Part shown: positions 1-53,629 of the stretch, piece after piece
Position numbering within the stretch: the first letter of the stretch is position 1
How the letters are laid out: the number at the start of each line of letters is the position of its first letter
Assembly (NCBI GenBank): GCA_027460525.1
Contig: JAPZAS010000031.1
Span: 1 to 53,629, forward strand
DNA from: Candidatus Methanoperedens sp.
Lineage (GTDB): Archaea > Halobacteriota > Methanosarcinia > Methanosarcinales > Methanoperedenaceae
Length of the DNA: 53,629 bases
Direction of reading: 5' to 3'
Position numbers and translations under genes: made by a program
The notes under the pieces: model-generated
What the model saw: the letters and a program-made list of their open reading frames with translations, nothing else
What the model was told of the DNA's origin: nothing
Databases searched by the model: none

Positions 1-44
1 TATAGTGATAGGTGCGTTTATTTTAAGAAAAAGACTTTAATTGA

Positions 45-94
45 CGGAATTAAAAATAAAAAAAGAGGTGGTGTTTATTTTCATAAACACCTCT
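45..94 (-). terminator. Terminator of the surface-protein gene
   Basis: An 8-bp perfect stem (GGTGTTTA at 70-77, TAAACACC at 84-91, six-base loop) lies about 20 bases past the stop codon of the leftward surface-protein gene. On the minus strand it is followed by a run of seven T and further T-rich sequence. This is the form of an intrinsic terminator; termination itself is inferred. Confidence 0.7.
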
Positions 95-113
95 CTCATT
101 GCATTGTGTTCTT

Positions 114-3100
114 TTACTTTGTGGATATTGCCACCGACTGGGATCCGATTACGTTGCCGCTGCCATCGATCAACGTCAGCACAATCCTGTGGAGTGTTGG
201 ATCGAAGGTTATCGGCTGTGTTGGTGTCAGGAACACTCCAAAGCTCGGCTGAGCGCCAGCGTTAATGGTCAATCCGGTTGCCGGACCGATGATGGCTCCG
301 GTTGATGGATTGGTCTGGTTCACCTGGTTTGCCAGTCCTGGCATCGAACCCGGTACAGTCACGACAAGACTTACACCGGTTGCAGTGACACCGACGTTCG
401 ATGTAGCTACTGCAAAGAATGTTGGTGTGTTGACCGCTGTGCTTACATTCAGGCTTGTGGATATCATGATGACATCCGCCAGGGCTGCACTTGGTGTTGT
501 TGCTGCCATTGTCAGCGTGTTCACTCCGCTTATCGGGGCTTTTGCTGCATTGGTGCCTGACACGTTGAAGGTCAGCGACGAACCACTACTGATCGCCGAT
601 GTTGCTGTGATGGTCAGCACAAAGTTTGCCACTCCGTTGTTTCCAGCTATGTTCACCGGTGTGTTTGCTGGACCTGTGAATGCTGTTCCGTTCCATGGCG
701 TATAGCTTACAGTTACTGGCAAGCTGGAATCCTGTGTGATGCTCACGTTGGTGGCTGTTGCTGTTCCGCCGTTAATCACTGACATGAATATCGTCACAGG
801 TGTGCCTATCACTGCATTCCTGCTGGTCGGCGTTATGGACGATACCAGTATCACTGGCGGTGTTGGTGTCGGTGTCGGTGTTGGTGTCGGGGTTGGCGCT
901 ACTACACCGAAGGTCACGGTCGTGCTTCCCTGCAATGTTGCATTGAAGAAGGCTGTTATGGTTACAGCGCCTGTCGTTGCCTGAGTATAGGTTGTGCTTG
1001 CGAGACCATTTGTAATGGTTGCTGTGGCAAACTGAGCACCATTTGCAAGGAACGCCATAGTTCCGGTATCCAGTGATCCCGAGGTAACTCCACTTGCATC
1101 TTTGACAGTGGCATTAATGGTTACCGTCTGGTTCACCTGTGGTGAAGTATTGTTTGCTGTTACTACAATACTTGCCGCCGGTCCTGCAAAGGTAACAGTG
1201 GTACTGTTGCTCAATCCAAGTGTTGTATTGGATGCTGCAACTGTATAAACTCCTGCAACTGACTGGGTGACGTTGAATACTGCGATGCCGCTTGCATTTG
1301 TGGCATTCACAGATACACTCTGAATTACACCGGTTGCATTCGTCACAACAAAGCTGATATTTGTATTGCTTATACCCAGTGCATTACCTGAAGCATCAGT
1401 AAGCTGTGCGCTTGCCATAACAGGACTATTAACATTCTGTACAGTCTTGTTGACTGTCAGGCTTATTCCCGCCGCTCCGCTTGTGGTAATTGTGATTGTA
1501 TCATTACCCAAAGAGGAGTTAAGGAGTAAGATTGCTGTTCCTGCAGTGCTGCTGTTGACAGTATAAGTGAAGCTTGCATTGCCACCAGTTACAGTTACAG
1601 TCAAATTGTTGTTCACAGTCGCTGTGCCGTTTGTCATGTTGCCCAGACTTGGGTTGTTTGTTGTGATGTTTATGGTTCCACTGGCTGTGGTGTTGGCGTT
1701 GCCCGAGCTGTCAGTTGAGTTTATGGTAAATACCTGCGGAGTTCCGGGCAAGTTTGTCAAGCCTTTATTCCTGGTTGGTAGTATTATAAACTTGGCTGCC
1801 GCACTTGGTGTTACACTAAAGTTCTGCAACGAGCCAACCTGTTTTGTTACACTGTTCTCATCCGCAATTGTTACGTTCACGCTTATGGTTGTGGATGCAT
1901 TGGTGCTTGTTATATTTGCAGTTGCATTGCCACCAGTTACAGTGGTCGCAGTGTATAACTTAAGGCCGTTGTTTGCGAATGTGGCATCACCTGTTGTGAT
2001 GTTGAAGGTCACAGATTGCCCTAAGATTCCTACACCCGTGCCGTTGTAATCCTTGATTGTGGCTGTTATTGTGGAGTTCTTTCCAGTCGATATAACTCCA
2101 CTTGTGCTGTTAACAACCACAGAGTTTCCAAAGCTCGGCGCCTGCAGCAGGGTAATTGTCTGGGTGCTTCCAGTCTGACCGGTTCCGCCTGCCGGGTTAA
2201 CTGTTACTGTACCGCTAATAGTACCTGAGCCGGATATGCCCGTCGACTTGACCACGAAGGTGGCTATGCCGCTTGTATTTGTACTATTGGGTGTTGCAAT
2301 GTCGGTGCTGTTGAATAATGTAGGTGTCAGAGAACCAAGCTGTATTGTAACCCCGGCTGCTTGAACATTATTGCCGCTTGAATCCTTTAACTGGACGGTA
2401 AGAAGCACTGAATCGTTTCCATTGTTTGCGTGCATGGATGTCGTGTTAGTGCTTATGCCAAGGCTATTTATGGCTCCAAAGAACGTGACCGTCTTGCTTG
2501 TTCCTGTAATGCTGCCGTTGCTTGTAACCTGTAGGGTAACCGCTCCTGCTCCAACCGATGCTGCTGTTATGGTGAAATTGTCGTTATATGTAGCAGTGTA
2601 GTTATACGGGAATCCTGAAGTGCCGCTTATGTTGGCTGCATTTGCACTTGTTATGGTTAACGGGTTCGTGCTTGTAATACTGGCATTACCTGAGGTAATG
2701 CTTGCCGTTAGCAGAAAATTTGGGGTAAGTTGGTCTGCTGTAACGTTGTTTCCGAAAGCATCCACTATTGCAACGGTCTGGTTAAGGGTTGTAACCCCTG
2801 TTACACTGTTCGGACCAATGATTGCAAGATTCGTTGGCGGACCTGCTATGAAGACCACATTAGTGTTGCTTGCCGTGGCGTTGCCAGATGTTACCGTAAT
2901 ATTTCTCTGGCCTGCCAGTTTGCTTGTGACGTTAACTAATGCCCAGCCTGTAACGTTTGTAGCACTTACTGCAACAGCATCCGTACTGGTATTCCCGACA
3001 GATGTACCTGCAAAGGTGAGACCACCGACAACGTTACCAAATGCATCTGAGGCGTTTAATACCAGATTGAATATATCGCTGTTGTTTGCTACTTTAAACA

Positions 3101-3650
3101 GAGAAAGGTTTACCAATCCAGCATTTGCAACCGTTGAAACAGTGCTGGTAAAGGTTATGGTAGCATTTCCACTTCCACCGGTTGTTGTAGCATTCGTCGC
3201 AATTGTTATGGTATTTGTTGGAGTGGTGGTGTTTAGTACTTGGGGCGCGGTTATACCTGATAAATTGATGTAAATGGCTGTTCCACTTTGAGTGACATTC
3301 GTTGTATTTTCTTGGCTTAAGCTAACATTCACCCATGCTGCACTTGTACCAGAACCACCGAATGTCTTATTCCAAGAGTTGACCATGCCAAAATTCGTTA
3401 GGTTACTCGTATTTGTAACCCCAGTTACTGTAAAATTCGGTAATGTGATATTGTAAAAATCTGTGAAATTTGCACTATCCACTATAGTCATGTTTAATGA
3501 CACATTGGTGTTACCTATCCCGTTTGCAGGCGTCGTGCCATTTAAGGTAACCGTCAATGTCGCGCTCGCCGGCGCCGCCGCAATCCCTAAAAGCAGCAGT
3601 GCCAGAAGCACAGTTGTTATATTTTTAATACTATTCGATTTTTTAGTCAT
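114..3650 (-). CDS. Large secreted surface protein with repeated Ig-like domains
   Basis: This 1178-residue protein starts with a charged N-terminus (MTKKSNS) and a hydrophobic segment ending in AAAPASA, a clear signal peptide. The body is Thr/Ser/Asn/Gly-rich and beta-rich. It has recurring motifs of the type 'DASGN' or 'DSSGN' followed by 'VVNVT'-like strands about every 90-100 residues, as in invasin or Big_1-type Ig-like domains. A Thr-Pro linker of about eight TP units near residue 930 separates these from a C-terminal pair of CARDB-like domains. N-glycosylation sequons (N-x-S/T) are extremely dense. No C-terminal membrane anchor or PGF-CTERM is visible, so it is probably secreted or held non-covalently as an S-layer or adhesin-like protein. 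Family assignment is by composition and repeat pattern; the exact role is unknown. Confidence 0.8.
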   Translation of the reverse strand: MTKKSNSIKNITTVLLALLLLGIAAAPASATLTVTLNGTTPANGIGNTNVSLNMTIVDSANFTDFYNITLPNFTVTGVTNTSNLTNFGMVNSWNKTFGGSGTSAAWVNVSLSQENTTNVTQSGTAIYINLSGITAPQVLNTTTPTNTITIATNATTTGGSGNATITFTSTVSTVANAGLVNLSLFKVANNSDIFNLVLNASDAFGNVVGGLTFAGTSVGNTSTDAVAVSATNVTGWALVNVTSKLAGQRNITVTSGNATASNTNVVFIAGPPTNLAIIGPNSVTGVTTLNQTVAIVDAFGNNVTADQLTPNFLLTASITSGNASITSTNPLTITSANAANISGTSGFPYNYTATYNDNFTITAASVGAGAVTLQVTSNGSITGTSKTVTFFGAINSLGISTNTTSMHANNGNDSVLLTVQLKDSSGNNVQAAGVTIQLGSLTPTLFNSTDIATPNSTNTSGIATFVVKSTGISGSGTISGTVTVNPAGGTGQTGSTQTITLLQAPSFGNSVVVNSTSGVISTGKNSTITATIKDYNGTGVGILGQSVTFNITTGDATFANNGLKLYTATTVTGGNATANITSTNASTTISVNVTIADENSVTKQVGSLQNFSVTPSAAAKFIILPTRNKGLTNLPGTPQVFTINSTDSSGNANTTASGTINITTNNPSLGNMTNGTATVNNNLTVTVTGGNASFTYTVNSSTAGTAILLLNSSLGNDTITITTSGAAGISLTVNKTVQNVNSPVMASAQLTDASGNALGISNTNISFVVTNATGVIQSVSVNATNASGIAVFNVTQSVAGVYTVAASNTTLGLSNSTTVTFAGPAASIVVTANNTSPQVNQTVTINATVKDASGVTSGSLDTGTMAFLANGAQFATATITNGLASTTYTQATTGAVTITAFFNATLQGSTTVTFGVVAPTPTPTPTPTPTPPVILVSSITPTSRNAVIGTPVTIFMSVINGGTATATNVSITQDSSLPVTVSYTPWNGTAFTGPANTPVNIAGNNGVANFVLTITATSAISSGSSLTFNVSGTNAAKAPISGVNTLTMAATTPSAALADVIMISTSLNVSTAVNTPTFFAVATSNVGVTATGVSLVVTVPGSMPGLANQVNQTNPSTGAIIGPATGLTINAGAQPSFGVFLTPTQPITFDPTLHRIVLTLIDGSGNVIGSQSVAISTK
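859..896 (-). repeat. Thr-Pro coding microsatellite
   Basis: Short GGTGTT/GGTGTC hexamers repeat in tandem. On the minus strand they encode the TPTPTP linker of the surface protein. Such hexamer tracts can change length in frame, so linker length may differ between strains. Confidence 0.75.
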
Positions 3651-4181
3651 AATTATTTCTTTTCTCCTTCTCTAAGAGCCTCCTTCTAATTATTTTGAGT
3701 GAAAACAACCGCAGCCCTTTTAGAAGCCGCATCAGCCGAATCATCCGGAGAATCTTCAGCAACTCGGTCGCGCCACCCGTCATACGATACTACAGTATCT
3801 ATACATTCGTGCATATATTAAAGTATTTTGGTAATCGGATACTCCGATTAACTAATATGCCTCGGTATAGAAATTATACCTTAAACTGTTTCCTCCTACC
3901 CATCATTTTCTGATGAGTATTTGCATGTTCTTATGCCTTCGCTATATTAAATCTTTTGTGGTCAAAATACGGAGGCATAGGTACAATTGACGAATCGGAG
4001 TTCACTTATAGTCGAATTAAGAAAAGACCTTTGCCGAATGTAATGATTTATGCCGCATATAGAAAATCGTCCAAACACCATAGTGTTTTTAGAGCGGTTC
4101 AATCATCTTGATGTGATATTTTCATATAACGTCTCCATGAAATTCCAGTGAAATCGAATAAAAAAAGCAAAAATCTTTTTT
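3651..4181. other. Intergenic region upstream of the surface-protein gene
   Basis: About 530 bp with no convincing gene. The part next to the surface-protein gene holds two perfect inverted repeats: GATACT-AC-AGTATC at 3786-3799 and AATCGGA-TAC-TCCGATT at 3833-3849. Both could be operators for the leftward gene. A rightward frame around 3955-4112 stays open for about 49 codons from a TTG, but it has no ribosome binding site and no recognisable product, so it is not called. Confidence 0.5.
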
Positions 4182-4589
4182 TCACTCAGCCATTTTTAAA
4201 GCCGTCTTCAGGTCAATTGGTTTGATCAGATTTTTAACAGGTTCAAAATGACGAATGTCATACGTAAGAATATGCTTGACGTTTTCAACTATGCCGGTTG
4301 CAGCAATCAATGAGTCAATAGTAGGGACGGCATATTTCAAGCGCAGATCGCCGGCACGCATTGCTATTCTCTGGGTGACGTTTATAAAAACTAACTTCGT
4401 ATAAGTTAAGTCATTTATTTTGTGCCTGTTATCTATACCAAGCGTCTTAATCAATTCTGTAAGTGTCACCACTGAAACTATCCCGATAATCTTTTGATCC
4501 TTCACCGCCTGAGCAAGCTCAAGATAAGAACCGCCCTCATCTGTGAGAAGTGAGGCTATATGCATTGTATCGATTAGAATCTTATTCAT
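4182..4589 (-). CDS. vapC: PIN-domain toxin, VapC family
   Basis: A 135-residue PIN-domain protein of normal VapC length, predicted Mg-dependent ribonuclease toxin. Acidic residues expected for the active site are visible: Asp7 in ILIDT, Glu45 in TLTEL, Asp92 in TIDSLIAAT and Asp111 in LTYDIRHF. It lies 19 bp downstream of an AbrB-type antitoxin gene on the same strand, which completes a VapBC pair. The RNA target cannot be read from the sequence. All key residues are intact, so the toxin is probably functional. Confidence 0.88.
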   Translation of the reverse strand: MNKILIDTMHIASLLTDEGGSYLELAQAVKDQKIIGIVSVVTLTELIKTLGIDNRHKINDLTYTKLVFINVTQRIAMRAGDLRLKYAVPTIDSLIAATGIVENVKHILTYDIRHFEPVKNLIKPIDLKTALKMAE

Positions 4590-4608
4590 CTAATCACCTG
4601 CTTTGCAA

Positions 4609-4890
4609 TCATCTCTTCTTAACCTTAATCGCCTTTTCTATTAGCCTCTCCCTCTCTTCATCATCTTTCCGCATCTCTTCTATTTGCTTTCTTACAAGTT
4701 CCATATCAAGATCTTTTACCGATCCAACCAGTGTTGTAAGGTCAACTGTTTTCGGTGTCATTTTGATATTTCTATTGTCAACCTCAAGCAGAAGTTTATC
4801 ACCTTTTTTAAGTCTAAACTTTTTCCTGATTCTGGCAGGTATGATAACCTGTCCCTTCGCGCTCATGGTTATTGTTTCAATGTCTTCCAT
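4609..4890 (-). CDS. vapB: AbrB/SpoVT-type antitoxin, VapB
   Basis: A 93-residue protein with an N-terminal swapped-hairpin AbrB DNA-binding domain (motifs 'TMSAKGQVIIPARIR' and 'LKKGDKLLLEV', residues about 8-36). A charged C-terminal helix probably wraps the PIN toxin. It comes first in the two-gene unit, as is usual when the antitoxin represses its own promoter. No other partner is nearby. Pairing with the PIN gene is inferred from adjacency and family. Confidence 0.87.
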   Translation of the reverse strand: MEDIETITMSAKGQVIIPARIRKKFRLKKGDKLLLEVDNRNIKMTPKTVDLTTLVGSVKDLDMELVRKQIEEMRKDDEERERLIEKAIKVKKR

Positions 4891-4935
4891 GTCTTACACC
4901 ACCTACAAGTAAGACTCCAAGAAATATATATTTTA

Positions 4936-5262
4936 TCATAATCTGAACGGGTTATTCAAATTGGACAGGCACAGCCGTTGACAGTACAGGATGAGTGGCT
5001 GCTGAGGTAAGTATCGCCGTTTATCCGCGTAAACCTTTGAAAAAGGTTTATCAACGACGGGTATGGCGCGCCATACGGGACACGCCCTCCCGAAGCGTGA
5101 CTGGGGAGGGGTATGCGAAGCTACCCAACACTGCGCAAGCCGAAGTTTCGGCTTATCTGGGATTTCTTCTATTTTTCGATGTCCATCAGGCGGCGCCTCC
5201 ATTGGGTCTGGGCTTGCCCCGGCGCGGTAAAAGGTTTAGTACTATCAGGTAAAAATTAGGGG
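4936..5262. other. GC-rich, hairpin-dense region before nop5; possible structured RNA or leader
   Basis: Five inverted repeats lie within about 125 bases. They are a 9-bp stem with 3-base loop (5030-5050), a perfect 16-bp palindrome GTATGGCGCGCCATAC (5061-5076), CCCTCCC with GGGAGGG (5085-5110), GGGTA with TACCC (5109-5126) and AAGCCGAA with TTCGGCTT (5137-5154). The third and fourth share bases 5109-5110, so they cannot both be complete, as in a switch. The region is clearly more GC-rich than its flanks. Two overlapping opposite frames (4936-5202 minus, 4995-5252 plus) look non-coding. I could not match SRP RNA or RNase P signature sequences. It may be an RNA gene, a regulatory leader or a decayed mobile repeat. 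Confidence 0.45.
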
Positions 5263-5263
5263 T

Positions 5264-6196
5264 ATGCAAGTTAAAACATGGTTTGGCAGCTTCACACTGG
5301 ATGAAGGCAGGATAACCAATGTTGAATTATTCCAGAAAGACATTGATTCTCTCACACAACGAATAATTGAAGAACCAATGTTGTTAAGGGGTGAGGTTGC
5401 AGGTGAGGACATCAGCGACCTGGCAGTGAAGTTTGGTTTTGTCCGGTCAGGCGAGGAGTACGACCGCATGCTTCATGAGCTCAATATTGCGCTTGCAAAA
5501 AAACGGATAGCACAGGCTGTGACACCTGACAGGCGGATTATAGCTGCTATTGAGGCTATTGACGACATCGATGAGACAGGCAACATCCTTGCCGACAGGC
5601 TAAAAGAATGGTACATCCTCAATTTCGATGAGACTCACTTAAAAGGTGAAGACCTTGCGCATCATATAATCGGGATGGAAGTCACGGAAAAAACCCTGGA
5701 GAAAGATTTAAAGCTCATGCAGAGTTTCGCCGCATCGCTTCTTGGGTTATACAGCGCAAGGCTTTCAATCGAAGAATACCTGAAGGAAAAAATGCCCGTT
5801 ATCGCCCCGAACCTCACAAACATCGCCGGGCACGCCCTCGGAGCGCGGCTTTTAAGCATCGCTGGAAGCCTTGAAAGGCTGGCTTCAATGCCTTCAAGCA
5901 CGGTTCAGGTAATCGGGGCGAACAATGCGCTCTTCAAGCACCTGAAAGGCAAGGCCCCCTCGCCAAAGCACGGCATAATTTTCAGGCACCCGCTTATCAA
6001 TACTGCACCGAGATGGCAGCGGGGAAAGATTGCAAGAGCGCTATCCTCGAAAATATCGCTTGCAGCCCGGTACGATCATTATTCAGGAGAGTTAAAAAAA
6101 AACCTGGTTCCTGAACTGACAGCGAAAGTAGAGGATATTAAGAAACGCTATCCCAAACAGGGCAGGAAATCAAATCCTACAACCCCATCCTCTTAG
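5264..6196 (+). CDS. nop5: Nop5, C/D-box sRNP core protein
   Basis: A 310-residue Nop56/58 homologue. In archaea Nop5 bridges L7Ae on the C/D guide RNA and fibrillarin, which methylates rRNA and tRNA 2'-OH groups. Seen are an N-terminal fibrillarin-binding part, a long coiled-coil middle and the C-terminal Nop domain (about residues 165-295). The Nop signature includes APNLTNIAGHALGARLLS, a GANNALFKHLKG segment and KHGIIFRHPLI. Archaeal nop5 normally sits directly before fibrillarin. Here the next gene is the convergent cooC, overlapping nop5 by 20 bp, so fibrillarin must be encoded elsewhere. The upstream hairpin-rich region may belong to its leader. Confidence 0.93.
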   Translation: MQVKTWFGSFTLDEGRITNVELFQKDIDSLTQRIIEEPMLLRGEVAGEDISDLAVKFGFVRSGEEYDRMLHELNIALAKKRIAQAVTPDRRIIAAIEAIDDIDETGNILADRLKEWYILNFDETHLKGEDLAHHIIGMEVTEKTLEKDLKLMQSFAASLLGLYSARLSIEEYLKEKMPVIAPNLTNIAGHALGARLLSIAGSLERLASMPSSTVQVIGANNALFKHLKGKAPSPKHGIIFRHPLINTAPRWQRGKIARALSSKISLAARYDHYSGELKKNLVPELTAKVEDIKKRYPKQGRKSNPTTPSS

Positions 6197-6926
6197 CAAT
6201 CTCCCCGACTCCCCTCACCGCCTCTGAATCCCCGGGCAGCAGAGACAGCGGTCTTCCTTCAAGATCGAATTTTGCAAGAGTCTCATCAAAAGGCACAACT
6301 CCAACGATGTCCATCCTCAGCTCCCTTGCGTATTCCTCTATCCTTGCACGGTTCTCCGGCGTTACCTTGTTTGCTATCACATGCATTTTTTTGATGTTAA
6401 GATTCAGCGACTTCGCAAGCTCGCGTATCCGCTCCGCTGTCTGCAAACCCCTGCGCGAGCCATCAGTAACAACCAAGAGTTCATCCACGTCGCGGATTAT
6501 CCTTCGGGAAAGATGCTCAAGCCCGGCTGCAGTATCTATTATTGTTAAATCGTAGTTTTTAAGTATCCTGTCCATTATCCCGCGCAGCAGGTTATTCGCA
6601 AAACAATAGCATCCTGAGCCTTCAGGACGCCCCATCACGAGCAGGTCGTACCGTGGCGTCTCGGTCAGAACCTCGTACACCTTTGACTCAAGCAACCTTT
6701 CCTTGTTGGTGTCGGGAGGCATCCTGTCGCGTTCCTGCAGCATGAACTCCCGCATGTCCCCTATCGTCTTATCCACTTTCACGCCAAGAACATCGGGCAG
6801 GTTGGAATCCGGGTCAGCGTCGATGGCAAGGAGCGTTTTATTGCCTGAGGACAGGCATTTTATCAGCATCCCGGCTACTGCAGTCTTGCCAGTTCCGCCC
6901 TTGCCTGTGATTGCGATTACTCTCAT
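6177..6926 (-). CDS. cooC: CooC-type nickel-insertion ATPase for CODH
   Basis: A 249-residue MinD/SIMIBI-class P-loop ATPase that helps load nickel into the CODH C-cluster. The deviant Walker A motif GKGGTGKT occupies residues 8-15, and the metal-binding Cys-x-Cys pair of the CooC family is at Cys106 and Cys108 in SGCYCFA. An aspartate-rich IIDTAAG Walker B-like segment follows. Length is typical. It is the last gene of the leftward cdhA-cdhB-cdhC-cooC unit, separated from cdhC by a 149-bp gap rich in inverted repeats. Its 3' end overlaps nop5 by 20 bp tail to tail. Confidence 0.92.
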   Translation of the reverse strand: MRVIAITGKGGTGKTAVAGMLIKCLSSGNKTLLAIDADPDSNLPDVLGVKVDKTIGDMREFMLQERDRMPPDTNKERLLESKVYEVLTETPRYDLLVMGRPEGSGCYCFANNLLRGIMDRILKNYDLTIIDTAAGLEHLSRRIIRDVDELLVVTDGSRRGLQTAERIRELAKSLNLNIKKMHVIANKVTPENRARIEEYARELRMDIVGVVPFDETLAKFDLEGRPLSLLPGDSEAVRGVGEIAKRMGL

Positions 6927-6938
6927 AGCGTTCCAATA

Positions 6939-7003
6939 CTTTGCGGTCTCTGCGCCTCTGCGGTGTTTGTTTAATTAACCGCAAAGACGCAAAGGGCGCA
7001 AAG
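6939..7003. repeat. Imperfect long hairpin of GCGCAAAG type
   Basis: The arm at 6939-6964 (beginning CTTTGCGG and ending CTGCGGT) and the arm at 6977-7003 (beginning AACCGCAAAG and ending GCGCAAAG) are imperfect inverse copies around a 12-base AT-rich loop. The outer 7 bp and inner blocks pair well. A related fragment (CTGCGCCTCTGCC...CTGCGG) recurs at about 37989-38015. This looks like a dispersed intergenic hairpin element. It starts only 13 bases upstream of the cooC start and may affect expression. Confidence 0.5.
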
Positions 7004-7006
7004 AAA

Positions 7007-7052
7007 AACAACGAACTCAAAACGAACTCAGAGTTCGTACCAATTCGTTGTT
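7007..7052. repeat. Nested inverted repeat between cdhC and cooC
   Basis: An outer 9-bp pair (AACAACGAA at 7007-7015, TTCGTTGTT at 7044-7052) encloses an inner palindrome of 8-bp arms with one central base (ACGAACTC at 7022-7029, GAGTTCGT at 7031-7038). It starts 24 bases past the cdhC stop. It could be an RNA processing site, partial terminator or mRNA stabiliser that sets cdhC and cooC levels apart; this role is inferred. Confidence 0.5.
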
Positions 7053-7075
7053 AAAATTTTTAAATTAACTCCATC

Positions 7076-8482
7076 TCATTTTTCCTTGCTTTTCAATACG
7101 ACACGGTCAATGGTGATCCTGGCGTTCTTGAAAACAAGTTTCACGCCCTCTCCGCCGCCAAACTGCATGGGTATCATGGGCATTCCAGCAGGCATTGTCA
7201 TACCAGAAGGCACAGACCACGCAGGCGCCACTTCAGCCGCCTCCGGCGCCGCTGCCTCCACAGCCTCTTCCTTTGCCCAGCGCTGGGTTATAGGATGCTG
7301 CTTTTTCTCAAGATATTCCCGGAGGGTCTTTAAGTCCGCTGCATCTTCTTCAGTGGGGACTTTATCAATAAGTTCCGCAGGTATATCAGCTTTTATTTTC
7401 TCTTTCAGATTCTTGGGCATCCACACTACGCGGTTCCATCCTCCGTCTGCCTGGATGAACTTGGGTGAGCGGAAATAATTTACGCCAACGCCCAGGAATC
7501 CTATTATCTGCTTTCCCCCGCCTGTCTGTCCTGCCATGGTCGAGAATGCAAGCCCGTTTGGCGCAGTGCCTGTAAAATCGCGGTCAACCCATGCAATACC
7601 ATCCACTTCAGGTATGTAAAACCCTACCACTTCAAAGCACCCGCAGCTTGTGTGAGGATACTCGAAGAAGGAATGCAGCTTGATGCGTGAGAATTCACCT
7701 CCGGACAGGGAAGCAGCCTTCTCATTGACACCTGAGTATTCCCCGCCTGTTTTATCCACGATTTCGCCTTTGGGAATGGCGAACTGAGGTCCCTCGGGGT
7801 CAACCTTGGCAGCAGCCCGCCCGTCAAACCAGTTTATTGCGCCGCATAAGGATATCCTGTCCGGCGTCACGACGCATACATTTGTTGGGGCAAAGCTCTG
7901 GCACAGGGTACAGCCGTAAAAAACATCCACGTCCTCGTCGTGGAGACCTTTTGTTCTCGCGTCCCTGGCTTCATAGACCTTGAGTGCTTCGGCTCTTTGT
8001 TTCTCGACTTCTTCAGGGTCAGTAATGTATGTAGCTTCTATCTTCTCGATAAAAGGCAGCTCGTTCTTAAAGAGCATCATTGTGGCTTTGGCTATCTGCT
8101 CGAATGACTTGAGCCCTTTTTTCATCGCATCCTTGCCTATCCGCACCCATATATCGTAGCGCTGGTTGAGGTGCATGTAGCCCTGGATGTAATTCTGGAA
8201 ATCATGGTTTCGCCGCTCCACTATCGCTTCAAGGTCAGGCTCGACCAGTTTGCCTGCAATCCTGTATATCATCGCATACGGATGCCTCGAACCTTCCTGC
8301 ATCCCTGAAAGGTCAGGTCCTATGAGCGTGAACCTGCCGTCCTCGATCTCATCTATACTTGCTGCCCTCACAAGTTCAAAACCTCGCGACTTGGGGCCTG
8401 CAAGCTCAACAAACATATCATCTTTTCGTACACGTTCGCCCTCGAACATTGGGGAGATTTCAAAGGGAAATTCGTTTGCCAT
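7076..8482 (-). CDS. cdhC: CdhC, acetyl-CoA synthase (beta) subunit of the ACDS complex
   Basis: A 468-residue acetyl-CoA synthase subunit that joins CO, a methyl group and CoA, or splits acetyl-CoA, at the Ni-Ni-[4Fe4S] A-cluster. The A-cluster cysteines are visible: Cys191 and Cys194 in YGCTLCQSF, Cys203, Cys213, and Cys280/Cys282 in HTSCGCFE. The C-terminal part is Ala/Met-rich (MTMPAGMPMIPMQFGGG), typical of archaeal CdhC. I chose the ATG at 8482 because an AGGA lies 8 bases upstream. An ATG at 8491 overlapping the cdhB stop (ATGA) would add MKI. It is translationally close to cdhB and lies in the cdhA-B-C-cooC order. Confidence 0.95.
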   Translation of the reverse strand: MANEFPFEISPMFEGERVRKDDMFVELAGPKSRGFELVRAASIDEIEDGRFTLIGPDLSGMQEGSRHPYAMIYRIAGKLVEPDLEAIVERRNHDFQNYIQGYMHLNQRYDIWVRIGKDAMKKGLKSFEQIAKATMMLFKNELPFIEKIEATYITDPEEVEKQRAEALKVYEARDARTKGLHDEDVDVFYGCTLCQSFAPTNVCVVTPDRISLCGAINWFDGRAAAKVDPEGPQFAIPKGEIVDKTGGEYSGVNEKAASLSGGEFSRIKLHSFFEYPHTSCGCFEVVGFYIPEVDGIAWVDRDFTGTAPNGLAFSTMAGQTGGGKQIIGFLGVGVNYFRSPKFIQADGGWNRVVWMPKNLKEKIKADIPAELIDKVPTEEDAADLKTLREYLEKKQHPITQRWAKEEAVEAAAPEAAEVAPAWSVPSGMTMPAGMPMIPMQFGGGEGVKLVFKNARITIDRVVLKSKEK

Positions 8483-8487
8483 AATTT

Positions 8488-9117
8488 TCATCCTGTTTTC
8501 TTATTTCGAAGCTCTGCTATAACCTCATCGAGTGCAGCAGTGAACACATCCTTCTTGAGATTGCCAAAGGACATATCCGCATTCGGGTGATAGTATTTAT
8601 CCATGGATATTATTCTTATTTTTGAGAAATTCTTAAGAGCCGATATTGCCTGCGATGCATAGTAATATGTCACCCCGAAAAACGCAACAAGGTCGTAATT
8701 GCCTTTTCCATCAAGCCCCTGCCATTCAGGGTCGCACAGGTATGATGCAAGCGCATGCATATTCGCATAATGCACGTCAAGCCCTTTATTCCCCAGTGAG
8801 ACGTAGGCATTTCCCACTGCTGCAATCTGGAGCCCTTCTTTACCCATGGCAATAGCTCTTGAAAGCACCTCTTCGTCGTGAACCTGCGAACCCACTATCA
8901 GCAAAGGGCGCCTGGCTTTTGCAAGCATCTTCCCGGAAACCGAGGGCATCACAGCCCTTGCCATTTTCGGTCCCGGGATGTTCCCTGTATCAAAAGGCAC
9001 AGCCTGGCGGGTTGTATCTATTGTTTTTTCAGCCTGCTGTACAGGAGGAGTATCTGTTTTTGCTGGATGTTTTTCAACAGGCGTTTCAGCATGTTTTGCT
9101 GCTGGCTTTTTATTCAT
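8488..9117 (-). CDS. cdhB: CdhB, CODH epsilon subunit of the ACDS complex
   Basis: A 209-residue epsilon subunit that binds CdhA in the alpha2-epsilon2 CODH component and is thought to help electron transfer with FAD or ferredoxin. Recognisable segments are [10 protein letters not shown], the [13 protein letters not shown] stretch and [11 protein letters not shown]. It carries a roughly 45-residue Lys/Pro/Ala-rich N-terminal extension before the conserved core, longer than usual for the family at about 170 residues. The start overlaps the cdhA stop by 4 bp (ATGA), implying coupled translation. The extension looks disordered and its function is unknown. Confidence 0.93.
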
Positions 9118-11486
9118 TTCTTAGCCTCCTTGCACAGTCGGGGGACATTGGTGGGCTGGAATGAAACATCCACTTTCCGAAGCGGTCCCTCGGTTATCTT
9201 TTTCTTTTCCCAGTCAATCTTCCATCCCTTTTCTTCAAGCAGCTTCAGGAGCTGCTCCCGCTTTGCCACAGGAAGGTCAGCTTCATTTCGCACATAGACA
9301 TGCCAGTCGTCTGGCATCTTTTTCAGGTATTTCTCGGAAAGTTCGATATAATGCGTGAGTTTAATGGCTCTTCCAAGGCTGTTATCGCTGGGTCTGAAGC
9401 ACAGCTTCGCCAGGAGAGGCATGAGTTCATCCTTGGTCTCTGCCGTTATCATGAGGTGCTCGGGCGCAGGTTCGACATTGATTACAGAGCCGTCCCTTGC
9501 GTCCATAATATTCCAAGTCTCTTTCCTGTAAGGTTTGCCTATGAAGGCGCGCCTGTACTTGGTGCCGTGCGGTCCTGTGACAACAGGAATGCCAAGCCTG
9601 TTGCAGCCCGTGGCGATGGCAAAAGCCTTCTGCGAATATGCGCCCCATGCTATCCCGACCGCTCCGATCCTGTTCAGAACATAATCTGCTATCTCTTCCC
9701 AGTTGCCTTTCGTTTTTCTTCCTGCGAATATGGATGCCACTTTTATTGTGGTTGCGGCTATGTGGGCATTGGATACGCATGAACCCGTGTTCAGGAGATT
9801 GCCTTTGATGAACCGCCCGGGGTAGCGCTCATACAGCGTTTTACCTTCCTTATCCTTGTACATTCCGATATCCATCGCAGCGCAACCCGATGAAATGATA
9901 ATATAACTGCGCTGTATCATCTCTTCCACAACATCATACACGTCCTTGGTGCCATCGGGGTAATTGCCGCAGCCCACGAAAGCAAGCACGCCAGGCGTTG
10001 TGCCGAGCACAAGGTTTCTTCCCTCCTCGCGTATCTCGGGGTCGCCAATCTGTCCTCTTCCAATCCTGACCTTGCCTTTTTCTTCTCTTATCACGCGCTG
10101 TGAGGCTTTCTCGATGACGTTCAGCACAGGGATGTCCACGGGACAGCTATAATCGCATCTTCCGCAGCCCACGCATTTGTCATGGAGTATCTCAAATGGC
10201 GCAAGGTCGCCGTTTACTGCCGCCGCCATAGCATCTGAAATCGGAAGGCTTTCCGGACAGTCGCGCGTGCACTGGAGGCATTTCGTGCATTTTGCAACGA
10301 GTTTCTTGAATTCCTCATCATTCGGGAGCGCAGTAATCCCCTTGGCTTTCCTTATCGGTCCCATCTTCATGGCAAGTTTCGGGACAAGTTCCCCGATTTT
10401 TTCAAAATCAAGAAGCAGTACACCTGCCTGTTTTCCGCTCACCAGGTCATCTATGATGTCATCCACGCTGTCATTCGACCTGTCCGGTAATCCGTATGTG
10501 ATTTTTTCGTTGGTGGCAATTACAGGAATATGAAGTTTTTGTGCTTCCTTCAGTATATCGGCTCTAACGCACTGCTCATCGGTAACCAGTACATCGGGTA
10601 TTCCTGAGCGGATATATTTTAGTTCCTTGCTCATTGAACCTATGATTTTTGACGCTTTATTATAACGGGTCATGTCATGGGCAGTGCAGCACAGCCCGGC
10701 TATCTCTATCTTATCAAAAAGACCGTTGCCGTCCATGTAATCCAGGATGTATGCCGGCGCGGCAATGTTGTGCCCCACGCATATCACCACAGGTTTCTTG
10801 GGGTCAAGGATTCCCATCCCTATTTCAGCCATTGGTGTTTTTTCATCTGATTTGGGTAGCCCCATACACGATATCTGGATTATATCCGCAACCTCCATTC
10901 CCAGAAGGTCAAGCATTCCCGCATGGAGCGCCTTGGACTCAAAATCACGCGAAGCGCCCTCCTGTCCTGTATTGGCTGCAGCGATGAGCTGGGTCAACTG
11001 CTCTTCAACATAATCAAGCACAGGGAGGAAATCCCCTATTGTTTGCGGCTGGATGCCCATGATAGTCTCGGTAAGCGGGGCTTTGAGGTTGCTCGGACCC
11101 ACGTCTATGGGATGGTCCTCGCCATATTTTTTAATCAGGTACTTAAGAAGATGACGTCCGTGTGCTGTATGGCAGGCTGCTCCCATTATGCTTGTCACCA
11201 GCGCCTCCCGTGCAGAGTGGGCTTCAAGGTCAATGCCGCATGCCCCTTCCTTGTTGCCCGTGAGATCGCATTTACCGTATGTGCAGTAATCGCACATATC
11301 GCTCGTGGGCGTGTATACAGGATTGTACCTGTCGAGGATGCGGTAATCCCAGTTCCGAAGGCTGATGATCTCAGGTCTTGGTGTAGGTCCTTCCACTTCA
11401 GCCTGTCCTGGCTCAACTACCTTGCCTATGTTTATCTGGACATTCTCCAGTCCTTCTATTACAAAACTTCCTTTTTTAACTATCAT
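9114..11486 (-). CDS. cdhA: CdhA, CO dehydrogenase (alpha) subunit of the ACDS complex
   Basis: A 790-residue archaeal Ni-Fe CO dehydrogenase that interconverts CO2 and CO at the C-cluster. N-terminal cysteines for the B/D clusters are at 65, 68, 73 and 83 (CDYCTYGKC region). Two ferredoxin-type 4Fe4S motifs specific to archaeal CdhA span about residues 400-448 ([12 protein letters not shown] and [12 protein letters not shown]). C-cluster ligands lie further on, in the [18 protein letters not shown] and NTGSCV segments. It is the first gene of the operon, with GGAG 7 bases before the ATG. cdhD and cdhE, for the corrinoid protein, do not follow here. Confidence 0.96.
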
Positions 11487-11544
11487 TTATTATCTCCGAT
11501 AAAATTGTGAGTTTGCGGGATTTTCCTGGCCTGACTGCTTCTCA

Positions 11545-11577
11545 TAATATTATAATTTACCGATGCAATCTGATTGC
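11545..11577 (-). promoter_or_regulatory. Probable cdh operon promoter with palindromic operator
   Basis: On the minus strand a TATA-like stretch (TTATAATATTA, 11545-11557) lies about 60-70 bases before the cdhA start. Directly upstream is a perfect inverted repeat GCAATC-T-GATTGC (11565-11577). A second weaker one, GGGTT-AA-AACCC, is at 11587-11598. Positions suit a TATA box with an adjacent operator. The regulator is unknown. Confidence 0.45.
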
Positions 11578-11721
11578 TCTGACAATGGGTTAAAACCCTG
11601 ATTCACATCAATGTACTTAAATGTTTTTGTATCTATCATTATAATACATTATATTTTCATAGAGCATAGCACAGAGAGATAGCAATTCTGACATACTCCT
11701 GCAGCATTAACGTCAGCATGA

Positions 11722-12975
11722 TCATTGAACCACAAGGTTGCGTAATCGTTCCATATGGCGCTTGGCTGGCTGCCTCACAAATTCCTCGGCCTGTGTTTCG
11801 CCATAGCTCTTCATTTCTTCTATGAATTCCGGACTGCGGTCAAGCTTTGTTTCGAGATCCAGTTCGCGAAGCATCTTAATAAATCTCACCTGAATAGGTT
11901 TATAATTGGTTTTGGTTTCTTCAAAATATCCTTTTTTTATCCATTCATTGACTTTTTCTATAAAGAATAATTCCTGATATAATGAAAGATTTCCGGCAAG
12001 CTCATTTCGCCTATGGCCGATAGCTTCTATTGACTCTGGCAATTTTTTATTTGTTCTTGGATTAATCTGTATTACCCATATCTCGTCAGGTTTTTCATCA
12101 ATTCCAGAAATAAAATCTCTTACGGGAGGATTCTGGGAAAACAAGCCGTCCCAATACTCACTTTTTTTGACTATGTTCAGCTCTTCATTTTCCATCTTCA
12201 CGATAAACTCATACGTTTTATTTTTATTGATTTTTAAATATACAAAGGTTTTTTTATCGTTAAGTTCCAACAAAAGAGATTTTGTTCCTTTATAAACTCT
12301 TATGATATTGCCATTATCGGTTTTTTCAATTTTTGCATTTTCAGTCCATTCAATATTGAAATCTTGTTTTAGAAATTCCATGAGCTTTTCATTATCAGCG
12401 CCTGGAATTTTATTCCAGCAAAATAGATATTTATCTACTGGCACAGCCCGTAAGAAAGTTGGTATTGCCGCTGAAGCTAAAATTACATCAGAAGTAATCC
12501 TGCTATTCTTGAAAACATTGAAATCACCAGAAAGAGCATCAACCGCCCCAACAAGCAATTCAGGTTGAGGATTAGTAAATGTCTTGATTTTTTCAAATTC
12601 TACATGCTTTTCTAGAAGGGATCTCAGATACTCCTGTGCAAACGGAGGATACAGATATGGGCTAACCTGAGGTATTGCATAACCTTCATTTTGCATGCGA
12701 GATGCCCCAACGAACCAATCGTTCAAGAGCAAATCTCCAAATGTATTCGCAGAAATATCTTTCCAGAAAGAATCCAGCAATTTGGCTGCTTTATCATTAC
12801 CACCTGTTAATAAACCATACCAGGTCAACAGAGCACAGATAGCACCACCTGATGTCCCGCTAAGAGCTACAATGTCGTACATTTTCTTATTTTCTTTTAG
12901 AATTCTTTTCAGCGCGCCAGCGGTAAAAGCCGTATGGCTTCCGCCACCCTGGCATGCTATGGCAATTTTTTTCAT
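11722..12975 (-). CDS. Patatin-like lipase, probable PHA depolymerase
   Basis: A 417-residue patatin-domain protein. Motifs seen are the oxyanion GGGSH loop near residue 12, the nucleophile elbow G-T-S-G-G (about residues 41-45) and the dyad aspartate in a D-G-L/x form (YWDGLFSQNP) in the second half. Patatins are phospholipases, but the haloarchaeal PHA-granule depolymerase PhaZh1 is also patatin-like. This gene closes the PHA biosynthesis operon 21 bp after phaB, so mobilisation of intracellular PHA is the best guess. The start was set at the ATG at 12975 behind AGGGGG; an upstream TTG at 12984 is possible. Substrate is inferred from context only. Confidence 0.75.
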   Translation of the reverse strand: MKKIAIACQGGGSHTAFTAGALKRILKENKKMYDIVALSGTSGGAICALLTWYGLLTGGNDKAAKLLDSFWKDISANTFGDLLLNDWFVGASRMQNEGYAIPQVSPYLYPPFAQEYLRSLLEKHVEFEKIKTFTNPQPELLVGAVDALSGDFNVFKNSRITSDVILASAAIPTFLRAVPVDKYLFCWNKIPGADNEKLMEFLKQDFNIEWTENAKIEKTDNGNIIRVYKGTKSLLLELNDKKTFVYLKINKNKTYEFIVKMENEELNIVKKSEYWDGLFSQNPPVRDFISGIDEKPDEIWVIQINPRTNKKLPESIEAIGHRRNELAGNLSLYQELFFIEKVNEWIKKGYFEETKTNYKPIQVRFIKMLRELDLETKLDRSPEFIEEMKSYGETQAEEFVRQPAKRHMERLRNLVVQ

Positions 12976-12996
12976 ATTAGTCAAACCCCCTGATTT

Positions 12997-13848
12997 TCAG
13001 ATGTAAAGTCCCCCGTTTATATCAATGACCTGTCCAGTTATGTAATCCCCGTCTTCTGAGACCAGATATGCCACCGCTCCTGCCACCTCGGATGGCTTCC
13101 CGAGTCTTCCGAGGGGTATCTGGGCAAGGATTTTCTCTATTATTTCTTTGGGAACAGATTTTAGCATGTCAGTTCCTATAAACCCCGGCGCTATTGCATT
13201 AACAGTTATACCCTTGCCTGCAAATTCCTTTGCCAGCGTTTGCGTAAGAGCTATCATTCCTGCCTTTGAGGCTGCATAGTTCGCCTGCCCGCGGTTCCCC
13301 ATCCTCCCGATGACCGAGGATATGTTCACGATCCTGCCATACTTCCTCTCCAGCATTCCCTCTATGACCGCCTTGGTACAGTAGAAAGTGCCGTCCAGGT
13401 TCACAGATAGGACTTCTGACCACATCTGGGGAGTCATTTTTACAAACGATTTATCCCTTACTATTCCCGCATTATTAACCAGTATGTCTATTTTGCCGAA
13501 CTGCTTGACAACCTCCTCCCGCATCCTTTTCACCTGTTCAAAGTCATTGACGTTTGCCTGGCATATGATAGAATGCTTGCCCATAGAATCTATTAACTCT
13601 GATACTTCCTTTGCGTGCTCCTTTGTCTCCATCTGGTCTATCATCAGGGATAACCTCTCAAATTCGTCCATCATGCCTTGCTGGTCTATTAGTTTTGATA
13701 CCCTCTCAGCTTTCTCTTTGGTACTCTGATAATTAATGGCAACATCTGCTCCTTCTTCCGCCAGGCGCAAAGCAATCGCCTGACCTATCCCCCTTGAGCC
13801 TCCCGTAACTAAAGCGACTTTACCTTCCAGTCCTGCTTTCTTTCCCAT
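12997..13848 (-). CDS. phaB: Acetoacetyl-CoA reductase (PhaB-type SDR) with an internal duplication
   Basis: A 283-residue classical short-chain dehydrogenase predicted to reduce acetoacetyl-CoA to (R)-3-hydroxybutyryl-CoA with NADPH. The TGGSRGIG cofactor loop (residues 15-22), NNAG, the catalytic Ser and YAASK (Tyr, Lys) are all present. It is about 35 residues longer than usual. The extra part falls after beta-2 at about residues 50-87, where TKEKAERVSKLIDQQG is followed by a similar TKEHAKEVSELIDSMG, so a helix appears duplicated with a linker. It lies 5 bp downstream of phaA. It may equally be called FabG-like; context favours PhaB. Confidence 0.85.
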   Translation of the reverse strand: MGKKAGLEGKVALVTGGSRGIGQAIALRLAEEGADVAINYQSTKEKAERVSKLIDQQGMMDEFERLSLMIDQMETKEHAKEVSELIDSMGKHSIICQANVNDFEQVKRMREEVVKQFGKIDILVNNAGIVRDKSFVKMTPQMWSEVLSVNLDGTFYCTKAVIEGMLERKYGRIVNISSVIGRMGNRGQANYAASKAGMIALTQTLAKEFAGKGITVNAIAPGFIGTDMLKSVPKEIIEKILAQIPLGRLGKPSEVAGAVAYLVSEDGDYITGQVIDINGGLYI

Positions 13849-13853
13849 ATTAT

Positions 13854-15032
13854 CTACCTCTTTACCACCATGGCGATACCCTGCCCTCCTCCGATACAGA
13901 GAGTTGCAAGACCGTATGTACCTTTCCTTCTTGCTAATTCATGCAGGAGTGTGACCAGTATCCTTGTGCCGCTGGCTCCTATGGGATGCCCGAGGGCTAT
14001 AGCGCCGCCATTGACGTTAACATGCTCAGGATTCAAGCCCAGTTCTCTGATAACCGCAATGCTTTGCGCTGCAAAGGCTTCATTGAGTTCTATCAGGTCA
14101 AGTTTGCCTGTGGCAATACCAGCGCGCTCTATGGCTTTTTTGGTTGCGCAAACAGGACCCATGCCCATTGTTTCAGGAGGCACGCCGCAGAAGCCGTAGC
14201 TTTTGATGGTCGCCAGGGGCGAAAGTCCTTTTTCTTTTGCCTTTTCTTCGGACATCAGAAGGACACAGGCAGCTCCATCGTTGATGCCAGAAGCATTGCC
14301 TGCAGTTACTGTTCCGTCCTTTTTAAACGCAGGTTTTAGTTTTGCGAGGATCTCTTTTGTTGTGCCGAACCTTGGAAACTCGTCCGTATCAAAGAGCACG
14401 GGCTCGCCTTTTGGCTGGGGGATTGCTATTGGGACTATCTCTTCTTTGAACTTACCTGCTTTAATTGCAGCCTCTGCTTTATTCTGGCTAATTGCTGAGA
14501 ACTCATCCTGCTCTTCCCGCGTTACATTGTATTTTTCTGCCACGTTCTCTGCTGTTATTCCCATATGGTAATTTCCGAAAATATCCCAAAGCCCGTCATA
14601 TATCATCAAATCCACGACTTCATCGTTGCCCATCTTTGCTCCCCAGCGGTTTTTTTTCAGGGCATAAGGAGCCATGGACATGGACTCTATGCCGCCTGCC
14701 AGCACAACATCCGCATCGCCGAGCATGATGGATTGCGCACCCAGAACAACCGATTTTAAACCAGAGCCGCATACCTTGTTCACGCAATAGGAAGGTACCC
14801 CTTTTGGAATTCCCGCTCCAATTGCAGCCTGCCTTGCCACATTCTGACCGTGACCTGCAGAAAGAACATTTCCCATGACGACCTCGTCGACGGCACTTTG
14901 TTCAACATTAGCCCTTTTCAGGGCATCTTTCAATACAACAGAACCAAGCTGTCCGGGACTGAAATCCTTAAGACTTCCCCCGAATTTCCCGACTGCTGCT
15001 CTTGTTGCCGATACAATAACTACATTATTCAT
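13854..15032 (-). CDS. phaA: Acetyl-CoA acetyltransferase (beta-ketothiolase, PhaA)
   Basis: A 392-residue biosynthetic thiolase that condenses two acetyl-CoA to acetoacetyl-CoA. Catalytic residues are visible: Cys88 in NKVCGSG, His349 in GHPIGASG and Cys379 in LCIGGGQG. It is of the bacterial, single-polypeptide type, unlike the archaeal HMG-CoA-linked thiolase with a DUF35 partner. This fits acquisition of the PHA pathway by transfer. The ATG at 15032 follows AAAGGTGAG at proper spacing; the GTG at 15041 lies inside that ribosome binding site and is unlikely. It sits between the two reductase genes of the operon. Confidence 0.95.
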
Positions 15033-15045
15033 TTTTCTCACCTTT

Positions 15046-15783
15046 TTATATTACCAACCCACCGTCCACGCAAAGCACCGCACCTGTAACAAACTTCGCC
15101 TCTTCTGAAGCAAGATATAAATATGCCTGTGCAACATCCCCCGGTTCACCAAGCCTGCGCAGAGGAGTTTTTTCTTTCATCAATTCAAGGATTTTTTCAG
15201 GCACATTCGACGTCATGGGAGTCATTATAAATCCTGGGGCTACTGCATTGACCCTTATCCCTTTTTTCCCGAGTTCCTTTGCCAGGGTCTTTGTCATGCC
15301 AATCAGACCGGCTTTGGTTGCAGCATAGTTGGTCTGACCGACATTGCCATTTATCCCTACAATGGAAGAGGTATTGATAATTACACCATTTCCCTGATTG
15401 ACCATGACTTCAACCACAGCCTGGATGCAGTTAAAAACTCCTTTAAGATTAACGTTGATGACTTTATCCCACTGTTCCTCTGTCATTTTTAATACGAGGG
15501 CATCCTGAACAATACCAGCATTATTTATCAAAATATCGATTCTACCGTATTTCTCCAGAGTATCCTTAACCATCTGTTTAGATTGTTCCCTGTTGGTTAC
15601 ATCCAGTTTAGCGAAAAATCCCTCTCCGTTTTTCTTAATCTCTGCTACTGTTTCATTACCGCCCTTTTCATTTACATCGGCGACAACAACTCTAGCTCCT
15701 TCGTTTGCAAACAGGAGTGCAGTCTCTTTACCAATACCGCTCCCGGCTCCTGTAATAATTGCAACTTTATTTTCAAGTCTCAT
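15046..15783 (-). CDS. Short-chain dehydrogenase, FabG/PhaB type
   Basis: A 245-residue SDR of normal length with TGAGSGIG (residues 11-18), NNAG, and the catalytic YAATK motif. It is probably a 3-ketoacyl-CoA or acyl-carrier reductase; inside the PHA operon it is a second candidate acetoacetyl-CoA reductase. Its ATG overlaps the phaC stop by 4 bp (ATGA), so it is translated with phaC. Unlike the other SDR of the operon it lacks the internal helix duplication. The two may differ in cofactor or chain length, which the sequence does not settle. Confidence 0.85.
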
Positions 15784-16916
15784 TTTATATTCCTCCTTGA
15801 TCTGCGAATCTTTATTTTTTGTTCAAACTTCTCTTCTCCATCCACGAGTGACCTCGGCTTTAACCACTCGGCAATCTTAGGGCAGACCTCTTTCTGGGAT
15901 TTGGAGCCCACGAAGATACCAATATGTCCTGTCGGGAAAACAAGCATCTCTTTATCCGAACTTGATACTGCATCAATCAGCGGTTTACTTGCATCATTGG
16001 GAACGAGGTGGTCAAATTCTGCCATTACATTAAGAAGAGGCATGGTTATATTTTTTAAATTAATTTTCTTACCATCGAGCATCATCTTGTTTTTGATAAG
16101 GAGGTTCTTCTGATAGCAGTCTTTGAAGAACTGCCTGAAGGTTTCACCTGCCTGGTCAGGACTGTCGAATATCCATTTCTCCATCCTGAGGAAATTCTTG
16201 ACTGTGTCTTCATTTCTAAGCTCGCATTCTTTATCCTCTGGTTCGCATTCGATTCGCTCAAAAAGACCTACATACTTGTCAATCATAAGCCTGAATGGAT
16301 CTGTGAGCAGGAATCCAGCATTCAGGAAATCACCGGGCACTATTCCATAGTAGTCCACGATCTTGTCCACATCCAGGCTCTTTGCCCATATATGAAGAAG
16401 TCCTTTATCCGTATCAAAGTTTACAGGCGCCACTAAAGTGATAAGGTTTTTTATCTTTTCAGGATGCAATGCAGCATACATCACAGAAAAAGTCCCGCCC
16501 TGGCATACGCCGAGCAGCGTTATCTTATCCAGTCCCGACCTTTCTCTGATCTTATCAACAGCATTATTTACATAACCGTTTACATAATCGTCAATAGTGA
16601 GGTATCTGTCCACACCCCTGGGATATCCCCAGTCAATGACATAGACATCAAAACCTTCATCCAGCAGCTTCTTTATAACACTTTTATCAGGCTGGAGGTC
16701 CAGAATGTAGTACCTGTTCACAAGTGCGTACACTACGAGTACTGGAACTGGATATGGTTTTTCTACGGCTGGGATATAATGGATAAGTTTCATCCTATCT
16801 TCGGTGTAGATGATTTCGGAAGGCGTTGTTCCAACCGAAAAATCAGAAGCTTTCAAGAACAGTTCCATCCCGTGCTTGAATTTCTCAACAAATTCTATTG
16901 AATTAAGTTCGTTCAT
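15780..16916 (-). CDS. phaC: Class III PHA synthase catalytic subunit PhaC
   Basis: A 378-residue alpha/beta-hydrolase that polymerises (R)-3-hydroxyacyl-CoA. The lipase-like box G-V-C-Q-G-G holds the nucleophile Cys138; Asp302 (EFDHLVP) and His331 (TGHIGIF) complete the triad. The short length and the adjacent phaE identify class III (PhaC+PhaE), as in Allochromatium, cyanobacteria and haloarchaea. The conserved VIDWG segment is at about residues 93-97. It lies 21 bp after phaE and overlaps the downstream SDR. Lys/Arg-rich C-terminal tail of unknown role. Confidence 0.95.
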   Translation of the reverse strand: MNELNSIEFVEKFKHGMELFLKASDFSVGTTPSEIIYTEDRMKLIHYIPAVEKPYPVPVLVVYALVNRYYILDLQPDKSVIKKLLDEGFDVYVIDWGYPRGVDRYLTIDDYVNGYVNNAVDKIRERSGLDKITLLGVCQGGTFSVMYAALHPEKIKNLITLVAPVNFDTDKGLLHIWAKSLDVDKIVDYYGIVPGDFLNAGFLLTDPFRLMIDKYVGLFERIECEPEDKECELRNEDTVKNFLRMEKWIFDSPDQAGETFRQFFKDCYQKNLLIKNKMMLDGKKINLKNITMPLLNVMAEFDHLVPNDASKPLIDAVSSSDKEMLVFPTGHIGIFVGSKSQKEVCPKIAEWLKPRSLVDGEEKFEQKIKIRRSRRNIK

Positions 16917-16937
16917 GGCGTTTCCTTACCCAAAACA

Positions 16938-17996
16938 TCATTTTTTCTTGGTTTGATGAACCCCAACATATTCATCCTTTTTAGATGGGTTCATCAAAGT
17001 TTTGTGAATTTTACGAGATTCATCCTTTTTAGTTTGAGGAACCAAGGTTCTCTGTTCATTAAAACGGTTCATCGAATATTCTTTGATCTGGCTGGTCAAT
17101 TCCCCTACTGTTTCCTTGAGAGAATCCAACTCTTTGTTTATCTCATCGATTTCGGTCTTCGTGGGGAGATCCATTGTTTTCAGGTTCGACTCTTTTACTG
17201 TTCCTTTGAGAGAATCCAACTCTTTGTTTATCTCATCGATTTCGGTCTTCGTGGGGAGATCCATTGTTTTCAGGTTCGACTCTTTCACTATTCCTTTGAG
17301 AGAATCCAACTCTTTGTTTATCTCATCGATTTCGGTCTTCGTGGGGAAATCCATTGTTTTCAGATTCGACTCGTTTACTGTTCCTTTGAGAGAATCCAAC
17401 TCTTTGTTTATCTCATTTATTTCGTTCTTCGTGGGGAGATCCATTGTTTTCAGATTCGACTCTTTTACTGCTTTCTTAAGAGAATACAACTCTTTATTAA
17501 TCTCATCGATGTCGGTCTTCGTGGGCAGATTCATTGGTTTCAGGTAATTCTCTTCAAGCATCTCCCGGTTGTATTTTTGGAACTCCATAAAATGCGACAT
17601 TAATTTCCCCATGTCTTCCGCAAAATGGCCTGATTTCAGGAATTCCTTGAAGGTCTCGCTATACGTCTCTATCCAGATCTTGTAAAAATCTTTATATTTA
17701 TCAGGACTGTTTTCTCCCTCTATCTCGCTTCCCACCTTTTCATGCATTCTGCGCATTGCTTCCATGAATACGCTCTGGAGATTGACATTGGAGTCCATCC
17801 AGGTTGTATAAAGTTCAACAAATGTAGAGAAACCCTTCATCATTTTTTCGGATTTCTCACGCGCTGGGCCCACGGCAGGCATTTCGACTATTCTGCCCAT
17901 AGTGGCATTGTAGGTCTTTAACCACAGGTCAAAAAACTCCTGCGTCGATGATTCAAAACTAGATTTTTCCATATTTAACCTGTCTGAATCTCTCAT
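16938..17996 (-). CDS. phaE: Class III PHA synthase subunit PhaE with an amplified C-terminal repeat
   Basis: A 352-residue PhaE-like protein (Poly_PhaE family). The first 195 residues look like ordinary PhaE: helical, with 'FFDLWLKTYNATMG' and 'YKDFYKIWIETYSETFKEF', then 'MNLPTKTDIDEINKELYSLK'. This last motif, normally present once near the end of PhaE, is then repeated in a 30-residue register to give five copies (about residues 185-320), all predicted coiled coil. A Lys-rich tail follows. The start overlaps the upstream phaE-like gene by 4 bp (ATGA). PhaE is required for activity of class III PhaC. The repeat number may change how many PhaC bind (inference). Confidence 0.88.
   Translation of the reverse strand: MRDSDRLNMEKSSFESSTQEFFDLWLKTYNATMGRIVEMPAVGPAREKSEKMMKGFSTFVELYTTWMDSNVNLQSVFMEAMRRMHEKVGSEIEGENSPDKYKDFYKIWIETYSETFKEFLKSGHFAEDMGKLMSHFMEFQKYNREMLEENYLKPMNLPTKTDIDEINKELYSLKKAVKESNLKTMDLPTKNEINEINKELDSLKGTVNESNLKTMDFPTKTEIDEINKELDSLKGIVKESNLKTMDLPTKTEIDEINKELDSLKGTVKESNLKTMDLPTKTEIDEINKELDSLKETVGELTSQIKEYSMNRFNEQRTLVPQTKKDESRKIHKTLMNPSKKDEYVGVHQTKKK
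17100..17545 (-). repeat. 90-bp tandem repeat inside phaE
   Basis: Almost identical 90-bp units follow each other without spacers: the block GTGGGGAGATCCATTG begins at 17161, 17251 and 17431, with one-base variants at 17341 and 17521. Outer copies have diverged more than the middle ones, as expected from unequal crossing-over or slippage. The repeat keeps the reading frame and multiplies the LPTK...IDEINKEL segment of PhaE. Copy number could vary between strains. Confidence 0.9.
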
Positions 17997-19093
17997 TTTT
18001 TATTCTTTCCAGGATACGCTGACGCTGAACCTAAATCAGATTTTACCCACATCTTTGACATTCTGGCAAAGGTGTCTGTATATATCTTTGCCATAATCTT
18101 TACAGGCTCCATCATTTCTTTCATCGGGCCTGCCAGGGGCATGTCCTCAAAGAAGCTGTCAAAAGCTTTTTCATACATTTTTATCCAGAGAGTATAAAAT
18201 TCTTTAGCTACCTCTGGATCAGTGGCTTGTTGTGATAGCTCCTTGGTCTTTTCTGCCATTTTTTCAAGTGCAGCAATCCATGCCTTGTACATGTTCAGAT
18301 AAATACTGGTGCTCTGCACGAAACTCTCAAATACTTCTTTTGAAGGCTGCATAGACTGCACGCACTTGCCATAGGTCTCTTTATATGTTTCCATCCATAT
18401 AGTATAAAATTCCTTGTAAGCTTCGGGGCTTGCATCTCCCCGAGAAAGTTCTGCCATTTTCTCAGAAAGCCTCTGCATGGATTCAATCCACGGACCGTAT
18501 AACCTGGAGTATGTATTCTTCCATAGTTTTGACATCTGGACAAAGCTCTCCAAGTAGATATCCGGTATGCCTGTGTATTTTTCAAATATCTCTTTTGTAC
18601 TCTCTTGAGCAGGGAGTGCAAGAATTTCGTCGAATATTTTTTCATACGACTTTATCCACATATCATAGCATTCTTTATATTTTGCAGGGTCAGTTTCGCC
18701 TTTGAGTATCTCCTGGGTATTCTTTGCATTCTCCTCTAACTCGGCAATCCATCCTCTGTATAGTCTATTCGATTCCTCTGCACTTGAGAGGAATTTCTCA
18801 AGCGTTTCTTTATTGGACTTCAGCGTTGGGACTGGATAAAATTTACCAAAGGTGTTCTGGTATGTTTTCATCCATTCATCATAAAATTCCTTGTATTTCT
18901 GTGGTGTAGCTTCCTTTGAGAGAAGAGTCGCCTTCTCAAACATCTCTCCCGTTGATTCAATCCAGGGCTTGTACAGCTTTAAGTAGGAATCCTCCCACGT
19001 TTTTGAAACTTCTGTGTAGCTATCTGCCCACGTCTTGAAAATATCTTTCTTCTCTCCAGTTGTATCTTTTCTTTCCTCAGTTTTCTTAACCAT
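17993..19093 (-). CDS. PhaE-like repeat protein (copy B), possible phasin or granule scaffold
   Basis: A 366-residue, all-helical, charged protein. A motif of the type Y-K-E-F-Y-D-E-W-x-K-T-Y-x-x-x-F, also found in PhaE, recurs about every 85-95 residues: 'FYDEWMKTYQNTFG', 'CYDMWIKSYEKIF', 'FYTIWMETYKETYG' and 'FYTLWIKMYEKAF'. Between them lie aromatic 'W..SY.KLY.PWIES' segments. It has no signal peptide or membrane span. It overlaps phaE by 4 bp and is closely similar to the 366-residue protein encoded at 19710-20810. By repeat content and position it is probably a PHA-granule coat or synthase-accessory protein. No catalytic motif is visible. Confidence 0.75.
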   Translation of the reverse strand: MVKKTEERKDTTGEKKDIFKTWADSYTEVSKTWEDSYLKLYKPWIESTGEMFEKATLLSKEATPQKYKEFYDEWMKTYQNTFGKFYPVPTLKSNKETLEKFLSSAEESNRLYRGWIAELEENAKNTQEILKGETDPAKYKECYDMWIKSYEKIFDEILALPAQESTKEIFEKYTGIPDIYLESFVQMSKLWKNTYSRLYGPWIESMQRLSEKMAELSRGDASPEAYKEFYTIWMETYKETYGKCVQSMQPSKEVFESFVQSTSIYLNMYKAWIAALEKMAEKTKELSQQATDPEVAKEFYTLWIKMYEKAFDSFFEDMPLAGPMKEMMEPVKIMAKIYTDTFARMSKMWVKSDLGSASAYPGKNKK

Positions 19094-19121
19094 AATAATT
19101 CACCTGTTTTAATTAGTCCCT

Positions 19122-19133
19122 GTATTTAAATAC
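19122..19133 (-). promoter_or_regulatory. Palindromic TATA-like element before PhaE-like gene B
   Basis: The perfect palindrome GTATTTAAATAC, flanked by CCC and GGG, lies 29 bases upstream of the phaE-like ATG (19093). An AGGTGA ribosome binding site is in between. It could serve as the TATA box with a very short leader, or as an operator overlapping it. Confidence 0.4.
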
Positions 19134-19425
19134 GGGGTCTTTTATAAACCCTGCAGACTTGTTGCTTTTATGCACTAATGATCGCACTCGCAACTCCACG
19201 GACTATGCCCTTTATGTTCGTTCTCATATATAAGATTTTTTTCTATATTAATCGTTATATTTATTATTAATCATTATATTAAAGAAGAATCGATGTATTC
19301 TCATTTAAGTTATTCGATGAACTCGTTGATGGGCATTGCCCTGTATGTCGCTCATCAAATAATCCGCAACATACGATCCTTACCTTCCAAGCAAATTCCA
19401 CTTTTATATTATCTGTTATCTTACT
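19134..19425. promoter_or_regulatory. Intergenic region with copy 2 of a duplicated promoter element (19223-19280)
   Basis: No gene is visible. The segment 19223-19280 is about 90 percent identical to 21135-21194. On the minus strand it has two related 9-mers (TAATGATTA and TAACGATTA) followed by a TATA box TTATATATGA. In the other copy this promoter lies 20-40 bases before a 51-residue ORF. Here that ORF is missing, and the next leftward start is PhaE-like gene B about 110 bases on. Confidence 0.55.
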
Positions 19426-19692
19426 CTATGTTTTGTCCAGCATTTCCTCTAACATATCGTCTGCACTTAGCAGGTATCTTGCTCTCTCCAGGTCTATTTC
19501 CGCAAGGCTTTTCCATGAAGGCATGCCAAGGACTATTCCCGATGTCCTCTCTATATCTTCAAGCGTGTCTTCGTATGCTTCTTTCTTGACATTGTAGATA
19601 TAATTTCCATTTCCCACGTCAAGGTCAGCAAACGATGCTTCACGGTCGATTTCCTGGACGACACCGTCCAGGCTTATTTCTCTAAATCCCAT
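19426..19692 (-). CDS. Small protein of an unrecognised three-member local family (copy 1)
   Basis: An 88-residue acidic protein. Its C-terminal half (WKSLAEIDLERARYLLSADD followed by MLEEML) is almost identical to that of the proteins encoded at 21211-21489 and 22078-22416, also at DNA level. The middle segment YEDTLEDIERTSGIV resembles the N-terminal helix of carboxymuconolactone decarboxylase/AhpD-like proteins, but the catalytic CxxC domain is absent. It follows the phaE-like gene A by 17 bp with its own GAGGCGA binding site, so it is co-transcribed with PHA genes. I do not recognise a characterised function; a role in PHA granules or their regulation is only inferred from position. Confidence 0.7.
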   Translation of the reverse strand: MGFREISLDGVVQEIDREASFADLDVGNGNYIYNVKKEAYEDTLEDIERTSGIVLGMPSWKSLAEIDLERARYLLSADDMLEEMLDKT

Positions 19693-19709
19693 CTAATTCG
19701 CCTCTTTGT

Positions 19710-20810
19710 TCAAACCCGGCTTGTAGCGCTGGAAAACGAATTCACCCACAGCTTGGAGAACTTGGTAAATGTGTCTGCATATATCTTAGCCGCATTCTTT
19801 ACAGGCTCCAGAATCTCTTTCATCGGTCCGACCGCAGGAGTGTCCTCAAAGAAGCTGTCAAAAGCCTTTTCATACGTCTTTACCCATAGGTTATAAAATT
19901 CTTTTGAAGCCTCAGGATCATTGGTTCGTTTTGATAGCTCCTCAGCCTTTTCTGACAGTTTTTCAAGTGCTGCTATCCAGGACTTGTAAAGGTTCAGATA
20001 AATATTTGCGCTCTGTGCGAAACTCTCAAACACATCCTTTGAAGGCTGCGATTGGAAATCAAACAACTTGCCGTAGGTTTCATTATACGTATCCAGCCAC
20101 AGGGTATAAAATTCCTTATAAGCTTCGGGACTTGCGCCTCCTTTGGAGATTTCTGCTGCTTTCTCGGATAGCTTCGATATGGATGCCATCCACGGCTCGT
20201 AGAGCTTAGCATACGAATTCTTCCATAATTTTGATATCCGCAAAAAGGTCTCTGAGTAGAAATCGGGTACGCCTGTGTAATTTTCAAATGCCTCTTTTAT
20301 ATTTTCCCGGGCTGGCAGTTCAAGAAGCTCATCGAATATTTTTCCGTACGACTTTATCCACAGATCATAGACTTCTTTATATTTTGCAGGATCCTGTTCG
20401 CCTTCGAGTACCTCTCTTGTCTTCTGGGAATTCTCCTCTAACCTGGCAATCCATGACCTGTAGAGATTATTCGATTCCTCTGCGCTGAGCAAGAGTTTCT
20501 CAAGAGTCTCTTTATTGGATTTCACTGTCGGGATGGGATAAAAATCACCAAAGGTATTCTGGTATGTTTTCACCCATTCGTCATAAAATTCCTTATATTG
20601 CTTTGGTGTAGCATCCTTTGGGAGAAGAGCCGCTTTCTCAAACAGTTCTCCTGTGGATTCAAGCCACGGCTTGTACAGCTTTAAGTAGGAATCCTCCCAC
20701 AATTTTGAAATGCCTATGTGGCTGTCAGCCCATATCTTGAAAACATCTTTCTTTTCTTCATTCACAACTTTTCTCTCTTCAGTTTTTCTTTCTTCAGTTT
20801 TTTTAACCAT
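19710..20810 (-). CDS. PhaE-like repeat protein (copy A), possible phasin or granule scaffold
   Basis: A 366-residue helical paralogue of the protein encoded at 17993-19093, with the same order of repeats: 'FYDEWVKTYQNTFG', 'VYDLWIKSYGKIFDE', 'FYTLWLDTYNETYG' and 'FYNLWVKTYEKAFDS'. The N-terminus differs by a short TEERK duplication and the C-terminus ends in FSSATSRV. An AGGAGTGA site precedes the ATG. It opens a leftward unit with the 88-residue small gene. The paralogues differ at many positions but keep length, so the duplication is old and under selection. No enzymatic motif is seen; a PHA granule role is inferred from the PhaE-like repeats and neighbours. Confidence 0.75.
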   Translation of the reverse strand: MVKKTEERKTEERKVVNEEKKDVFKIWADSHIGISKLWEDSYLKLYKPWLESTGELFEKAALLPKDATPKQYKEFYDEWVKTYQNTFGDFYPIPTVKSNKETLEKLLLSAEESNNLYRSWIARLEENSQKTREVLEGEQDPAKYKEVYDLWIKSYGKIFDELLELPARENIKEAFENYTGVPDFYSETFLRISKLWKNSYAKLYEPWMASISKLSEKAAEISKGGASPEAYKEFYTLWLDTYNETYGKLFDFQSQPSKDVFESFAQSANIYLNLYKSWIAALEKLSEKAEELSKRTNDPEASKEFYNLWVKTYEKAFDSFFEDTPAVGPMKEILEPVKNAAKIYADTFTKFSKLWVNSFSSATSRV

Positions 20811-20945
20811 ATTTATTCACTCCTATTTAGTTTTTTTATTATTTTATCTAACCAGTTCAGTATGATTGGATTTCAACACTGAGAGCATAAACGTTATCTA
20901 TATACAGTATATAGGCTAGCCAGTTCAGTATGATTGAATTTCAAC
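20811..20945 (-). promoter_or_regulatory. Direct repeats and palindrome upstream of PhaE-like gene A
   Basis: Two 26-bp direct copies (beginning CCAGTTCAGTATGATTG) at 20852-20877 and 20920-20945 differ at one base. Between them is the 17-base palindrome CTATATAC-A-GTATATAG (20898-20914). AT-rich sequence nearer the gene may hold the TATA box. Repeated sites around a palindrome suggest an operator region for the PHA unit. The second copy overlaps the end of the 51-residue ORF. Confidence 0.5.
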
Positions 20946-21096
20946 CCACCAACTTTTTGATATCATGCAGCGATATGTGATAATCTTTAGATACATCAAA
21001 TTCAGCCTTGATTAAGGCTTCATTTTCGTTCACACCTGTATGCATGAATGCCATTTTTCTTTTTGAAATTGCTGCCAATACATCAAATATATCCAT
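20941..21096 (-). CDS. 51-residue hypothetical protein
   Basis: A short ORF encoding 51 residues, beginning MDIFDVLAAISKRK and ending SLHDIKKLVG. A GGGAG ribosome binding site lies at good distance before the ATG. A TATA box (TTATATATGA, near 21137-21146) lies about 40 bases before the ATG, at the right distance for transcription starting just ahead of the gene. It has no Cys, signal peptide or membrane span and looks like a small helical protein. It sits between the 92-residue small gene and the phaE-like gene A. No family recognised; promoter and binding site are the main support. Confidence 0.55.
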   Translation of the reverse strand: MDIFDVLAAISKRKMAFMHTGVNENEALIKAEFDVSKDYHISLHDIKKLVG

Positions 21097-21134
21097 ATGT
21101 CATCAACTCCCTAGGCAATACCTGCATAGTCATA

Positions 21135-21194
21135 CTCATATATAAGATTTTCTTTCTATATTAATGATTATATTTAATTATTAATCATTAAATT
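21135..21194 (-). promoter_or_regulatory. Copy 1 of a duplicated promoter element
   Basis: On the minus strand the inverted 9-mers TAATGATTA and TAATCATTA are followed by a spacer and the TATA box TTATATATGA. This 60-bp block is repeated with about 90 percent identity at 19223-19280. A similar TTATATATATGG box stands before the 92-residue gene (about 21633-21646). Shared control of the PHA-island genes by one regulator is the simplest reading. Confidence 0.55.
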
Positions 21195-21210
21195 TAGGAA
21201 TATCTTATCC

Positions 21211-21489
21211 TCAGGTTTTGCCCAGCATTTCCTCTAACATATCGTCTGCACTCAGCAGGTATCTTGCTCTCTCCATGTCTATCTCCGCAAGACCCTTCCA
21301 TGAAGACCATTTTTGGATATTCTCTATACATTCAAGCGTATCTTCATATAACTCATCAAGGTTGACATTGGAATTGATATACTCTCCATTTCCCACATCA
21401 ACCGCGATGTCAGCAAATGACCCTTCAAGATCAATTTCCTGGACGAAATCGTCAAGCATATTGGATTCGCTTATTTCTTTAAATGCCAT
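21211..21489 (-). CDS. Small protein of an unrecognised three-member local family (copy 2)
   Basis: A 92-residue acidic protein whose C-terminal 36 residues (WKGLAEIDMERARYLLSADD then MLEEML) nearly match the 88-residue paralogue at 19426-19692. The DNA over the last 80-odd bases is almost identical, pointing to recent duplication or gene conversion. The N-terminal VQEID...SFADI segment is also shared with that paralogue. GGGGTGA lies 5 bases before the ATG. No catalytic motif or membrane span. It is separate from the phaE-like gene A by the 51-residue ORF and the repeated promoter element. Function unknown. Confidence 0.7.
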   Translation of the reverse strand: MAFKEISESNMLDDFVQEIDLEGSFADIAVDVGNGEYINSNVNLDELYEDTLECIENIQKWSSWKGLAEIDMERARYLLSADDMLEEMLGKT

Positions 21490-21549
21490 CTAATTCACCC
21501 CTTTGTTTACAGTTGTTTGACTTTTTTTGACTATTGTATAGATTTCCAT
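21490..21549 (-). CDS. Possible 19-residue leader peptide
   Basis: A 20-codon frame (MEIYTIVKKSQTTVNKGVN, stop TAG) begins behind a strong GTAGGAGG site. Its stop directly abuts the ATG of the 92-residue gene (TAGATG). This could couple translation of the small protein. The last bases (AACAAAG...GAATTAGATGG) are also conserved before the 88-residue paralogue, where no such leader frame exists, so it may only reflect a conserved binding site. Confidence 0.3.
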   Translation of the reverse strand: MEIYTIVKKSQTTVNKGVN

Positions 21550-22077
21550 GTTATTATTCCTCCTACAGTGCCCCATGAGATACGTTTTTTAGCACCCTAA
21601 TTTTTTTGGTAAATGTTATGTAGGCTTTGGCCATATATATAACTTATCATGATTATAATAATAATGCTAATTTCACACAGCTTTTATCATTCTATCCTTC
21701 AATCATTTTTTTGTTTTATTGTATTCATTCAGAATCACCAAATATCTCTATTACGTCAATAATATTTAATCTACGTAAAAAGGCTGTTTTTAGCATATTC
21801 ATTCTGAAAAAGGATTGGATGAGGAAATAATTGCCATAAAAATTTCGCTTTTCTAATCATCAAAACCGTTTGAATTTAATGTCAATTCTGCTTGGCATAA
21901 TTAGATTAGATATTTTTGGAATGACCTTTTAAAGATTCAATTTGTAGCCAAACAATTTCTTAATCCATAGCCCATACCTGAATTAAAGTAATATGTGTCA
22001 GCAATTCAAAAGCAATAACATTGACTCAAACGCCTTCGGATTTCAATTTTAAATGTTTCACTGGTGCGAGTACAACA
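21550..22077. other. AT-rich intergenic region
   Basis: About 530 bp between two members of the small-protein family, with no convincing gene. The right-hand end of the leftward promoter (TTATATATATGG near 21633-21646) and its 60-base leader are the only recognisable parts. The rest is strongly AT-rich with scattered short frames lacking ribosome binding sites; it may hold decayed sequence. Confidence 0.5.
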
Positions 22078-22416
22078 TTAGGCGCTCTCTTCTTGCGCTG
22101 CCTCAGAGCCGCCACTGGATTTTATGGGCGTGGGTACAACATTACCTTGCGTTTCGCTCAACATTTTTTCTACCATTTCATCTGTGCTTAGCAAGTATCT
22201 TGCTCTCTCCAAGTCTATCTCCCCGAGGTTCCTCCACGAAGTAGCCTCACGGCACTGAATACAGAACTTCACGACACTCTCCAGCTCTATCTCCTCATGG
22301 CTCTTCCATGAAGGCCAGTCATGGACAAGTTTTTCCTTGGGAAAAAACTTCATTAAGCTAGGTACTGTTCCCAATGTCTTCTCTATATCGTTAAGCGTAT
22401 CTTCATATATTCCCAT
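22078..22416 (-). CDS. Small protein of the local family (copy 3), AhpD-like N-terminus
   Basis: A 112-residue protein, the longest member of the family. Its N-terminal part ('YEDTLNDIEKTLGTVPSLMK', then FFPKEKLVHDWPSWK) resembles the N-terminal helices of carboxymuconolactone decarboxylase/AhpD-like proteins. A short CIQC-containing stretch follows where that family has its CxxC domain, then the shared tail EIDLERARYLLSTDEM. The two shorter paralogues look like this one with the middle deleted. A Ser/Glu-rich C-terminus is added. I prefer the ATG at 22416 with GGTGAT just upstream; a GTG at 22428 is possible. Function unknown; a redox or granule role is speculation. Confidence 0.65.
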   Translation of the reverse strand: MGIYEDTLNDIEKTLGTVPSLMKFFPKEKLVHDWPSWKSHEEIELESVVKFCIQCREATSWRNLGEIDLERARYLLSTDEMVEKMLSETQGNVVPTPIKSSGGSEAAQEESA

Positions 22417-22560
22417 TCCTATCACCACTTTATATAATAGATTTGTCGCACAATAAAACTTTCGGTGGGTGTGGATGCCTTGTAGCAGATGTTATTTCAC
22501 CCGGCTTTTCATAAAAGGTAAATATTATCAAGTTAAACCCACAATCCTGAGTACTGCAAA

Positions 22561-23139
22561 ATGGAATTTCGCTATAAAAATACTGTTATCAAAACCACAC
22601 CGTTAGTTTACGAACCTTCAGAGGATTCCTTCCTGCTTGCAGAGGTTGCATTATCCGAGATAAAAGACAAGGAGAGGATTTTAGAACTGGGGTGCGGGAG
22701 CGGGATAATATCTGCTGTCATAAAAGCCAATACAAAAGCAAGAATAGCTGGGATTGACATAAACCCATTCGCTGCAGCCTGCACAAAACAAAATGGAGTT
22801 GAAGCAATAAGGGGGGATCTGCTAAGTTGCATCAAAGGAAAATTTGATATGATAATATTCAATCCGCCGTATCTTCCAGGTCGTGAAGGGACAAGAAAGG
22901 ACTGGATTGACATTGCTCTGGACGGGGGATACGATGGCAGGGAAATAATATACCGGTTTCTTGAGGATGCACTGCCTCACCTTGTTGAAAATGGGCGAGT
23001 TTTGATGGTAGTGTCGTCATTGACCGGAATCGGAGAGGTGAAGTCGAAGATGAAGTCCCTGAATTATGAAGTGGAAGATAAGCTCCAGGAAAGATTCATG
23101 TTCGAGCAACTCGCTGTAATAGCAGGCACCAGGAGATGA
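22561..23139 (+). CDS. HemK2/Mtq2-type protein glutamine methyltransferase
   Basis: A 192-residue class I SAM-dependent methyltransferase with LELGCGSG (residues 41-48) for SAM binding and the NPPY motif (101-104) that binds the target glutamine or amino group. Its size and lack of the PrmC N-terminal domain place it with archaeal/eukaryotic Mtq2-like enzymes, which methylate the GGQ glutamine of release factor aRF1. It stands alone, divergent from the small-protein gene at 22416. Substrate is assigned by family only. Confidence 0.85.
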   Translation: MEFRYKNTVIKTTPLVYEPSEDSFLLAEVALSEIKDKERILELGCGSGIISAVIKANTKARIAGIDINPFAAACTKQNGVEAIRGDLLSCIKGKFDMIIFNPPYLPGREGTRKDWIDIALDGGYDGREIIYRFLEDALPHLVENGRVLMVVSSLTGIGEVKSKMKSLNYEVEDKLQERFMFEQLAVIAGTRR

Positions 23140-23150
23140 ACTAAAAGGAT

Positions 23151-23432
23151 TTAAATTTCAATTTCTGCAAACCTGTCAATATCGGTTCTGTGACCCCATA
23201 TATCCCCTGTCATGAGTTTTATATTTTTCATTTTTAAAAGTGTTTTCGTTGTATTTGAAATGGTTTTGTGATACGAAGAGGGTAACTGTATTCTCTTCAG
23301 TTTCGGGTTTTTTGTCACCAGTTCAAAAATATTTTTTTCAGATGGCCTGAAGCAAAAATGCACATTTTCTTCGTTTCCCTCAATATCTTTGAGGTCTTCC
23401 ATGGAGCCAATGATTCTGAAAACCGCTTTCAT
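23151..23432 (-). CDS. DUF1699 family protein
   Basis: A 93-residue protein resembling the DUF1699 family of Methanosarcinales. Segments seen include VHFCFRPSEKNIFELV, the KRIQLPSSYHKTIS stretch and LMTGDIWGHRTDI. The function of the family is unknown to me. It faces the methyltransferase gene tail to tail with an 11-bp gap. No membrane segment. Its presence supports an archaeal methanogen-like host. Confidence 0.75.
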   Translation of the reverse strand: MKAVFRIIGSMEDLKDIEGNEENVHFCFRPSEKNIFELVTKNPKLKRIQLPSSYHKTISNTTKTLLKMKNIKLMTGDIWGHRTDIDRFAEIEI

Positions 23433-23618
23433 AATGCATTATCTGGTATTCATACTATTTATATTTTTTACTTTTGTAAGTCCAAGCAAACAAATATGAA
23501 CCGCAGATACGTGGATAAGATGCGGCAGAGGTTTCGTATAGAGCAAAATAGATAGGCACTACATAAACGTTAAACAAAAATTTGAACGTTCCTGTGATGC
23601 AACGGAAAAAACCGGGAT

Positions 23619-23780
23619 TCACCCAAGCTTTTTGAATGCGCCTTTGGGCGCGCCGCACCAGGGGCAAACCCATTCATCAGGAATGTCTTCAAAAGCAGTT
23701 CCGGGCGCAACCCCGTTGTCTGGATCTCCAACAGCAGGGTCGTATACATATTCGCAGAGAGTACATTTCCACTTTTCCAT
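23619..23780 (-). CDS. Rubredoxin
   Basis: A 53-residue rubredoxin. The four cysteines of the single Fe site are Cys6 and Cys9 (CTLC) and Cys39 and Cys42 (CPWCGAPK). The canonical YVYDP and DIPDEWVCP segments are present. It is a soluble one-electron carrier, often involved in oxygen or peroxide defence in anaerobes. Start at 23780 is fixed by the conserved MEKWKC N-terminus. It stands alone between DUF1699 and the methionine synthase-like gene. Longer overlapping frames in the same place are not real. Confidence 0.95.
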
Positions 23781-23867
23781 ATATTACACATTTTAACTAC
23801 AAAGCTTAACTGTATCGCTTATAAAGGCTTCAATAACTATAAAACCGCAAAGTACAATCAATAGCCA

Positions 23868-24893
23868 ATGATACTCTTCGATGATATCGGAAGCTATCCC
23901 CTGCCGGCAGGAACAAATAAAGAATGGGTAGCTCAGGCTGTAAAAAACCGTGACCCTGAGTTAATCAGCATTCTAAAAGATGCAATGCAGCAAAAAATAA
24001 CTGCCGGAGTGGAAGTGCCCACATATCCCCAGTTCCAGGACATGAACCAGCAGTTTCTGGGGATAATCAACGACGAATCCGCATCAGAAGAGCCTCTTAT
24101 AGTCCGCACGGAAAGGGCAAGGATAATGGAGCTTGAGGCTATTGAAGAGGTCGGAGAGGAATATTACAAAAAAAACGGCAGGAAATTAAATGTGAGGGTA
24201 TGCGTCACAGGACCCGTGGAACTGTATTTGAAACAGTTCGGGGCGACAGCATATAAGGATGTGTTGAACGCATTTGCAACCAGCATCGACCGGTTCATCA
24301 GCAATTCCATCGACAGTGCAAAACACCTCAATATATCCACGGTCTCTATCGATGAACCCAGCATAGGGATAAATCCGCAGATTATGTTCAATGATATCGA
24401 TATTATAGAAGCCCTGGAAAAAGCTGCAAAAACATCGGCATCACATAAAATAGATACTGAAATCCACCTGCACTCCCCACTCCATTATAAACTTGTATGC
24501 AGGGTGCCTTCGATAGGTATAATAGGCGTCGAATCTGCCGCAAGCCCGTCGTATCTTGACCTTATAGATAAAAAGGACCTCGAAGAGCATGATAAATTCC
24601 TCAGGATGGGTGTGGCACGCACTGACATTTTCGGAATGGCAGCGGCACTGAATGAGAAATACGGCACGAACGTATGGAAAGAGCCTTCAAAGCTTGATGA
24701 AATAACAACCCAAATGGAAACCCCGCAGACCATAAAAAAGCGGCTGGAAAAAGCGTATGGATTATTTGGCGAAAGGATAAAATATGCAGGTCCAGACTGC
24801 GGACTTGGTTCATGGCCTTCACAGGAACTTGCCTTCAAACTCCTGCAAAACACAGGGCTTGGAATAAAAGAATTTCTAAAGAATAAGATTTAA
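23868..24893 (+). CDS. Folate-independent methionine synthase-like protein (core MetE/UroD fold)
   Basis: A 341-residue protein corresponding to the catalytic C-terminal barrel of cobalamin-independent methionine synthase. Conserved features are an N-terminal DIGSYPLP, VTGPVEL, SIDEPSI and the C-terminal PDCGLGSWP. In MetE the zinc ligands are His-x-Cys, Glu and Cys. Here the Cys of PDCG and a Glu (GVESAAS) are present, but the His-x-Cys site reads H-L-H-S, so a histidine replaces the cysteine. Such stand-alone core-MetE proteins (Mes families) take methyl groups from corrinoid donors rather than folate. Methionine synthesis is the likely role; a different methyl acceptor is possible. Confidence 0.75.
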   Translation: MILFDDIGSYPLPAGTNKEWVAQAVKNRDPELISILKDAMQQKITAGVEVPTYPQFQDMNQQFLGIINDESASEEPLIVRTERARIMELEAIEEVGEEYYKKNGRKLNVRVCVTGPVELYLKQFGATAYKDVLNAFATSIDRFISNSIDSAKHLNISTVSIDEPSIGINPQIMFNDIDIIEALEKAAKTSASHKIDTEIHLHSPLHYKLVCRVPSIGIIGVESAASPSYLDLIDKKDLEEHDKFLRMGVARTDIFGMAAALNEKYGTNVWKEPSKLDEITTQMETPQTIKKRLEKAYGLFGERIKYAGPDCGLGSWPSQELAFKLLQNTGLGIKEFLKNKI

Positions 24894-24918
24894 TAGATGC
24901 CCGACAATTACTGATTTT

Positions 24919-26028
24919 ATGCGAACAAAACAGCGGGTAAACAATAAAAAGAGCAGCAAATATAAATCTGTATCCAAAGGCTGCGGTGCAAAAACGGTAA
25001 CAGTGAAGCCGGCAGGTTACCCTCTGAAAGGAATTTTCCATGAATATCCCGAACCTTCGGAACTGGATGTCTTTGAGTTCTATGCAAGGGAGCAGTGGAA
25101 CGGTTTTATAGTAAAGAAGGGAGACTACCTTTTTGATCGCAGAATGTTTCCAGATTTTGCTTTCAAGGTTATAGATATTGAACCTGAGAACTCTGAGATA
25201 GGCAAAAATACAAGATTTGTGGTCTTAGATTATGATTCGGATTTTTTTGTTCCCGAGATTAAACGTACAGTCACCTTTAAAGATATCATAGGGCAGGAAA
25301 AAGCCAAACAGAAATGCAGGCTTATCGAGCGTTTCCTAAAAAAACCTGAGAAATTCGGAAACTGGATGCCCAGAAATATATTATTCCATGGACCCGCAGG
25401 GACAGGAAAAACCATGATGGCAAAGGCGCTGGCAAATGCAACCGATGTTCCTTTCCTGCCTGTAAGAGCCACCAAGATGATAGGAGAATTCGTGGGTGAC
25501 GGGGCTCGTCAGATACACCAGCTCTACGAAAAGGCGGAAGAGCTTTCGCCGTGCATAATCTTTATCGATGAATTCGATGCCATTGCCCTGAACCGGAGCT
25601 ATCAGGAAATACGCGGCGATGTGGCTGAGATTGTGAATGCACTGCTCACAGAGATGGATGGAATAGAAGAGCGAGACGGGATATGCACCATTGCAGCCAC
25701 GAACATGATCCATACCCTTGATTCCGCCATACGAAGCCGCTTTGAAGAGGAGATCGAGTTCACCCTCCCCAATGTAAAGGAGCGGTTTGAGCTATTGGAA
25801 CTTTACACGACTACATTCCCAAAGAAACTTGGAAAAGATGTGAACCTCCAAGCGATAGCGAAGCTGACGCATGGCTTCTCAGGACGCGACCTTGTTGAAA
25901 AATTACTTAAGAATGCACTCCATAAAGCCATACTTTCAGGCAGCAAAGTAACAAAAACCCATTTTGAGTCAGCACTTGCTGAAGTGTTCGGGAAGAAGTC
26001 AGAGCCGCCGAAAGGAATGTTCGCATAA
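24919..26028 (+). CDS. AAA-family ATPase
   Basis: A 369-residue single-ring AAA ATPase. An N-terminal basic tail and a beta-rich domain (about residues 25-115) precede the ATPase core. Walker A GPAGTGKT is at 158-165, Walker B IIFIDEFD ends at 220 with catalytic Glu218, followed by sensor-1 AATN and an arginine-finger RSRFEEE stretch. The core resembles Cdc48/PAN/FtsH-type AAA modules but with one ring only. It overlaps the downstream 159-residue gene by one base (TAATG), so the two products probably act together. Likely a protein remodelling or unfolding machine; substrate unknown. Confidence 0.85.
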   Translation: MRTKQRVNNKKSSKYKSVSKGCGAKTVTVKPAGYPLKGIFHEYPEPSELDVFEFYAREQWNGFIVKKGDYLFDRRMFPDFAFKVIDIEPENSEIGKNTRFVVLDYDSDFFVPEIKRTVTFKDIIGQEKAKQKCRLIERFLKKPEKFGNWMPRNILFHGPAGTGKTMMAKALANATDVPFLPVRATKMIGEFVGDGARQIHQLYEKAEELSPCIIFIDEFDAIALNRSYQEIRGDVAEIVNALLTEMDGIEERDGICTIAATNMIHTLDSAIRSRFEEEIEFTLPNVKERFELLELYTTTFPKKLGKDVNLQAIAKLTHGFSGRDLVEKLLKNALHKAILSGSKVTKTHFESALAEVFGKKSEPPKGMFA

Positions 26029-26507
26029 TGGCAATAAAAAGCATCGGAACCCTGATTGGGAATCTGAAGGAATTATACGATAAAAGTAAAGAAAAATCCG
26101 GGTGGCGTGTTCTCCACGGCATGAACCGCGGATACCATGATACTTTTATAGCAGGCGATAATAACCTGTGGCAGATTAAATCCGAAGAGGTCAAGCCTGG
26201 CGAATTTGTTGCTGTGGGCATGAAAGTATCGAGTTGTGATGATGAGCTTACGAAAATAATGAAAAACGGTTCTCCTGTGCCCTTCGGAACGGTGACGCCC
26301 AGGGATAGGAAGATATCGATTATAATGGCAGGAATACAGACATATTCTTCTGATTCATCCAGCCTCCTGTGCAGGGAGCATCTTTCGAGCAGGCAGGCGG
26401 AGCTTGAGCAAAAACTTAAGCAGCAGGTTAACAGGATGATGGGCGACCCGGCTTTTCGTAGGAAATACATTGAACATAAGGACAGGCTCGGAAGGGCATA
26501 TTTGTAA
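26028..26507 (+). CDS. Unknown partner of the AAA ATPase
   Basis: A 159-residue soluble protein that I do not recognise. The first 100 residues look alpha/beta (GWRVLHGMNRGYHDTFIAGD, later 'FVAVGMKVSSCDDELTKIM'); the last 50 form a charged helix ending in GDPAFRRKYIEHKDRL. Its ATG shares a base with the TAA of the AAA gene (TAATG), strong evidence of coupled translation and probably complex formation. It could be an adaptor or substrate-recognition subunit. No membrane span or metal site is visible. Confidence 0.7.
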   Translation: MAIKSIGTLIGNLKELYDKSKEKSGWRVLHGMNRGYHDTFIAGDNNLWQIKSEEVKPGEFVAVGMKVSSCDDELTKIMKNGSPVPFGTVTPRDRKISIIMAGIQTYSSDSSSLLCREHLSSRQAELEQKLKQQVNRMMGDPAFRRKYIEHKDRLGRAYL

Positions 26508-26548
26508 CAAACATAAAGAATAAGTAGTTTAGTTGCAATTTAAAACCC

Positions 26549-26621
26549 AGTCCCGTAGGGTAGTGGTCAATCCTTCTGGCCTTTGGAGCCGGAGACGGTG
26601 GTTCGAATCCGCCCGGGACTA
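26549..26621 (+). tRNA. tRNA-Gln (TTG)
   Basis: A 73-base tRNA cloverleaf. The 7-bp acceptor stem pairs AGTCCCG (26549-26555) with CGGGACT (26614-26620), with discriminator A. The anticodon loop CTTTGGA gives anticodon TTG. The T arm has GGTTCGAATCC. No CCA is encoded and no intron is seen. A T-rich tract follows immediately. Confidence 0.95.
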
Positions 26622-26668
26622 TATTTTTTCCTTAGAAACTAAATCTGTACTCCGCTGGGCCATGTATC

Positions 26669-26691
26669 TACTTTACATCTACAGTAAAGTA
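26669..26691. promoter_or_regulatory. Palindromic operator candidate before the YHS pseudogene
   Basis: Perfect 8-bp arms TACTTTAC (26669-26676) and GTAAAGTA (26684-26691) flank a 7-base centre. The site lies about 80 bases upstream of the broken YHS-domain gene. Position and symmetry suit a metal-responsive repressor, but none is encoded nearby. Confidence 0.4.
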
Positions 26692-26769
26692 CATATATTG
26701 ATATATCCATTAAAAAATCAACGCAAAAAAGCACCTGTAGCTGAATAAACTTTAAAGGAGAAGATAAAT

Positions 26770-27046
26770 ATGCAGATAGACCCTGTTTGTGGAATGCAGG
26801 TCGATGAGAATACAGCGCAATATAAGGTCTTTTACCTCATCGGCAACGATGGTATTATGCTGCCTTCATCATGTGAGTGATTTATTGCCTGCCTTGGGTT
26901 TCATTCTTGCAGCTTCATCATTTCTCACTCAATACAAAAATGCAATTATAATAGCCGGACTGGTTGCAAATGCGGCAGGGAGCGCCTATATTGCAAGGGA
27001 AATCTTAAAAGATGGGAAAGTTTCAGGGCCTGAAACTTCTCTCTAA
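26770..27046 (+). pseudogene. Broken YHS-domain / small membrane metal protein
   Basis: A good GGAG site precedes an ATG at 26770 that opens a typical YHS metal-binding motif (DPVCGMQVDENTAQYK). The frame ends in TGA at 26878-26880. Just before that the +1 frame contains a CC-L-HHV-SDLLP motif and two hydrophobic helices, and runs to 27046. Such CCxHHVxDxLP membrane domains normally follow a complete YHS domain in one protein. Here the second half of YHS is deleted and the frame shifted. It is probably a decayed metal-handling gene. The second frame also has its own ATG at 26789 but without a binding site. Confidence 0.6.
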
Positions 27047-27110
27047 GATTGGACTAAATTATTCGATATGTTTATATAGGGCTAAGAAGGGTTTTTAGGA
27101 TGGTGTCGAA

Positions 27111-27827
27111 ATGCAAGATAAATGCCCGAAATGCGGTGAGACTTTAATAACCAGGACCATTAAAAAAGAGTTGGGGTATGGCAGTATTGATTATCCGATT
27201 TCCCAGGAGTGCCCGAAATGCCACTGGAGCAAGGATTTGACAGGTGCCGGTGATATAGTATCAAAGCCCCAAGTTCAGGAGACGAAAAAAAAGGAAGTAA
27301 AACCGCCTGCACCGCCAAAAGCTGCACCCCCGAAAGCCGCGCCTCCAACAGCGCAGCCAAAGCCTTTGCCTTCGGCTAATATCAATAAAATCATAACCAT
27401 AGCTCTGGCAATACTTGTGCTAGGTGGAATTGTGTGGGCTTTTTACCTTTATCCAGCTTCACAAAAGCAGACAAGTGTCACAACGCCAGCTGCAACACCG
27501 ACAGTTACACAAACCCCTGCACAGCCGACAGGTACTCCTGTTCCAGAAGTTACCCCAACGGGTGTAATAGTAGGGATAAAACTTGATCGATACAGGGGCT
27601 TTTTCAGTCTTATCGACAGCACCCTGAATATCAAAACCGGGGATAATGTCATCTGGACAAATGAAGGGTCAGATGCTCTCACTCTTGTCAGTTCTGATGG
27701 TCTTTTTGAGGATAGATTCTTGAATAATGGCAAACGCACAAACTATATATTCTTGAAATCAGGGACTTATAATTTCTATCTTAAAGAAAATAAAAACCTG
27801 AATGGTAGTATTATCGTGGAATCTTAG
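27111..27827 (+). CDS. Membrane-anchored zinc-ribbon protein with a copper-less cupredoxin-like domain
   Basis: A 238-residue protein. A cytoplasmic zinc ribbon comes first (CPKCGETL, then CPKCHW). A Pro/Ala-rich linker (about 60-85) is followed by one transmembrane helix (about 92-112, IITIALAILVLGGIVWAFYL). A Thr/Pro linker then leads to an exterior beta-domain. That domain has the cupredoxin pattern (NIKTGDNVIWTN, SSDGLFEDRF, GTYNFYL, GSIIVES). However, the usual copper ligands (His in the first loop; Cys, His and Met in the last) are replaced by Leu, Leu, Glu and Leu. So it keeps the fold but probably not the metal. Role unknown; it may be a surface or sensor protein. Confidence 0.7.
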   Translation: MQDKCPKCGETLITRTIKKELGYGSIDYPISQECPKCHWSKDLTGAGDIVSKPQVQETKKKEVKPPAPPKAAPPKAAPPTAQPKPLPSANINKIITIALAILVLGGIVWAFYLYPASQKQTSVTTPAATPTVTQTPAQPTGTPVPEVTPTGVIVGIKLDRYRGFFSLIDSTLNIKTGDNVIWTNEGSDALTLVSSDGLFEDRFLNNGKRTNYIFLKSGTYNFYLKENKNLNGSIIVES

Positions 27828-28144
27828 ACCATAGTCCAGTCAAGCTGAAGACCGTCCAGGGTCATGAGGATTATCTTCTGCTGTATGCCCGGGAGTTCAT
27901 AAGGCAGGTCTTCATAACCGATATACAATTCATCGCCTGTATTAATCTCAGGAGGCGGATTGATAACCTTGCCGAAAAAGTATTTCTTATTTGTTTTGGG
28001 ATCCTGCACAACCACATTTCTCCATGCTTTAGCCTGTGCGACACGTACGACTGTGCATTTCCTTTTGATTTTCTTTAATCTTTTTCTGATTCCGCCTATT
28101 TCTGTTTCAGTAGTTTGTACCACATCAATATCATCATCAGCCAT
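27824..28144 (-). CDS. Hypothetical protein, 106 residues
   Basis: An unrecognised 106-residue protein with an acidic N-terminus, a basic KRLKKIKRKC segment (about 22-31) and a beta-rich remainder with VINPPPEINTGDELYIGYED. The composition suggests a small soluble beta-barrel, perhaps nucleic-acid or protein binding, but there is no diagnostic motif. It overlaps the preceding convergent gene by 4 bp and has its own promoter side toward 28145-28219. A real gene is likely from codon quality and length. Confidence 0.55.
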   Translation of the reverse strand: MADDDIDVVQTTETEIGGIRKRLKKIKRKCTVVRVAQAKAWRNVVVQDPKTNKKYFFGKVINPPPEINTGDELYIGYEDLPYELPGIQQKIILMTLDGLQLDWTMV

Positions 28145-28219
28145 TTTATATCATCCTAAGATACCTTGATATACCCGTTTTATGTATTAAAGTATACGCA
28201 TTAAAGAACGGTGACAATT

Positions 28220-28438
28220 ATGGTATTACCAGCAACAAAACGCTATCTGATTGAATTACTTCACAAACATAAGCTTACATATGAACAGGTCGGTAAATAT
28301 TCAGGTATAGACACCGAAAGGATAAAAGCCATCAAGAAAGGCGACGAACCAACGGCTGAAGAAAGACTGAGATTAAGAAATGTGGCATATTCTTTATCCG
28401 AACTTCGCTCGAAAGATACCGGCGAAACAATGGATTAA
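28220..28438 (+). CDS. Small helix-turn-helix-like protein
   Basis: A 72-residue protein with a pattern typical of a short Xre-like helix-turn-helix: LIELLHKHKLTYEQVGKYSG, then IDTERIKAIKKGDEPTAEER. The ATG at 28220 is preceded by GGTGA at good distance; a GTG at 28211 lies inside that site. It ends 15 bp before hef on the same strand, so it may be co-transcribed with it. A DNA-binding role is inferred from the pattern only; the target is unknown. Confidence 0.65.
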   Translation: MVLPATKRYLIELLHKHKLTYEQVGKYSGIDTERIKAIKKGDEPTAEERLRLRNVAYSLSELRSKDTGETMD

Positions 28439-28453
28439 TGCTCTCAATTAAGA

Positions 28454-30754
28454 ATGAATGATGTGGAATACATTAATCATCCTCTCATAAAACCAGATAC
28501 AATCGAGCAGAGATTATACCAGCTTTCCCTTGCCGGGGAAGCCATTCGGAAATCTACCATTGTGGTTCTTCCAACAGGTCTTGGGAAAACCATCGTTGCG
28601 CTTCTTGTGATGGTTTCACGCCTCCCGAAAGGAAAGGTTCTCCTTCTCTCGCCAACGAAGCCGCTTGTCGAACAGCATGCCGCTTTTTTCAAGGAGGCGC
28701 TTAATATCCCGCCTGAAAATGTGGTGCTGTTCACGGGCAATACCCCTCCAGGGAAAAGAACTAATATGTGGGAAAAAGCACAGCTCGTGGTCTCCACGCC
28801 TCAGGTTATAGAGAACGACCTCCTGGGGAAAAAAATTAACCTTGATAATGTTTCGTGTATAATTTTTGACGAGGCGCACAGGGCAACTGGAAATTACTCC
28901 TATGTGTATATCGCAGAGAAGTACGCCTTACAGAAGGAGCCGCTTGTGCTGGGAATTACAGCAAGCCCGGGCAGCGACCCTGATAAGATACAGGAGGTAT
29001 GCACAAACCTGCATATCAGCAATGTGGAGATGAGGATTGACTCTGACCCTGATGTCAGACCTTACATTTTCGATAAGGATATCGAGTGGAGGTATGTTAC
29101 TATCCCTGTCGAGATAAAAGGGTTAAAACAGTTGATGGATAAAGTCCTTTCAGACAGGTTAAATAAACTTTGCCAGCTCGGTTTCATATCCCCATACCAG
29201 AAAAGACTTTCAAAGAGGGAAATGCTTGAGCTGCAGGCGAAACTGCAGTCGCAGCTGCGTTCATTCCCTGACCAGAAGATCTATCAGGGCATATCGCTCC
29301 TTGCCGAGATATTCAAAGTCAGCCATGCCATCGAGCTTTCGGAAACCCAGGGGGCATCTGCATTATCCAGATATTTCGAGAAACTTGAGAACGAGGCGAG
29401 ATCAAAAAGCGGGAGCAAGGCTGCAAAGCGCCTGATGGAGGATATGAGCATGCGCCAGGCAGTGTATCATCTTGCAGGATGCGACGGCAACAATCCAAAA
29501 CTGAATGCAATAAAAGAACTCGTGGGGAAGCAGGTTCTTGAGAACCCGCAATCACGGGTCATAGTTTTCACCAACTACAGGGATACGGCAGAACTTGTGG
29601 CTAACTCGCTCAAGGAAGTTCCCGGCATAAAACCGGTGAGGTTTGTGGGACAGGCGAGTAAGTATAAGGACACGGGCTTGACCCAGAAACAGCAGGTTGA
29701 GATAATTGCGAAATTCAAGGGGGGCGAGTATAATACCCTTGTGGCTACCTCGGTGGCTGAGGAAGGTCTTGATATACCCGCAACCGATCTTGTTGTTTTC
29801 TTTGAACCAGTTCCTTCAGAGATCCGGAGCATCCAGAGAAAAGGAAGGACCGGGAGGAAACATGCCGGGCGCATCGTCATACTTATGGCAAAAGGGTCAA
29901 AGGACGAAGCCTATCACTGGACGAGCAACCGAAAGGAAAAAACCATGCTAAGAACCATGAAAAATCTTGATCTTGAAATAGATGCCCCGGCAATTACAAA
30001 AGATACGCCTGTCGCTGTGGCAGTGGACGTTCCGCATGGTACAAACGGACAGACAAAATTACCAGATTTCCCTGCGCAGCAAACGCAGGAGCCAAAAACC
30101 ACCAAAGCCGCTGCAAAGGTTTTCGTTGACCAGCGGGAGATTCGCTCCCATGTTGCTCATGCCCTTGAAAAACTGGGAATGGATGTTTCATTGACAACGC
30201 TTGAAGTGGGCGACTACGTGGTGAGCGACCGTGTGGGCATCGAGAGAAAAACTTCAGAGGATTTCCTGGCTACGCTTCTTGACGGCAGGGATCTCTTCAG
30301 CCAGATATCAGACCTTGTGCGCGCATATGAGCGCCCCTTATTAATTATCGAAGGCGAGGGGCTTTATACCACGAGGCAGATACATCCAAATTCAATACGC
30401 GGGGTACTTGCTGCCATCACCATTGATTTCGGGGTTCCTGTTATCTTCAGCAAGGACGAAGAGGATACTGCTGCATTGGTAAGCATAATAGCAAAAAGGG
30501 AACAGTTCGACTCAAAACGGGATATAAACATGCACGGGAAGAAATCAGCATCCACGCTCAAGGAGCAGCAGGAATATCTTGTATCGGCAATTTCCGATAT
30601 CGGACCTGCTGTGGCGAGGAACCTGCTGCGGCATTTTGGGAGCGTGGAGAGGGTGATGACGGCATCGCGCGAGGAATTAATGAAGGTGGAGCTTGTTGGT
30701 CCGAAGACTGCGGACAGGATTAAGGAAGTGGTGAGCGGGGAATATAAGGGGTGA
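28454..30754 (+). CDS. hef: Hef, XPF/FANCM-type helicase-nuclease
   Basis: A 766-residue archaeal Hef that processes stalled replication forks. The helicase domain has Walker A PTGLGKT (40-46), DEAH box (139-142) and an SF2 C-terminal half with QRKGRTGR. The ERCC4 nuclease starts near residue 557 (VDQREIRSHV), with the active-site ERKTSEDF near 597 and preceding GDYVVSD. Tandem helix-hairpin-helix motifs end the protein (ISDIGPAVARNLL and VELVGPKTADRI). All domains are intact and length is normal. It follows a small HTH gene by 15 bp. Confidence 0.96.
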   Translation: MNDVEYINHPLIKPDTIEQRLYQLSLAGEAIRKSTIVVLPTGLGKTIVALLVMVSRLPKGKVLLLSPTKPLVEQHAAFFKEALNIPPENVVLFTGNTPPGKRTNMWEKAQLVVSTPQVIENDLLGKKINLDNVSCIIFDEAHRATGNYSYVYIAEKYALQKEPLVLGITASPGSDPDKIQEVCTNLHISNVEMRIDSDPDVRPYIFDKDIEWRYVTIPVEIKGLKQLMDKVLSDRLNKLCQLGFISPYQKRLSKREMLELQAKLQSQLRSFPDQKIYQGISLLAEIFKVSHAIELSETQGASALSRYFEKLENEARSKSGSKAAKRLMEDMSMRQAVYHLAGCDGNNPKLNAIKELVGKQVLENPQSRVIVFTNYRDTAELVANSLKEVPGIKPVRFVGQASKYKDTGLTQKQQVEIIAKFKGGEYNTLVATSVAEEGLDIPATDLVVFFEPVPSEIRSIQRKGRTGRKHAGRIVILMAKGSKDEAYHWTSNRKEKTMLRTMKNLDLEIDAPAITKDTPVAVAVDVPHGTNGQTKLPDFPAQQTQEPKTTKAAAKVFVDQREIRSHVAHALEKLGMDVSLTTLEVGDYVVSDRVGIERKTSEDFLATLLDGRDLFSQISDLVRAYERPLLIIEGEGLYTTRQIHPNSIRGVLAAITIDFGVPVIFSKDEEDTAALVSIIAKREQFDSKRDINMHGKKSASTLKEQQEYLVSAISDIGPAVARNLLRHFGSVERVMTASREELMKVELVGPKTADRIKEVVSGEYKG

Positions 30755-30824
30755 ACATTCGTGCTTCACTCAAAAATGGTGACTTTGTCCTTATTAAAAC
30801 TTAAATGTCTCATCCCAAACGAGT

Positions 30825-31043
30825 TCAATCATTCAGGTCTTTCCACAAATCGTTGAATTTACCGCTCTTTACTGTCCCCTTTTTATATGCCCTGACAGCT
30901 TCTTTTGCCCTTTTTGATATTTTTGCCCTTTTAAACTCAACTAATCTTTTGGAAAGAATATTTAGCAGGTACTCCCTGTCATCTACGTCTAAATGTTCGG
31001 TCTCCTCAAGAACTTCATTGATGGTAACCATTTTGCTTTTCAT
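30825..31043 (-). CDS. Orphan antitoxin-like protein
   Basis: A 72-residue charged helical protein with the pattern common to small addiction-module antitoxins: INEVLEETEHLDVDDREYLL, KRLVEFKRAKISKRAKEA, then GKFNDLWKDL. It would bind DNA through its N-terminal part and a toxin through its tail. No toxin gene adjoins it: hef ends on one side and a tRNA lies on the other. It may be an orphan or regulate a distant toxin. Confidence 0.6.
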   Translation of the reverse strand: MKSKMVTINEVLEETEHLDVDDREYLLNILSKRLVEFKRAKISKRAKEAVRAYKKGTVKSGKFNDLWKDLND

Positions 31044-31203
31044 TTTACCACTTTATGTTCTAACTACTTTAAACCTTAAAAATATAGCAGGTACGCGCCA
31101 TACTGCACTAGCATTGCTTGTCATAAATTATTATGTTTGCATTTGCACAGGTTGAAAGTTGAGCAATCTTTTTATCTTCCCACGCTATTATTGAGTCGCC
31201 CGA

Positions 31204-31278
31204 GGGATAGTAGGGTAGCCTGGTCCATCCTTGAGCGTTTGGGACGCTTAGACCGCGGTTCAAATCCGCGCTATCCCA
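31204..31278 (+). tRNA. tRNA-Pro (TGG)
   Basis: A 75-base tRNA. The acceptor stem pairs GGGATAG (31204-31210) with CTATCCC (31271-31277), discriminator A. The anticodon loop TTTGGGA within GAGCG/CGCTT gives anticodon TGG. The T arm reads GGTTCAAATCC. There is no intron and no encoded CCA. Confidence 0.95.
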
Positions 31279-31299
31279 TTAAAATTAATCTGTGTTTAA

Positions 31300-32166
31300 T
31301 TATTGTTCCAATCCAGCTTTCGCGTTCGCTGCAATAAAATCGCGCACAAGCTTTGCGCCCAGCAATGCTGTATTACCTGAATCGTAAGCAGGCGCAATCT
31401 CGACAATATCAAAGCCCACTATATAAGGCGCAAGGCATGAAATTACTGCCCTGACGTCGCGCGGAGTCAGCCCATAGGGTTCTGGAGTCCCGAGCGCAGG
31501 GGCATAGGCAGGGTCAATGGCATCCATGTCTATGGATAAGTATACAGGACCTTTAATGTAATCATGGATTTCAGCAATTATCTTCTCGATACCCGATGAA
31601 AAAACTTCTTCTGCTGAAAACACTTTAACATTGTTATCATTGACATACTGGTATTCTTCGCGTGTCCCGCTCCTTATGCCCAAGGAAACGTATTTTTTAG
31701 TGACGTCTTCGATAATGTGTCTTGATATACAAGCATGGCTGTTTCGTTCACCTTCGTATTCATCCCTTAAATCAAGATGTGCATCGAGAACCACGAATCC
31801 AAGGTCGGGATATTTTTTCTTGCAGGCATTCACAAAAGGAAACGTCAGGGAATGCTCCCCGCCGAGCATTATAGGGATTTTCCCCTCTTTAACATACTTA
31901 TTGGCATGAACCGAAATCATCGAAAGCGTATCGTCGATGTTCTCAGCTACTTTAAGATCTCCAGCATCATGGATTTCAACGTCTATGAGGTCAACATCAA
32001 AAAAGCTGCTGAACGTCTCAAAATTGTATGAGGCGCCACGCATCTGCTGCGGCGCAAGCCGGCTCCCCTTCCTGAAGCATGAGGTGCAGTCAAATGGCAC
32101 CCCGCAAATTACATATCTGGCTTTTTTATAACTGGAGTTTGCATCGGCAAAAATTGTATTTCGCAT
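31300..32166 (-). CDS. speB: Agmatinase family protein
   Basis: A 288-residue ureohydrolase. Binuclear Mn ligands are visible in GGEHSLT, DAHLDLRDEY and SIDMDAIDPAYAPALG. The family hydrolyses agmatine to putrescine and urea. The gene starts directly after the aIF5A stop codon with no spacer, so the two are translated together. In haloarchaea deoxyhypusine synthesis on aIF5A is proposed to use agmatine followed by agmatinase, so this enzyme may act on agmatine or on the modified aIF5A lysine. The choice cannot be made from sequence. Confidence 0.92.
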   Translation of the reverse strand: MRNTIFADANSSYKKARYVICGVPFDCTSCFRKGSRLAPQQMRGASYNFETFSSFFDVDLIDVEIHDAGDLKVAENIDDTLSMISVHANKYVKEGKIPIMLGGEHSLTFPFVNACKKKYPDLGFVVLDAHLDLRDEYEGERNSHACISRHIIEDVTKKYVSLGIRSGTREEYQYVNDNNVKVFSAEEVFSSGIEKIIAEIHDYIKGPVYLSIDMDAIDPAYAPALGTPEPYGLTPRDVRAVISCLAPYIVGFDIVEIAPAYDSGNTALLGAKLVRDFIAANAKAGLEQ

Positions 32167-32553
32167 CTATATACGCATATCGATCTTTATTTTTCCCATC
32201 GAAATCAGATAAGAAATATCTTTTCCTACCTCGATTTTATCTTTGAGCTCATCCGGTATTTTAAGTTCCAGCGTGGAATAATCAGCGTTATCCATTATCT
32301 GCACAACATCGCCTGCCACTGATAATACCTGCCCGTTTTTCCTTTCTACAAGCGGGACGTATATCTTGTCTGTTACAGGTGCAACTATTGAGCGTTTGGA
32401 GCCGTCGAATATGCCGATGGCATCTATTCTTGCTTTTGCAGAGCCGTGTTTTCCTGTTTTCGCATGAGAAATACTTTTAATAACACAGGGTTCCTCGTCG
32501 ACCAAGACATACTTTCCTTCCTTTAATGTCCTTACTTCCACTTGTTCCTTCAT
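32167..32553 (-). CDS. eif5A: Translation factor aIF5A
   Basis: A 128-residue archaeal initiation factor 5A. It has two beta-barrel domains, with the hypusine loop AKTGKHGSAK and modifiable Lys35 in TGKHG. It relieves ribosome stalling at difficult peptide-bond sequences. It is the first gene of a two-gene unit with agmatinase, whose ATG directly follows its TAG. Length is normal and all key positions are present. Confidence 0.96.
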   Translation of the reverse strand: MKEQVEVRTLKEGKYVLVDEEPCVIKSISHAKTGKHGSAKARIDAIGIFDGSKRSIVAPVTDKIYVPLVERKNGQVLSVAGDVVQIMDNADYSTLELKIPDELKDKIEVGKDISYLISMGKIKIDMRI

Positions 32554-32700
32554 TTCGATTCTCCTCGCCTAAGATAGCTTCTAATATAATAAATATGTCG
32601 ATTTAAAAGATTGTGTTGCTGCAGACACATAATCAAAGAAACCATTATTTAATAAACCATCATAGAGCCAGTAAACTCTCTTAACTTAGAAGTGACCCAG

Positions 32701-33423
32701 ATGTTCAAAATAATCCCTGCCATCGACCTGAAAAACAGAAAATGCGTCTCCCTGGTGCAGGGAATCCCTGGCACCGAGCGCGTCTCACTCGCCGACCCGC
32801 TTGCAATCGCAGCGCGCTGGATTAGCGAAGGCGCAAGTGTACTGCACCTCATCGACCTTGACGGCGCTATCGAGGGGAAACGTTTGAATAGTTCCATAAT
32901 CGAATCCATCGTGGAAAAATTCAATGTCGAAACGCAGGTTGGGGGGGGAATAAGGTCAGAAGAAGATGCATCCGGGCTCCTTGCGCTTGGCGTGGACAGG
33001 GTAATTCTCGGTACTGCTGCTGTTAACAATCCTTCCTTCGTTGAAGGGCTTGTCAAGGAATTTGGAAGCGAGCGCATCATGGTAGCGCTTGATTCAAAAA
33101 ACGGCAGGGTAACCACACACGGCTGGGCAAAGCGCTCGGCTTTCACCGCTGTGGAGCTTGGAAGGAAGTTTGAGAAACTCGGAGCAGGAAGCATCCTTTT
33201 CACCGACATCAACACCGAAGGGCTTCTGTCAGGGATAAATCCTGAGCCGACAAAAGAACTGGTGCAGGCGCTCAATATACCTGTAATAGCCTCAGGCGGC
33301 ATCACCATGCTTTCGGATATCGAAGCAATCAAAAAAACAGGCGCAAGCGGGGTGGTGGTCGGGGCGGCGCTGTATGTTGGGAAATTCACTCTCCATGAAG
33401 CGCTGATGCTGGAAGAGAGCTAG
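32701..33423 (+). CDS. hisA: HisA, ProFAR isomerase of histidine synthesis
   Basis: A 240-residue TIM barrel that isomerises ProFAR to PRFAR. The N-terminal half has IPAIDLKNRKCVSLVQG with the catalytic Asp, and the mirrored half has LFTDINTEGLLSG. Phosphate-binding loops QVGGGIRSEED and IASGGI complete the site. I took the ATG at 32701 (MFKIIPAIDL), the standard start of the family; the GTG at 32692 lies in the binding site. It is not clustered with other his genes here and is divergent from the aIF5A unit. Confidence 0.95.
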   Translation: MFKIIPAIDLKNRKCVSLVQGIPGTERVSLADPLAIAARWISEGASVLHLIDLDGAIEGKRLNSSIIESIVEKFNVETQVGGGIRSEEDASGLLALGVDRVILGTAAVNNPSFVEGLVKEFGSERIMVALDSKNGRVTTHGWAKRSAFTAVELGRKFEKLGAGSILFTDINTEGLLSGINPEPTKELVQALNIPVIASGGITMLSDIEAIKKTGASGVVVGAALYVGKFTLHEALMLEES

Positions 33424-33613
33424 CGTTGTGAGAGAAATATGGATTTTTTGGATTCCGAGTTTGATAAAAATTCTTTAGAATTTCTAAAGCAACACAAATA
33501 TATATTCCAATGTGATTGAGGAACGAAATTGGATTCATAAGACAGCATTCTTAGGTGGCACCGATGCTTGCTGGAAGCGAGGAATAAAACAGACATCTGG
33601 TGGGAGATGCAAT

Positions 33614-34879
33614 ATGGGAATACTTGATTTTTTCAAGCCTGACGTAGAAAAAATGGAAATGAAAAGGGATGTTAAGGCATTGAAAGATGTATTGAATCAT
33701 AAAAAAGATAAGTACATTCGAAAGAAAGCTGTAGAAGCTCTTAGAAAAATAGGAGATAAAAGCGTTATAGAAGCTCTTAATCAGGCTTTAAATGATGAAA
33801 ACTGGGAAGTTCGAAAGAGAGCAGTCGAAGCTCTTGGAGAAATAGGGGATAGAAGGGCAATAACGTCTCTTATTAATTCATTGGAAGATGAAAACGAGTA
33901 TGTTCGGTGGAGAGCGATAGAAGCTCTTGGAAAGATAGGGGATAGAAGGGCGGTAGAACCTCTCATTCAGGCATTGAAAGATGAAAACGAGTATGTCCGG
34001 GAAGAGGCGGCAAAAGCTCTTGGGAAAGCAGGAGATAAAAAAGCGGTAGAACCCCTCATTCAGGCATTGAAGGATGGAAACGAGTATATCCGGGAAGAAG
34101 CGGCGAAAGCTCTTGGAAAAATAGGTGACGTGGAAGCGGTAGAACCTCTCATTCAGGCATTGAAAGATGAAAACGAGTATGTCCGGGAGGAAGCCGGAGA
34201 TGCACTTGTAAAAATAGAAGATAAAAGGGCGGTTGGAACTCTTATCCTGGCATTGCAAGATAGAAATGATAATGTTCGGAAGAGAGCAGCAGAGACTCTT
34301 GGAAAGATAGGAGATAAAAGGGCAATAAAACCACTCATTATAGCCTTGAATGATAAGGATTTAGATGTTCGCAAGAGAGCAGCAGAAGCCCTTGGGGAGA
34401 TAGGAGATAACAGGGCAGTCGAACCGCTCATTCTGGCTATGAAAGATGTTTTTCCTGATATCCGGGATGATGCCGCAGATGCACTTGCGAATATCGGAGA
34501 ACCTGCTGCAGGACTTCTCGTTCAAGCTTTGAAGGATGAAGACCTGGATGTCAGATGGAGAGCAGCAGGAGCTCTTGGAAAAATAGGAGAACCTGCGGTA
34601 GAATATCTCATCCAAACAATGAAGGAGGGAGGCGAGCATGTTCGAGAAGCAGCAACAGAGATTCTTGTTAATATAGGAGAACCTGCTGTGGAAACCCTTA
34701 TTCAGACTTTAAAGGACAGGGACGAGCATGTTCGAGAGGAGGCAGCCGAAGCTCTTGTGAGAATCGGAGAATCTGTGGTCAGACCACTCATTGCAGCTCT
34801 GAAAAGTGAGGACATGGAGGTTAGAAAGAGAGCAGCAGAGACTCTTGTAAAAATAGGAGAATCTGCTGAAAAGTATTAG
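33614..34879 (+). CDS. HEAT-repeat (PBS-lyase type) protein with 13 repeats
   Basis: A 421-residue protein made almost wholly of 31-residue HEAT units of the form [20 protein letters not shown], then [12 protein letters not shown] count thirteen. The short N-terminus is [17 protein letters not shown]. Central units are very similar also at DNA level (93-bp period). The ATG at 33614 follows GGGAG at good distance. The open frame extends back to 33512, but the added residues are unlike the repeats and begin with GTG. Such solenoids are protein-binding scaffolds, and the partner is unknown. It ends 2 bp before the convergent nadM. Confidence 0.85.
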
Positions 34880-34881
34880 AA

Positions 34882-37669
<2,788 letters not shown>

Positions 37670-37951
37670 CTAAGCCTTTGCTTTTTCGCAGACTGCTATA
37701 TGTTCTTTGATCATTGCTTCTAAAGAGTCCATTCTTTCTTCGGTTTTGAGCTGGATTAAAATTGCCTTGATGTCCCCTCTCAGTTCAGAATTGCTCAAAC
37801 GGGATTCTTCACGGAATGCTCTGAATTCCTCCTTAAGACCATGCACTTCTTCTTCTAAAGTTACAATCCTATCGGTGTTCTTCCTGACCTTGTCCGTAAT
37901 CGTAACAAGTTCTTTGAGTTTTTCGTAGATGTCGCCGAGTCCTATTGCCAT
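37670..37951 (-). CDS. Small coiled-coil protein
   Basis: A 93-residue charged protein predicted to be coiled coil from about residue 8 to 80 (DIYEKLKELVTITDKVRKN, then heptads with EEEVHGLKEEFRAF). It has no membrane span or catalytic motif. It ends directly upstream of the point where the mer homology is cut, with its TAG being the stop that closes the mer frame. Function unknown. It is probably unrelated to mer and was brought next to it by the same break. Confidence 0.65.
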   Translation of the reverse strand: MAIGLGDIYEKLKELVTITDKVRKNTDRIVTLEEEVHGLKEEFRAFREESRLSNSELRGDIKAILIQLKTEERMDSLEAMIKEHIAVCEKAKA

Positions 37952-38056
37952 AATTCTATGATGTTCGGAATTCTACTTAAAACTTTTCTGCGCCTCTGCC
38001 TCTCCGACTGCGGAAAATGGAATTATAGTCTCCTGCATAATATCTGAAGGCAAAAT

Positions 38057-38428
38057 TTAATCCTTGCTTGCGAAGCTGCCTATGAACACATACCAGTTAT
38101 AGACCGCAAGGATGAAAGCAACAAGGAAAACGAGCTGGGTTATTTCATACAGGTGATAGGCTGTCAGGATTTCACCCCAGCCTGCTAACTGTGTAGCGAA
38201 CTTGATAAAGGTATTGAGGGCAAATGAAGCTCCTGCAATCGAGATATATATCCATGTGCGCTGCATCACCGTTTCATTGAGGAATAGTTTGGCTTTCAGC
38301 AGGTCCTTGTCCACCGTGCTCATCATGTAAAGAATCTGCGCGATGAGGAAGATCAATACGAAGGCAGTAGCTATGGTGTATATCTGAAAGAATTCCAGGA
38401 TGATATCTGATAGCTGCATTTTAATCAT
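38057..38428 (-). CDS. Small membrane protein with three helices
   Basis: A 123-residue protein with three hydrophobic segments (about residues 14-36, 55-78 and 92-114) and a charged loop KDLLKAKLFLNET between the first two. No conserved motif is recognised. It stands as a single leftward gene downstream of a pilin-like gene, from which a GC hairpin separates it. Function unknown. Confidence 0.6.
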   Translation of the reverse strand: MIKMQLSDIILEFFQIYTIATAFVLIFLIAQILYMMSTVDKDLLKAKLFLNETVMQRTWIYISIAGASFALNTFIKFATQLAGWGEILTAYHLYEITQLVFLVAFILAVYNWYVFIGSFASKD

Positions 38429-38519
38429 CCATCCAGTGATTGATAGTTCTCATGTTCAACATACCTGTACCATCTACTGATAGCTTCCTTTAAATGCCTT
38501 TTGTCTAAGCTTAAGAAAT

Positions 38520-38544
38520 GCCCCCGAAAAAAAGAAAAGGGGGC
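38520..38544 (-). terminator. GC hairpin after the pilin gene
   Basis: Arms GCCCCC (38520-38525) and GGGGGC (38539-38544) enclose a loop that is U-rich in the minus-strand transcript. It lies 9 bases past the pilin stop codon, in the position of a terminator or 3'-end stabiliser. Confidence 0.55.
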
Positions 38545-38552
38545 GTATATAT

Positions 38553-39041
38553 TTATGATACTACTGAAGCTGTAATCTTCGCTATCTGTTGGCTGGAAGC
38601 GGTGTCTATTAACGTTATCGTTATCGTACCGAGACCTACGGGGAAGTTACCCGGTGCACTTGGAAGCACTGGATTTTGGACAACGTTATTGAGAACGACT
38701 GTATTGCTGCTGGAATTTATTGCCAGGAGATCTCCTACGCCAAAGAACTTACTGTTGTTACTCAGTTGGCTAATAACATCATGGTATGAACTGCTATTTC
38801 CATCTATAATTGCCCTTGTTTTAGACAAATCTATGGATTCTCCACCACTGTGTGTGAGATTTATATAACCTGTTGACGTCGTGGCGCTCGTTATCACTAT
38901 GCTTGCCTGCGGCGCTTTCTGGGGCGTTCCCATACCAAACACGAATGCAGCTATCACCGCTGCCAGTATCACAGTGATCGCCACCATCAATATCACACCG
39001 ATGACAGGCGATACTGCCTCTTCATTCTTCCTAAATTTCAT
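38553..39041 (-). CDS. Archaeal type IV pilin-like protein
   Basis: A 162-residue protein with a class III signal peptide. A short charged leader (MKFRKNEEAVS) precedes a long hydrophobic helix (PVIGVILMVAITVILAAVIA), cut by a prepilin peptidase before the helix. The N-terminal pattern is that of archaeal pilins of the DUF1628 (Pilin_N) group. The beta-rich C-terminal domain would form the outer face. It overlaps the upstream DUF5371 gene by 4 bp. No pilus assembly ATPase is nearby, so assembly genes lie elsewhere. Adhesion or surface contact is the probable role. Confidence 0.85.
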   Translation of the reverse strand: MKFRKNEEAVSPVIGVILMVAITVILAAVIAAFVFGMGTPQKAPQASIVITSATTSTGYINLTHSGGESIDLSKTRAIIDGNSSSYHDVISQLSNNSKFFGVGDLLAINSSSNTVVLNNVVQNPVLPSAPGNFPVGLGTITITLIDTASSQQIAKITASVVS

Positions 39042-39253
39042 ATTGCTATTTCCTCCTCATGTTTACTTCTCTTGTTTACAACATTTTCAAGTTTCTTAGC
39101 CCACATATTCTTATCCTGCGTATATTCGCACTCGAGAAAATGTGAGACTGCCTTGGCGAGAGCGTCTTTGGTGCTGGTTTCGCCTGTTTTAATTTTCAGG
39201 GCTTCGATATCCTCCACCACAAGAACTGTTTGAACGTGCATTATTTTCGCCAT
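39038..39253 (-). CDS. DUF5371-like small protein
   Basis: A 71-residue protein with the pattern MHVQTVLVVEDIEALKIKTG and TSTKDALAKAVSHFLEC, which I associate with the DUF5371 family of Methanosarcinales. The fold may be ribbon-helix-helix-like. It overlaps the pilin start by 4 bp (ATGA), so it may regulate or accompany the pilin. Function is not established. Confidence 0.65.
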   Translation of the reverse strand: MAKIMHVQTVLVVEDIEALKIKTGETSTKDALAKAVSHFLECEYTQDKNMWAKKLENVVNKRSKHEEEIAI

Positions 39254-39422
39254 TGTTTTCTCCTGATAGAAAAGGATTCACACACGCAGTGCGTAGTCTC
39301 CTTCCCATACTCTGTCATTATAATGATAAGGGTATTTAAATGTTATGTATGATGAGGAGGAAGGATAAAACAAGGAATGCAAAATCTTATTAGGAATACA
39401 TGCCATCAAACAGCAATTCACC

Positions 39423-39496
39423 GGGCTCGTGGTCTAGTCGGCTATGACGTCGCTCTCACACAGCGGAGATCCTGAGTTCGAATCTCAGCGGGCCCA
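39423..39496 (+). tRNA. tRNA-Val (CAC)
   Basis: A 74-base tRNA. GGGCTCG (39423-39429) pairs with CGGGCCC (39489-39495) with one G-T pair; discriminator A. The anticodon loop CTCACAC gives CAC. The T arm reads GAGTTCGAATCTC. No intron or encoded CCA. Confidence 0.95.
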
Positions 39497-39548
39497 TGAT
39501 ATACCTACTATCGCGTAACCTAATCCTGTTACAATATTCTATCCCTTG

Positions 39549-39950
39549 CTATTGGAGCCAATTTTCAAGTTTTAAAGACTCTATTCTTTTGAAATGCTCC
39601 TCGTTATTTGTGACCAGCACGCTATTGTTGGCTAAAACGGTAGCCGCAATCAGGATATCTGCATCGTTTATAAGTTCTCCCTTCTTTCTAAGATATACGT
39701 AGATTTCCCCTGCTGCTTTCTCAATATCCGAATCAAGCTGAAGAACCTCAACACTCTCTATAAATTTTCTCACATCACTCTCCAGCTTCGTATTCCTTAC
39801 GGATAAAACACCTTTATATAATTCATAAACTGTCAGACCCGTTATACAAATTAAAGTGTTTTGCGGAAGACTCTTCATCTTCTTTATTGCTTTCTGGTTC
39901 CCACGAAGAATTTCTATAACAATGTCCGTATCCAACGTGAAACTATCCAA
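39549..39950 (-). CDS. vapC: PIN-domain toxin, VapC family (second pair)
   Basis: A 133-residue PIN protein with the expected acidic residues: Asp7 and Asp9 in LDTDIVIE, Glu43 in TVYELYKG, and Asp96/Asp98 in INDADILIAAT, then VTNNEEHF. It is predicted to be an Mg-dependent RNase. Its start overlaps the upstream antitoxin gene by 8 bp, so translation is coupled. It differs clearly in sequence from the VapC at 4182-4589. Confidence 0.88.
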   Translation of the reverse strand: MDSFTLDTDIVIEILRGNQKAIKKMKSLPQNTLICITGLTVYELYKGVLSVRNTKLESDVRKFIESVEVLQLDSDIEKAAGEIYVYLRKKGELINDADILIAATVLANNSVLVTNNEEHFKRIESLKLENWLQ

Positions 39951-40197
39951 AGACCGACCTTCCTTCGCTGAATTTTTGTCGTTCTTTCAAAATTTCTGAG
40001 AAAATATCTAACTTATTCTGAGGAATATCCTTCCAGATTCCTGCGAATTTAAGGATTTCTGCAACATTCCCTTTTTTATTCATTAAAATTTCCTGTTTAA
40101 GAAAGTGTATAGTTTTTATAACTTTAAATAATTCACTTTGAGAAAGCCCCTGAATTTCTTTTAATACGATGTTCTCATACCTATTCTTTGATATCAT
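39943..40197 (-). CDS. Antitoxin partner of VapC (second pair)
   Basis: An 84-residue charged helical protein beginning MISKNRYENIVLKEIQGLSQ and containing FAGIWKDIPQNKL in the second half. No AbrB or RHH signature is obvious. Position directly upstream, with 8-bp overlap with the PIN gene, makes it the antitoxin. It resembles short VapB-like proteins of methanogens with an SQSELFKVIKTI helix. Confidence 0.7.
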   Translation of the reverse strand: MISKNRYENIVLKEIQGLSQSELFKVIKTIHFLKQEILMNKKGNVAEILKFAGIWKDIPQNKLDIFSEILKERQKFSEGRSVFG

Positions 40198-40317
40198 TTA
40201 ACTTCACAGGAATTATATTGGTTTGTTATTGCTTATATTTGTTTACACATTCTTTTCTGCACCTCGTACAGCTAAATCTATATATATCGAGAAGAGTTAT
40301 TATAAAGAGGTGGTCGA

Positions 40318-40635
40318 ATGGAAACAAAAGATATTGTTCTTGCCGTGGTTATGACACTGTCTTCAATAGTATTGACTTATAAATGGCTCATCCGTCTTGG
40401 CGATTCTGACGCTGTTATCATCATATCTGCCATGCTTCTTATCGGTTCGCTGGCGGCAATGTTATTGTTCGTCAGCAACAGATTGCAGAAGCTTGAAGCC
40501 TCACTTGACGCAAAGGAGCGGTCAATCAGGATAAACATCAAAGGTGTTGAAGAGCATCTTGATAAAAAGATGGATGCCTATGTCCAAAAAACCAGCAATA
40601 CCATAGGCGAGTTCTCTAAGAAGATATATCGCTGA
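40318..40635 (+). CDS. Small membrane protein with coiled-coil tail
   Basis: A 105-residue protein with two transmembrane helices (about residues 5-23 and 33-53) and a charged C-terminal coiled coil from about 57. A GAGGTGG ribosome binding site precedes the ATG. Unrecognised. It overlaps the convergent 100-residue gene by 20 bp at the 3' end. Confidence 0.65.
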   Translation: METKDIVLAVVMTLSSIVLTYKWLIRLGDSDAVIIISAMLLIGSLAAMLLFVSNRLQKLEASLDAKERSIRINIKGVEEHLDKKMDAYVQKTSNTIGEFSKKIYR

Positions 40636-40918
40636 AGGCGTCCTTCACAAGAGATATTATCTGTTCCAATACGTCCCGGGCTTCGCCGGTGTTCTGGATT
40701 CTCCGGATATCCACTCTCCCACTCTGGTATAACATCACGCTCCTTCCTTCCAGTTCAAAGCGTGCAACGCCAAGCCGTATCGAGCACTTCAGCTCCTTTA
40801 CGCCAGTGCGTCTCAGGACGTCGCACAATTTCTCCATAACCAGTCTTTTTCCGAGGTGGCACTCTGCAATATACCGTGAGCGGTCTTCAACGCACGGGCG
40901 GGATAGCCGGATTTCCAT
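40616..40918 (-). CDS. Hypothetical protein, 100 residues
   Basis: A 100-residue protein beginning MEIRLSRPCVEDRSRY. The alternation of helix (LVMEKLCDVLRRTGV) and strands (LKCSIRLGVARFELEGRSVM, then LYQSGRVDIRRI) followed by a helix resembles an alpha/beta half-saddle as in TBP repeats, but this is weak. The open frame extends back to 41263. The upstream residues are low-complexity and unlike protein, so I place the start at 40918. Function unknown. Confidence 0.55.
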   Translation of the reverse strand: MEIRLSRPCVEDRSRYIAECHLGKRLVMEKLCDVLRRTGVKELKCSIRLGVARFELEGRSVMLYQSGRVDIRRIQNTGEARDVLEQIISLVKDAFSDISS

Positions 40919-41062
40919 GTGGGGTGTTATGGTCAAAAGCAATATAAGAACTATAACCTGAAACGGAAAAGAAAAACTATTTAAGTATATAAACGGTAGC
41001 CTATGGTCGGTCTCAGTGTATCCTTCATTTGAGTCGTCTCTCAAGTTGGGTAAATAACATAC

Positions 41063-41104
41063 ATTGTAACAGTTAAAACTTGGATTGTAACAGTTAAAAC
41101 TTGG
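41063..41104 (+). repeat. Perfect 21-bp tandem repeat upstream of glnA
   Basis: Two identical 21-bp units lie head to tail (41063-41083 and 41084-41104), each containing TTGTAACAGTTAAAACTTGG. They end 70 bases before the glnA ATG. Their phase, two helical turns, suits cooperative binding of a regulator. A nitrogen-related regulator is possible, but the known NrpR half-site GGAA...TTCC is not seen. Confidence 0.6.
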
Positions 41105-41174
41105 GCTCAACTGGCGAATATGCAATGGAACCGAATAAGGATATGTGGGGACCATAAACACAGGAGAAAGAATA

Positions 41175-42629
41175 ATGTCATCATCAACACCAACACCGCA
41201 AAAGCTTCTGGAATTCATAAAAGAAAAGACCGTAAAATGGGTAGACCTCCAGTTCATGGACATCCCTGGCTACATACAGCACATCACGATCCCTTCATAC
41301 ACATTGAAAGAAGAAGATTTCACAGACGGCATAGGAAAGCTGGACGGCTCTTCCATCAAGGGCTTTAAGGCCATCTTCGAGTCTGATATGAGGATGTTCC
41401 CAGACCCGAGTACCTGCGCCATCCTCCCATGGACCGACAACACGCCGCACAGGACGCTCCGCCTGATATGCGACCTCTACGATGCCTTCGGAGGACCGCG
41501 GTTCTCACGCGACCCCAGGCACATAGCGCAGAGGGCAGAGCAGGCTGTAAACAAAGCGGGTTTTGACCTCTCATACTGGGGACCCGAGCTTGAGTTCTTC
41601 GTGTTCGACTCGTTCAGGATGTATCCAAGCTTCTCCTCGGCACGCGATGCCTGGTCTGGCACCGGATACGAGATAGAATCAAAAGAAGCCCCCTGGTCGC
41701 AAACGAGCGGCATAAACCACCCGATAAGGTTCAAGGAAGGCTACTACCCCGCACCCCCACAGGACACACTGCAGGAATACCGCAGCGAGGTAACAGGGCT
41801 GCTCTACGACTACTTCGGCATAATCTGCGATGCGCACCACCACGAGGTAGCCACCGCAGGACAGTGCGAGATCGATATGAAGTACGACACGCTCACGAAG
41901 ATGGCTGATAACGTGCTCACGTACAAGAACGTGGTCAAGAACGTGGCATACAATATGAAAATGATCGCCACCTTCATGCCAAAGCCGATATTCGGCGACA
42001 ATGCCTCAGGCATGCATATCCACCAGTCGCTCTGGAAGAAAGGGAGGAATACCTTCTATGACCCGGACGACGAGTATGCGGAGATATCGCAGACCTGCCG
42101 CTACTACATCGGCGGACTGATGGAACATTCAAGGGCACTGTGCGCCATCACCTCGCCCACCACGAACTCATACAAGAGGCTTGTTCCTGGCTACGAGGCT
42201 CCTGTCTATATCGCATGGAGCAAGCGCAACCGCTCGGCAAGCATAAGGGTGCCTGTGTATGAGAAGGGCAAGGAGGCTCCGAAGAGAATCGAGTTCAGAC
42301 CGCCTGATACGAGCTGCAATACCTATTTTGCGTTTGCCGCGCTCACTGCAGCAGGGCTTGACGGCATCAAGAGAAAGACCGACCCCGGAGACCCGTGCGA
42401 TGAGAACATCTATCACCTCACGCCTGAGCGCAGGAAGCAGATGGGAATCAAGGAGTGCCCGGGCTCGTTGCTTGAGGCACTTGGTGAATTGGAGTCTGAC
42501 AGGAAATTCCTTGAGCCGATCTTCCCGGGTGATGCCATCGATATGTGGATAGAGCTCAAATCCGAGGAATACAAGCAGAACTCGATAAGACCCACGCCGT
42601 ACGAGTTCTACCAGTACTTCGATATATAA
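41175..42629 (+). CDS. glnA: Glutamine synthetase type I
   Basis: A 484-residue GSI that makes glutamine from glutamate, ammonia and ATP. Seen are DGSSIKGF near the N-terminus, the EFFVFD metal-binding strand, the GQCEIDMKYD segment, ASGMHIHQSLW, and the RIEFRPPDTSCNTYFAF active-site stretch. In most GSI this last reads R-x-P-x-x-x-x-NPYL, so NTYF is a variation. No adenylylation Tyr motif is evident. It is longer than typical archaeal GlnA (about 440-450). The ATG at 41175 follows AGGAGAAAG. A tandem repeat lies upstream and a hairpin terminator downstream. Confidence 0.95.
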   Translation: MSSSTPTPQKLLEFIKEKTVKWVDLQFMDIPGYIQHITIPSYTLKEEDFTDGIGKLDGSSIKGFKAIFESDMRMFPDPSTCAILPWTDNTPHRTLRLICDLYDAFGGPRFSRDPRHIAQRAEQAVNKAGFDLSYWGPELEFFVFDSFRMYPSFSSARDAWSGTGYEIESKEAPWSQTSGINHPIRFKEGYYPAPPQDTLQEYRSEVTGLLYDYFGIICDAHHHEVATAGQCEIDMKYDTLTKMADNVLTYKNVVKNVAYNMKMIATFMPKPIFGDNASGMHIHQSLWKKGRNTFYDPDDEYAEISQTCRYYIGGLMEHSRALCAITSPTTNSYKRLVPGYEAPVYIAWSKRNRSASIRVPVYEKGKEAPKRIEFRPPDTSCNTYFAFAALTAAGLDGIKRKTDPGDPCDENIYHLTPERRKQMGIKECPGSLLEALGELESDRKFLEPIFPGDAIDMWIELKSEEYKQNSIRPTPYEFYQYFDI

Positions 42630-42637
42630 TTCCAGTT

Positions 42638-42685
42638 CCATTCCAGCGTGCTTCAGGGCATGGTGGAATGGCTTTTATATTTTTT
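42638..42685 (+). terminator. Terminator after glnA
   Basis: Perfect arms CCATTCCA (42638-42645) and TGGAATGG (42664-42671) with an inner short stem (GTGC/GCAT) are followed by CTTTTATATTTTTT. It lies 8 bases past the glnA stop codon. Confidence 0.75.
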
Positions 42686-42762
42686 AACGTTGGGGGACTA
42701 TATGCATAGCAGCATAAGGTGTTGAAAATAAAATGTATTTTGAAAAAGCAGGAAAAGAGTAT

Positions 42763-44277
42763 CTATGATGTTGCTTTCACCCGTTCATCATTTGACATCT
42801 TAGCCAAATTCTCAACTTCTTTTATATCCAGTTTAAGTCCCTCAGCCACCCGACGACCATAATCAGGGTCTGCCTTGAAAAATAGAGCAGTCTGGCGCAG
42901 TTGAATACGCTTTTGCGCTCCACCAAGATGACTGATAATATTACCTGCCAGGTTCTCACGATCCTGTTCGGTCATCGCATCACGATACAGGTTGCCGGCC
43001 TGAACAAAATCATTGTTGGGATGCGTATATGGGTAATGATCTGCACGCCCTGAGATCTCGATAGGAGGTTCTTTTGCAGAAATATCAGGCTCAGGCCCAT
43101 TGAAACTGTTCGGCCAGTAATTCGGGCTGCCACCACTGTTTGAATCAGTGCGCATGAATCCATCACGCTGATAGCTGTTCTCAGGTGCATTTTTCGGTGC
43201 ATTTACTGGCAGCAGGTGGTAGTTCGGTCCCAGTCTGTGGATATGGGTATCATGATACGAGAAAAGACGGCCCTGAAGCATCTTATCAGGTGAGGCGGCA
43301 ATACCAGGCACAAGGTTTCCCGGGGAAAATGCAGCCTGTTCAACTTCGGCAAAATAATTTTCAGGATTCCGGTTCAAAACCATCTTTCCAATTTCAATGG
43401 GCGGAAAGTCGGCATGGGGCCAGACTTTAGTTACATCAAGGATATCAAAACGGTAATCTTCTGCCTGCTCAGGCGTCATTATCTGCATCTGGACTGTCCA
43501 TGACGGGAAATCTCCCCTTTCGATAGCCAAAAATAGATCCCTTGTAGCATGGTCAGGGTCCTTGGCACGCATGATCTCTGCTTCCTGCCGGGTAAGATTC
43601 TTTATTCCCTGATCGGTCTTGAAATGATATTTCACCCAGAAATATTCATCCTTCTCGTTATACCACTTGAAAGTGTGACTGCCGTAGCCATTCATATTTC
43701 GAAACGTGGCCGGAATGCCGCGATCTGAAAAGAGTATGGTTACCTGGTGAATTGATTCAGGCGTCAGGGAAAGGAAATCCCAGAACATATCCGGATCCTT
43801 GCAGTTGGTGGCAGGGTTACGCTTCTGCGTGTGTATGAAGTCCGGAAATTTTAAAGGGTCACGTATGAAAAAAACCGGGGTATTATTTCCGACAAGATCA
43901 TAGTTTCCTTCCTCGGTATAAAATTTCACCGCAAATCCCCTTGGATCACGCTCGGCATCTGCTGATCCCTTTTCTCCCCCCACAGTTGAAAACCGGGCAA
44001 ATACCTCGGTTCGCTTGCCGACTTCAGAAAGGAACTTTACCTTGGTGTACATGGTAACATCTGCGGTAACCTCAAAGTATCCACCTGCACCTGCTCCTTT
44101 TGCATGCACAACACGTTCAGGGATGCGTTCACGATTAAAGTGAGCTAACTTCTCCAGCAGGTGAACATCCTGCATCAGGACAGGCCCTCGTTCTCCGGCA
44201 GTAAGGCTATTCTGATCGTCAGCGACAGGTATCCCAAAGGCAGTAGTTAATTTCTTTTCTTGATTCTTGTTACTCAT
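42763..44277 (-). CDS. katA: Monofunctional haem catalase
   Basis: A 504-residue catalase that breaks hydrogen peroxide to water and oxygen. Active-site His58 (RVVHAKG) and Asn131 (VGNNTPVFF) are present, and the proximal haem ligand Tyr lies in RLFSYHDTH (about residue 341). Length is that of small-subunit (clade 3) catalases. It stands alone on the minus strand. Monofunctional catalases are patchily distributed among methanogens and their relatives, which fits gain by transfer and use in oxidative stress. Confidence 0.96.
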
Positions 44278-44622
44278 TATAATTCTCCCAATCCATCTTT
44301 TCCATCATTTCCAGTGATTAGCCAAACGCTGCACCGCCGTTGTTTTTGTATTTCCTGACGTACTTGGATAGATTACAACTATTTGCGGTATATTTTACTC
44401 CCAGATCTTATCAAGATTGGAACAATAAATTACTATTCCTCTCTCGTAATTATGTTACAGTTAATTATAGATAAAGCTTCTCTCGTTGAATTATTTTGTA
44501 AAGTCCCGAATGTTTTTATGGGTACAAAAATCTTCGATGGAAAAACAATATGCAACTTTTTACTGGAAACCTCAAACGCTCAGGGCTTCAGCCCTGCGTA
44601 GTTTACAACTTCTGTAAATGCT
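44278..44622. other. Intergenic region upstream of katA
   Basis: About 345 bp without a convincing gene. The katA promoter lies at the left. A perfect hairpin AGGGCT-TC-AGCCCT (44581-44594) stands near the nitroreductase 3' end and may act in 3'-end formation, although no T tract follows. Nothing else is recognised. Confidence 0.45.
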
Positions 44623-45138
44623 TCAAATGCTCCATTTCTCCCACATAACGATTTCATCAAGGCTTTTTCGCGATGAAGGGCGCGGGATAGCTGAGGGATA
44701 GCCAAGAGGCAGAAGAGCAACCACCCGTACATTATCCGGGATGCCTAATATTTCTTTGACCTTTTTTTCATCGAATGCGCCTATCCAGCATGTACCCAGT
44801 CCTTCTTCGACCGACTGGAGGGTCATATGATCCACGGCAATTGCGGTGTCAATTGGATAAGCAGGCTGGCCGCAGGACATTACATATTCTGATTCAACTG
44901 AGCAGGCTGCAATTACTACTGGTGCCTCGGCCACGAATTTCTGGTTTCTTGCTGCTTCTGAAAGCAATTGTCGTTTTCTGGCATCTCTTATTACGATAAA
45001 TCTGCGCTCCTGGCGGTTCCCTGCTGAGGGAGAAAGTCTTCCAGAATCGAGAACCCTCACCAATTTATCCTCTTCAACCTCACGGGAATCATACGCCCTT
45101 ATGCTTCGTCTTGATTGTATTGCTTTGCGCACATCCAT
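44623..45138 (-). CDS. Nitroreductase family protein
   Basis: A 171-residue FMN-dependent oxidoreductase of the nitroreductase family. The N-terminal RRSIRAYDSREV and SPSAGNRQERRF carry phosphate and FMN contacts. The LPLGYPSAIPRPSSRKSLDE C-terminal motif is typical. Short members of this type in methanogens are poorly characterised and probably reduce quinones, nitro compounds or flavins as homodimers. It stands alone between katA and tag. Confidence 0.88.
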   Translation of the reverse strand: MDVRKAIQSRRSIRAYDSREVEEDKLVRVLDSGRLSPSAGNRQERRFIVIRDARKRQLLSEAARNQKFVAEAPVVIAACSVESEYVMSCGQPAYPIDTAIAVDHMTLQSVEEGLGTCWIGAFDEKKVKEILGIPDNVRVVALLPLGYPSAIPRPSSRKSLDEIVMWEKWSI

Positions 45139-45235
45139 AAATCTTCAGTCCTTTGTTTTTTAATTCTGTTGTCGGTTAAAATATCTCGGTATTCCATTAG
45201 CATTTCTCTAATTATAGGTATCTCTCAAACAACAA

Positions 45236-45805
45236 CTATGAAAGAATGTTATACCGAAAACAGTCAGTTGTGTGATCATTCACCATTCCTACCGCCTGCA
45301 TAAAAGCATAACAAATCGTAGAGCCGACAAATTTGAATCCACGTTTTTTTAGGTCTTTACTCATTGCATCAGATTCTTTGGTTTTCGGCGGTATTTCTGA
45401 TAAAGATCTGAATTCATTCATTATTGATTTACCGCCAACAAATTGCCAGATATATTTATCGAAGCTGCCATACTCTTTTTGAACCTCAAGAAATTTTCCA
45501 GCGTTTATGATTGTAGCTCGAACTTTCAGACGATTACGGACAATACCCGTATCAGCCAGCAAACGTTCCTCGTCGACTTCCGTATAGTGTGATATCTTAG
45601 CCGGATTAAAGTCAGAAAAAGCTTTACGATAATTCTCTCGCTTCCGTAAAATAGTCTCCCATGTTAGCCCTGCCTGCGCTCCCTCTAAAATAAGAAACTC
45701 AAACAATCTTATATCATTATGGACCGGCACGCCCCATTCTTTATCATGGTATTCTATCATCAATGGATTATCATTCGGCCATGAACATCGTTGTTTTTGT
45801 ATCAT
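45236..45805 (-). CDS. tag: DNA-3-methyladenine glycosylase I
   Basis: A 189-residue Tag glycosylase that removes 3-methyladenine. Zinc and base-recognition segments are seen: RCSWPNDNPLMIEYHDKEWG at the N-terminus, GLTWETILRKRENYR with the pocket Trp and catalytic Glu, and the C-terminal VNDHTTDCFRY with zinc ligands. The fold is helix-hairpin-helix. Bacterial-like sequence suggests transfer. Single leftward gene. Confidence 0.94.
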   Translation of the reverse strand: MIQKQRCSWPNDNPLMIEYHDKEWGVPVHNDIRLFEFLILEGAQAGLTWETILRKRENYRKAFSDFNPAKISHYTEVDEERLLADTGIVRNRLKVRATIINAGKFLEVQKEYGSFDKYIWQFVGGKSIMNEFRSLSEIPPKTKESDAMSKDLKKRGFKFVGSTICYAFMQAVGMVNDHTTDCFRYNILS

Positions 45806-45955
45806 CTTGAATTTCCTTGCCTACCTGATCTAAGTGCATCATTTTGATGCATACGTTAAGATAAACATTATGCAGGACACAAACGCCACGTGCCTGACCA
45901 TCCCACGCATTTCTAATGATTATGAAATATTGATAGCTTTCTCAACGGATTTACT

Positions 45956-48505
45956 TTAAAATTTTACCCTCCTGTAAAATACCGCTTTCACTATTTCTGC
46001 CGCGATGATGTAAAAGGCAACAATCAATCCCATAATAAGAAGGAATGAAATCGGAAGCTGACTGAATCCAAATACTTTCCCGATTGGCATGAAAGGGAAA
46101 AGAGACGCGCTTGCGACGATCAGCAGTGTGGCTGCGGACAGATACTTTCCGGGTATGCTCTTGAAGAAAGGTTTTTTTGTGCGAATAACAAGCACAATCA
46201 TCGAAGCTGAAATAACAGATTCCATAAACCAGCCGGTCCTGAATTGGTCCGTTGCAGCATGGAGGATGAAAAACAAAGCGCCGAATGTAAGAATGTCGAA
46301 TACGGAACTCAAGATTCCAAAGACCAGCATAAAATTGCGGATGAACCCTATGTCCCATCGCCTGGGATGATCAACCATTTCGCCGTCCACGCTATCAGTA
46401 GCGATGGTCATCTCCGGGATATCCGTCATGAGATTGGTGAGCAGGATCTGTCCGGGCAACAGGGGGAGAAAAGGCAAGAAAAGCGATACTCCAGCCATGC
46501 TGAACATGTTCCCGAAATTGGCGCTCGTGGCCATGAAAACATATTTGAGGGTATTGGCAAATGTCATTCTCCCTTCACGCACCCCCTGCACAAGAACACC
46601 TAAATCCTTTTCCAGCAGCACAATATCGGCCGCATCTTTGGCAACATCTACCGCGCTGTCAACTGAGATGCCAACATCTGCAACATGGAGAGCTGACGCG
46701 TCATTAATTCCATCCCCCATATAGCCCACAACATTTCCGGTCTTCTTTAGAGCCAGGATGATGCGTTCCTTCTGATTTGGTTCAATATCCGCAAAGATAT
46801 TTACATCATTCACCCTCCCAAGGAGTGCCTCATCGCTCATCTGGCGAACGTCCTGGCCTGTAAGTATGGAAGGTCCAGTCAATCCCACTTGTTTGCCGAC
46901 ATTGGCAGCAACCAGTTTGTTGTCTCCTGTGATGATCTTCAATGTAATACCGAGATGATGTAATTGATTTATAGTATCGGCAATTCCAGGCTTCGGCGGA
47001 TCGAATAGAACAATGAACCCTAAGAACGTCATCGCTGCTTCATGGTCTTTGGTTATAATCGAATCAGACCCGATATCCCTGTAAGCAACTCCCAATATGC
47101 GCAAACCCTTACTGCTCTGCTTCTCATAGCACTGCTGAATCTGTTCCTTCACGGTAGCTATATCCGCGATCTTTCCATTGGAAATTTCTGCTGAGGAACA
47201 GACAGCCAGCACATTCTGCAGAGCGCCTTTGGTCACCATCAGGTGCTTATCATCTTTTGAGACAAGGATGCTCAGTCGCTTACGGACGAAATCGTACGGC
47301 ACTTCATCCAGTTTCTGGTAGCCAGGCATCTTAAACTGGCTAAAGCTCCGGATCGCGCTGTCTATCGGGTTCGCAAAACCAGTCTGGAAAAAAGCATTGA
47401 GATAAGCATAGAAAAGAACTTTTTCGCTCTCCTTTCCTTCAACATCAAGAGTGGAGTGCACCCGCACTACCCCTTCGGTCAGAGTGCCGGTCTTATCTGA
47501 ACAGAGAACGTTCATACTGCCAAAATTTTCAATGGAGGCAAGGCGTTTAACGATCACTTTATGCTGTGCCATGCGCTTTGCGCCGTGTGCAAGGTTCACG
47601 CTGATAATCGCCGGTAACAGTTGAGGGGTCAGCCCAACAGCGAGTGCTAAGGAAAAAAGGAGTGATTCCAGAATTGGGCGTGCCTGATAGGCGTTGATTG
47701 CAAAAATTGCAATTACCAACAGGAGCGTAATTTCCATAAGGAAATACCCGAACCGCCGGACACCACGTTCAAACTCCGTCTCCGGCGGCCGCAGTTTCAA
47801 CCGTTCGGAAACCTTACCGAATTCGGTTTCAGTCCCAGTGCGGACAACTACCACTTTCGCGCTGCCGCTCACCACATGGGTGCCCATGAAAAGCGAGTTC
47901 CCACGCCGGCCAAGCTGTGTTTCTTTCACCAGTTCCCCGGCCGACTTTTCTACCGGATATGTTTCGCCTGTCAGCGTCGCTTCATCGACAAATAAATCTT
48001 TGGATTCCAGGATCAGACAGTCTCCTGGAATGATATCTCCACCGTTGAGGATAATAACATCCCCGGGCACGATCTCTTCGACCGGAATTTCTCCCGGGCT
48101 TCCATCACGCAGCACCATAGCTTTTATCTGCACGATAGCGAGTAACTTCTCGACTGCATTGGCAGCTCCTCGTTCCTGCCAGAATCCAAGAAGGCCGCTT
48201 ATGAAAACGATTGCAAGGATAATGAAAACGTCAACATGTTCATGCAGGAAAAATGACAAACCTGCTGCAAAGAGAAGGATGAGGGTAATGGGACTTTTGA
48301 ATTGTGTAAGTAAAAGCGAAAGTGCATCCGTTCTTCTTTTGGGCGTCAGGAGATTGGAGCCATAACGTGCGAGTCGCTGCTGTGCTTCATCGCCAGTAAT
48401 GCCCTGCGGTGTTGTCTGGAGTTGTCCAAGCAGTTCAGCAGCAGGGAAGCTCCAGAATGCCAGAGGGGGTTGATCCATTGGATTACTCTTTTTATAATGT
48501 TGCAT
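45956..48505 (-). CDS. mgtA: P-type ATPase, MgtA (IIIB) type
   Basis: An 849-residue P-type ATPase probably importing Mg2+. Seen are the cation-ATPase N domain, actuator motif TGET, phosphorylation motif DKTGTLTEG near residue 337, GDGINDASAL hinge motif and a C-terminal set of six helices. M4 has the ALAVGLTPQLLPAI segment typical of MgtA/MgtB. Length is close to MgtA (about 900). The ATG at 48505 lies within a TATA-like stretch; MDQPP at 48478 could be the true start. Single gene, bacterial-like. Ca2+ transport is a less likely alternative. Confidence 0.9.
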   Translation of the reverse strand: MQHYKKSNPMDQPPLAFWSFPAAELLGQLQTTPQGITGDEAQQRLARYGSNLLTPKRRTDALSLLLTQFKSPITLILLFAAGLSFFLHEHVDVFIILAIVFISGLLGFWQERGAANAVEKLLAIVQIKAMVLRDGSPGEIPVEEIVPGDVIILNGGDIIPGDCLILESKDLFVDEATLTGETYPVEKSAGELVKETQLGRRGNSLFMGTHVVSGSAKVVVVRTGTETEFGKVSERLKLRPPETEFERGVRRFGYFLMEITLLLVIAIFAINAYQARPILESLLFSLALAVGLTPQLLPAIISVNLAHGAKRMAQHKVIVKRLASIENFGSMNVLCSDKTGTLTEGVVRVHSTLDVEGKESEKVLFYAYLNAFFQTGFANPIDSAIRSFSQFKMPGYQKLDEVPYDFVRKRLSILVSKDDKHLMVTKGALQNVLAVCSSAEISNGKIADIATVKEQIQQCYEKQSSKGLRILGVAYRDIGSDSIITKDHEAAMTFLGFIVLFDPPKPGIADTINQLHHLGITLKIITGDNKLVAANVGKQVGLTGPSILTGQDVRQMSDEALLGRVNDVNIFADIEPNQKERIILALKKTGNVVGYMGDGINDASALHVADVGISVDSAVDVAKDAADIVLLEKDLGVLVQGVREGRMTFANTLKYVFMATSANFGNMFSMAGVSLFLPFLPLLPGQILLTNLMTDIPEMTIATDSVDGEMVDHPRRWDIGFIRNFMLVFGILSSVFDILTFGALFFILHAATDQFRTGWFMESVISASMIVLVIRTKKPFFKSIPGKYLSAATLLIVASASLFPFMPIGKVFGFSQLPISFLLIMGLIVAFYIIAAEIVKAVFYRRVKF

Positions 48506-48601
48506 ATATACACATTGGGTAAATTCGGTCCTGTTAATTTATTCTTGATTAACATAAGTATATAGCTCTTGGAAATGATTGCATCTCAAGAGGTAGAAAA
48601 A

Positions 48602-48778
48602 ATGATTATAAAAGAAGATTGTAGCGATTTTGGATATTTAAAGAGGGATATTGCTGAACTTGGAGCAGCGCAAAGAAGATTCATGAATATTCCCGATTGT
48701 AGAATAAATAGAATGTCTCTATGCGGATGTTCTGAAACTTGCTCGCATTATGAAAAATGCATTCCATCCCTCAAGTAA
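48602..48778 (+). CDS. Small Cys-rich protein
   Basis: A 58-residue protein (MIIKEDCSDFGYLKRDIAEL at the start) with six Cys, five of them clustered as CRI..CGCSETCSHYEKC, possibly a metal site. A TATA box (AAGTATATAG, 48553-48562) and AGAGGT support the ATG at 48602, not the earlier ATG at 48575. Unrecognised; divergent from mgtA. Confidence 0.55.
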   Translation: MIIKEDCSDFGYLKRDIAELGAAQRRFMNIPDCRINRMSLCGCSETCSHYEKCIPSLK

Positions 48779-48816
48779 TATTTTAGCTGTGTCCGAATGA
48801 AAAAATAAAGCCTCTG

Positions 48817-49146
48817 TTAAAGCTTGTTTATCATGTCTATTAAAATAAACCTGTGGCAGTGGTTTTCTTTGTTATGGCAGGAGCATATAAGATAAACATC
48901 AACGTCTTTTGAAAGCATTTTAAGATCTTTCATAATTTTCCTTGCTTCCACTGAAGCTAACATTTCATTTCTGAATCGCTCTTCATATTCTTCCCATCTT
49001 ATTCTTTCTGCCTGCCAATCTCTTAGAAGTTCCCAGGACGGCGCGAGAGAACTTCCATTGTTTCGCATTACCTTTATTTTATGTGCCTCTTCGGGAATCT
49101 CGGTTCCCCATCCTTTAAATTGGTTATAATAAGTCTCTTTTATCAT
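48817..49146 (-). CDS. DUF488 family protein
   Basis: A 109-residue protein with the DUF488 hallmarks: YYNQFKGWGTEIPEE, WELLRDWQAERIRWEEYEER, and the conserved ICSCHN...CHR near the end, in which Cys and His may bind metal. The family is common in bacteria and archaea and of unproven function. It stands alone. Confidence 0.8.
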   Translation of the reverse strand: MIKETYYNQFKGWGTEIPEEAHKIKVMRNNGSSLAPSWELLRDWQAERIRWEEYEERFRNEMLASVEARKIMKDLKMLSKDVDVYLICSCHNKENHCHRFILIDMINKL

Positions 49147-49198
49147 TTTTAATAAGCTCTTCTATGTTACATTTCCCCGGCTCTTCTAACAGGAATGG

Positions 49199-49351
49199 CT
49201 ACAATGGTTTGCGTCCCTGGATGATTCTGACCAGTATCACGATAATGGCAACGACCAGCAATATATGGATTATGCCACCAAGTAAACCGAGCGAAAATCC
49301 CAATAGCCAGAGGATCACCAGAATTACAACTATTGTCCAGAATAGGTCCAT
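49199..49351 (-). CDS. Lmo0937-type small membrane protein
   Basis: A 50-residue hydrophobic protein starting MDLFWTIVVILVILWLLGFS and ending IIQGRKPL. It has two transmembrane segments joined by a GGIIH turn. It matches the small family named after Lmo0937, often near stress genes such as csbD. GGGAGG stands 6 bases before the ATG. It was found by reading the minus strand directly. Confidence 0.85.
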   Translation of the reverse strand: MDLFWTIVVILVILWLLGFSLGLLGGIIHILLVVAIIVILVRIIQGRKPL

Positions 49352-49577
49352 AAATCTAACCTCCCATAGATGTGATTTGTACCAAGTGCTAATAATCTTT
49401 TCGCTTGTTTTTGGCTCTCAGTTAATTTTACAACTTCATTCTTTCTCCCCGTACCGGAAGATGAGCATATAAAACCAAATATTTCTGGACTTCATAGTTG
49501 AATGCGCATAATATTAAAATGCAGTTAAATTAGAGGAGCCAAAATGCTTAATAAATATAAGATTCCTTTTACCATTC

Positions 49578-49823
49578 ATGGCAGTCGAGACAATAATCTT
49601 ATTTTTGGCAATTATAGCTGTGATTGTTATATATATTGTTTTGAAGGCTGCAAAGTACCTGATTGTAAATTCAATACTGGGCCTCATTCTTCTTGCTATG
49701 GGCAACATTATTTTTAAACTGGACATTGCTTATACCGCTACAGTAGTATTGATTTGCGCACTCGGGGGAATTCCCGGTGCGGTCCTTATAATGCTGCTTC
49801 ATGTATTCCATATGGCGTTCTGA
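49578..49823 (+). CDS. BofA-family membrane protein
   Basis: An 81-residue membrane protein with two or three hydrophobic helices and the pattern VLKAAKYLIVNSILGLI followed by GGIPGAVLIMLLHVF, typical of the pro-sigmaK processing inhibitor BofA family. Archaea have no sporulation; the archaeal family members are of unknown function and may hold membrane proteases. Single gene. Confidence 0.75.
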   Translation: MAVETIILFLAIIAVIVIYIVLKAAKYLIVNSILGLILLAMGNIIFKLDIAYTATVVLICALGGIPGAVLIMLLHVFHMAF

Positions 49824-50195
49824 CCTCAGTATAGTAAGATAATATATTTGCATAACATTACTGAAGTTTGACCATCCATTATTCAGAGGAAAGGAGATGG
49901 GCAGAATCAATAAATATCATCCAGAGGCACGTTGATGAACGTATGGAGCAAAAGCAGGCTCTTTGATTTCAGCTATTTAACATGTTACAATAGTGTGAAA
50001 TAAATTGCCATCAGTTTTAGGTAGGCGTTGGTAACCACCGATATATTTTTATAGTATACATTAATAATAAATAATATCGAGTGGCAGTTATAACGGTAGA
50101 TAATACCGATAATTCTCTGAATTATTCGGCTTAGGCTCCTGACATAGCTGTGATTACGCTGCAAGATTAATATAAGTATACAACGGAGGAATTTC
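49824..50195. other. Intergenic region before csbD
   Basis: About 370 bp without a recognised gene. Short frames of 11 and 22 codons (near 49896-50003) are preceded by a GGAG-like site but are too short to call. An inverted repeat CGGTA-GATAA-TACCG (near 50092-50106) and a TATA-like stretch TAATATAAGTATAC (near 50168-50181) probably belong to the csbD promoter. Confidence 0.4.
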
Positions 50196-50375
50196 ATGAA
50201 AAGTAGTACACAGGATCAGGCAGAAGGCAAGATCCACAAAGTGAAAGGGGAGATAAAGGAAATCGCCGGGAAACTCAGCAAGAATCCCGACCTGGAAACA
50301 GAAGGCAAAGACGAAAAGATAGCCGGCAAAGTTCAAGAAAAGATTGGCCAGATCAAGAAGGTCTTTGGAAAGTAA
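50196..50375 (+). CDS. CsbD-family stress protein
   Basis: A 59-residue highly charged helical protein starting MKSSTQDQAEGKIHKVKGEI with the repeated G-K-x-x-E-K/K-I-x-G pattern of CsbD. A strong GGAGGA site precedes the ATG. In bacteria CsbD proteins are abundant under general stress; their mechanism is unknown. It precedes the ice-binding-like gene by 34 bp and may be co-transcribed with it. Confidence 0.88.
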   Translation: MKSSTQDQAEGKIHKVKGEIKEIAGKLSKNPDLETEGKDEKIAGKVQEKIGQIKKVFGK

Positions 50376-50409
50376 TATTTCTGAACTAGTATAATTTTTT
50401 GGGAGGAAA

Positions 50410-51483
50410 ATGGTAATTATGAATAAAGAATCTACTATTTTCAAAAATATAATTACTGTGCTGCTGACACTGATTATTTTGGGATTGGCGGCAGGAACGG
50501 CGGGCGTGACGCAGGCGCCGGTAGATCTTGGAACAGCCGGCAATTTCGTGATTCTGGCAAAATCAGGAATCTCAACCACTGGCACGACCTCGATTGTTGG
50601 AGACATTGGAGTGAGTCCAATCGCCAGCACTGCCATAACCGGATTTGGGTTAATAATGGATGCCTCGAATGAATTTTCGACGTCATCTGTAGTGACGGGA
50701 AAAGTATATGCAGCCAACTATGCGCCTCCAACTCCATCTACTATGACCACGGCCGTAAGCGACATGGAAACAGCGTACACCGATGCAGCCAGACGGACAT
50801 CACCCGATCATACTGAACTGGGTGCCGGAAATATCGGCGGGATGACACTCACCCCTGGTCTTTATAAGTGGGGGACAGGTGTTAAAATCCCCGCAGGTGG
50901 TGTCACTCTATCGGGCGGCGCAAATGATGTCTGGATCTTCCAGATAGCGCAAGATCTCACCGTGGACAACGGTGCCAAAGTTACTCTTAGCGGGGGCGCA
51001 CAGGCCGGGAACATCTTCTGGCAGGTCGCCGGCAAAACGACCCTTGGAACCACGTCTGACTTCAAGGGAATTATCTTATCTAAAACGCTGATTTCGCTGA
51101 ACACTGGCGCAACGCTAAACGGCAGAGCGCTGGCACAGACAGCGGTTACATTAACTGCCAATGTTATCACCGCCCCGTCTTCTGGCGTTAACCCGACAAA
51201 CACCCCGACAATAACAACCACAGGTATGGTAACAGGAACTCCGGCTAAGCCAACAGGCACGGCTATTCCAGTTAATCCAACAGTTACGGCTACTCCAGTT
51301 AATCCAACAGTTACGGCTACTCCGGCGGGCACAACCACAGGTATGGTAACGGGAACTCCAGCTAAGCCAATAGGCACGGCTACTCCGGTGCCTGCACCGA
51401 CAAATAAGGTACCGGGTTTTGAATTTGCACTTGGAATAGCCATACTTTCATTGGCTTATCTGTTCGGCAAAAAGAGAAGATAA
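50410..51483 (+). CDS. Ice-binding-like (DUF3494) surface protein with PGF-CTERM-like anchor
   Basis: A 357-residue exported protein. After a signal peptide (about residues 1-32) comes a DUF3494 beta-solenoid domain (about 36-255; VDLGTAGNFVILAKSGIS, later LTPGLYKWGTGVKIPAGGVT and the 'GNIFWQVAGKTTLGT' segment). A Thr/Pro repeat linker (about 258-330) follows. The C-terminus is a PGF motif, a hydrophobic helix and KKRR, the form of an archaeosortase PGF-CTERM signal. DUF3494 proteins include ice-binding proteins and adhesins; the latter or a surface role is likelier here. The start could also be the ATG at 50419, given the position of GGGAGG. Confidence 0.85.
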   Translation: MVIMNKESTIFKNIITVLLTLIILGLAAGTAGVTQAPVDLGTAGNFVILAKSGISTTGTTSIVGDIGVSPIASTAITGFGLIMDASNEFSTSSVVTGKVYAANYAPPTPSTMTTAVSDMETAYTDAARRTSPDHTELGAGNIGGMTLTPGLYKWGTGVKIPAGGVTLSGGANDVWIFQIAQDLTVDNGAKVTLSGGAQAGNIFWQVAGKTTLGTTSDFKGIILSKTLISLNTGATLNGRALAQTAVTLTANVITAPSSGVNPTNTPTITTTGMVTGTPAKPTGTAIPVNPTVTATPVNPTVTATPAGTTTGMVTGTPAKPIGTATPVPAPTNKVPGFEFALGIAILSLAYLFGKKRR

Positions 51484-51802
51484 GCCTGTGTCACTCCTCT
51501 GGAGAGCGCACACATGTATGGCTATGAGAATTATCAGTTCCGATAACCAAAATTATAAATGCCATTAACGCTATACATATAAAATGGAGAGTAAACCGGG
51601 TGATCATTATCTAAACCTGCGTGGTAATCTCGTAAGTTTAGAATGATATAGAACACCAAACAACAGGTAAAACTGTGTGCGGAATAACTATGGATTTGCT
51701 TCCCGCCCGGGCTTGAATCCCTTTTAAGCATCCAGACTTTGTGATTTTCGTGCCCCGGCACGAAGGTTGAAGACCGGTTTACGATCGAGATGGAGGATAT
51801 TT
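51484..51802 (+). promoter_or_regulatory. Thermosome promoter with palindrome (51747-51764)
   Basis: No gene is seen. A TATA-like CTTTTAAG (51721-51728) lies about 26 bases upstream of a perfect inverted repeat TTCGTGCC-CC-GGCACGAA (51747-51764). The palindrome thus falls at the expected transcription start, a place used by archaeal heat-shock repressors to block the polymerase. GGAGG precedes the ATG at 51803. The rest of the stretch shows nothing recognisable. Confidence 0.5.
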
Positions 51803-53443
51803 ATGACAGGACAATTAGCAGGACAGCCAATCTATATTCTAAGAGAAGGCAGTCAAAGAACAAAAGGAAGAGAAGCGCAGCATAACAATATCATGGCTGC
51901 CAGGGCTGTAGCCGCAGCGGTAAGGGCGACCCTGGGACCAAAGGGTATGGATAAAATGCTCGTGGACTCGCTGGGAGATATCGTAATCACGAATGATGGT
52001 GCGACTATTCTTCAGGCAATGGACATCGAGCATCCGGCAGCCAAGATGATCGTAGAAGTCGCAAAGACCCAGGATGATGAGGTCGGAGATGGCACAACAA
52101 CGGCAGCAGTGCTTGCAGGTGAATTCCTGAAGAATGCTGAAGAACTTTTAGAGCAGGGTGTGCATCCCACAGTCATCGCCAGCGGATATAGGCTTGCATC
52201 GGCAAAAGCAAAAGAAATCCTTAAAACCCTTGCAAAACCAGTGACCCTGGAAGATAAGGATTTATTATTGAAAATCGCTGTGACAGCGATCACCGGAAAA
52301 GGAGCTGAAGCGTCCAAGGACGTTTTCGCCGACCTTGCGGTAAATGCCATATTAGCGGTGGTTGAAAAAGAGAATGGTAAATATACAGCAGATGTTGAAG
52401 ATATCAAAGTTGAGAAGAAAGTGGGTGGCAGTGTAGAAGCATCAGAGCTGATCGAAGGCATGGTAATCGATAAGGAAAGAGTCCATACCAACATGCCAAA
52501 GAATGTCCATGATGCCAGAATACTTCTGCTCAACGAAGCCCTCGAGATCAAAAAGACGGAAGTTAAAGCCGAGATTTCAATAAAAACACCCGACCAGCTC
52601 CAGTTATTCCTTGACCAGGAAGAACAGATGTTGCATGATATGGTCAGCAAAGTGATCGATAGCGGCGCGAATGTGGTCTTTGTTGAGAAGGGAATAGATG
52701 ACATAGCACAGCATTATCTTGCAAAAGCAGGCATTTACGCAGCAAGGCGCGTGAAGAAGAGCGACATGGAAAAACTGGCACGCGCAACCGGTGCAAAGAT
52801 ACTGACAGGCCTGAAGGAAATCGGCGAATCTGATCTTGGAAAAGCGGATCTTGTAGAAGAGAAAAAGATCGGTGAGGAGGCATTGACATATGTTACCGGG
52901 TGTCACAACCCCAAGGCAGTCTCCATTATCCTTCGCGGAGGAACCGAGCACGTTGTGGATGAAGCCGAGCGTGCGCTTCATGACGCATTGCGTGTTGTTG
53001 GAGTTGCAATCGAGGATGAGACACTTGTAGCTGGAGGCGGTTCTCCAGAGGTTGAACTGGCACTGCGCCTGCGGGAATACTCAGCCACATTAATAGGCAG
53101 GGAACAGCTGGCAGTCGCAAAATTTGCCGAGGCGCTTGAAATCATCCCAAGAACCCTGGCTGAGAATGCAGGTCTTGACCCCATTGATATCCTTGTGGAG
53201 ATGCGAAGCCAGCATGAGAAGGGCAAGAATACCGCAGGTCTCAATGTATTCACGGGAAAAGTCGTGGACATGTGGAAAGAAGGCGTGGTTGAGCCTCTCA
53301 GGGTAAAAACACAGGCTATCGATTCTGCTACGGAAGCAGCCACCATGATCCTGAGAATAGATGATGTGCTGTCAAGCAAATCCGTGCCTGCAGGAGGCAT
53401 GCCACCCGGAGGCATGGGTGGTGGAATGGGCGGAATGGATTAA
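51803..53443 (+). CDS. thsA: Thermosome (group II chaperonin) subunit
   Basis: A 546-residue group II chaperonin subunit that folds proteins in an ATP-driven double ring. Motifs include [27 protein letters not shown], the nucleotide-binding GDGTTTA near residue 95, and [13 protein letters not shown] in the equatorial domain. The flexible Gly/Met tail ([16 protein letters not shown]) is typical. The ATG at 51803 with GGAGG upstream gives the family-typical [16 protein letters not shown]; the frame extends to 51767 without support. A hairpin terminator follows. Confidence 0.96.
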
Positions 53444-53444
53444 A

Positions 53445-53472
53445 CGGGAATTTCCCGCTTCTATTTTTTTTA
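53445..53472 (+). terminator. Terminator after the thermosome gene
   Basis: CGGGAA (53445-53450) and TTCCCG (53452-53457) form a 6-bp stem just past the stop codon, followed by TTCTATTTTTTTT. The remaining 150 bases to the window end show no gene. Confidence 0.7.
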
Positions 53473-53629
53473 GCGAATTCATTAGAATCTTAACGCCCTC
53501 TACAAATTTTTCCAAGGATTGGTTTAACATGAACCGGTAAAAGACTCAAAGGACGCGAAGAGAATGCAATAGGAAGAGAAATTTAATAGGAAAGCGAGAA
53601 TCCGTTGCTACTAAATTTAATTATTAATA

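Follow-up and report, generated by a model that had tools for sequence, protein, structure and literature searches.

Why would a PhaE protein carry five copies of a C-terminal segment that is normally present once, and does each copy bind the synthase, as the original prediction made from the sequence proposed? The question is posed by a gene of Candidatus Methanoperedens sp. on a stretch of 53,629 nucleotides (hereafter the window), which is an entire 53.6-kb contig of a 2.44-Mb assembly and carries CODH-like and pha genes. PhaE forms part of the class III PHA synthase (PMC9049629), and the window PhaE is a real, unusual form of this known family.

The phaE gene and its tandem array

The gene lies directly before phaC, and its features, all on the minus strand, were as follows.

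15780 to 16916, minus strand: phaC, class III synthase (TIGR01836, 477.4 bits, cut-off 365.3)
16938 to 17996, minus strand: phaE with the five-unit array, 352 aa, a stop-free open frame with a PF09712 match
17460 to 17939, minus strand: helical region of the PhaE family, with the first, canonical LPTK copy at its end (PF09712 match)
17106 to 17545, minus strand: tandem array, period 90 bp, 4.9 copies (Tandem Repeats Finder, 91% matches, score 724)
17460 to 17549, minus strand: unit 1, NYLKPMNLPTKTDIDEINKELYSLKKAVKE, with canonical Y15 and K19 retained
17370 to 17459, minus strand: unit 2, SNLKTMDLPTKNEINEINKELDSLKGTVNE
17280 to 17369, minus strand: unit 3, SNLKTMDFPTKTEIDEINKELDSLKGIVKE
17190 to 17279, minus strand: unit 4, SNLKTMDLPTKTEIDEINKELDSLKGTVKE, its 66-bp core identical to one unit of a related array (G013, below)
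17100 to 17189, minus strand: unit 5, SNLKTMDLPTKTEIDEINKELDSLKETVGE, running on into the canonical ending ELTSQIKE
16941 to 17099, minus strand: lysine-rich C-terminal tail, internally duplicated (TLVPQTKKDESRKIHK / TLMNPSKKDEYVGVHQ; self-alignment score 41)

The identification as PhaE was borne out by a profile search, in which residues 20-178 matched PF09712 at 117.8 bits (cut-off 25.7), and by the adjoining class III phaC, whose frame starts 21 bp downstream. The protein missed the NCBIfam cut-off for TIGR01834 (102.8 against 154.95), its best stretch covering only profile positions 161-319 of 324, and it was therefore filed under PF09712. The likely start is MEKSSF at 17972, an MEKS start being common to relatives.

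Numbered along the 352-aa frame, the LPTK starts of units 1 to 5 (residues 157, 187, 217, 247 and 277) agreed with the Tandem Repeats Finder array, the strongest in the window, confirming five segment copies in a strict 30-residue register. The motif quoted in the original prediction, LPTK-x-x-IDEINKEL-x-SLK, described the units overall, except that unit 2 reads INEINKEL, unit 3 FPTK, and units 2-5 ELDSLK rather than ELYSLK. Near identity of the 90-bp units had also been claimed; this was true of units 2-5, which differed pairwise at 4-10 of 90 nt, but not of unit 1, which differed from them at 16-21 nt. In all six pairs of inner units pN (0.03-0.08 per site) was lower than pS (0.11-0.27 per site), a comparison that involves tiny counts and is confounded by homogenisation. 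The claim of a recent expansion stood as far as in-frame duplication is concerned, and with synonymous differences of 0.11-0.27 per site among the inner units, “recent” can be meant only in a relative sense. The tail carries a second, smaller duplication (16941-17040, minus strand), whose copies have a 15-bp exact stretch in common and whose self-alignment score was reached in 0 of 2000 shuffles. Elsewhere in the window, tandem units of 90-93 bp at 33717-34779, inside the frame 33512-34879, appeared HEAT-like by eye, and about three copies of a 27-bp tandem repeat were seen at 51238-51335.

Two further PhaE-like genes lie upstream in the operon.

17993 to 19093, minus strand: protein of 366 aa made up of four helical modules like those of PhaE, LPTK segment absent (profile match)
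19710 to 20810, minus strand: 366-aa paralogue with the same modular build (profile match)

The modules of both proteins carry YKEFYxxWxKTY, and proteins of this type occur widely in related genomes; the two may be dedicated granule proteins. Three short related frames near the pha operon (19426-19692, 21211-21489 and 22078-22428, minus strand) had AEIDLERARYLLSADDMLEEML-like text in common, and no NCBIfam model matched them.

Copy number among relatives and origin of the array

A single LPTK segment was found in 40 of 46 distinct related PhaE frames, and all nine tabulated haloarchaeal PhaE had one copy each, at the extreme C-terminus, which upheld the view that the segment is normally single. 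The six exceptions were the window, G016 C110, G003, G001, L062 and G013 C8. The PhaE of G016 C110 (RifSed csp2) has two 30-aa units, and those of G001, G003 and L062 have two diverged copies each; these four proteins thus share a second copy of the same segment with the window, but have two only, and copy 2 is diverged in all except G016. The L062 protein (4606-5424) is encoded on a contig labelled Actinomycetota, is 56% identical to the window PhaE and has an additional coiled tail; its presence there may reflect transfer or mis-binning. In the same genome as the window, a second pha operon (L067, G000 C17:62000-74510), 87% identical to the window across the phaC-phaB stretch, encodes a single-copy PhaE.

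The canonical PhaE of relatives ends in ...EENYLKPMNLPTKTEIDEINKELYSLKKTVKELTSQIKELKEKK. Unit 1 of the window opens with NYLKPMNLPTK and retains ELYSLKK, and the last unit passes into GELTSQIKE as in the canonical end. Because both the start of unit 1 and the end of the last unit are canonical, the array represents the canonical segment duplicated in place.

The longest array, in G013 C8 (L068 1472-2600), consists of seven full copies and one partial copy, mostly of 26 aa and lacking the four residues SNLK (about one helical turn). Downstream of it are a tail of the same type and the initial phaC codons, followed by a jump to the 3' end of the thiolase gene; no PhaE domain was found upstream of the array, and the locus resembles a rearranged and probably dead operon, or else a misassembly. 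One 66-bp unit core was identical to that of window unit 4, with neighbouring matched stretches about 81-88% identical. Judged by their sequences, the two arrays have a common origin, and gene conversion or transfer is a possible source of the exact 66-bp identity. Variation in copy number, predicted between strains, was thereby demonstrated between species (1, 2, 5 and 8 copies). A search of viral contigs, plasmids and 393 sampled genomes from the phylum yielded no further array, and weak matches at 31-41% identity were probably generic helical sequence. In the limited literature searched, we found no description of a duplicated conserved PhaE segment.

These comparisons also speak to the possibility of an assembly artefact, in which the unit number would be wrong or the array misassembled. 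The assembly is a metagenome-like draft of 37 contigs, and exact repeats of up to 80 bp are present. Since 80 bp is the longest exact repeat within the gene, ordinary reads longer than about 100 b could resolve the array; moreover, the units differ from one another at several sites, homologous units occur in an independently assembled species with one 66-bp core identical, and a third species has two copies. Misassembly could change the unit count, hardly the existence of the array, and we consider an artefact barely credible.

The strongest rival to a functional reading is neutral expansion, whereby a harmless helix was amplified by in-frame slippage or unequal crossing-over and is tolerated without function. 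The copy number changes freely among relatives, the tail holds its second small duplication, the operon that contains the G013 array is broken, and the single-copy PhaE of the second operon could carry the essential function. Against this, every unit is open and retains its helix core, pN was below pS in six of six inner-unit pairs (with the reservations given above), and two species have retained arrays that share an origin. Expansion without function was accordingly given a modest chance, well short of even.

Conserved and lost faces of the repeated helix

Canonical or first copies, haloarchaeal ones included (n = 56), were compared with extra copies (n = 15), 11 of which came from two related arrays and are not independent rows. 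Core positions 7, 10, 14 and 17 were hydrophobic in every copy, canonical or extra, and position 21 in every extra copy; the five positions were kept in 14-15 of the 15 extra copies. Position 15 was Y, F, I or V in 56 of 56 canonical copies, whereas 14 of the 15 extra copies had D (window, G013), Q (G001, G003) or N (L062); the losses thus fall in three lineages, each with its own replacement residue, and copy 2 of G016, a further lineage, retained Y15, contrary to this pattern of loss. Likewise, position 19 was K or R in every canonical copy (56 of 56) and basic in three of the 15 extra copies. On the helix, positions 15 and 19 are separated by one turn and share a face that points away from the core. 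With the core kept and this face lost, the sequence comparison suggested that the added units keep the part that pairs helices and lose a second, conserved contact that positions 15 and 19 probably formed.

Similarity to phasins and to other repeat proteins

The array matched the phasin profile PF05597 at 48.8 bits (cut-off 28.8), its best stretch, residues 269-300, corresponding to profile positions 94-125 of 126; on TIGR01837, it remained below the cut-off, with a best stretch at profile positions 85-117 of 118, and both sums were inflated by the repeats. The best PF05597 stretch covered the profile end only, with no match to the N-terminal granule-binding part of phasins, and the N-terminal domain of the window PhaE matched PF09712 rather than the phasin profile. 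In the phasin PhaF, a leucine zipper after the PHA-binding helix was modelled as a tetramerisation element, and a tetramer was observed by ultracentrifugation (PMC3574117). The window PhaE resembles PhaF and PhaI (PF05597 / TIGR01837) in having a short helical zipper behind a helical region, which in phasins is granule-binding, and differs in that the zipper is repeated and no DNA-binding C-terminal domain was seen. It resembles other PhaE (PF09712 / TIGR01834) in its N-terminal helical domain, its canonical LPTK segment (unit 1) and a gene directly before class III phaC, and differs in having five C-terminal segments instead of one and a duplicated basic tail.

The likeness to phasins also raised the possibility of a granule-surface anchor, the repeated amphipathic helices resting on the PHA granule as phasin or perilipin repeats do and giving firmer attachment. 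The amphipathic character of the units (hydrophobic moment 0.46-0.51) and their phasin-like profile favour this; however, their mean hydrophobicity is low (0.05 in extra units, against 0.17 in the canonical segment and 0.48 in a PhaE N-terminal helix), substitutions in the added units are polar or glycine, and in phasins the long N-terminal helix, rather than the zipper, is the part credited with binding (PMC3574117). Such an anchor is highly improbable.

The best sequence match of the array in the PDB, in which our search by sequence found no PhaE structure, was the DC-SIGNR neck (3jqh, E 2.5e-11). The neck repeats of DC-SIGN, a receptor of the same family, are described as forming a coiled coil upon oligomerisation (PMC6272597), and the DC-SIGN and DC-SIGNR necks, which form oligomeric stalks, likewise consist of tandem helical repeats that begin with proline and vary in number. 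Unlike the 30-residue window unit, the neck unit has 23 residues and belongs to an unrelated animal lectin. The likeness is an analogy and may be a convergence of low-complexity helix sequence; the evidence of homology is the phasin profile.

Borg elements of Methanoperedens contain many in-frame tandem repeats, two of them in PF09712 proteins (PMC9879509), where the peptides repeated in PhaE are short and unrelated to the present segment (DESEKGINLTEK and SESPVK); three draft host genomes had only 1-4 tandem-repeat regions each (PMC9879509). The window array, with its five units of 90 bp, is similar to these in having at least three tandem in-frame units of a length divisible by three. However, Borg repeats are near-perfect and mostly disordered, whereas the window units have diverged (4-10 and 16-21 nt) and repeat a conserved segment that is modelled as helical. 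Classification as a Borg-type repeat was dropped, as the units derive from a conserved PhaE segment and have diverged.

Structure prediction and the PhaE-PhaC interface

AlphaFold predicted long helices for the PhaE-family region (17460 to 17939; block pLDDT mostly 64-91) and modelled the repeats of the window PhaE as five separate helices (152-175, 182-202, 212-234, 242-262 and 272-309; block pLDDT about 36-76) joined by low-confidence linkers, the breaks falling at SNLKTMDLPTK. This single-chain model, folded as a read-through frame that included PhaC, was of low confidence, with a mean pLDDT of 59, a pTM of 0.35 and units 2-4 lying for the most part under 75 and in many places under 60. The heptad stripe drifts by 206 degrees per 30-residue unit and 154 per 26-residue unit. 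A continuous coiled coil was rejected, as neither unit length keeps the heptad phase; because the 30-residue unit leaves that phase, any coiled coil must break at the linkers.

Both genes lie in one frame in the window and in 17 relatives, and the PhaE-stop-PhaC fused frames were aligned and folded. The two fused models had mean pLDDT values of 59.0 and 57.5 and pTM values of 0.35 and 0.40, PhaC was modelled badly, and at this low confidence no interface was discernible. In a Foldseek search of the first fused model against the PDB, the matches listed were all PhaC or other alpha/beta hydrolases.

This brings us to a multivalent synthase scaffold, in which each unit would dock one PhaC and a PhaE would gather as many as five synthases at a nascent granule. 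Such a role suits a protein that belongs to the class III synthase (PMC9049629), and the PhaE profile region best conserved out to the haloarchaea (positions 232-310) contains the segment; separate helices and flexible linkers in the AlphaFold model suit beads on a string, and Y15 of the motif is kept in copy 2 of G016. However, the conserved face at positions 15 and 19 is lost in the extra copies, the segment matches phasin profiles, the fused models were too poor for any interface to be seen, and nothing in the analysis indicated that the segment binds PhaC. For a scaffold to work, the core face would have to be the one that binds PhaC, and multivalent binding through that face is disfavoured. 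We regard the scaffold as unlikely, and the claim that each copy is a synthase-binding site was not supported, given the loss of the face and the resemblance of the segment to the phasin zipper, for which tetramerisation rather than synthase binding has been reported.

A segmented stalk as the proposed role

The reading that we propose, and which we hold to have an even chance of being correct, is that the array forms an oligomerisation stalk that is both longer than usual and segmented, and that contains one complete canonical copy at its base. The C-terminal oligomerisation helix of the class III synthase subunit PhaE would have been amplified into five helices, each unit being a helix of about 22 residues with an LPTK cap at its start and a flexible linker of about eight residues to the next. 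Like units of neighbouring chains would zip via I7, I10, L14, L17 and V21, yielding a segmented coiled-coil stalk roughly five times the normal length, as in the DC-SIGNR neck. Unit 1, joined to the PhaE body, alone retains the second face (Y15, K19) and could thus make the canonical contact, with PhaC, the PhaE body or the granule as candidate partners, while the added units would lengthen or stabilise the oligomer and keep the basic tail further from the enzyme. The array itself, the copy numbers, the conservation pattern, the homology to PhaE and the phasin-zipper profile match are observed; oligomerisation, the geometry of the stalk and the binding partner of each face are what we infer in this proposal. 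In its favour are the phasin and DC-SIGNR matches, the kept core beside a face lost with different residues in separate lineages, the five modelled helices, and G013 units shorter by about one helical turn. Weighing against it are the low model confidence, the loss of heptad phase, Y15 in copy 2 of G016 and possible convergence with DC-SIGNR. The long G013 array also counts against a stalk, as its broken operon indicates that arrays do not always accompany a working gene. The number of repeats in this PhaE could also serve as a dial of length or valency, an archaeal lineage varying its zipper or docking helices (1, 2, 5 or 8) and thereby setting how many synthase complexes a granule carries or their distance from it, an idea that we consider unlikely.

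Significance

One genome carries two close pha operons, one whose PhaE has a single segment and one whose PhaE has five, and a relative (G016) has two. As the added copies keep one helix face and lose the other, the two faces have been separated genetically, making self-association and partner contact directly testable against each other. If the number of units alters granule size or synthase clustering, it would provide a simple handle for bioplastic engineering.
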